From contig CAKZKD010000021.1 of the NCBI GenBank assembly GCA_937121175.1, forward strand, positions 1 to 33,999: a stretch of DNA of 33,999 bases. The letters run 5' to 3'. Under the pieces are notes generated by a model, which searched no databases, was not told the origin of the DNA, and saw only the letters and a program-made list of their open reading frames with translations. The number at the start of each line of letters is the position of its first letter. Positions within the stretch are counted from its first letter, which is position 1. Positions 1 to 33,999 of this stretch are shown here, piece after piece. The DNA is from an uncultured Flavobacteriales bacterium. Lineage in GTDB: Bacteria; Bacteroidota; Bacteroidia; Flavobacteriales_G; Salibacteraceae. The translations under genes and the position numbers were made by a program.

Positions 1-275
1 CTGGAAATAGCAGCCATACCTGTTGCAAAGCACAATGCACCTGCGCCACCTTCTAGGTCATTTAGCATATTCTGCAATGCCGCCACCGAAGGCGATGAAG
101 AACGCGAGTAAACATGCGCTGCGCGCTTGCCTTGAAACGCATCAATAATGCCCTGGGCATCATTAAATTCAAAGAGTACAGAATTAGATGTACTGGTGTG
201 TACACCACCATGTCCAGGCGCGTTGAGCATGCGATCGGCATGAACCTGTCGGGTTGTAAATCCCAATTTTGTCAC
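1..275 (-). CDS. Cys/Met metabolism PLP-dependent enzyme, N-terminal fragment (runs off window)
   Basis: Reading from a GTG at 275 the frame stays open to the window edge (about 91 residues). It starts VTKLGFTTRQVHADR and contains AHVYSRSSSPSVAALQ followed by LEGGAGALCFATGMAAIS. This is the N-terminal pattern of the Cys/Met metabolism PLP enzymes (methionine gamma-lyase, O-acetylhomoserine sulfhydrylase, cystathionine gamma-synthase), where YSR-x-x-x-P-S/T precedes a glycine/alanine-rich 'GA..F.SGMAAI' PLP phosphate-binding segment. The catalytic lysine would lie beyond the window. GTG was chosen because a GGAG ribosome-binding site sits 8 to 9 nt upstream; the frame is open a little further upstream to a TGA but without ATG, GTG or TTG. 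Base composition and ribosome-binding site are unlike the Bacteroidota core and suggest a gammaproteobacterial origin. The exact member of the family cannot be fixed from this fragment. Confidence 0.8.
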   Translation of the reverse strand, partial: MTKLGFTTRQVHADRMLNAPGHGGVHTSTSNSVLFEFNDAQGIIDAFQGKRAAHVYSRSSSPSVAALQNMLNDLEGGAGALCFATGMAAIS

Positions 276-372
276 CGGTAAAACTCCGAAGTCGATAATG
301 AATGCATTGCCATGAGGTCACTAAAGTTACTATCACACACCCTCATGCAATGATTGTGTTATGACAGCCTAA

Positions 373-933
373 CTATGAGCGAGTAATGCAGTTTTCTGGA
401 TATTTTGCGCAAACAGTATCATAAAATGCATAAATAGTTTGCATTTGTTCGTGGGTATTCGTGACTTCGCGAATTACCGGCCCAAAAACAATCTGTTTAT
501 GTTTGTAGTCCAGCCCAATGAGTTGAATCGGAATTTGCGCTTGTTTAGCGATATGGACGAATCCTTGTTTCCAGGGAAAAGCGGCTTTTCTCGTGCCTTC
601 TGGCGCAAGGGCCAATATGAGATCTTCCGATTGGCTTATTTGTGATGCTATGGCTGTCACCACACCATGAGCCCGGCTACGTTCGATAGGAATGCCGCCT
701 AACTTTCGAACAATGTACCCAAGGGGGGGAACGAAAATACTGTGTTTGCCGAAAAAGCTTAGCTTCAACTGACACGAAAACACCACCAGCAAGCCAATAA
801 AAAAATCCCAATTAGAGGTATGAGGTGCAGCAATTACGATAAATTTTTTGCCGTGTTCTTGGGTATTGTAATCGATTTCCCAGCCGCGAAGACCAAGAAT
901 TAGTTTACTGAATGCTGATTTAAGTGCTTTCAT
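373..933 (-). CDS. PlsC-like 1-acyl-sn-glycerol-3-phosphate acyltransferase family protein
   Basis: A 186-residue protein of the PlsC/LPLAT acyltransferase superfamily, which transfers acyl groups to lysophospholipids or related acceptors at the inner membrane. The HX4D catalytic motif is visible as H38-TSNW-D43, the acceptor-binding EGTR motif at 112 to 115, and the phosphate-binding region 'GGIPIERSRAHG' around 79 to 90. It is short compared with canonical PlsC (~240 aa) and lacks a clear N-terminal membrane helix, as in the small 'lysophospholipid acyltransferase family' members of gammaproteobacteria. It lies on the same strand as the PLP enzyme fragment, separated by 97 nt in which I see nothing notable. 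Composition differs from the genes to its right, so it probably belongs with the foreign left end. Substrate is not deducible. Confidence 0.85.
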   Translation of the reverse strand: MKALKSAFSKLILGLRGWEIDYNTQEHGKKFIVIAAPHTSNWDFFIGLLVVFSCQLKLSFFGKHSIFVPPLGYIVRKLGGIPIERSRAHGVVTAIASQISQSEDLILALAPEGTRKAAFPWKQGFVHIAKQAQIPIQLIGLDYKHKQIVFGPVIREVTNTHEQMQTIYAFYDTVCAKYPENCITRS

Positions 934-1030
934 ATTGCTTACAAAGAAAACCCATTCATTTCTTTAAGCAAGAGCTATTAAAAAAGAATAAATCTAATTC
1001 TTTAGCATTTAATCTGATGCACAATGAGTG

Positions 1031-1038
1031 TAATTTCG
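1031..1038 (+). promoter_or_regulatory. possible Bacteroidota -7 element for tpx
   Basis: TAATTTCG resembles the Bacteroidota -7 consensus TAnnTTTG with one change (TTCG for TTTG). It lies 21 nt before the tpx start. The same octamer precedes the BatA gene at 1644. No convincing -33 TTTG is seen. The 934-1059 interval is AT-rich and probably also contains the join between the foreign left end and the Bacteroidota core. Confidence 0.4.
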
Positions 1039-1059
1039 AGGCACACTAAAAAATACTAT

Positions 1060-1560
1060 ATGGCAACTATAACGCTTAAAGGAAACGAAATACATACCTC
1101 TGGAAATTTACCGGAAACGGGTTCAAATCTCCATGACTTCTCATTGACAGGAACTGATTTAGGACACAAATCATTAAATGATTTCAAAGGTAAAAACTTG
1201 ATTCTTAACATATTCCCTAGTGTTGATACTGGAACTTGTGCAACGTCAGTCCGAAACTTCAACAAAGAAGCGGCTGGTCTTGATAATACTGTTGTACTCT
1301 GTATTTCGAGAGATTTACCTTTTGCTCAAAATCGTTTTTGTGGAGCCGAAGGAATCGAAAACGTAGTGATGTTATCGGATTTTAAAACCGGTGATTTCGG
1401 AAAAGCAAATGGACTGGAAATTTCTGATGGGCCATTAGCTGGATTACACTCAAGAAGTATCATTGTGGCAAATAAAGATGGTAAAATCATTCATACCGAA
1501 CAAGTGGCGGAAACGATAGAAGAACCTAATTATGAAGCAGCTCTAAATAGCTTGAAATAA
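1060..1560 (+). CDS. tpx: thiol peroxidase (atypical 2-Cys peroxiredoxin)
   Basis: A 166-residue Tpx that reduces hydrogen and alkyl peroxides with electrons from thioredoxin, in the cytoplasm. The peroxidatic cysteine is C60 in SVDTGTCATS and the resolving cysteine is C94 in RFCGAEG, the usual Tpx positions; the full length matches the family (165 to 168 aa). The start MATITLKGNEIHTSG at 1060 is chosen because it aligns with the family N-terminus; an in-frame ATG at 1024 would add 12 residues with no family counterpart. It is a single-gene unit, followed by a strong hairpin. It is the first clearly Bacteroidota-like gene after the foreign left end. Confidence 0.95.
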   Translation: MATITLKGNEIHTSGNLPETGSNLHDFSLTGTDLGHKSLNDFKGKNLILNIFPSVDTGTCATSVRNFNKEAAGLDNTVVLCISRDLPFAQNRFCGAEGIENVVMLSDFKTGDFGKANGLEISDGPLAGLHSRSIIVANKDGKIIHTEQVAETIEEPNYEAALNSLK

Positions 1561-1566
1561 CATTTT

Positions 1567-1602
1567 ATGCAAGTCGAGTCTTTGCATTGATTCGACTTGC
1601 AT
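1567..1602 (+). terminator. hairpin after tpx
   Basis: A perfect 11-bp inverted repeat: ATGCAAGTCGA (1567-1577) and TCGACTTGCAT (1592-1602). The stem can extend inward by 3 bp including one G-U pair, leaving an 8-nt loop. It begins 6 nt after the tpx stop and is followed by a T/A-rich stretch, so it probably ends tpx transcription. Confidence 0.7.
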
Positions 1603-1643
1603 TTATTTACAAATTGAACAGTATCACTACTACCCGAAAACCT

Positions 1644-1651
1644 TAATTTCG
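1644..1651 (+). promoter_or_regulatory. possible -7 element for the BatA gene
   Basis: TAATTTCG, a one-mismatch form of TAnnTTTG, ends 7 nt before the ATG at 1659. It is identical to the octamer upstream of tpx. The spacing implies a very short 5' untranslated region. No -33 TTTG at normal spacing. Confidence 0.4.
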
Positions 1652-1658
1652 CCCTTTA

Positions 1659-3680
1659 ATGAAATTCGTCTATCCAGACTTCCTTTTTGCGCTTGCTGCG
1701 CTGGCGATTCCAATCATCATTCATTTATTCAATTTCAAGAAATTCAAGCGTGTTGAGTTTTCAAACGTTGCGTTTTTGCGTGAAATCAAACAGGAGTCAA
1801 AATCGAAATCAAGACTAAAAGAATGGCTTATTCTTTTGAGTCGATTATTAGCCATCACTTTCCTAGTTCTTGCATTTGCCCAACCTTATGTTCCTGTTGA
1901 TGAACAACAGAAAATAACCAACTCAAAAGCGGTGAGCATATATTTAGATAATTCGTTTAGCATGAATAGCACAGGCTCAAACGGTAGATTGTTGGATATG
2001 GCCAAACAATACGTTTACAAAATAATGGACAGCTATCCTGCTGGACAAAAATTTCAGTTATTTACCAGTGACCTTAACGCTAGCTCAACCCGAAGTTTTA
2101 GCAAGGAAAGCGTGGAAGAACAGTTAGCGGAATTGGATGAGTCACCCAATAGCATTGAACTAACGAATGTACTGATGAAACAAACCAAGTGGCTTAATGA
2201 CCAATCTACCGAAGTTTCAGAAGGGTACGTAATTAGTGATTTTCAAGGAGAAAAGCCAAGTGTGTTAGACTTGGACACCAACGTTAATTTTCGGTTCCTT
2301 CAACTCAGTCAAAATGCTACAAATAATTTATTTGTAGATAGTGTTTGGATAGATGCTCCATCAGTTAGAATGAACGAAGTTGTAGAAATTAATTATCAAA
2401 TCCGAAATACAGGCAATTCAGACTTGAACGGAGTAAAACTCACCTTGGATTTGAACGGTGAGCAAATTGCATCTTCAAGCGTTAATGTTGCTGAAAATGC
2501 TGTGGAAAGTGGTAAAATTGCTACCACCCTCACCGAGCCTGGCTTTTACAGAGGAGTTCTGAACCTAGAAGATTACCCAATAGAATACGATAACTCATGG
2601 TACTTTTCCTTTAATATAAAAGAAAGCAACCGCGTGCTGGTGTTGAATGAAAAGGACACATCCTCTGTCTTAGGCACTATTTACGACGCCAAAAAACAAT
2701 TCGTAATGCAGCAAATGAATGCCAATCAAGTATCTTATGATGCGGTTAAATCCAGTGATGTAGTAGTTCTGAATGCTGTTCAAAATATCAGTCAAGGTTT
2801 AACCTTTGAACTGAAATCCTTTATTGAAAACGGTGGTGTACTTTGCATTCTCCCTAATTTGAATTCCAATGCGAATAATTCAGAATTGTTACAAAATCTG
2901 GGCTTAGCTTCATCGGCTTCAATAGACACTATCAACCGCAGATGTAATGGCATCAAATACAATGACCCTTTTTATAAGGATGTATTTGAAGGAGAAGATA
3001 ATAGAATCGATTTGCCTCAGGTGTACAATCGACTAACATGGACGAATGCTACTCTTGATAATTCAACCACACTGCTCACTCTTGAGGACGGCAAGCCTTT
3101 ACTGCTGAGAAAACATCTAAAGAAAGGAAGTATTTTCTTGTGGGCTAGTAATCTAAAAAACGAAAACTCGAACTTATCAGAACATTCTGTTTTTCTGTTG
3201 AGCTTGTACAAAATAGGGTTAGCAACTTCTGGAAAAGGCAGTCTCTCCTACTCCATTTCCAACGATATAATTTTAGAAACAAACTATTCAGGTCCTGCAG
3301 AATTCCTTTCAATGAAATCCGATTTGAGTTCATTTATACCTGAAATGCGAAGCCAAAAAAACGTGCTTAAAATTTGGCCTCATGAAAACGCGAAACAAGC
3401 TGGTTTTTATGAGCTGAGAACGCAAAAGGATTCGTTAATTGACCTTTTTGCAATAAACTATTCTAGGTCTGAAAGTAACCTCACCTTCTGGAAAGAAGAA
3501 CAATTGGAACAACTAGCATCTGAAAATCGAAACGTGCAATTGCTTGAAGATGACTTTGAAAATTTCGAATACAATCTAACCGAACTCACCAATGGAATCA
3601 AGTATTGGAAATGGATGATTGCTCTTACTTTACTTATGCTGATGATTGAAATACTTTTGATAAAACTTTGGAGGAATTAG
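1659..3680 (+). CDS. BatA (aerotolerance) N-terminal domain / VWA-like membrane protein
   Basis: A 673-residue membrane protein of a type common in Bacteroidota. Residues 1 to 80 match the BatA N-terminal double-transmembrane domain: a first helix near 7-24 (FLFALAALAIPIIIHLF), a basic cytoplasmic loop with 'FKKFKRVEFSNVAFL', and a second helix near 57-77. A von Willebrand A-like region follows with a metal-ion-dependent adhesion site pattern D97-N-S99-F-S101. A long periplasmic part with beta-rich character follows, and a final helix near 648-668 (MIALTLLMLMIEILL) ends in a basic tail. The role is not established; BatA family proteins were linked to aerotolerance in Bacteroides, but the full Bat operon with MoxR is absent here. 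The dihydroorotase homologue starts 6 nt downstream, so the two are co-transcribed and probably co-translated. Confidence 0.85.
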   Translation: MKFVYPDFLFALAALAIPIIIHLFNFKKFKRVEFSNVAFLREIKQESKSKSRLKEWLILLSRLLAITFLVLAFAQPYVPVDEQQKITNSKAVSIYLDNSFSMNSTGSNGRLLDMAKQYVYKIMDSYPAGQKFQLFTSDLNASSTRSFSKESVEEQLAELDESPNSIELTNVLMKQTKWLNDQSTEVSEGYVISDFQGEKPSVLDLDTNVNFRFLQLSQNATNNLFVDSVWIDAPSVRMNEVVEINYQIRNTGNSDLNGVKLTLDLNGEQIASSSVNVAENAVESGKIATTLTEPGFYRGVLNLEDYPIEYDNSWYFSFNIKESNRVLVLNEKDTSSVLGTIYDAKKQFVMQQMNANQVSYDAVKSSDVVVLNAVQNISQGLTFELKSFIENGGVLCILPNLNSNANNSELLQNLGLASSASIDTINRRCNGIKYNDPFYKDVFEGEDNRIDLPQVYNRLTWTNATLDNSTTLLTLEDGKPLLLRKHLKKGSIFLWASNLKNENSNLSEHSVFLLSLYKIGLATSGKGSLSYSISNDIILETNYSGPAEFLSMKSDLSSFIPEMRSQKNVLKIWPHENAKQAGFYELRTQKDSLIDLFAINYSRSESNLTFWKEEQLEQLASENRNVQLLEDDFENFEYNLTELTNGIKYWKWMIALTLLMLMIEILLIKLWRN

Positions 3681-3686
3681 TGTATC

Positions 3687-4922
3687 ATGAAACTACTCAT
3701 TAAACAAGCAAAAATCTGCTTTCCGGGCCACGAACTACACAACGAGACTCAAGATATAATTATCGAAAACGGAAAAGTAGTTTCAATTAACAAAACCCTC
3801 CAAAACCCAGGTACTCACAAAGAAATCTCCTCCAAAAACTTATATCTTTCTCCAGGTTGGCTTGACCTTAAAGCAAATTTTGGAGAACCAGGGTTTGAAG
3901 ACCGAGAAACGCTAGAATCTGGAATGAAAGCAGCAATAGCAGGTGGGTTTACTGGAGTTTGTGTTTCTCCAGAAGTACAACCCTTTGCCGATAGTCGTTC
4001 GTCTATCGAATTCATAAATAAATCTGGAACGGGAAAAGCAATTACGCTCTACCCGCTTGGAGCGCAATCAAAAGGTGGCAAAGGCGAAGAGCTTGCAGAA
4101 TTGTTCGATATGCACAAATCGGGTGCTGTTGCCTTTACGGACGGAAACCGACCCAATACCAATGCGAAATTTCAATTGCTACTGCAGCAATACGTTCAGA
4201 ATTTTGATGGACTCGTTTATAGTTACCCATTAAACCAAGAACTGAAGGGAAAAGGAAATGTGAATGAGGGTGTTACTTCAACCTACCTTGGATTAAAAGG
4301 TATTCCCCATTTGGCAGAAGAAATTGTAGTAGCTCGTGATTTACAAATTTTAGATTATTCTGGTGGCCGACTACACTTCAGTGACATAAGTTCGGCGGAA
4401 AGTGCAAAACTGATTGGGAAATCAAACGGAAACGCATCGGCCTCTGTGGCTTGGTATCACTTGGTATTCAACGACAAAGTGCTAGAAGGTTTCGATAGCA
4501 ACTACAAAGTGATGCCTCCTATTCGAACCGAGCAAGACCGGAAAGGGTTAATCAAAGCCTTGAAAGAAGGAAAAATAGACACTATAATCTCAAACCACCA
4601 GCCACAAAACATAGAACGAAAGGACTGCGAATTCGAAAACGCTGATTACGGAATTAATGGAATTCAAATAGTTTTTGCCGCTCTCAACACATTCGCAAAA
4701 GAATTGGAGCTGGATACATTAGTTGAAAGTTTGGGAATTCGACCTTACCAAGTTTTACAACTTGAAACACCCAGTATAGAAATCGGTGCAAAAGCCAACT
4801 TTACACTCTTTGACCCTACTGAAAAATGGACTTACGACAAACCAAACAATGAAAGCTTGGCGGAGAATAATCCGTTATTAGGGAAAGAGTTGATTGGAAA
4901 GGTTGTTGGGGTTGTTTGTTAG
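3687..4922 (+). CDS. dihydroorotase-like protein, probably catalytically inactive
   Basis: A 411-residue member of the cyclic amidohydrolase/dihydroorotase family: LYLSPGWLDLKANFGEPGFED, GAVAFTDGNRP, NYKVMPPIRTEQDR and a C-terminal 'GAKANFTLFDP' composite-domain end are all recognisable. Active dihydroorotases carry HxH in the first motif (DxHxHxREPG); here the same place is K62-A63-N64. The late DHAPH motif is N303-H-Q-P-Q307, so the catalytic Asp and the following His are also changed. Family knowledge says these residues bind the two metals, so I infer it is not a working dihydroorotase. It may be a non-catalytic partner, as with the pseudo-dihydroorotases that scaffold aspartate carbamoyltransferase, or serve another role. 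It follows the BatA gene by 6 nt. Automatic annotation would probably call it pyrC; I avoid that symbol. Confidence 0.85.
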   Translation: MKLLIKQAKICFPGHELHNETQDIIIENGKVVSINKTLQNPGTHKEISSKNLYLSPGWLDLKANFGEPGFEDRETLESGMKAAIAGGFTGVCVSPEVQPFADSRSSIEFINKSGTGKAITLYPLGAQSKGGKGEELAELFDMHKSGAVAFTDGNRPNTNAKFQLLLQQYVQNFDGLVYSYPLNQELKGKGNVNEGVTSTYLGLKGIPHLAEEIVVARDLQILDYSGGRLHFSDISSAESAKLIGKSNGNASASVAWYHLVFNDKVLEGFDSNYKVMPPIRTEQDRKGLIKALKEGKIDTIISNHQPQNIERKDCEFENADYGINGIQIVFAALNTFAKELELDTLVESLGIRPYQVLQLETPSIEIGAKANFTLFDPTEKWTYDKPNNESLAENNPLLGKELIGKVVGVVC

Positions 4923-4933
4923 AACTTGGGAAT

Positions 4934-4960
4934 AATTGACCAATTGAAAATTGGCGAATT
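4934..4960. terminator. bidirectional hairpin between convergent genes
   Basis: CCAATT (4940-4945) and AATTGG (4949-4954) form a perfect 6-bp stem with a GAA loop, extended outward by AATT/AATT after a 2-nt internal mismatch. It sits in the 51-nt gap between the convergent dihydroorotase-like gene and the 266-residue unknown gene, as expected for a shared terminator. Confidence 0.5.
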
Positions 4961-4973
4961 GATAATTCAAGAC

Positions 4974-5774
4974 TTACCTCAACACCAGCAACAACTCTTG
5001 AATCGCTTCTTGAAAGAAATTGGTTGCATCTTGAACAGAGACATTACTTGTTTTCAACGTAGCCCCTTTCCATTCTTCGTTCCGCCATTCACCGCTACTT
5101 AATGTGTCTTCATCCAAGTTGGACAAATCCAACTCTTGTCCTTTACTCCACGGAGAAGCGTATAAGTAAAAACCGTCAATCATGCTATCTGGGATGGATA
5201 ATCCCAAACCAATAGACTTTGTCAATCCGTGATTATCTTCGTCAACTTCGATAAGTGCACCGGTATCAAAATGATGCGGCCAAACGCGAATATCGGAAGC
5301 GTCTTTTCGTTCAGACAACACATTTCTCAATGCCTCTTCACAAATATTGCGTTGGTTTATTAAATCTTGCAATTTATCAGCATTTGGAGCCGGAAATTGA
5401 TACTCATTGTTAAGCGCATTCTCGTAAGGCAAAATGTAATGCGGTTCAAACCTATAATCATCCTTGAGACCGTAACGCTTCAATCCTTGGTCAATCCAAT
5501 TGATTAGAAATGAATGCGTTTCGCCAGTCAATGCAACTGAATCCAGTAATTCATCATCAGTCAAAATCTCCAATGCATATTGTTTATAATTGATAGCCAG
5601 TCGAATACCTCTATCGTTCAAGTCTCTCGAAACAAGGCTTCTCTTTTTAGGCAACCATTCTAAATTGGTGTGACTGTCATCGCTCTTTTCTTGCAAATAC
5701 GTTTTTCCAGCCATTGCCAAGTACTGAGCTGCTTTATGCATTGTTTCTACCATTCTTTTTTCTTTTTCCGTCAT
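4974..5774 (-). CDS. conserved hypothetical protein (266 aa)
   Basis: I do not recognise this protein with confidence. It is soluble, acidic, without signal peptide or membrane segment. A central stretch IRVWPHHFDTGALIE and then GFYLYASPWSKGQ resembles the WPHHFD...SPW pattern of DUF5996-like proteins; treat that as a weak match. The N-terminus begins MTEKEKRMVETMHKAAQYLAMAG; because the annotated ATG (5772-5774) lies inside the arm of a palindromic repeat, translation may really start at the in-frame ATGs at 5753 or 5741. It is the last gene of the minus-strand egtB-egtD-DUF427 run, separated from DUF427 by 79 nt mostly occupied by that repeat, so co-transcription is possible but not secure. 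Confidence 0.6.
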   Translation of the reverse strand: MTEKEKRMVETMHKAAQYLAMAGKTYLQEKSDDSHTNLEWLPKKRSLVSRDLNDRGIRLAINYKQYALEILTDDELLDSVALTGETHSFLINWIDQGLKRYGLKDDYRFEPHYILPYENALNNEYQFPAPNADKLQDLINQRNICEEALRNVLSERKDASDIRVWPHHFDTGALIEVDEDNHGLTKSIGLGLSIPDSMIDGFYLYASPWSKGQELDLSNLDEDTLSSGEWRNEEWKGATLKTSNVSVQDATNFFQEAIQELLLVLR

Positions 5775-5839
5775 TCCAGTGAAAACAGGAATCTATCGTT
5801 ATTTCGTTTTATAGATACCCAGTCAATCTGAGAATGACG
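5769..5839. repeat. REP-like intergenic palindromic element
   Basis: Outer arms CGTCATTC (5769-5776) and GAATGACG (5832-5839) are perfect reverse complements 71 nt end to end. Inside are nested inverted pairs, TTCC/GGAA near the left arm and TCTAT/ATAGA further in (ATCTAT...ATAGAT). The layout (TCATTCC...GGAATCTAT...ATAGATACCC...GAATGACG) is that of dispersed extragenic palindromes seen in many bacterial genomes. Only one copy is present in this window. Confidence 0.55.
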
Positions 5840-5853
5840 ATAAATATTTATTG

Positions 5854-6141
5854 CTATACATCAACAACTTGAACACCTTTCCAAAAAGCAACATGACCTT
5901 CAATGTTCTTAGCCATATCTTTTGCCTCCGGATAATACCAAGCAGCGTCCTTGTTGGTTTCGCCGTTTACTTCAATGTTGTAATATGAAGCCGTTCCCTT
6001 CCAATGACAAACCGTATGTGTATCTGAAGGTTTAAAAAAGTCCTTTTTAATATCTTCTTCCGGAAAATAGGCATTTCCTTCTATATTCTTGGTGCTATCG
6101 CTCTCTGCGATTATGGTACCTTTCCAAATAGCTTGCTTCAT
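5854..6141 (-). CDS. DUF427 domain protein
   Basis: A 95-residue single-domain protein of the DUF427 family, recognisable by KAIWKG-like start (MKQAIWKGTIIAES), the ENxYFP segment (EGNAYFPEEDI), 'HTVCHWKGTASYYNI' and the ending 'DAAWYYPEAKDMAKNIEGHVAFWKGV'. Length fits the family (about 90 to 125 aa). Biochemical function is unknown. It starts 50 nt after the egtD stop on the same strand, so it is probably part of the egtB-egtD transcript; whether it acts in ergothioneine metabolism is only a guess from position. Confidence 0.9.
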   Translation of the reverse strand: MKQAIWKGTIIAESDSTKNIEGNAYFPEEDIKKDFFKPSDTHTVCHWKGTASYYNIEVNGETNKDAAWYYPEAKDMAKNIEGHVAFWKGVQVVDV

Positions 6142-6191
6142 AATTCTTGTTTTAATAAAAGACGAATTGATGTTACCTTTTGTTGGGTCAA

Positions 6192-7133
6192 TTACGACTT
6201 AATAAGTAACACATTCATAAAATATTTTCTGGAGTCATTAAACTCCCTGATAATCCTCAAACCTGAGCCTTCGATTACTTTATCTAAAATTTGTAAATCG
6301 TATTTTCTAGAAATTTCAGTGTGAATGGGTTCCCCTTCTTCAAAATGGAACGTTTTAGAGATTTTACCTATGTTCACCTTTTGCTTTTTTGAACTGACCA
6401 AAGCACTCGATGCAATTCCTGATTCCTCGTCGTATTTTGGAACATGTTGGAAAGAGGCAACATCGAAGTCCCCATCCAATTCTTTGTTGATGCGAGACAA
6501 CAAATTCAAGTTAAAATCTCTGGTATATCCTTGTTTGTCATTATACGCAGGAAGCACAACGTCCACAGATTTTATTTTATCCAAGCCCAGCAGCAATTTG
6601 TCTCCAGATTGCATACTTTGAGCGAGTTGTCCCATGAATTCTTTAGCCACATCATCGTACATATTCCCAAGGTTTGAGCCTAAAAACAATATGACTTTGT
6701 TGGTAGCATTATCGACACTCAAACTATCCAAAACCTGAAAATATTCGCCTTGTAGCGGCTTCGCCTCTATTTCAGGAAGCTCATTGTGTAATCGGACTTT
6801 TAAATTATCCAACGCGTTCTGAGAAATATCAATTGGGTGATAAACAAATTCGTTCGAATTCATTGATTTCAGCAACTCAATGGTTTTTGTACCATCACCT
6901 GCGCCCAATTCGTAAAGCGCCATTTTGGAGACATCTTCGGTTAAAGCTCTAACAATTTCTGTGGTTTGTTCTGAGAAAATTTCAAACTCAGCATCAGTCA
7001 AATAGTATTCTGGCATGTTCATGATGTTCACAAACAGCTGATCGCCTATTTCATCGTAAAACCATTTCGAAGAAAGGTACTTTGGTTTTGCAGAGAGTCC
7101 TTCTTTTACTTCTCTGGCAAATTCTTCATTCAT
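6192..7133 (-). CDS. egtD: L-histidine N-alpha-methyltransferase (EgtD)
   Basis: A 313-residue SAM-dependent methyltransferase that converts histidine to hercynine, the first committed step of ergothioneine synthesis, in the cytoplasm. The EgtD N-terminal signature is present (SSKWFYDEIGDQLF then MPEYYLTDAE, residues 21 to 49), followed by the SAM-binding loop ELGAGDGTKT (75 to 84) and FLGSNLGN. Length is typical (~320 aa). Its ATG overlaps the egtB stop as ATGA (7130-7133), so the two are translationally coupled. No egtA, egtC or egtE is seen in the window. Confidence in the family is high; the product assignment follows from the egtB pairing. Confidence 0.93.
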   Translation of the reverse strand: MNEEFAREVKEGLSAKPKYLSSKWFYDEIGDQLFVNIMNMPEYYLTDAEFEIFSEQTTEIVRALTEDVSKMALYELGAGDGTKTIELLKSMNSNEFVYHPIDISQNALDNLKVRLHNELPEIEAKPLQGEYFQVLDSLSVDNATNKVILFLGSNLGNMYDDVAKEFMGQLAQSMQSGDKLLLGLDKIKSVDVVLPAYNDKQGYTRDFNLNLLSRINKELDGDFDVASFQHVPKYDEESGIASSALVSSKKQKVNIGKISKTFHFEEGEPIHTEISRKYDLQILDKVIEGSGLRIIREFNDSRKYFMNVLLIKS

Positions 7134-8302
7134 AATTGCTGTTTTTTTGCCAATCGTATTCCACTAAATTGCCATTGAAAATGTGGGTGAAAGAAGTTTC
7201 TATATGTTTTTCTAGAATGCTTTGGTGCTGTAGCTACCGAAGCACCGCGCAATACCATCTGGTTCATCATAAATTTACCGTTGTACTCGCCTACTGCGCC
7301 TTCAGGCTTATCGAAACCAGGGTAGGGCAAGTAATTTGAAGCCGTCCATTCCCAACGTTTTCCCCATTTGAAATTATCGGAAGCTACCTCCCATTCAAAT
7401 TCTGTTGGCAAACGCATGCCTTTCCATTCCGCAAAGGCAGCTGCTTCGTAATAACTTATGTGACTGAGAATTTCGTTTGGATTTACTTTTTGATAGCCAG
7501 CAAGGGTATAGTTGTTCCATTCACCGTTTTGATTGAACCAATACATCGGACACGACAGGTTTTCTTTTTGAATCCAAGACCAGCCTTCATCTAACCAATA
7601 CTCGAAGTTGGAATAACCTCCAGCATCAATAAATTCTATAAACTCACCATTTGCAACTAGATGATTCGAAACTTCAAAATCGTGCAAAAAGACTTGATGC
7701 TTCGCTAATTCGTTATCGTAACAGAATTCGCTTCCATCATATCCAATTGAATAAATTCCTTCAGGGATTTTAATCCAATTTTGGTCTCCTTCATTGGTAG
7801 AAGAAACCCTTGCCGTTCCGTCATAACTTGGAAAAAGTGGATTATTCCCAAGCACATATTTTAGATCAGTCAACAATAACTCTTGATGCTGTTGTTCGTG
7901 ATTGATGCCCAATTCGATTATTTCAAACTGTTCTGGAGTTAATGTATGAGTTTCAAGATAAACGCAAACTCTTTCAGTAACCGATTTCCGGTAATCCAAC
8001 ACCTCTTCTACCAAGGGCCGAGTTAAGTTGCCTCTGTTAGCCCTCAACACTCTATCACCTATTGTATTGTAATAGCTATTGAACAAAAAGGCAAAATCTT
8101 CATTGTGCCATTTATAATCTGCTTTATTTTCAACGAGAAAAAACTGCTCAAAAAACCAAGTAGTGTGACCTAAATGCCACTTTGGTGGGCTAACCCATTC
8201 AACGGGCTGCGATTCAAAATCGCCTGGAGTTAATGGCTCAACTATTTTTTCAGTGTAAGAGCGCGTTGCCTTAAATCGCTCTAGTAATTCTTTTGTATTC
8301 AC
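7130..8302 (-). CDS. egtB: ergothioneine biosynthesis sulfoxide synthase EgtB
   Basis: A 390-residue non-haem iron enzyme that joins hercynine to a sulfur donor (cysteine or gamma-glutamylcysteine) with oxygen to give the sulfoxide precursor of ergothioneine. Residues 1 to ~155 are a DinB_2 helical bundle carrying the iron ligands H46 (in PKWHLGHTTWF) and H135/H139 (in GINHEQQHQELLL). Residues ~165 to 390 are the formylglycine-generating-enzyme-like (FGE-sulfatase) domain ending YRNFFHPHFQWQFSGIRLAKK. Length suits an EgtB. The gene opens the minus-strand operon; its start is an ATG at 8302 with a 179-nt upstream gap. Absence of egtA/egtC nearby leaves the sulfur donor open; a cysteine-using EgtB is possible. 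An ovothiol OvoA is less likely because OvoA is a longer fusion protein. Confidence 0.93.
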   Translation of the reverse strand: MNTKELLERFKATRSYTEKIVEPLTPGDFESQPVEWVSPPKWHLGHTTWFFEQFFLVENKADYKWHNEDFAFLFNSYYNTIGDRVLRANRGNLTRPLVEEVLDYRKSVTERVCVYLETHTLTPEQFEIIELGINHEQQHQELLLTDLKYVLGNNPLFPSYDGTARVSSTNEGDQNWIKIPEGIYSIGYDGSEFCYDNELAKHQVFLHDFEVSNHLVANGEFIEFIDAGGYSNFEYWLDEGWSWIQKENLSCPMYWFNQNGEWNNYTLAGYQKVNPNEILSHISYYEAAAFAEWKGMRLPTEFEWEVASDNFKWGKRWEWTASNYLPYPGFDKPEGAVGEYNGKFMMNQMVLRGASVATAPKHSRKTYRNFFHPHFQWQFSGIRLAKKQQL

Positions 8303-8361
8303 TTCTTCTTTAAATCTTGCTTTATAAAATGTACTTCAATAATACACTCCAAGTTGCTTGA

Positions 8362-8385
8362 TTGTTGTTGGATTACCGACAACAA
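8362..8385. other. hairpin in the egtB upstream region
   Basis: TTGTTGTTGG and CCGACAACAA form a 10-bp stem (one G-U pair on the plus strand) around an ATTA loop. It lies in the 179-nt gap between the yceI stop and the egtB start, both minus strand. It may be the terminator of the upstream operon or a regulatory structure; there is no clear T-tract. A weaker 6-bp pair (CCTTCT/AGAAGG) lies nearer the yceI stop. Apart from these the gap shows nothing I can name. Confidence 0.35.
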
Positions 8386-8481
8386 AGTATAATCAATGTA
8401 TTACGATTGCAAGATTTAATTATTCAACTAAAAGAGCCTTCTGATTTGATTCAATTGTGTTAAAGAAGGTTGAAGAATTTT

Positions 8482-9018
8482 TTACTTCAGGACACAAATC
8501 ACATTTACCTCAGCAATATCATCAACCATAATAGTTGAAGAATATGAGTCTTCGGCCAGACCATAATCAAACCTATTCAACTCAAATGAACCTTGAAGTA
8601 TTTTCTTTCCCTCTTTTTCTGATACCGTAAACGGGAAAGATATTTCTTTAGTGACATTGAGAATAGTCAAGTTTCCTTTTACCACAAATTCATTTCCTTT
8701 TTTAGTGACAGAAGAACTCTTGAAGCAAACGTTCACATATTTTGAAACGTTGAAAAAGTCTTCGTTCTGAAGATGCTCATCGCGTTCTTCATTATCTGTA
8801 AAAACCGTTGATGGTTTGATACAAACATTAAAACTAGAACCAACTACTTTGTCAGTTAATTCCACAGTTCCAGTCATTCCTTTAAAATTTCCTTCTACAG
8901 TTGACCACCCTATTCCGCCAATTTCAAATTGGATTGAAGATTCTTCTGAATCAATTTGCTGGGCATGGCCCCATAGGCCAGCCCAAACAAATCCTAAACA
9001 AAGTATAAGCTTATGCAT
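8482..9018 (-). CDS. YceI family secreted protein
   Basis: A 178-residue protein with a Sec signal peptide (MHKLILCLGFVWAGLWGHAQ, cleavage near Q20-Q21) and a YceI-like lipocalin fold: SSIQFEIGGIGWSTVEGNFK, 'FNVCIKPSTVFTDNEERDEHL', 'KGNLTILNVTKEISFPF' and 'FELNRFDYGL' follow the YceI pattern. YceI proteins bind polyisoprenoid or other amphiphilic ligands in the periplasm; the ligand here is unknown. The frame is open upstream to 9084, but the ATG at 9018 is the start because the signal peptide begins there and the extra residues would overlap ppi coding sequence. It overlaps the end of the cyclophilin gene by 8 nt and so is translationally coupled to it. Last gene of a four-gene minus-strand operon. 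Confidence 0.88.
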   Translation of the reverse strand: MHKLILCLGFVWAGLWGHAQQIDSEESSIQFEIGGIGWSTVEGNFKGMTGTVELTDKVVGSSFNVCIKPSTVFTDNEERDEHLQNEDFFNVSKYVNVCFKSSSVTKKGNEFVVKGNLTILNVTKEISFPFTVSEKEGKKILQGSFELNRFDYGLAEDSYSSTIMVDDIAEVNVICVLK

Positions 9019-9448
9019 CTTGTATCGTAATTTTTTCAATTTTGTCTCCTTCTCTAATGGCATCAATAACATCAAGTCCATCAACTACTTTACCAAAACA
9101 GGTGTGATTTCTGTCTAAGTGAGAGGTATTGTTTCTACTGTGACAAATAAAGAATTGAGAACCACCTGTGTTTCTGCCAGCATGAGCCATACTCAATACG
9201 CCTCTGTCATGATACTGGTTGTCACCTGTAAGTTCACAATCAATTTCATAACCAGGGCCACCTGCACCTGTTCCATTTGGGCAACCACCTTGAATAACAA
9301 AATCTGGAAGAACTCTATGAAAGTTCAAACCATCGTAGTAACCTTCTTTACTCAGTTTTACAAAATTAGCTACCGTGTTAGGCGCGTCATTATCATAAAA
9401 CTCCACTTTCATTGTTCCTTTTTCTGTTACGATTTCTGCTTTAGTCAT
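9011..9448 (-). CDS. peptidylprolyl isomerase, cyclophilin type
   Basis: A 145-residue cyclophilin (PPIase). The core motifs are all visible: FHRVLPDFVIQGGCPNGTGAG, 'LSMAHAGRNTGGSQFFICH' and 'HLDRNHTCFGKVVDGLDVID'. The catalytic arginine is in FHRV and the substrate-binding pocket in GGSQFF. No signal peptide, so cytoplasmic, like PpiB. The start MTKAEIVTEKG at 9448 is preferred over an in-frame ATG at 9472, since the extra MQSQKKHK has no family counterpart. It lies 26 nt after the multicopper oxidase gene and overlaps the yceI start, so it sits in the middle of an operon otherwise made of secreted proteins. Confidence 0.93.
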   Translation of the reverse strand: MTKAEIVTEKGTMKVEFYDNDAPNTVANFVKLSKEGYYDGLNFHRVLPDFVIQGGCPNGTGAGGPGYEIDCELTGDNQYHDRGVLSMAHAGRNTGGSQFFICHSRNNTSHLDRNHTCFGKVVDGLDVIDAIREGDKIEKITIQDA

Positions 9449-9474
9449 TTTATGTTTTTTTTGAGATTGCAAAA

Positions 9475-10704
9475 CTATTCCTTTAATATCAATGTGTTTT
9501 GATGTGATGTGGACAAAATATAAATCCCATCAGGGAGGGCCCCCAAATCAAGTCGCTTACTTTTTCCTAATTCCCCTTTTAACCAACATTTACCATTCAA
9601 ATCAAGAATGGAAAATTTAGTTTCCTGTTCAAAATCCTCTATAATTATAAATCGCATGGTCGGATTAGGATAAACCAATAGTGGCTTTATCCCGATTCTA
9701 CTTGTTATATCGGTCTTTACAGTATCATTATCTTCTATGTTCTTTTTTTCGGGAGGAGCAACAAATGCGTACTCATTTATAGGTATATATTCAGTTTTGG
9801 TTCCTTTTTGAGTACGCATATTCAAATAGCAAATTTCAATTGCTGCACTATCAATCACATTGGCAGTTGTCAGTAACAAACCGTAACGCTCACCTGGATA
9901 AACGTCAATTGTGTTTGTTACAATATCGGCTGGAATTTTCCTGCCATCAGAGCCAATTATTTTACAGTTAATTTCGTTCGGAATTGTCAATCTATTGATG
10001 GAGTACGTTGCATTAACTACCCTCAACAAACAAGTATCTCCTGGCTTTAAGGAGAGTACTTCATTAGAATCTCGGTAAATTTGCCCATGGGTTTTTCCAT
10101 TGACCAGAATATAATCTAATCGCATATCTCTTAAATCAATTCCGGTTATATCCATTGCATGATATCGCCGGTCAAATTCGGAGAGAAACAATAAATGTTC
10201 ATTATTGAATTTACCGTAATTATTGTAAGTTGAGTTACCGTTTTTTACAATCAGCGCTCCATACATACCCATCTGAAAGTGCAATGGTGTTGTAACATGG
10301 CAATGGTACATAAACGTTCCTGCCTTAGTCGCTATGAATTCGTAGCTAGCTGTATCTCCTGTCAAAACAAAAAAGCTTGTACTCGGTACGCCATCATTTC
10401 TCTGATCAACGTCTAATCCGTGTAAATGTATGGTGTGACCTTCGGGACTCGGGTTATAAAACTCAATAACCACGGTATCACCTAAATTAACTTCTACTAA
10501 AGGCCCTGGAACGTCGTGTTGTTTGTCAATCTCAGTGTTGAAATAACCAAATGTCCAGTTCAACATAGAATCCGGCTGACCATTAGCATCTTCTAGCACA
10601 CCAATAGTGTTCATTGTTGCAGAAAAGCTGAACACTTTTTTTTGAGCAAACACTTGATTTACTCCAAAAACCGCAAAGAGAACTATGATTTTATAAAAAT
10701 TCAA
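9475..10704 (-). CDS. secreted multicopper oxidase-like protein with T9SS sorting domain
   Basis: A 409-residue protein with a signal peptide (MNFYKIIVLFAVFGVNQVFA). The first cupredoxin domain (~25 to 155) carries EGHTIHLHG (H90, H93, H95) and YHCHVTTPLHFQMGM (H134, C135, H136, H142, M147): a full type 1 copper set plus two HxH pairs for a type 2/3 centre. A second cupredoxin-like domain (~160 to 310) has no copper residues I can see. Residues ~335 to 409 are a T9SS type A sorting domain (PLLVYPNPTMRFIIIE ... LPDGIYILS). There is no third copper-bearing domain, so alone it lacks half of a trinuclear site. It starts 5 nt after the 278-residue cupredoxin gene, which carries the complementary histidines. 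Substrate is unknown; exported to the surface or medium by T9SS. Confidence 0.88.
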   Translation of the reverse strand: MNFYKIIVLFAVFGVNQVFAQKKVFSFSATMNTIGVLEDANGQPDSMLNWTFGYFNTEIDKQHDVPGPLVEVNLGDTVVIEFYNPSPEGHTIHLHGLDVDQRNDGVPSTSFFVLTGDTASYEFIATKAGTFMYHCHVTTPLHFQMGMYGALIVKNGNSTYNNYGKFNNEHLLFLSEFDRRYHAMDITGIDLRDMRLDYILVNGKTHGQIYRDSNEVLSLKPGDTCLLRVVNATYSINRLTIPNEINCKIIGSDGRKIPADIVTNTIDVYPGERYGLLLTTANVIDSAAIEICYLNMRTQKGTKTEYIPINEYAFVAPPEKKNIEDNDTVKTDITSRIGIKPLLVYPNPTMRFIIIEDFEQETKFSILDLNGKCWLKGELGKSKRLDLGALPDGIYILSTSHQNTLILKE

Positions 10705-10709
10705 TAGAA

Positions 10710-11546
10710 TTAATTTGAAACATCTAACATGGTGATCATCCCACCTGGATAATTTCCTTCAACCGTTACACTACCCATGTAATGGTCGTGAACTGGATAT
10801 TTACCGGGTTTATCTGGAATCAGTCTTATAAAACAATATCGATCTTTCTGAACCGGAAAAGTATCTTTAGACCATCCAGTTTGATTAGGATTCGAATCTG
10901 ATTCAGTTATTAAAACGTGATAACCGTGAACGTGCATACTGTGTGGCATATAGCCTGCATTAAAAATCAGAATATCCACCGTATCTCCAACCTTACAGTT
11001 GACTTTCGTTTTTACATCCTGCATAGTTTGGGGATATATAAAGCCATTGATAGAAAACCGCTCTGGAAAATAGTCCGTATTAGATAATTTATCATCCAAA
11101 AATGCTTTTGCATAATCCATATCAAGTTCCTTAATTCGCCATACGAAATCTACTTTTACACCTACCAACAGTAATCCTTTCACTCCTGATTGAGCTTCAA
11201 TTCCGTTCTTCAACTGATAACGATAAACACCTTTTGTTAAAGATGGAATCTCAATTGTTTTTGATGCACCTGTTTTTAAAAGTTCACTTAAGATTAAATC
11301 ATCAGTTTTATATATCTGAAAAGTCAAATTCCTTTGGAAAGAATTGGAAATAATCAGTTGATTAGCTTGGTTTTCACTTATTGAAATAACTGCATTGGAA
11401 CTATCAAAAATTGAACTTTGATTAAGTCTTAATATGTCAATGGTTGCCTGTTTTTCGGTTATGGTGCCTTTGTTTAGAAAAAAACTCTGAGCAAATGATA
11501 ATTCAGCGTGCAATACAATAGCCAGTAATAGGGCAAAAAATCTCAT
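10710..11546 (-). CDS. secreted cupredoxin-domain protein, likely partner of the adjacent multicopper oxidase
   Basis: A 278-residue protein with a signal peptide (MRFFALLLAIVLHAELSFAQ). Residues ~30 to 130 are beta-rich without metal residues. Residues ~150 to 275 form a multicopper-oxidase-type cupredoxin domain with HSMHVHG (H202, H205, H207) and KYPVHDHYMGSV (H253, H255), followed by NYPGGMITMLDV. The cysteine that binds type 1 copper in HCH motifs is replaced by Asp254, so it offers trinuclear-type histidines but no blue copper. It is the promoter-proximal gene of the operon and its stop is 5 nt from the next start. It lacks a T9SS tail, so it would stay in the periplasm unless carried by its partner. 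A lone degenerate oxidase is the alternative. Confidence 0.8.
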   Translation of the reverse strand: MRFFALLLAIVLHAELSFAQSFFLNKGTITEKQATIDILRLNQSSIFDSSNAVISISENQANQLIISNSFQRNLTFQIYKTDDLILSELLKTGASKTIEIPSLTKGVYRYQLKNGIEAQSGVKGLLLVGVKVDFVWRIKELDMDYAKAFLDDKLSNTDYFPERFSINGFIYPQTMQDVKTKVNCKVGDTVDILIFNAGYMPHSMHVHGYHVLITESDSNPNQTGWSKDTFPVQKDRYCFIRLIPDKPGKYPVHDHYMGSVTVEGNYPGGMITMLDVSN

Positions 11547-11550
11547 TGCT

Positions 11551-11558
11551 CAAAGATA
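11551..11558 (-). promoter_or_regulatory. -7 element for the cupredoxin operon
   Basis: On the minus strand TATCTTTG matches TAnnTTTG exactly. Only 4 nt (AGCA) separate it from the ATG at 11546, which predicts a leaderless or nearly leaderless transcript. No -33 TTTG at usual spacing. Confidence 0.6.
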
Positions 11559-11622
11559 CAAATGCTTTTTAATCAGGAGAAAATCAATTCCTTATAACGT
11601 ACACTAACCCTAAAAAAACCAA

Positions 11623-11630
11623 TACTTTTG
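11623..11630 (+). promoter_or_regulatory. -7 element for the ABC-F gene
   Basis: TACTTTTG matches TAnnTTTG exactly and continues as TACTTTTGCAGC, a 12-mer identical to that upstream of mnmA. It ends 19 nt before the ATG at 11650. The divergent cupredoxin operon has its own element at 11551-11558. Confidence 0.6.
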
Positions 11631-11646
11631 CAGCCCCAAATATTGA

Positions 11647-13281
<1,635 letters not shown>

Positions 13282-13295
13282 AATTTTTAGTTTTT

Positions 13296-13330
13296 AATTT
13301 TTAATTATCAGTCCTGATAAATTAAAAATT
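13296..13330. terminator. bidirectional terminator hairpin
   Basis: A long AT-rich inverted repeat, left arm 13296-13311 and right arm 13314-13330, pairs with a single bulged base around a GTCC loop (ATCA-GTCC-TGAT core). A/T tracts on both sides suit termination of both the ABC-F gene and the convergent 182-residue gene. Confidence 0.75.
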
Positions 13331-13351
13331 CAACATTCACAATTCAACATT

Positions 13352-13900
13352 TTAAAGAAACACAACAGGTTTACCTTTAAGGAGTTCTTCTAATTCAGGC
13401 GGCCCTCCCAAATAGGTTTTTCTAAAGTCATCCATTTCATCTTTGGTCTCTGCTGAAAGTTGTTCTGATAATTCTTCCAATACCTCCATACTCAAAACAT
13501 AAGGCATTGCGCCAAAGGAAAAATTACCATTTCTGAACACGGCACACATCACGTATTCATTCATCTCTTCAACCGAAGTTCCTTTCACCAAACAGGCGGA
13601 TAAAGCCTCCTCTATTGGGTCTATCAATTCATCAAATTCTTTCGGTTCTTTATTTTGCAGTTGATTGAAAAAATAAAGTTCAATTGCCGCATTGGACTCA
13701 ACACTAATTTTTTGCTGAAAAGCCTGAGCACAATTCCAGCAAATTGCATATTCATATATTGAATAGCTTACCGACTCGGAAACTCGTTTTATACTCTTTT
13801 CGACCAAATACTGCGTTCCACTTTCTTGAAAATTCACATCACAGACGCAACAATTTTCAAAAGGCAATTCAGTAAGCTCGTTGTTGAATTTATCTATCAA
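13352..13900 (-). CDS. hypothetical protein with CxxC zinc-ribbon-like motifs
   Basis: I do not recognise this 182-residue protein. Near the N-terminus it has FENCCVCDVNF (residues ~15 to 25) and later ICWNCAQAF (~53 to 61); two CxxC pairs about 35 residues apart suggest a zinc knuckle or treble clef. The rest is acidic and helical, ending GGPPELEELLKGKPVVFL. No signal peptide or membrane helix, so cytoplasmic. The start is TTG at 13900, the only reasonable initiator in frame, 18 nt after an exact -7 element (TATATTTG on the minus strand). It is transcribed alone, back to back with the LamG gene. Confidence 0.6.
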   Translation of the reverse strand: MIDKFNNELTELPFENCCVCDVNFQESGTQYLVEKSIKRVSESVSYSIYEYAICWNCAQAFQQKISVESNAAIELYFFNQLQNKEPKEFDELIDPIEEALSACLVKGTSVEEMNEYVMCAVFRNGNFSFGAMPYVLSMEVLEELSEQLSAETKDEMDDFRKTYLGGPPELEELLKGKPVVFL

Positions 13901-13918
13901 GGAGAATAATTAGGTTCG

Positions 13919-13926
13919 CAAATATA
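13919..13926 (-). promoter_or_regulatory. -7 element for the zinc-ribbon-like gene
   Basis: Minus-strand TATATTTG is an exact TAnnTTTG match 18 nt upstream of the TTG start at 13900. Confidence 0.55.
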
Positions 13927-13932
13927 GTATGG

Positions 13933-13940
13933 GTATTTTC
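13933..13940 (+). promoter_or_regulatory. possible -7 element for the LamG gene
   Basis: TATTTTCG is a one-mismatch TAnnTTTG followed by CAG, as at the ABC-F and mnmA promoters. It ends 24 nt before the ATG at 13965. Confidence 0.45.
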
Positions 13941-13964
13941 GCAGTATAACTAAAAACGACTTCA

Positions 13965-16478
13965 ATGAAAACAATTTATTATTTCCTCCTCATTCCGTTG
14001 GTATTATTTGCAACAAGTATTAAGGGGCAAGGTTCGGGAAATGCCCTCGAATTAAATGGCACATCGAATTACGCAAATTGTGGGACAATTAATTTGGGTG
14101 GTAATGCATTAACTATGCAAGCATGGGTAAAGGTGGATGCCTTTAAAACGACATTTCCATTTATTTCTTCAATTATGGGAACCGAGGCTGGTACTTCACA
14201 AGCTATGCTCAGATTGGGTGATGCTGGATTGGCTGCTGAAAAAGTTCAATTTATTATTCAAATATCAGGAACCCCAAGAAAACTTGATGGAAACATTAGT
14301 TTGACAGCTGGAAAATGGCATCATATTGCGGCCACTTATGATGGAGCTACGATGAAAATATTTGTGAATGGGCTATTAGATGCAAGTAGAGCTCAAACTG
14401 GAAATATTACTTCTAACTCAACATTTTCGATTGGAAGAAACTATGGAAACGATAGAATTCTTGACGGTCAACTCGATGAAATGAGCGTATTTAAAGCTGC
14501 ACTTTCAGAAGCTACAATCAGAGATTACATGTGCAAAGGAATAGACGGAAATCATCCAAATGTGACAGCCATAGAAGGCTATTGGAAAATGGATGGAGCT
14601 GGAAATAATTTAACGGACTTTTCAAATAACAATCATACCGGAACATATGTAAGCACTCCTCTAAAAGTCACTTCCTCAGCACCAATTGGCAATGCTAGTG
14701 TAACCGATTACACTACTCCCACAACAATTTCAATAGCGCATCCTGACGGAGACTCCGTAGTAATTTCAAATATTACAGGTACGCCAAATGCAGTTCATCT
14801 TTATCGTGTTGACCAAAAGCCAAACACCACTACCCTCACAGGCTCTTCAAGTGCCATTGATACTACACGTTATTGGGGGGTTTATTTTGTTGGCGGAACA
14901 AATCCAAGTGGAAATCTATTGTACAACCATGTAAATAATACTTTTTATGCTTCAAACAATTCTTGTTTTGTTGATTTGGCGTCTCGTACAAACAATAGTA
15001 TTACATCTTGGACTCCAAGTTCGGCGACACAAACCGCCACCAATATGAGCTTGACTGGTGTTACTCGCTCAGAATTTATTTTGGCATTTTCCTCTAATAA
15101 AGAAATCCATCCAGATACAGTCGGAGGCATTTGCATTGGAGATTCTGTTGAACTAAAAACAGCGACCAGCGGATTTGCTTATCAATGGTTCAAAGACGGT
15201 CAAGCGTTGACTAACGACACCATGAATAGCTTGATGATTCGACAAGCTGGAACCTATTTTCTAACAATGAGTTTTAATGGTTGCGCGGATACCACTAATT
15301 CGTTTCGATTAACTGTTGGCCAAAAACCAGTAGTTTCAATGGCTTCAATATCTCCTATTTGCATTACGAACTCATTAACTCAACTTTCTGGAGGGATGCC
15401 GCTAGGTGGAACTTATGACAATCCTTTTGTTTCTGGATATTTCTTTATGTCCAGCAACGCCGGTGCAGGAAATCATAAAATTGTGTACAGGTATGCTGAT
15501 CAAAACGGTTGCGCCGATACAGCTTCCACAATTTTAAAAGTACATGCCTTGCCTAGTGTTTCCATTACCCCGTTTAATTCTATTTGTGAAGACACCGCAG
15601 TCTTTTCGTTGAGTTCTGGAACTCCTTCAGGCGGCGTTTACAGTATTAACGGTACTTCAGCTACTAGTTTTGACCCTTCAGTTTATGGTGTGGGAACACA
15701 TTCTGTTTCGTATGTAGTAACCGATGCAAACAATTGCACAGATTCTTCTTCTGAATCGATTACCGTAAATGCTTTACCTTCTGTAAGATTAATATTCCCG
15801 AACAATTCAGTTTGTGAAGGCGCTGCACCTTTTAATTTAAATGGAAATGGAAATAGCCCACTGGGAGGTGGTTTTTCTGGCACCGGAGTGGTTGGATTCA
15901 ACTTTGAACCGATTACCAGTGGTGTTGGTGCTTTCCCTATTACCTACAATTTCATTGACCCAACCACTGGCTGCAAAAATAGCGCTATTGATACCTTTAA
16001 TGTAAAAGCGGCTCCTGCTACTCCTTCTGTTACTCAAAACGGGAGTGAATTGGAGGCAAGCACAGGTGATAGCTACCAATGGTACGATAAAGACGGCGCT
16101 GTGTTTGGAGAAACTAAGCAAATCTACAAGCCTCTCCGCACTGGAAAATATAGAGTCTCCATTGTAGTAGCAGGATGTGAAAGTGCTATCTCAGAAGAAT
16201 TTGATTTTGATAAGTCTTTGGTAGGAATTTCTGTCGTTAATGAAAATGCGCGCTATTCTATCTATCCAAATCCGGCTAATCATGAAATTAATATAGAAGG
16301 AGAAAATGTAAACAGCATAAGCATTATTGATCTATCGGGCAAAACAATTTTGGTAACCGAACTTAATAATAGCGGCTTTAACACTATTGAATTGAACCAA
16401 ATTTCAGCGGGAACTTATATCGTTGAAGTTACCTTTACTGAAGGAAATTCAGCTAGACAAATGTTGGTTATTGAATAG
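13965..16478 (+). CDS. LamG-domain secreted protein with Ig-like repeats and T9SS sorting domain
   Basis: An 837-residue secreted protein. A signal peptide (MKTIYYFLLIPLVLFATSIKG) is followed by a LamG/concanavalin A-like domain at ~27 to 190 (ALELNGTSNYANCGTINLGG, 'LTMQAWVKVD', 'GKWHHIAATYDGATMKIFVNG', 'LDGQLDEMSVF'). The middle has several Ig-like modules of the Bacteroidota type with repeating phrases such as 'SVSITPFNSICEDTAVFSLS', 'GTPSGGVYSINGT' and 'GVGTHSVSYVVTDANNCTDS'; each module has a cysteine pair. A T9SS type A sorting domain closes it (ARYSIYPNPANHEINIEG ... SAGTYIVEV). It is probably displayed on the surface and may bind glycans or help adhesion, but no ligand can be read off. 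Its stop overlaps the convergent glycosyltransferase gene by 11 nt, and its terminator lies inside that gene. Confidence 0.88.
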   Translation: MKTIYYFLLIPLVLFATSIKGQGSGNALELNGTSNYANCGTINLGGNALTMQAWVKVDAFKTTFPFISSIMGTEAGTSQAMLRLGDAGLAAEKVQFIIQISGTPRKLDGNISLTAGKWHHIAATYDGATMKIFVNGLLDASRAQTGNITSNSTFSIGRNYGNDRILDGQLDEMSVFKAALSEATIRDYMCKGIDGNHPNVTAIEGYWKMDGAGNNLTDFSNNNHTGTYVSTPLKVTSSAPIGNASVTDYTTPTTISIAHPDGDSVVISNITGTPNAVHLYRVDQKPNTTTLTGSSSAIDTTRYWGVYFVGGTNPSGNLLYNHVNNTFYASNNSCFVDLASRTNNSITSWTPSSATQTATNMSLTGVTRSEFILAFSSNKEIHPDTVGGICIGDSVELKTATSGFAYQWFKDGQALTNDTMNSLMIRQAGTYFLTMSFNGCADTTNSFRLTVGQKPVVSMASISPICITNSLTQLSGGMPLGGTYDNPFVSGYFFMSSNAGAGNHKIVYRYADQNGCADTASTILKVHALPSVSITPFNSICEDTAVFSLSSGTPSGGVYSINGTSATSFDPSVYGVGTHSVSYVVTDANNCTDSSSESITVNALPSVRLIFPNNSVCEGAAPFNLNGNGNSPLGGGFSGTGVVGFNFEPITSGVGAFPITYNFIDPTTGCKNSAIDTFNVKAAPATPSVTQNGSELEASTGDSYQWYDKDGAVFGETKQIYKPLRTGKYRVSIVVAGCESAISEEFDFDKSLVGISVVNENARYSIYPNPANHEINIEGENVNSISIIDLSGKTILVTELNNSGFNTIELNQISAGTYIVEVTFTEGNSARQMLVIE

Positions 16479-17667
16479 AATTCAATCCTTCAGAAATAGA
16501 TTTTAAATGAGCTTGCCAAGTATATTTTTGCTTGGCAAGTTTTTTTTGTGCCCTACTCATTTCCTCCCAGGCTAACTTACTAGCTAATAAATCAAGAATT
16601 GATTGCGCAAATTCGCTGGAATTATCAGTGATTTCAGCATGTTTATGATTTACAACATCTATCCCCTCGGATCCGATTGTCGAAGAAACGACTGGCATAC
16701 CCCGATACAATGCATCAAGAAATTTCACCTTCATTCCGCTACCAAAGCGCAGCGGAAGAACAAACACTTTTCCAAGGGTAAAAACTTCTTCTAAGTGTTC
16801 AAGGAAACCCGTGAACTCTATTGTTGAAGAAAACCGTTTAGAAATCTCGATTAATCTATCAGGTGGATTTTTACCGGCAATTATAAACTTCAACATTGGT
16901 TTTACCTCAATTACTTTTGGTAGAATTTCTTCCATGAAATAAATAAGACCATCCACGTTGGCCTCCCAACTCAATGTTCCAACGAACACTAAATTATCAG
17001 GCAATTTGTCAAATTCTAACTCGGGTAAATCCAGCATATTGTCATTGCCTAAATGATAGGTTTCTTCAATGGCTGAGTTTTTTATTCCACATTTAAGAAA
17101 GACGGCCCTATCATTTGGTGATGCAAAAGTGAGGTTCGATACTGTGATGGCTTCGATTTCCTTCTTCTTAATTCTATTGGATTCAAAATTTAGTACCGCT
17201 TTTTTTATCGGATTAGTTGCAATTTCTGCAAATCGCTTCCACAACACCCACTCCGCATTATGTTCATGAAAAACTACCTTTCCTTTAAATGTGGATGGAA
17301 CATACTGGAACATTTCGAAATGATCGATAAATATTAAATCACACTGCTGAGAAACTTCTTCAACCTTAACACTAAAAAAAGCACTAAAATTGCGAAATTC
17401 ATTTAATGTTTTGTTAGCGATAACGCTTTTCAGAAAGCTTAATGGTGACCTATTAATAGTTAGCTCCTCTGAAAAAAAACCAGCAATTCGAACTGTTTTT
17501 TGATAATTTACTACATTGAAATTGTCTTCATCTTTTAGTAAACAACCCAAGAATAAATTATACTCTTGGCTAAGATGTTCGACCAACTTTGCTGTCTTTA
17601 TTACCCCCCCACTTATTGCTGGTGCAGGAAGTTGCGTAGTTAAGAAAAGTAGATTTTTACTATTCAA
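16468..17667 (-). CDS. GT4-family glycosyltransferase
   Basis: A 399-residue GT-B fold glycosyltransferase. The N-terminal half begins LLFLTTQLPAPAISGGVIKT, the glycine-rich acceptor loop typical of GT4 enzymes. The C-terminal half has 'NLVFVGTLSWEANVDGLIYF', 'IIAGKNPPDRLIE', 'FVLPLRFGSGMKVKFLDAL' and 'GMPVVSSTIGSEGI', the GT1/GT4 nucleotide-sugar site with the usual acidic/basic residues in the E-x7-E region changed to 'GSGMKVKFLDAL'. Cytoplasmic; substrate unknown, possibly surface polysaccharide. The start is a TTG at 17667, 12 nt after the in-frame stop of the haem-binding gene; no ATG or GTG is available in that short space. It is co-transcribed with the haem-binding gene and converges with the LamG gene, overlapping it by 11 nt. 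Confidence 0.85.
   Translation of the reverse strand: MNSKNLLFLTTQLPAPAISGGVIKTAKLVEHLSQEYNLFLGCLLKDEDNFNVVNYQKTVRIAGFFSEELTINRSPLSFLKSVIANKTLNEFRNFSAFFSVKVEEVSQQCDLIFIDHFEMFQYVPSTFKGKVVFHEHNAEWVLWKRFAEIATNPIKKAVLNFESNRIKKKEIEAITVSNLTFASPNDRAVFLKCGIKNSAIEETYHLGNDNMLDLPELEFDKLPDNLVFVGTLSWEANVDGLIYFMEEILPKVIEVKPMLKFIIAGKNPPDRLIEISKRFSSTIEFTGFLEHLEEVFTLGKVFVLPLRFGSGMKVKFLDALYRGMPVVSSTIGSEGIDVVNHKHAEITDNSSEFAQSILDLLASKLAWEEMSRAQKKLAKQKYTWQAHLKSISEGLNSIQ
16512..16547 (+). terminator. intrinsic terminator of the LamG gene, embedded in the glycosyltransferase coding sequence
   Basis: CTTGCCAAG (16512-16520) and CTTGGCAAG (16531-16539) form a perfect 9-bp stem with a 10-nt loop, followed by eight T residues (16540-16547): a textbook Rho-independent terminator for plus-strand transcription. 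The same bases encode LAKQKYTWQA of the minus-strand GT4 protein. Confidence 0.85.
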
Positions 17668-17679
17668 TCGAAATGCTAT

Positions 17680-18117
17680 TTAATACCCAACTTCATTCAA
17701 CCACTCAAAAAGAATGGCTTTCTCAGCTTCAGTTATTTCAGCCCCAGAATGAACCCAAGTATAAGGTGGTAACGGCATTTCTCCTTCGTTTATTTCATAT
17801 TCGGCCTCTTCTGCAAATTTCTCCAATTTCTTTTCAGACATTTCATTCCATTTCGAGAAATTAAAATGCCTTCGTGCCTCTACAACATGGTGAGTTGTCC
17901 ACCAGCTAAACGGTGCAACCTGGGCGTACCATGGATAAACTGTTTCATTCGAATGGCAATCGTAGCAAGAGGTTTTGAGAATATTGGCAACTTCTTGAGG
18001 AGGATTCATCACCGCTATTAAATCATTTTTAGGGTCTGATTCAGGTAAATCGTAATCCGATCTAATAAACTGAATTCCAATAAATATCCAAAGCAAGAAG
18101 AAGAAAGTGCGTCTCAT
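17680..18117 (-). CDS. haem-binding domain protein (c-type CxxCH)
   Basis: A 145-residue protein with an N-terminal hydrophobic anchor or signal (RTFFFLLWIFIGIQFI, residues 3 to 18) and one covalent haem motif C51-YD-C54-H55 in TSCYDCHSNETVYPWY. 'VAPFSWWTTHHVVEARRHFNFSKW' and 'GEMPLPPYTWVHSGAEIT' are hallmarks of the Haem_bd domain family found in Bacteroidota. It should face the periplasm and may carry electrons or sense redox state. Its stop is 12 nt before the glycosyltransferase start, giving a two-gene unit; the functional link is not evident. It is divergent from mnmA with a 119-nt shared upstream region. Confidence 0.88.
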   Translation of the reverse strand: MRRTFFFLLWIFIGIQFIRSDYDLPESDPKNDLIAVMNPPQEVANILKTSCYDCHSNETVYPWYAQVAPFSWWTTHHVVEARRHFNFSKWNEMSEKKLEKFAEEAEYEINEGEMPLPPYTWVHSGAEITEAEKAILFEWLNEVGY

Positions 18118-18224
18118 AGTTGTTTACAAATGCGGCTAAACTAAACTTTCTTATCGAAGCATCAAGGCCTTCACCTTGAATTTTTATTTGCATTAATTCA
18201 CCTATTTACCACACTTATCTCACT

Positions 18225-18232
18225 TACTTTTG
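18225..18232 (+). promoter_or_regulatory. -7 element for mnmA
   Basis: TACTTTTG is an exact TAnnTTTG match, within the same 12-mer TACTTTTGCAGC as at the ABC-F promoter. Only 4 nt separate it from the GTG start at 18237, predicting a leaderless transcript. Confidence 0.6.
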
Positions 18233-18236
18233 CAGC

Positions 18237-19412
18237 GTGAAAAGAGTTGTTGTAGGTATGAGTGGTGGCGTAGATTCGAGTGTTGCTGCGCTTAAATTGT
18301 TAAACGAAGGGTTCGAGGTTATTGGACTTTTTATGAAGAACTGGCACGACACTTCTGTAACCATTTCGGACGATTGTCCTTGGATTGAGGACAGCACCGA
18401 TGCGCAATTGGTAGCTGACCAACTGGGCATACCTATTCAAACGATTGACTTGAGCAAAGAATACAAGGAGCGAATCGTAGATTATATGTTTCGGGAATAT
18501 GAAGCCGGCCGAACTCCTAACCCTGATGTGCTTTGTAATCGTGAAATAAAATTTGACGTGTTTCTTAAGGCTGCCATGCAATTAGGAGCTGATTATGTTG
18601 CTACAGGCCATTATTGCAGAAAAGAGACCATTAAAGTTGATGGAAAAGAAACCTATCGGCTGCTCGCTGGAAAAGATGGAAATAAAGATCAAAGTTACTT
18701 CTTGTGTCAAGTGAACCAAGAGCAACTTTCTAAGGCATTATTTCCAATTGGAGAAATGGAAAAACCTGATGTGCGAAAAATGGCCGAACAAGCTGGATTA
18801 GTAACAGCAAATAAAAAAGATTCGCAAGGTCTTTGCTTTATCGGAAAAGTACGACTCCCTGATTTTTTACAGCAACAACTTAAACCTAAAAAAGGAACTG
18901 TAATTGAGGTTGAAGCGACAAATACAGAATTTGAAAAGCAATTGGATACAGCGTCCAATTTGGAAAGGATTACCGCTCCATATTCATTCTCTCCCGAGAT
19001 GGGCAAACAGGTAGGTACACACAGTGGAGCGCACTATTTTACAGTAGGCCAACGCAAAGGATTAGCAATTGGCGGAACACCCGAACCACTATTTGTTGTC
19101 CATACAGACACACAAAAAAACATAGTTTACACCGGACAAGGACACGACTTTCCAGCCTTATTACGAAAAGGGTTGTTTGTACCTACAAACGATGTTCATT
19201 GGGTTAGACCCGATCTTGAAATAGGTATTGGAGAATCGATGGAATTTGACGTAAGAATTCGATATCGTCAACCACTGTCAAAAGCAACTTTAACTAGAAT
19301 GGAAAAAGGCCTTTATGTCGTTTTCAACATATCGACTTGGGGCATTACTCCTGGACAATTTGTGGCTTGGTACCAAAGTGAAGAGTTGATTGGCTCCGGG
19401 GTAATTTCCTAA
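18237..19412 (+). CDS. mnmA: tRNA 2-thiouridine(34) synthase MnmA
   Basis: A 391-residue enzyme that adds sulfur to U34 of tRNA-Lys, -Glu and -Gln in the cytoplasm, using ATP. The PP-loop ATPase motif [11 protein letters not shown] is at 7 to 17; the two catalytic cysteines are C100 ([12 protein letters not shown]) and C200 ([11 protein letters not shown]). 'ATGHYCR', 'DQSYFLCQV' and the C-terminal '[14 protein letters not shown]' beta-barrel region are all in place and the length is normal. The start is a GTG at 18237 because the first beta strand ([10 protein letters not shown]) must be included; the next methionine is inside the ATP loop. There is no ribosome-binding site and a -7 promoter element ends 4 nt before the GTG. 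The stop codon abuts the stop of the convergent lipoprotein gene. Confidence 0.95.
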
Positions 19413-20192
19413 TTAGCTCTTTGCGGGGATAGATTTTTCAAGAAAGTATTGAGCATTTCCAAACAGGGAAGTAGCAGCCTCTTCCTCCCCAATTCTATAA
19501 TTAATATTTAATCGAGTTTTTATGTCTTTTAAATATTCATCTGCAATTGCGATTATCATTCCGCACTGGGTTCGTTGCTCTGGCTCTTCTGGCAAGAAAA
19601 CAAATAATTCGGCATAGCTCATTGTTGACCTTGAGCAATTCACTGCATAACGCTTACAACTGATAGCCCCTTTAAAATTCATAAGTATAAAATGATACTT
19701 CTTTTGACCAACTTTCCTTGGAAGATACATAGAAACAAAATGCTCATTTTCCTGCATTGGAATCAATAAATTAGTGGTAAAATAACCATAGTATTCACAA
19801 GCAAATCCAATGCCCACAGGTTGTTTGCTAATGTATTTTAAGTTATTAAAAATACTAGCTACAACTTTTTGCGTATCTAATTTTCCATCGGTCAAAACAG
19901 TACTTATCAAATCAGTTACTGAATTAGGGTTGAACTCTTGATCTTGAACTTCGGTCACCCCTTTTTCTTCTATATCTTCAGGTAACACCTCGGATGCTTT
20001 TGCCTTAAATCCAGCATCCTCAAAGATTTCGGCATCAGTCTTGGTAGGCGTTTCCGATTCTAAATATTCACCCTCACCGTATTCTTCTTCATACTCGTCT
20101 TCGAAATAGTATCCATCGGAATCACCAGCTTCTTCGCAGCTTACAGCTAATGCTACTATTAAAATCAACCAAACTTGTAGATTTTTTTTCAT
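19413..20192 (-). CDS. predicted lipoprotein, function unknown
   Basis: A 259-residue protein with a lipoprotein signal peptide: KKNLQVWLILIVALAVSC, lipobox A-V-S-C with the modified cysteine at 19. Directly after it comes a strongly acidic and tyrosine-rich stretch (about residues 20 to 48, mostly D, E and Y), probably a flexible surface tether. The rest is a compact domain with four cysteines (ISCKRYAVNCSRS, GFACEYYGYF, RTQCGMIIA) and no match I can name. It is the last gene of the leucine dehydrogenase-nusB-upp run, 10 nt after the DUF1905 gene. Its stop codon (19413-19415) touches the mnmA stop (19410-19412), so there is no intergenic space there. Confidence 0.75.
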   Translation of the reverse strand: MKKNLQVWLILIVALAVSCEEAGDSDGYYFEDEYEEEYGEGEYLESETPTKTDAEIFEDAGFKAKASEVLPEDIEEKGVTEVQDQEFNPNSVTDLISTVLTDGKLDTQKVVASIFNNLKYISKQPVGIGFACEYYGYFTTNLLIPMQENEHFVSMYLPRKVGQKKYHFILMNFKGAISCKRYAVNCSRSTMSYAELFVFLPEEPEQRTQCGMIIAIADEYLKDIKTRLNINYRIGEEEAATSLFGNAQYFLEKSIPAKS

Positions 20193-20202
20193 CTCCTTCT
20201 AT

Positions 20203-20658
20203 TTAACCCAGCAATTCAAGTTTTACCTTTTGCAATCGTTTTTTTCTCGTTTCCTCTTTAACCGCGGATGCAATAAAACTAGCATATTCCTTTCGGCGTG
20301 TGTAGCTCAGTTTATCAAAGTTCAATTTGGCTTGCGGAACATCAAGAAACATTTGCTTTAATTCTTCGCCAAGTTGAATTTTTCGCTCTTCAGTATCGAA
20401 TTCTAAAGAAATATCGACACTCTCCCCTACTTCTTTTTCTAAGCTTTTCCTCACATCTTTCGTGAGAATTATAATGTGATAAGAAGTTCCCATTTTGGCC
20501 AAAGTTCCTCTGTAGCTAACTTGCCCATCAAAAACTGCTTTTACTTTTGGTCTGCCAGAATTAAAAACAGATTTTACATCAAATGGAACTTCAACGAAAG
20601 CAGAGTTTTTCCACTTTTCGCTAGTTTGAATTAATGCTGTAAACGATTGTTTGGTCAT
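20203..20658 (-). CDS. DUF1905 / YdeI-OmpD-associated domain protein
   Basis: A 151-residue cytoplasmic protein with two small domains. Residues ~3 to 82 are DUF1905-like (FVEVPFDVKSVFNSGRPKVK, GQVSYRGTLAKMGTSYHI, 'VGESVDISLEFD'); residues ~85 to 150 are the 'bacteriocin-protection, YdeI/OmpD-associated' C-terminal domain (KLNFDKLSYTRRKEYASFIA then a basic KKRLQKVKLELL tail). Function is not established for this family. Its ATG overlaps the upp stop by one base (TAATG), so it is translationally coupled to upp, in the leucine dehydrogenase operon. Confidence 0.85.
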   Translation of the reverse strand: MTKQSFTALIQTSEKWKNSAFVEVPFDVKSVFNSGRPKVKAVFDGQVSYRGTLAKMGTSYHIIILTKDVRKSLEKEVGESVDISLEFDTEERKIQLGEELKQMFLDVPQAKLNFDKLSYTRRKEYASFIASAVKEETRKKRLQKVKLELLG

Positions 20659-21308
20659 TATTCTTTAGCACCGTAGCACAAGTCGCCAGCATCTCCAAGA
20701 CCCGGAACAATGTATGATTGATCGTTTAAAATGGAATCAACCGCCGCAATGAACAATTCAGTATTTTCCGGGAAATTTTCTTTCACGAATTGCACTCCTT
20801 GGACACTTCCTATAACAGAAAGAATAACTACGCGTTTTGGTTTTCCATGTTTTAATAAAGCTTTATAAGCCAATAACATTGAATTTCCAGTTGCTAACAT
20901 TGGATCGCAGAGCAACAACGTCTTTCCTTCTATGTTCGGAGAGGCATTGTATTCTATTTTAAAGTCAAGCGAACCATCTTCGTTTTCGACTCTGAATGCT
21001 GAAACAAACGCATTTTCGGCTCTATCAAAAACTTCAAGTACACCATTGTGCAATGGCATTCCGGCGCGAAGAACACTCGCTACCACCAATTGTTCTGAAA
21101 TTTGGTTTTCGGTTGCTTTCTCTAAAGGAGTTTGCACTTCAGTAGGAACAAAAAGCATTTCTTTTGAAGCTTCAATTGCTAAACACCAACCTACTCGCTC
21201 AATGTTCTTTCTAAATCGCATGGAATCTTGCTGAATTGCAACATCTCTTAATTCGCCAAGAAATGCACTTACAACAGAATTACTTCGATTTAAAATAGTC
21301 GTTTTCAT
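20658..21308 (-). CDS. upp: uracil phosphoribosyltransferase
   Basis: A 216-residue enzyme that makes UMP from uracil and PRPP (pyrimidine salvage, cytoplasm). The PRPP loop LLCDPMLATGNSM, the 'LRAGMPLHNGVLEVF' flap and a C-terminal uracil-binding 'VPGLGDAGDLCYGAKE' are clear. Length matches the family (~208 to 217). It starts one base after the nusB stop (TAA-G-ATG) and its own stop overlaps the next start, so it is tightly coupled on both sides. This salvage gene lies in the same window as the inactive dihydroorotase homologue, but in a different operon. Confidence 0.95.
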   Translation of the reverse strand: MKTTILNRSNSVVSAFLGELRDVAIQQDSMRFRKNIERVGWCLAIEASKEMLFVPTEVQTPLEKATENQISEQLVVASVLRAGMPLHNGVLEVFDRAENAFVSAFRVENEDGSLDFKIEYNASPNIEGKTLLLCDPMLATGNSMLLAYKALLKHGKPKRVVILSVIGSVQGVQFVKENFPENTELFIAAVDSILNDQSYIVPGLGDAGDLCYGAKE

Positions 21309-21309
21309 C

Positions 21310-22260
21310 TTATTCGATTAAGCCTCTTCCTGTTTTAGCAATTCGACCTTCATCTTTCCATTTTGCGACAATCTTATCCAGTACTCCATTAATGAAACCC
21401 TTACTTCTTGGAGTGCTAAAATTCTTACTTAAATCGATGTATTCGTTCATAGAAACCTTCACTGGAATACCAGGAAAATGCTCGAATTCACACATGGCCA
21501 TTTTTAGAAGAATAATGTCAATTTGAGCCAAACGATCTATATCCCAGTTGCTAATTTGCTTTTCTACCAGGCTGTTATAATCTTCATCAAATTTGATGCT
21601 TTTGCGCATCAACTCCTTCATGAACTTTAAATCTTCTTCTCTATCTTTAAATAGATCTGCAAGCACATGGTCAGTTTGGGTAAAACGTTCTTTCAAACGT
21701 TGAAAAGTCTTGACAATAGCAATATTTACTATTTCCAAATCAATTGCCCAGTACATGTTTTGCTCTTCCAGAAGCTGCTCAAAAACTTCATTATCGACGA
21801 AGAAGCGCTCGTACATTTTAATTATAAATGCCTTGTCGTTTTTGAATGTATCTTCCTCTTTTTCCATGTAGGACTTATACATAGAACTCGCCTCAATCTG
21901 ACGAAAGAGTTTTCGAACATTATCAGAATCAATATCCCAAGTTAATTTTCGGGTTTCAATTCCGCGACGGTATTCTACGTTTTCAGTAATTTTCTTTAGC
22001 GCCTTGTTTTCTACAAAATGAAGGTTTGGGTTCAAGTCTTCTTCCGTGGCCAAGATTTTTTCACGCTTAGTCTCAATCAAGTTTTGGGCAGAAGTAAAAA
22101 CTTCTTCCACCAATAACAACATGCTGAAATACAAATCATGAACTTGATTGGTGGACTTTTGCAATTCGCGCTCCGCCTTCGGCAAATCATCGGCATCTTG
22201 CTGTTTCCAAGCGTAAAGGGCTTGTAAAATTTTTACTCTTAAATATCTACGATTCAGCAT
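21310..22260 (-). CDS. nusB: transcription antitermination factor NusB, Bacteroidota long form
   Basis: A 316-residue protein, about twice the length of E. coli NusB. The N-terminus starts LNRRYLRVKILQALYAWKQQ, the NusB RNA-binding arginine-rich start, then has a long helical insertion (~30 to 185) and the NusB C-terminal part (~190 to 316: IDRLAQIDIILLKMAMCEF, 'IPVKVSMNEYIDLSKNFSTP', 'KGFINGVLDKIV'). Long NusB forms are normal in Bacteroidota. It binds boxA RNA with NusE for rRNA antitermination. It lies 21 nt after leucine dehydrogenase and is coupled to upp, an order that partly matches the leuDH-nusB block conserved in Flavobacteriia. Confidence 0.94.
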   Translation of the reverse strand: MLNRRYLRVKILQALYAWKQQDADDLPKAERELQKSTNQVHDLYFSMLLLVEEVFTSAQNLIETKREKILATEEDLNPNLHFVENKALKKITENVEYRRGIETRKLTWDIDSDNVRKLFRQIEASSMYKSYMEKEEDTFKNDKAFIIKMYERFFVDNEVFEQLLEEQNMYWAIDLEIVNIAIVKTFQRLKERFTQTDHVLADLFKDREEDLKFMKELMRKSIKFDEDYNSLVEKQISNWDIDRLAQIDIILLKMAMCEFEHFPGIPVKVSMNEYIDLSKNFSTPRSKGFINGVLDKIVAKWKDEGRIAKTGRGLIE

Positions 22261-22281
22261 ATTATACCAATAGAACTTTTA

Positions 22282-23370
22282 CTAAAGTACTTTATTAATG
22301 TTACCAATTGCAGCTATACGTTGCTCAGCCATTTCATTAGCAGCTTTGTATGTTGGAATATTATTATCCTCGGCACGCACCAAAATATTCATTGTGGTAG
22401 TGTAAATTTCTTCCGTTTTACTCATTGCCCTGTCCCTATTATATCCTTCTAATTCCGAATAGCAATTGATAAGACCACCTGCGTTAATTAGAAAATCGGG
22501 TGCGTAAATCAAGCCCTTGTCCAAAACAATTTGACCGTGTTTGGCCTCATTGGCCAGTTGGTTATTTGCAGCGCCAGCAATAATTGCACATTTCAATTTC
22601 GGAAGTGTTTCGTCATTAATGGTTGCACCCAACGCACATGGGGCGTATATATCCATTGGCTCATCGTAAATTCCATTTGGATCAACAATATCCACCGATT
22701 CAAATTTGGTTTTTACCTCATTTAATTTATCAGCAAAAATGTCCGAGACGCCTACTTTAGCGCCTTCTTTAACCAAATATTCAATCAAATACTGACCAAC
22801 GTGACCAGCGCCTTGAACAATGATTCTCTTTCCACTAAGGTTATCGTTTCCGTACATCTTTTTAGCAGATGCTTTCATGCCCATGTAAACTCCATAAGCA
22901 GTAACAGGAGAAGGGTCTCCACCACCTCCTAAAGATTGTGGAAGACCAGCAACGTGGTCTGTTTCATCATGAATGTACTCCATATCAATCGGAGACATTC
23001 CAACATCTTCGGCCGTAATGTACTTTCCATCAAGACTATCGACAAACTTCCCAAAACGTCGCATTAAGGCTTCGTTCTTTTGAGTTCTGGAGTCGCCAAT
23101 GATTACTGCCTTACCACCTCCCAAATTCAGTCCGCTGATGGCTGCTTTGTACGACATTCCTCTAGACAATCGCAATACATCATTCAAAGCGAGTGCTTCG
23201 TTTTCGTATTGCCACATTCGAGTACCTCCAAGCGCAGGACCTAAAGTAGTGTCGTGAATTGCAATAATTGCTTTTAATCCTGTTGATTTATCGGTGCAAA
23301 AAACAACTTGTTCGTGTTCCTTAAGCATCATGTGCTCTAGCACATTAGATTCTATAGTAGAGTTTTCCAT
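22282..23370 (-). CDS. leucine dehydrogenase (Glu/Leu/Phe/Val dehydrogenase family)
   Basis: A 362-residue NAD-dependent amino-acid dehydrogenase, most like leucine dehydrogenase, which interconverts branched-chain amino and keto acids in the cytoplasm. The catalytic lysines are K75 and K87 (GMSYKAAISGLNLGGGKAVI), equal to K68 and K80 of Bacillus leucine dehydrogenase. The Rossmann motif VQGAGHVGQYL and 'NEALMRRFGKFVDSLDGKYITAEDVG' are present. Length agrees with leucine dehydrogenase (~364) rather than glutamate dehydrogenase (~420 to 450). It is the first gene of a five-gene operon, with a strong promoter-like site at 23437-23465 on the minus strand. Substrate preference between Leu and Val cannot be set from sequence alone. 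Confidence 0.9.
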   Translation of the reverse strand: MENSTIESNVLEHMMLKEHEQVVFCTDKSTGLKAIIAIHDTTLGPALGGTRMWQYENEALALNDVLRLSRGMSYKAAISGLNLGGGKAVIIGDSRTQKNEALMRRFGKFVDSLDGKYITAEDVGMSPIDMEYIHDETDHVAGLPQSLGGGGDPSPVTAYGVYMGMKASAKKMYGNDNLSGKRIIVQGAGHVGQYLIEYLVKEGAKVGVSDIFADKLNEVKTKFESVDIVDPNGIYDEPMDIYAPCALGATINDETLPKLKCAIIAGAANNQLANEAKHGQIVLDKGLIYAPDFLINAGGLINCYSELEGYNRDRAMSKTEEIYTTTMNILVRAEDNNIPTYKAANEMAEQRIAAIGNINKVL

Positions 23371-23409
23371 TTCTAATAACTTTTAACTAAAGCAGAATTG
23401 CTAATCTGC

Positions 23410-23445
23410 CTACATTTGCCGCCTGTTTGGGCGCGGCAAATGTAG
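23410..23445. promoter_or_regulatory. perfect inverted repeat with two opposed -7 elements
   Basis: Arms CTACATTTGCCGC (23410-23422) and GCGGCAAATGTAG (23433-23445), 13 bp, perfect, separated by 10 nt. Each arm contains TACATTTG, an exact TAnnTTTG: plus strand 23411-23418 toward the ABC exporter, minus strand 23444-23437 toward leucine dehydrogenase. On the minus strand a TTTG (23465-23462) lies 17 nt upstream, a plausible -33. No -33 is evident for the plus-strand copy. The site may equally be an operator. Confidence 0.7.
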
Positions 23446-23482
23446 TTAAATTCCTTACCCACAAAAGCGATATTCACCTCTA

Positions 23483-25279
23483 ATGAAAGCTCTTTTCTCT
23501 CTTAACAAATACTTCTGGAAGTACCGTTGGCGTTTGTTTTTAGGAATTTTGTTTGTGTCTATTTCCAACCTTTTTGCAATCTATCCTGTGCAAATTATTC
23601 GAGAGGCTTTCGATACCGTATTAGAAGCAACTACAAAATATAAAGAAACTCTAGATCCTTCTGAAAGCTCATTTATTTATGAAGCACTTACTGATCAACT
23701 GCTCTATTTTGCTACACTTGTTCTAGGTTTTGCATTGCTGAAAGGCTTTTTCTTATTTACGACTCGTATGACTATTATCGTAATGTCGCGGTTGATTGAA
23801 TATGACATGAAGAATGCCATATTCGAGCAGTACCAGCGCTTAGAATTAGGTTTTTATCGAAAGAACAACACGGGTGATTTGATGAATCGCATTAGCGATG
23901 ATGTCAGCAAAGTACGCATGTATTTTGGGCCAGCAATTATGTACACCATCAACTTGGTGGTACTATTCACCATGGTAATTAGCGCCATGCTCAACGTGAG
24001 TTTAGAACTAACCATTTATGTACTCACTCCACTCCCACTGCTTTCTGTTGGGATTTACTATGTGAGTAACATCATCAATAAAAAAAGCGAGATTATTCAA
24101 CGGCAGCTTTCTGCTCTTAGCACTTTCGTTCAAGAGGCTTTTTCAGGTATTAGAGTCATTAAAGCCTATAATCAACAGAAAGACAAAGCTTTATTTTTCG
24201 ATAACGAGTTGGAAGATTACAAAAACAAAAACTTGGACTTGGTTAAAGTAAACGCGGTCTTTATGCCACTTATGACCTTGTTAATTGGTCTAAGTACAAT
24301 TCTAACCGTGTTTATCGGTGGTCGATTGGCTATTGAAGGCAAAATATCGATGGGAAATATTGCCGAATTTGTAATTTACGTGAATATGCTGACGTGGCCA
24401 GTTGCAAGTTTGGGTTGGGTTACTTCTTTGGTACAACGAGCAGCAGCGTCCCAACAGCGTATTAATGAGTTTATGGATACCAAAGCAAGTATCACTAATC
24501 CTACTTCTGAAAAAACTGCAATTAAAGGAAATATTGAGTTCAAAAATGTGTCCTTTACTTATCCCGATTCGGGCATTGAAGCACTCAAAAATATTTCTCT
24601 CAAAATAAATCAAGGAGAATCCGTAGCCATATTGGGTAGAACAGGTTCCGGAAAATCCACTCTGGCCAGTTTGATAAGCAGACTATACGATACCAGTTCT
24701 GGCGAGGTAAAAATTGACAACAAAAGCATCCAAAACATAAACCTTGATGAGCTGCGAAAATCGGTTGGTTATGTGCCGCAAGATGTCTTTCTATTTTCTG
24801 AAACTATAGCTGAAAACATTGCATTTGGAACGCAAACTGAAATTAGCAGAGACGAAGTTGAAACCGCAGCCAAAAACGCTGAAATCTATGACAACATTCT
24901 AAAATTTCCGAAAGGATTTGACACCAAATTAGGAGAACGTGGAATTACTATTTCAGGCGGCCAAAAGCAGCGCATCTCTATTGCCAGAGCAATTGTTGGC
25001 AAACCGAAGATTTTAATTTTCGACGATTGTTTATCTGCTGTTGATACAGAAACCGAAAAAGGAATAATTAATAACCTTACCAAGGTAATGAAGGATAAGA
25101 CGACTCTAATTATCTCACATAGAGTTAGTTCTGTTGCCCATTGTGATAAAATATTCGTGTTGGATGATGGTAAAATATTGGAGCAAGGAAATCACGCCTC
25201 ATTAATGGCGGACGAAAATTCATCGTACGCTGAACTTTACCGAAAACAGTTGACTGAGGAAAAGGAGATAACCACCTAA
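23483..25279 (+). CDS. ABC exporter, fused membrane and ATPase domains (MsbA-like)
   Basis: A 598-residue half-transporter acting as a homodimer or heterodimer in the inner membrane. Residues ~15 to 315 form a six-helix ABC type 1 exporter domain (first helix near WRLFLGILFVSISNLFAIY); residues ~345 to 590 form the ATPase with Walker A GRTGSGKST, Q-loop VGYVPQDVFLFSETI, signature ISGGQKQRISIARAI, Walker B ILIFDDCLSAVDTETE and the H-loop in LIISHRVSS. Walker B has D in place of the usual catalytic E (FDDCLSAVD), which would weaken ATP hydrolysis if strictly required; this is common in one half of heterodimeric exporters, but no partner gene is adjacent. Lipid or drug export is likely. The stop lies 4 nt from the convergent sulfatase stop. 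Confidence 0.92.
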   Translation: MKALFSLNKYFWKYRWRLFLGILFVSISNLFAIYPVQIIREAFDTVLEATTKYKETLDPSESSFIYEALTDQLLYFATLVLGFALLKGFFLFTTRMTIIVMSRLIEYDMKNAIFEQYQRLELGFYRKNNTGDLMNRISDDVSKVRMYFGPAIMYTINLVVLFTMVISAMLNVSLELTIYVLTPLPLLSVGIYYVSNIINKKSEIIQRQLSALSTFVQEAFSGIRVIKAYNQQKDKALFFDNELEDYKNKNLDLVKVNAVFMPLMTLLIGLSTILTVFIGGRLAIEGKISMGNIAEFVIYVNMLTWPVASLGWVTSLVQRAAASQQRINEFMDTKASITNPTSEKTAIKGNIEFKNVSFTYPDSGIEALKNISLKINQGESVAILGRTGSGKSTLASLISRLYDTSSGEVKIDNKSIQNINLDELRKSVGYVPQDVFLFSETIAENIAFGTQTEISRDEVETAAKNAEIYDNILKFPKGFDTKLGERGITISGGQKQRISIARAIVGKPKILIFDDCLSAVDTETEKGIINNLTKVMKDKTTLIISHRVSSVAHCDKIFVLDDGKILEQGNHASLMADENSSYAELYRKQLTEEKEITT

Positions 25280-25295
25280 AAAACTATTCTCCTTT
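25261..25295. terminator. possible bidirectional hairpin over two convergent stop codons
   Basis: AAAGGAGA (25261-25268) and TCTCCTTT (25288-25295) form a perfect 8-bp stem with a 19-nt loop that spans the stops of the ABC exporter and the sulfatase. No T-tract follows, so termination is uncertain. Confidence 0.35.
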
Positions 25296-26885
25296 CACTA
25301 CAGTTTTGGATTGAACCACCTGACCGCTCGAATTCTTGATTACAATTAATAATTCTTGTGCCCCTAATTGACTTAAGTTTAATTCAATTTTTGAGTTTTC
25401 TTGGGCCCATTCCTCTTGTAATAATAAACCTCCATTCAGTGCAAAAACTTCAATGTGCATCACTTCTTCGGTTCTAGCTGAGTATTCAATAATCAAGGTT
25501 TCTGCTACAGGATTAGGGTAAAAACTCCAACTAGCATCAGATATTTCTTCAATACTGGTTTCGCAAGGTTCACAAATACTTCCCCCGCAATCAATCTCTT
25601 TTTCATCTCCATTTTTAATGTGATCACGACAAGACCAATCTGAACGAATAGCCGTTGCTTCTTTTTCTAAATCGGTTTTAATTTCAGTTTGTTCCGCAGA
25701 AAGGGTGGCAATAATATTATTGAACTCTAGCGAATCAATACTCAAATCGTAAAACTCTTGCGTTCCGTCTTGAAATTGAATGAGCTTATACCTCTTCTCT
25801 CTGATTGCAAAACCGTTAATCGTAGATTCTAACTCCACGTAGTTGTAGTCACGAGTCGGAGCATCTGAAATTGTCGATGAATTCAATAAATGAACAAAAC
25901 TCAAACTGTTATGTTGGCCTCCATCCTGTTCAACTCCCGCCAAATCTAAAATCGTGCTATACAAGTCGGTTACATGAACCATTGCTTTTTCTCTTTCGCC
26001 TTTTCTATTTACCGTTTTTCCAGCAATAACCATGGGAACTCGCACTCCACCTTCATAAAGCGTATTTTTTCCGTGCCCAGCAGGGTAATCTTGAAGCATA
26101 TTCCCGGGCGTTCCATTGTCACCTAAAACAATGATTACCGTATTTTCAAGGACAGAATCAGGAATAGATTGAATAATTCTATTCAGCTCGTAGTCGAAAG
26201 ATTCAATCATAGCGACATATTTCCTGTAATTACTACCTACAGCATTAATGGAATACATGTTTGCAGGTGGCGTATGAATTGGAGTATGTGGGGCAACATG
26301 CGCTAACCAAAGCAACCAAGGTTCGGTTTTCCCATTTATCCATGCTAAAGATTTGTCGGTAAAAACTGTGCTAACATAATTTGTATCTGTCACAGAAACT
26401 CCTGCTTCTAGTCTATCCCAATTTCGATAATTTGAGACCGCCCCCTCCATTATTCCTGAATAGTAATCGACGCCATGCTGAGTTGGGTGAGCCGTATCTA
26501 ACGGAAACGAAACATGCCATTTACCCACAACCGCACTGGAATAACTTACTGGCAATGAATTAAACAAAGAGGTGTGCACCAAATCCAAATTTCCGGGTGC
26601 CTTGGTAACATTGGTTTTAATTCCATGTTTTCCACTCATTATTGAAGCCCGAGTCGGTGTACAAACTGGAGCAGACCAACAATTTTCGAATGTCACACCC
26701 ACGCCTCTTAAACTGTCTAAGGTTGGTGTTGTCGGTTTTAAACCACCAAAACCATAACCATTAATCATATCAACGCCTACATCGTCTGCTATCACCAATA
26801 AAACATTGGGAAGGTTGCCAGTCTGAGCCTTTAAGCAAAAGCTTAAAAACATTGATATTACTGAAAGAGTAAAAAGTGATTTCAT
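25284..26885 (-). CDS. secreted sulfatase with T9SS sorting domain
   Basis: A 533-residue type I sulfatase. After a signal peptide (MKSLFTLSVISMFLSFCLKA) come the metal-binding NVLLVIADDVGVDM (D34, D35) and the sulfatase signature C75-T-P77-T-R79 in APVCTPTRASIMSG; the cysteine must be turned to formylglycine by an FGE or anSME enzyme, neither of which is in the window. 'VVGKWHVSF', 'VIIVLGDNGTPGN' and 'GKNTLYEGGVRVPMVIAG' complete the active site. A short Cys-rich linker (IKNGDEKEIDCGGSICEPC, ~425 to 443) leads to a T9SS type A domain (WSFYPNPVAETLIIEY). It probably desulfates polysaccharides from algae at the cell surface or outside it; the substrate is inferred from lifestyle, not sequence. 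Confidence 0.92.
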   Translation of the reverse strand: MKSLFTLSVISMFLSFCLKAQTGNLPNVLLVIADDVGVDMINGYGFGGLKPTTPTLDSLRGVGVTFENCWSAPVCTPTRASIMSGKHGIKTNVTKAPGNLDLVHTSLFNSLPVSYSSAVVGKWHVSFPLDTAHPTQHGVDYYSGIMEGAVSNYRNWDRLEAGVSVTDTNYVSTVFTDKSLAWINGKTEPWLLWLAHVAPHTPIHTPPANMYSINAVGSNYRKYVAMIESFDYELNRIIQSIPDSVLENTVIIVLGDNGTPGNMLQDYPAGHGKNTLYEGGVRVPMVIAGKTVNRKGEREKAMVHVTDLYSTILDLAGVEQDGGQHNSLSFVHLLNSSTISDAPTRDYNYVELESTINGFAIREKRYKLIQFQDGTQEFYDLSIDSLEFNNIIATLSAEQTEIKTDLEKEATAIRSDWSCRDHIKNGDEKEIDCGGSICEPCETSIEEISDASWSFYPNPVAETLIIEYSARTEEVMHIEVFALNGGLLLQEEWAQENSKIELNLSQLGAQELLIVIKNSSGQVVQSKTVVKGE

Positions 26886-27019
26886 ACAATCTTGTTTTCA
26901 ATTCAGACGAATATTTATTTTCTTCCCTTCGATTTGAATTCTTTTGCTTGTGAAAAATTTTGCCAAACCAAAGGATTTACGAAAATGAGTCGTCTTACTC
27001 ATACTTTAATGACAATACT

Positions 27020-28393
27020 ATGAAAACTAAATTCACCGCATTTATTCTTTGTATCGCAGCATTTGGAATGCAAGCACAAACAAATCCTGCAATTACTTCA
27101 TGGTTACAAAACGATTCGATTAAAGGTAGTCATTACGTTCAAGGAAACAGCACAGTGGTTCAAGATAACGATTTAGCGAATGTTCAAAAGGTGCAATACT
27201 CTGCAAGTTTTGTTTATATCAATACGAACGGAATTCCAGCTTACCCTACAGGCCCTTTTTTGGACGGAAATAGATCGTTAGCAACAGCTCAAAATGCGAT
27301 TTTCAAATTCCCATTGAACCCAAGTAAAAACACAGGAGCTTTGGATGTTACCACAGGAGGAAATATTGGAATTTTCATAAACGGTGTTGCATTATTTGAT
27401 TACCGAGATGGCGTTTCTTACAATTTAAGACAGGCTGCAGACAAGGGCGGACCAAGCGGTGGACGCGGCGATGGTGTTTGGAATAGAGATGCAGTTCCTG
27501 CAGAAATGGACGGATTCGATTGCTCAAAAGGACATCCTGCAATGGGGAATTACCACCATCACCAAAACCCTTCTTCATTCAAATTGGATAAAACCGTATT
27601 ATCAACTATCTGCAATTTGTACGACGCTGAAGGGCTTTATACCATGGATTCTACAAAACATTCTCCGCTTATTGGTTATGCTTATGATGGTTTTCCAATT
27701 TATGGAGCCTACGGATATGCTGACACAAATGGTACTGGTGGTATTGTAAGAATTAAATCCTCCTATAAACTCAGAAATATCTCCGTTAGAACTCATTACG
27801 CTGATGGCTCTAACGTATCTGATGGACCAGCGGTAAATACTACTTATCCACTTGGTCATTACCGTGAAGATTATGAGTTTAATACCGCAAATGGTCATTT
27901 AGATGAGCATAACGGACGGTTTTGTGTAACTCCAGAATATCCTAATGGTATCTATGCCTATTTCTGCACGGTAGATGAAAACTGGAATTCTGCATACCCT
28001 TATGCTGTTGGTCCTACATTTTACGGAAACTGGGAACGTAGAAACGAAACTACCATATCGGAAACTGTTGAAGTATATGCACCTGCTGCTGACACATCAA
28101 AGAACGATACTAATACCTCAGTTTTCGATAACAATACTCCTCTTCAACTCGATTTTAATGTATTCCCAAATCCAGCGCAAGACTTTATTGCCGTACAAGC
28201 AATGGGTTTAGTAAAGAATACCATTCAATTAGAATTGGTTTCCATGAAAGGTGATGTGGTAAGAATTTCTACAATTTCTCAAGGAACTACAATTTGGTAC
28301 ATTGACACCAAAACGCTGTACGATGGTAAGTATGTGCTACGGATGATTGACGGTGAGCAGGTCTCCACAAAAAAAATAGTACTCCAGAAGTAA
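27020..28393 (+). CDS. YHYH-domain secreted protein with T9SS sorting domain
   Basis: A 457-residue secreted protein. The signal peptide MKTKFTAFILCIAAFGMQAQ sets the start at 27020; the frame is open to 26960 but the extra 20 residues precede the signal. The YHYH domain spans ~70 to 340: 'FKFPLNPSKNTGALDVTTGG', 'IGIFINGVALFDYRDG', 'CSKGHPAMGNYHHHQNPSSF', 'SPLIGYAYDGFPIYGAYGY', and a late 'LDEHNGRFCVTPEYPNGIYAYF'. The name-giving YHYH is YHHH here. A T9SS type A sorting domain closes the protein (LDFNVFPNPAQDFIAVQA). YHYH proteins are secreted and often sit with copper or surface proteins; the function is unknown. It is monocistronic, divergent from the sulfatase, with a strong terminator. 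Confidence 0.9.
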   Translation: MKTKFTAFILCIAAFGMQAQTNPAITSWLQNDSIKGSHYVQGNSTVVQDNDLANVQKVQYSASFVYINTNGIPAYPTGPFLDGNRSLATAQNAIFKFPLNPSKNTGALDVTTGGNIGIFINGVALFDYRDGVSYNLRQAADKGGPSGGRGDGVWNRDAVPAEMDGFDCSKGHPAMGNYHHHQNPSSFKLDKTVLSTICNLYDAEGLYTMDSTKHSPLIGYAYDGFPIYGAYGYADTNGTGGIVRIKSSYKLRNISVRTHYADGSNVSDGPAVNTTYPLGHYREDYEFNTANGHLDEHNGRFCVTPEYPNGIYAYFCTVDENWNSAYPYAVGPTFYGNWERRNETTISETVEVYAPAADTSKNDTNTSVFDNNTPLQLDFNVFPNPAQDFIAVQAMGLVKNTIQLELVSMKGDVVRISTISQGTTIWYIDTKTLYDGKYVLRMIDGEQVSTKKIVLQK

Positions 28394-28445
28394 GAATTAG
28401 TTTACTTCTGAGCAAAAAAAAACCCGAAAAAGCGGGAATTTTTTT
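28385..28445 (+). terminator. tandem hairpins ending the YHYH gene
   Basis: First hairpin: CAGAAGTAA (28385-28393) with TTACTTCTG (28402-28410), 9 bp, containing the stop codon. Second: CCCG (28423-28426), loop AAAAAG, CGGG (28433-28436), flanked by an A9 run before and AATTTTTTT after: a clear intrinsic terminator with some activity expected in both directions. Confidence 0.85.
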
Positions 28446-28491
28446 GCACGTTCTGTATAGAATGGTACTTTGAGGATTGAAAGTCCCAAAT

Positions 28492-29352
28492 ATGTTGAAA
28501 ATACAAATTCTGACAAGTTGTATCTGTATCGCAATACATGGTTGTTCTGGAGATTCTACTTCACTTAAGGAAAATGCCAATATAGAATTTGAACCTTACA
28601 AGCCTGAACTAATTGAAAAGGTTAATATTGATTGTCCCGAAAAAAAGTCATATTCCACAATACTCGAATTGAACAAATTACCTAGAGTTTCAACTTATGA
28701 AAAACGCTTTCCGAAGATCTTTGACTCACTAAAAACTATAGGAAAGTTCCGATCGGATATTTCACTAGATTCAATTGATAAAAAGAGCACCTTTGAGAAA
28801 CTTGCTCAGTTGAGCAATATGAAATCAATTGACATTTCTCTTTCTAACGCCTATAATAGGCCTACTAGAAGAGGAATAAATTTATTGAATCAGGTAAAAC
28901 AAATTATTATAAATGGTGCAAGGTCTCATCATTTAACCCAACTGGCAAATCTTGACTCATTAATCCACTTAGAAATTGGCTGGTATAATGTGGACTCTAC
29001 TATGCCCGAAGAAACATTTTACCAAAAAAAACTGCGTACCGTGAGTATATATGCTTCACATATTATTAACCTACCACTATCAATTAAAAAACTGTGCTTA
29101 TTAGAAGAATTTACAGCAAATAAATCTAGCTTTCATAATTTACCTTTTGATAATTCTACGAATTTGAATCTAAAAACAGTTTGGATGATGAATGCCGACT
29201 ACTTCGGAGAATCCTTTGCTGAATTAGAAAATTTTGAATCACTTGATACATTGTTCATTAACAAGGACATGCTCCATAAACTGGATTCCAATTATATTCT
29301 GTCTAAAACAGTAGAAGGTGTTTATTTCGATAATTTTTATAAAATATATTGA
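28492..29352 (+). CDS. predicted lipoprotein with leucine-rich-repeat-like region
   Basis: A 286-residue protein. ATG at 28492 opens a lipoprotein signal (MLKIQILTSCICIAIHGC, lipobox I-H-G-C); a TTG at 28477 would add five residues and is less likely. Residues ~95 to 285 show irregular LRR-like units (LAQLSNMKSIDISLSNA, LANLDSLIHLEIGW, LENFESLDTLFINKDML) with a 20 to 25 residue period and the L-x-x-L-x-I pattern. It would be anchored to a membrane facing the periplasm or surface and may be a protein-binding scaffold. No enzyme motif is seen. It stands alone; the gene is AT-rich and shows no close relation to its neighbours, possibly a lineage-specific gene. Confidence 0.7.
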   Translation: MLKIQILTSCICIAIHGCSGDSTSLKENANIEFEPYKPELIEKVNIDCPEKKSYSTILELNKLPRVSTYEKRFPKIFDSLKTIGKFRSDISLDSIDKKSTFEKLAQLSNMKSIDISLSNAYNRPTRRGINLLNQVKQIIINGARSHHLTQLANLDSLIHLEIGWYNVDSTMPEETFYQKKLRTVSIYASHIINLPLSIKKLCLLEEFTANKSSFHNLPFDNSTNLNLKTVWMMNADYFGESFAELENFESLDTLFINKDMLHKLDSNYILSKTVEGVYFDNFYKIY

Positions 29353-29397
29353 ATTAGAAAAATCATTTTTTTCATGCTAAACTCTTACAATTTATCC

Positions 29398-30921
29398 TCA
29401 TACATACGCCCCTACTTTCACATCTGGAAAGATGGTATCGTAGGTTTCAACTGTATTCATGGTAATTCTACGGTGAATGTGTTTTCGTTTCAATTCTGAA
29501 GGTTCGCTAGCTCCTGCTGCGTGCATGAGTTCTTTAAAACTGTTTACGGTTCCTTCATGAAAATTAAAAACTCGATTGGTTTTATCCTCTACATCAAGAC
29601 CCTTCATCAGCTGTTTGTCTTGAGTAGCAACGCCAACAGGACAAGTATTGTTATTACACTGCAAAGCTTGAATACAACCCAGAGACAACATCATTGCCCG
29701 AGCGCTGCTCACCATATCTGCCCCAAGAGCCACTACTCTAGCAATATGAAAACCACTCAATATTTTACCTGAAGCAACCACTTTAATATCTTTCTTGAGG
29801 TCATAACCTCTTAATGTATCAATGACGAACGCTAACCCATCGCGTAAGGGCGTTCCAAGTGAGTTCGAGAATTCAACTGGTGCGGCTCCTGTTCCGCCTT
29901 CAGCACCGTCAACAGTAATAAAATCTGGTTTAATTCCAGTAGCCAACATAGCTTTACATATCCCTATAAACTCATCCTCTCGGCCCACACACAGCTTAAA
30001 ACCAATTGGTTTACCGCCCGATTTATCTCTCAATAATTTTACAAATTCTAATAATCCTTCTGGTGAAGAAAAACTAGAGTGCGTTGGAGGCGAATGCACA
30101 TCCGTGTGAGGTTTTACGCCTCGTATTTTGGCTATTTCTTCTGTATTCTTAGCAGCAGGTAAAATACCACCGTGCCCTGGTTTAGCGCCTTGAGAAAGCT
30201 TTATTTCTATCATCTTGACATTATCTTGTGTTGCTTTTTCGGCGAACATTTCAGGATTAAACTTTCCGTCCTCAGTCCGACAACCAAAATAGCCTGTACC
30301 AATTTGCCAAATCAAATCACCTCCTGGCTCCAAATGGAAAGGACTGATTGAGCCCTCACCAGTATTATGAGCAAAATTGCCCATCTTGGCACCACTATTC
30401 AAAGCCAATACCGCATTTTTACTCAGAGAGCCATAACTCATAGCAGAAATATTCAACAAACTAGAAGAATACGGTTTCTTGCAGTCGGGTCCACCAACAA
30501 GCACTCTACCGTTAAACTTAGCTTCATCTTTTGCAGCGTACATTGAATGTCCCATCCATTCGTATCCTTCGGCATAAACATTCATGCGGGTTCCAAAAGG
30601 TGTTGTATCGTTTACTTTTTTAGCGCGCTGATATATTAGTGATCTAAAAATCCTGTTTATAGGCGTACCTTCTACATCGGTTTCTACAAAATATTGCTGA
30701 ATTTCTGGTCGAATAGACTCCAACATATATCTCATATGACCAAGGAGCGGGTAATTACTAATTATGGCATGTTTTCTATCTGCCATATCCGCATAACCAC
30801 GAATAATTAGAGGTAAAATAAGAATCAAACTCCACAAGACGGGAGGCCAAACAACAGCAATTGCGACAATTATTACAGGAACAACAATTGAAATTTTTAC
30901 AAAACCTTTTCTTACGCTCAT
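29398..30921 (-). CDS. FMN-binding glutamate synthase family protein
   Basis: A 507-residue protein homologous to the FMN/Fe-S domain of glutamate synthase (GltB central part). Two hydrophobic stretches at the N-terminus (~9 to 45: ISIVVPVIIVAIAVVWPPVL and SLILILPLIIRG) anchor it to the membrane. Then come 'ISAMSYGSLSKNAVLALNSG', 'GGDLIWQIGTGYFGCR', 'KLSQGAKPGHGGILPA', 'ITVDGAEGGTGAAPVEFSN' and the 3Fe-4S site C-x5-C-x4-C in GCIQALQCNNNTCPVGVATQ. It lacks the glutamine amidotransferase and GXGXG domains of GltB, so its electron donor and reaction are unclear; stand-alone forms are widespread and not proven glutamate synthases. The aldehyde dehydrogenase fragment ends 10 nt upstream on the same strand, indicating a former operon. 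Confidence 0.9.
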   Translation of the reverse strand: MSVRKGFVKISIVVPVIIVAIAVVWPPVLWSLILILPLIIRGYADMADRKHAIISNYPLLGHMRYMLESIRPEIQQYFVETDVEGTPINRIFRSLIYQRAKKVNDTTPFGTRMNVYAEGYEWMGHSMYAAKDEAKFNGRVLVGGPDCKKPYSSSLLNISAMSYGSLSKNAVLALNSGAKMGNFAHNTGEGSISPFHLEPGGDLIWQIGTGYFGCRTEDGKFNPEMFAEKATQDNVKMIEIKLSQGAKPGHGGILPAAKNTEEIAKIRGVKPHTDVHSPPTHSSFSSPEGLLEFVKLLRDKSGGKPIGFKLCVGREDEFIGICKAMLATGIKPDFITVDGAEGGTGAAPVEFSNSLGTPLRDGLAFVIDTLRGYDLKKDIKVVASGKILSGFHIARVVALGADMVSSARAMMLSLGCIQALQCNNNTCPVGVATQDKQLMKGLDVEDKTNRVFNFHEGTVNSFKELMHAAGASEPSELKRKHIHRRITMNTVETYDTIFPDVKVGAYV

Positions 30922-30931
30922 ATATTTTGAT

Positions 30932-31189
30932 TTACAGTGATTTACTTTTGATAACCATTAATTTTTCTCGTGTCATTTCGTGCATAGAATACTGAATTCC
31001 ACCCATTCCAATTCCAGATGCATCGCGCCCTCCAAAGGGCATCCAATCTACTCTGAATGCCGTATGGTCATTCACCATTACAGCCGTTGCATTCAACTTT
31101 TGAACAGATTCTAAAGCCACATCAATGTTTTTTGTAAAAACTGATGCTAGAAGTACACAATATGACATCAATACTAATGTTGTGTACAA
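30932..31189 (-). pseudogene. aldehyde dehydrogenase C-terminal fragment, GapN-like
   Basis: The last ~70 codons of an aldehyde dehydrogenase: ASVFTKNIDVALESVQKL, 'NATAVMVNDHTAFRVDWMPF', 'GGRDASGIGMGGIQYSMHEM' and 'TREKLMVIKSKSL'. The VNDHTAFRxDWMPFGG pattern is closest to NADP-dependent glyceraldehyde-3-phosphate dehydrogenase-like or succinate-semialdehyde-type enzymes. The catalytic cysteine and NADP domain are missing: homology stops near 31140-31147, and the 14 residues in front (MYTTLVLMSYCVLL) are out-of-family, being the complement of a PorP/SprF gene. I read it as a real gene cut by an assembly join, not as a decayed gene. Confidence 0.75.
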
Positions 31190-31367
31190 TAAAAAATACC
31201 GTGGTGGCGTTTCCTATAGAGTAGACGACGCTATTGTTTTTTTAGCAGGAATATTATTGAAAAATGGATTAGACATAGGTGTGGCTTATGATATATCTGT
31301 ATCGGATATAAAGAAGCCTTCCTTAGAATTTATGGCGGCTTATCATTTTATCAGCGCAAGGAAATAA
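31125..31367 (+). pseudogene. PorP/SprF family C-terminal fragment
   Basis: From about 31143 the plus strand encodes the C-terminal ~65 residues of a T9SS outer-membrane PorP/SprF protein: STQYDINTNVVYNKKYRGG, 'VSYRVDDAIVFLAGILLKNG', 'LDIGVAYDISVSDIKKPS'. Beta-strand alternation and the YD-x-x-x-S segment fit the barrel end. The first ~6 codons are the complement of the aldehyde dehydrogenase fragment, so there is no real start here. From 31325 the same bases also encode UvrD residues in another frame, so the true end of the PorP/SprF gene cannot be fixed. Confidence 0.65.
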
Positions 31368-31375
31368 AAGATTTT

Positions 31376-33001
31376 GTGGCTTACCTGCGGGTAATTGTAA
31401 ACGAACAAGACCAAGAAAGCATCAAACGGATAATTAATTATCCCACACGTGCCATTGGAAAAACTACAACCGATAAAATTACCGTGCTGGCCAGTGAGCA
31501 AAATATTACTTTTTGGGAGGTACTGGAACGAATCCGTGAGTTTGGATTTACAGGTCGTACCGCAAATTCGGTTGAAGGTTTTGTAATGATGATAAAATCT
31601 TTTAGAACACAATTAGAAAAAAAGAACGCTTATGACGTAGCCGAAGAAGTAGGCAAAGCAACTGGTATTGTAAAAGAACTTTATAAAGAAGGAACGGTTG
31701 AAGACTTATCTCGCTACGAGAATGTGCAAGAGCTTTTAAATGCCATTAAAGAATTTACAGAAACGCCTGATGATGAAGGCGAACTATTAGACAAATCATT
31801 GGGTAGTTATCTGCAGCAAATCACACTCTTGACTGACGCAGATAAAAACGACCCAGAGAATCAAGATGTGGTAACCCTCATGACGATTCATGCTAGTAAA
31901 GGGCTTGAATTTGACGTGGTACATATGCCTGGCTTAATCACAGCAGGACTACCTGGTTCAAATCGCACATCGCGGTGTGTTCCACCGGACGGTGTGATCG
32001 AAGGTTCTGTTGAGCGGTCGACGATTGATACAATCAAAGCGGGGCACGAAGAAGAGGAAGAGTGTAAGTTTTTTGTCGGCACCTCTAGAGCTAAAGAGCG
32101 GCTAATGTTTTATGCATCCTCGATCCAGCCCGGAGGGCGTGTTCGAAAACCATCAAGGTATATCAATACTGTTAGATCCTATATCCAGCAAAATAAAGTT
32201 TCGCCTCCGGCACGGTTTTCGCCAGAGGAAGACCATATAGTTCCAGTTCACTGCTCAGGGGGTTTGTCATTAACTGACTCTCAACTTAGCTTATATGATC
32301 GCTGTCCTCGGAGGTTTCTATACACACATATACTGGCTTTGGGTGGGAGGCGAACGCAGAGTGCTTTTTTGCAGATGCATAGTGCTGTGCGAGATGTCCT
32401 TGACTGGATTAGTGCTAGCTATTCAGAATCCAACCCAACCATAGATGAGATAAATGATAGTTATGAGCGGGCTTGGCGTAGCCTAGGTCCTGTTGATCAT
32501 GGATATGCGGAAGACTATAGAAAGATAGGCCACCGACTGGTCGAGTTTCTAATGGAGACTAGAACGGGTAAGCGGCTCGTAAAACCGGAAAAATTAAAAC
32601 TTTCGTTTTCTGACGGCGAGGTTATCGTCTTACCTGATGAGATAACACTAGATCCAGATGGCAATCACAGTATCCGCAGGATCAAAACGGGCAAATTGTC
32701 GTCAAGTAGCGACAAGTTTGATGATATTGAATACACCATTCTTTCTGAAGCTGCACAGCAGCATTTTGGGGCTGACGTAAAAGTGGAAGCAGTGCATCTC
32801 GCTAGTGAAACACTAGAGCCGGTCACCCTGACAAGTAGGAAGAAAAAGACGAGGCTTGAAAAATCTGAGGGTTTCATGAGTGCCATTGTCAAAGGTGAAT
32901 TCTCTCGAAGCCCAAATGTCAGGGCGTGCCCGACGTGTCCCAGCTTCTTTATCTGCGGGAAAGTTCCTACTGGAAGTATCGAAATAAAAAATAACAAATA
33001 A
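31376..33001 (+). CDS. chimeric open frame: Bacteroidota UvrD helicase part joined to a helicase/Fe-S nuclease C-terminal half
   Basis: The open frame holds two unlike parts. From 31325 (RIYGGLSFYQRKEIKD, upstream of the GTG at 31376, which is not a true start) to ~31912 it is a Bacteroidota UvrD/PcrA helicase, domain 2: 'RIINYPTRAIGKTTTDKI', 'LYKEGTVEDLSRYENVQELL', ending in motif LMTIHASKGLEF. From there on it is a different, more GC-rich protein: 'FFVGTSRAKERLMFYASS' (helicase motif VI), then an AddB/Cas4-like nuclease domain with YDRCPRRFLYTHIL and a C-terminal C-x2-C-x5-C (ACPTCPSFFICG), a 4Fe-4S pattern. In the nuclease core the usual (D/E)xK is R-I-K (IRRIKTGK), so nuclease activity is doubtful. 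Walker A of either helicase is missing. I infer an assembly join between 31880 and 31912. Confidence 0.7.
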   Translation: MAYLRVIVNEQDQESIKRIINYPTRAIGKTTTDKITVLASEQNITFWEVLERIREFGFTGRTANSVEGFVMMIKSFRTQLEKKNAYDVAEEVGKATGIVKELYKEGTVEDLSRYENVQELLNAIKEFTETPDDEGELLDKSLGSYLQQITLLTDADKNDPENQDVVTLMTIHASKGLEFDVVHMPGLITAGLPGSNRTSRCVPPDGVIEGSVERSTIDTIKAGHEEEEECKFFVGTSRAKERLMFYASSIQPGGRVRKPSRYINTVRSYIQQNKVSPPARFSPEEDHIVPVHCSGGLSLTDSQLSLYDRCPRRFLYTHILALGGRRTQSAFLQMHSAVRDVLDWISASYSESNPTIDEINDSYERAWRSLGPVDHGYAEDYRKIGHRLVEFLMETRTGKRLVKPEKLKLSFSDGEVIVLPDEITLDPDGNHSIRRIKTGKLSSSSDKFDDIEYTILSEAAQQHFGADVKVEAVHLASETLEPVTLTSRKKKTRLEKSEGFMSAIVKGEFSRSPNVRACPTCPSFFICGKVPTGSIEIKNNK

Positions 33002-33686
33002 CCATCATAGGAATGACTTTACTGGTAATTTTAGCTAAACGTTCAAGCTTGCCCATTACAATATAAGTAATTAAACAACAGAGGAATATGCCCGTTACTA
33101 AATCAAAACTAAAGTGATCATTGGCAGTTGCTAAACCATGTGGAATGGCAATAAAGTCTCGCATGACTTGTACCAGCTGGTTTATTTGAAAGATAGGCAA
33201 AGCCCCAAACATACCGCCTAAACAAAATAACCAAGCCAATGGTAACCATTTTTTCCCTAACCCTTCACGAATGACATACATAGGCCCGCCTTGTATGCGC
33301 CCACTGCGATCTACACCTCGATAGTTTACGGCTAACGTTGCAGTATAAAACTTAGTGGCAATACCTACCAAGGCGGTAACCCACATCCAAAAAATAGCCC
33401 CCGCACCACCAATGGTAATAGCTACAGCAACCCCAGCTATGTTACCTAAACCTAACGTGCCTGATAGCGCAACCATCAAGGCTTGAAAATGGGTTAAATC
33501 ACCTTTGGCCTTATCTTCTTTTGAAAACTTACCTAAGGTAATGTCCAGTGCGTGTTTTAAGTGTAAGTAGGGTAAAAAACGGCTATGAAATACAAAAAAC
33601 AGCCCGCCACCAACAAGTAAGATAACTAAGGGTAATCCCCACATAAACGCGGAAATTTCGCCCAGTATTAATGTTAATTCTTTCAT
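32967..33686 (-). CDS. sodium:alanine symporter (AGCS family), truncated at the C-terminus
   Basis: A 239-residue N-terminal half of an AGCS sodium:amino-acid symporter in the inner membrane; full members have ~440 to 480 residues. Family motifs: PLVILLVGGGLFFVFHSRF, 'ALMVALSGTLGLGNIAGVAV', 'GGAGAIFWMWVTALVGIATK' and 'GRIQGGPMYVIREGLGKKW' are highly conserved. Five or so hydrophobic helices are visible. Homology runs to VIPMMVIC (about 33000), then the frame continues into unrelated sequence that codes for the end of the nuclease on the other strand and stops at 32967. The start MKELTLILGEISAF at 33686 is normal. It looks gammaproteobacterial, like the NYN protein upstream on the same strand 29 nt away. 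Confidence 0.85.
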   Translation of the reverse strand: MKELTLILGEISAFMWGLPLVILLVGGGLFFVFHSRFLPYLHLKHALDITLGKFSKEDKAKGDLTHFQALMVALSGTLGLGNIAGVAVAITIGGAGAIFWMWVTALVGIATKFYTATLAVNYRGVDRSGRIQGGPMYVIREGLGKKWLPLAWLFCLGGMFGALPIFQINQLVQVMRDFIAIPHGLATANDHFSFDLVTGIFLCCLITYIVMGKLERLAKITSKVIPMMVICYFLFRYFQ

Positions 33687-33715
33687 ATAGTTATAATTTT
33701 ATAGTGTTAATTTTA

Positions 33716-33999
33716 TTAGAGCAGCAAGCTTTGCTTAATTTCATGGTATTCATCGGCCGCATTAATCAATGACTTAGCGGTTAAATTAGGTACACCATAC
33801 ACTTGGGTTTTAACGCCATATTCAGCGTTAATATGGCTGAGTAACAAATCAAAATCTCCATCACCAGACAACAAAACCACAGTATCGATCTCTTTATTCG
33901 CGGCGACTGTCATCACATCAATTGTAATACCAACATCCCAATCACCTTTAGCTGAGCCATCGCTGCGTTGGATAAAGGGTTTTAACTTAACATCAAAGC
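33716..33999 (-). CDS. NYN-domain (LabA/DUF88-like) protein, C-terminal part, runs off window
   Basis: The frame is open from the window edge to a TAA at 33716, about 94 codons. It contains KGDWDVGITIDVMTVAA, then 'IDTVVLLSGDGDFDLLL' and a late 'NLTAKSLINAADEYHEI', the LabA/DUF88 NYN pattern of PIN-like RNases; the aspartates in GDWD and SGDGDFD are the metal-binding residues. GTG and ATG codons at 33916 and 33913 are internal, since homology extends upstream of them. Cytoplasmic; a role in RNA cleavage is typical of the fold but not shown here. Same strand and composition as the symporter, so probably the same foreign genome. Confidence 0.8.
   Translation of the reverse strand, partial: FDVKLKPFIQRSDGSAKGDWDVGITIDVMTVAANKEIDTVVLLSGDGDFDLLLSHINAEYGVKTQVYGVPNLTAKSLINAADEYHEIKQSLLL

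Follow-up and report, generated by a model that had tools for sequence, protein, structure and literature searches.

A putative two-domain multicopper oxidase of Bacteroidota with its copper ligands divided between two paralogous proteins

Two adjacent genes of an uncultured Flavobacteriales bacterium, here called A and B, probably encode the two different subunits, each indispensable, of a single secreted multicopper oxidase (MCO) of the type C two-domain class (2dMCO); copper loading and activity are inferred. The genes lie in the window, by which we mean the whole stretch of 33,999 nucleotides that was analysed. A preliminary description, made from the DNA letters alone, had proposed that each protein brings two HxH pairs into a single trinuclear centre. 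This core claim is supported: we infer a shared centre because the ligands are invariant, the genes strictly co-occur and adjoin, both proteins share ancestry with 2dMCOs, and a structural model of good confidence sets domain 2 of A beside domain 1 of B. The description had missed that A and B each hold a second, copper-less MCO-type domain, and its single oxidase cut in half is here refined to two paralogous two-domain proteins with complementary losses.

Results

Two secreted proteins with complementary copper ligands

The features of the two genes are as follows (window positions, all on the reverse strand).

11551..11558, reverse strand: TATCTTTG, Bacteroidota -7-like box, 4 nt before the ATG of A; consensus match only
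10710..11546, reverse strand: gene A, 278 aa, secreted, ATG start; signal peptide, vestigial cupredoxin domain 1 and putatively copper-bearing domain 2
11490..11546, reverse strand: signal peptide of A, residues 1-19; limits judged by eye from the sequence
11157..11489, reverse strand: A domain 1, residues 20-130; cupredoxin fold with ligands lost (PF13473, hhalign to B domain 1 with E 4.5e-8, AlphaFold2 model)
10713..11156, reverse strand: A domain 2, residues 131-278; half of the proposed trinuclear centre, equivalent to 2dMCO domain 2 (2zwn residues 166-274), PF07731
10917..10943, reverse strand: A HSMHVHGYH, residues 202-210; H205 and H207 invariant (81/81)
10782..10790, reverse strand: A HDH, residues 253-255; both histidines invariant (81/81)
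10705..10709, reverse strand: gap of 5 nt between the A stop and the B TTG; relatives mostly have a 4-nt overlap instead
9475..10704, reverse strand: gene B, 409 aa, secreted, TTG start; signal peptide, domain 1, domain 2 and type IX secretion (T9SS) tail
10231..10641, reverse strand: B domain 1, residues 22-158; equivalent to type C 2dMCO domain 1 (3g5w, 2zwn), PF07732
10417..10437, reverse strand: B HTIHLHG, residues 90-96; H90 type 1, H93 and H95 trinuclear (78/78)
10264..10305, reverse strand: B HCHVTTPLHFQMGM, residues 134-147; H134 and H136 trinuclear, C135, H142 and M147 type 1 (78/78)
9769..10203, reverse strand: B domain 2, residues 168-312; equivalent to 2dMCO domain 2 with HxH pairs lost (hhalign to A domain 2, E 1.5e-15)
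9478..9675, reverse strand: C-terminal T9SS sorting tail of B (PF18962, TIGR04183)

The preliminary description had given A as a 278-residue protein with HSMHVHG and VHDH and without a type 1 cysteine, and B as a 409-residue protein 5 nt downstream with HTIHLHG and a complete type 1 set. Both statements held, the reading frames, coordinates and residues of A and B being confirmed. The motifs of A read H202-S-M-H205-V-H207-G-Y-H210 and V-H253-D-H255, and no type 1 cysteine was found at the corresponding position of the window sequence. Those of B read H90-T-I-H93-L-H95-G and H134-C135-H136-VTTPL-H142-FQMG-M147, amounting to four trinuclear-type histidines and a full His/Cys/His/Met type 1 set. 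Pfam recognizes PF07731 (7.6e-12) and PF13473 in A, and PF07732 (8e-21), PF00394 and the T9SS tail PF18962 (2.8e-8) in B.

By the criteria of a sorting domain and a signal peptide, B is T9SS cargo: PF18962 and TIGR04183 both score above cut-off on the window protein, and its N-terminus was judged by eye to be a signal peptide. The tail recurs in 20 of 21 relatives of B by Pfam (PF18962) and in nearly all by motif; it is absent from A (0/18 by Pfam, 0/81 by motif). The earlier claim that only one partner is tailed therefore held. That the tail could carry both proteins to the surface remains merely plausible, as export is inferred and there are no secretion data.

The sequence is consistent with the proposed near-leaderless promoter. 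The TATCTTTG box would fit a leaderless Bacteroidota promoter for A, a possibility that rests on this single consensus match. Across the whole window TAnnTTTG is rarer than in shuffled sequence (26 copies vs 43 expected), with several copies immediately 5' of window genes, as if the promoter box were shunned elsewhere.

The copper ligands are invariant

Scanning 84,980 species genomes returned 161 relatives of A, and 80 of their loci were retrieved. Nearly all came from Bacteroidota MAGs, the named strains being Lishizhenia tianjinensis and Brumimicrobium oceani; the hosts of the A-B family are mostly marine Bacteroidota. With the window added, these loci supplied 81 A and 78 B sequences. Residues H205, H207, H253 and H255 of A (81/81) and H90, H93, H95, H134, C135, H136, H142 and M147 of B (78/78) never vary, while the counterpart stretches in the dead domains of the same sequences are variable. 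Such invariance over 81 A and 78 B sequences means that the copper motifs cannot be put down to chance. The second trinuclear pair of A is HDH or HNH throughout (81/81); H210, K227, D228 and G269 are likewise kept in all 81, and H202, at the one-time type 1 position, in 79. Every B sequence (78/78) satisfies the criterion of a type 1 site with its cysteine between trinuclear histidines (HCH). Eight trinuclear histidines, in four HxH pairs from two cupredoxin domains, are complete only when A and B are combined.

In the dead domain 1 of A, a lone histidine near the former HTIHxHG position is present in 68 of the 81 proteins; at residue 74 (window 11325-11327, reverse strand) the A of the window has leucine.

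One rival reading takes B for a relative of copper nitrite reductase and A for a regulator or degraded paralogue. In its favour, NirK is among the fold neighbours (Z ~25) and TIGR02376 weakly matches B. However, that match falls far short of the cut-off (56 vs 296 bits), and the trinuclear pattern is invariant, with HCH and HxH in B and HxH and H[DN]H in A. NirK carries only one type 2 copper, and its type 1 cysteine is not followed by a second histidine. We rejected a NirK identity, as HCH together with full HxH pairs contradicts a single type 2 copper site; this reading is all but ruled out.

A second rival makes A a copper donor or chaperone for B, comparable to the caddie protein of tyrosinase, with B alone acting as a type 1 electron-transfer protein or a partial-site copper protein. 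The genes are adjacent and always paired, and the four histidines of A could carry copper. A copper-less B-like protein also lies near a tyrosinase-like gene in some Flavobacterium-like genomes, so relatives may aid the maturation of copper proteins. Against this, A keeps an entire trinuclear half-site with 2dMCO spacing (HxH and HDH/HNH, 81/81), and B keeps the other half without second-domain ligands, which alone would leave it only four of the eight trinuclear histidines of an MCO. We regard a donor role as very unlikely.

A and B occur strictly together

Genome calls among 199 relatives used thresholds of E < 1e-25 for the full form of A and E < 1e-39 for strong B. A was present in 22 of these genomes, and the identical 22 carry B adjoining A; neither was found alone in any of the 199. 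The next-best B-like match (2.6e-18) was a longer oxidase of ~500 aa. Within the order of the window organism, A occurs in 20 of 42 genomes and B in exactly those 20.

In 77 of the 80 retrieved loci A is followed by B on the same strand. Two of the remaining three (L070 and L096) are contig ends, and the third (L087) is a broken locus, possibly a misassembly, with A disrupted and no recognizable B. Of these 77 loci, 76 have a B start between -8 and +4 nt from the A stop, 54 of them with a 4-nt overlap; in the exception (L131) the start of B is hidden under a run of N. The pairwise distance matrices of A and B mirror one another (r 0.89; best of 1000 permutations 0.12).

The preliminary description had proposed searching genomes for the pair and for fused versions. 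The pair was strictly together, and the sole fusion proved to be a frameshift. This apparent natural A-B fusion, a single ORF of 689-692 aa in genome G011 (L021 1477-3546), was rejected, since the frame of A continues into B only owing to a single additional G, within a run of eight G towards the end of A, and the signal peptide of B is still inside the ORF. A sequencing error and a phase-variable tract could not be distinguished at this run. Single-chain 2dMCO-like matches in two other genomes (G531, G267) are ordinary unsplit relatives with both domains active, and B-like matches in Flavobacterium-like genomes lack the copper ligands; neither kind belongs to the pair. A lone homologue with a full copper set in a homo-oligomer, which had been named as a refuting case, was not found.

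These data bear on a third rival, in which A and B form separate homo-oligomers with metal at half-sites and unrelated roles. Their 2dMCO relatives are homotrimeric (PMC3192119, PMC13151041), and the ring contact could in principle form as A-A or B-B. However, either such contact gives only four histidines, no genome among the 199 relatives has just one of the two genes, and the distance matrices are mirrored. This rival, too, is very unlikely.

No other PF07732/PF07731 MCO that might serve as partner was found in the window's own genome. A third, weak PF07731 match there is an azurin-like secreted protein of 174 aa (L166 1471-1995, reverse strand, contig C1), a possible electron partner of a copper oxidase in the periplasm or at the surface.

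A strongly conserved neighbourhood beyond the A-B pair was not found in the 80 loci. A small secreted protein with a WxxSxCxxxxC-like motif lies 5' of A in ~21 of them (for example L103 3051-3773 and L081 248-916, both forward strand, and ~20 further loci); it is not next to the window pair.

A and B are paralogues with opposite losses

Profiles were built from 18 relatives of A and 21 of B. The best solved matches of both were the type C 2dMCOs 2zwn and 3g5w, collinear across both domains, and the two profiles align with each other through both domains (hhalign, E 2.5e-23). By domain, the strongest hhalign match joins the two second domains (1.5e-15), followed by A domain 2 with B domain 1 (2.4e-9) and the two first domains (4.5e-8); A domain 1 and B domain 2 reach only 3.6e-3.

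In the A-B alignment, HxH and HCH of B domain 1 stand opposite non-ligand residues in A domain 1, and HSMHVHG of A domain 2 stands opposite YSINRLTIP in B domain 2. The losses are thus opposite: A is without domain 1 ligands and has kept the trinuclear histidines of domain 2, and B is without domain 2 ligands and has kept the trinuclear histidines of domain 1 together with the type 1 site. The simplest history, and the one we consider likely, is that a two-domain oxidase was duplicated and the copies then underwent complementary losses. Fission of a longer, four-domain ancestor is a possible alternative that is not excluded.

A structural model places the two half-sites side by side

AlphaFold2 was run on the pair of a relative (L110, Crocinitomicaceae MAG SAT141), not on the window proteins, which are ~29% (A) and ~31% (B) identical to their L110 counterparts. 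In L110, B follows in frame 3 nt after A; the A stop was read through, with the signal peptide of B as linker. This read-through chain is a modelling device and no real protein. With an alignment of 53 rows, the A-B chain was predicted with a mean pLDDT of 88.3 and a pTM of 0.84.

VIA-align superposed 504 residues (22-602, spanning both proteins) on residues 1-699 of human ceruloplasmin, with an rmsd of 3.8 Å and Z 27.3. The order A domain 1, A domain 2, B domain 1, B domain 2 corresponds to ceruloplasmin domains 1-4, given the domain limits of ceruloplasmin. The model sets A domain 2 beside B domain 1, as in the ceruloplasmin order; joining of the chains could favour such a placement. Ceruloplasmin has its trinuclear site at the contact of domains 6 and 1. 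The model predicts that the contact of A domain 2 with B domain 1 is of the type that holds the trinuclear site in ceruloplasmin and between 2dMCO subunits (PMC13151041). Convergence of the eight histidines is accordingly a likely prediction, made by analogy and backed by equivalence of contacts, not by measured distances. As for the heterodimer prediction that had been proposed as a check, A domain 2 adjoins B domain 1 in the L110 model, an arrangement that is not incompatible with a shared site.

Discussion

The preferred reading remains that A and B are partners in one enzyme. Because each protein supplies four histidines, the trinuclear cluster could form only at the contact between A domain 2 and B domain 1. 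In the proposed mechanism an ancestral two-domain MCO gene would have duplicated and the copies lost complementary copper sites, the A-B contact replacing the contact between identical subunits of homotrimeric relatives. The type 1 copper of B domain 1 would take up electrons from the substrate and hand them through HCH to a trinuclear cluster whose ligands are four histidines from each of B domain 1 and A domain 2; this cluster would reduce O2 to water, an activity that is inferred. Assembly of A with B in the periplasm before export, and surface display via the T9SS tail of B, are likewise inferred.

Together A and B have four domains, two thirds of the usual six-domain ring. The stoichiometry may be 1:1, or a third subunit may complete the six-domain ring. 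Any ring of three subunits drawn from A and B has at least one mismatched contact, which counts against the preferred reading. A bolder reading holds that these Bacteroidota copper oxidases are, as an entire family, obligate hetero-oligomers that arose from a homomeric two-domain enzyme by duplication and loss of opposite active-site halves, and that the T9SS-tailed subunit exports a pre-assembled, copper-loaded partner across the outer membrane; on balance we lean slightly against it.

Two-domain oxidases have been described as homotrimeric, with a trinuclear site between identical subunits (PMC3192119, PMC13151041). The type C 2dMCOs, mgLAC (2zwn) and the blue copper oxidase of Nitrosomonas europaea (3g5w), match A and B best in sequence and rank among the closest in fold. 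They share with them two cupredoxin domains and a type 1 copper in domain 1 only, as in B; A is two-domain but lacks a type 1 site. In these oxidases domain 1 of each subunit meets domain 2 of its neighbour to form the trinuclear centre, the arrangement that we propose for A-B. Unlike these homotrimers, in which every chain has both half-sites, A and B divide the half-sites between two paralogous chains with one dead domain each.

The predicted A-B chain resembles ceruloplasmin in superposing on four consecutive domains. Ceruloplasmin also retains a trinuclear site at just one of its like contacts, as proposed for A-B. In contrast to ceruloplasmin and coagulation factors V and VIII, six-domain rings from a single gene, A-B has four domains encoded by two genes; the two chains of factors V and VIII result from proteolysis. 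The MnxEFG manganese oxidase (PMC5622069) and fungal heterodimeric novel laccases (PMC10741624) resemble A-B in being MCOs with partner subunits, but the partners there are accessory proteins unlike MCOs, or a small protein, and in both systems the oxidase subunit is by its ligands a complete MCO.

The open-access literature searched, which leaves most subscription journals out of scope, yielded no description of a multicopper oxidase that is split, heteromeric or heterodimeric. If confirmed, A-B would be the first MCO in that literature with a trinuclear cluster built from two different gene products, and a clean natural example of a homomer becoming an obligate heteromer through complementary loss. 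As of 2011 the Bacteroidetes seemingly had no two-domain oxidases (PMC3192119); the pair adds two-domain MCO relatives to this phylum, and could show whether T9SS is able to export a partner without the signal. Otherwise annotators would take A for a defective oxidase and B for a solitary laccase.

Further observations

The copper-less homologue of B was seen in four Flavobacterium-like genomes (G243, G353, G381 and G422), where HTIHLHG is replaced by PVSLYCKEI and HCH is lost. It lies two genes from a tyrosinase-like gene (L150 4333-5274, reverse-strand reading; L151 3755-4696, forward strand), and may be an MCO relative recruited as helper of the tyrosinase-like enzyme. Between it and the tyrosinase-like gene, L151 4576-5142 (forward strand) encodes a relative of the small secreted WxxSxCxxxxC-like protein (E 1e-14).

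The window also carries, on the reverse strand, an EgtD-like histidine methyltransferase (6192-7133; PF10017, with TIGR03438 at 283 bits, just below the cut-off of 291) and EgtB (7130-8302; TIGR03440 at 514 bits, above cut-off). The two genes overlap by 4 nt and form an ergothioneine-type pair in a Bacteroidota genome.
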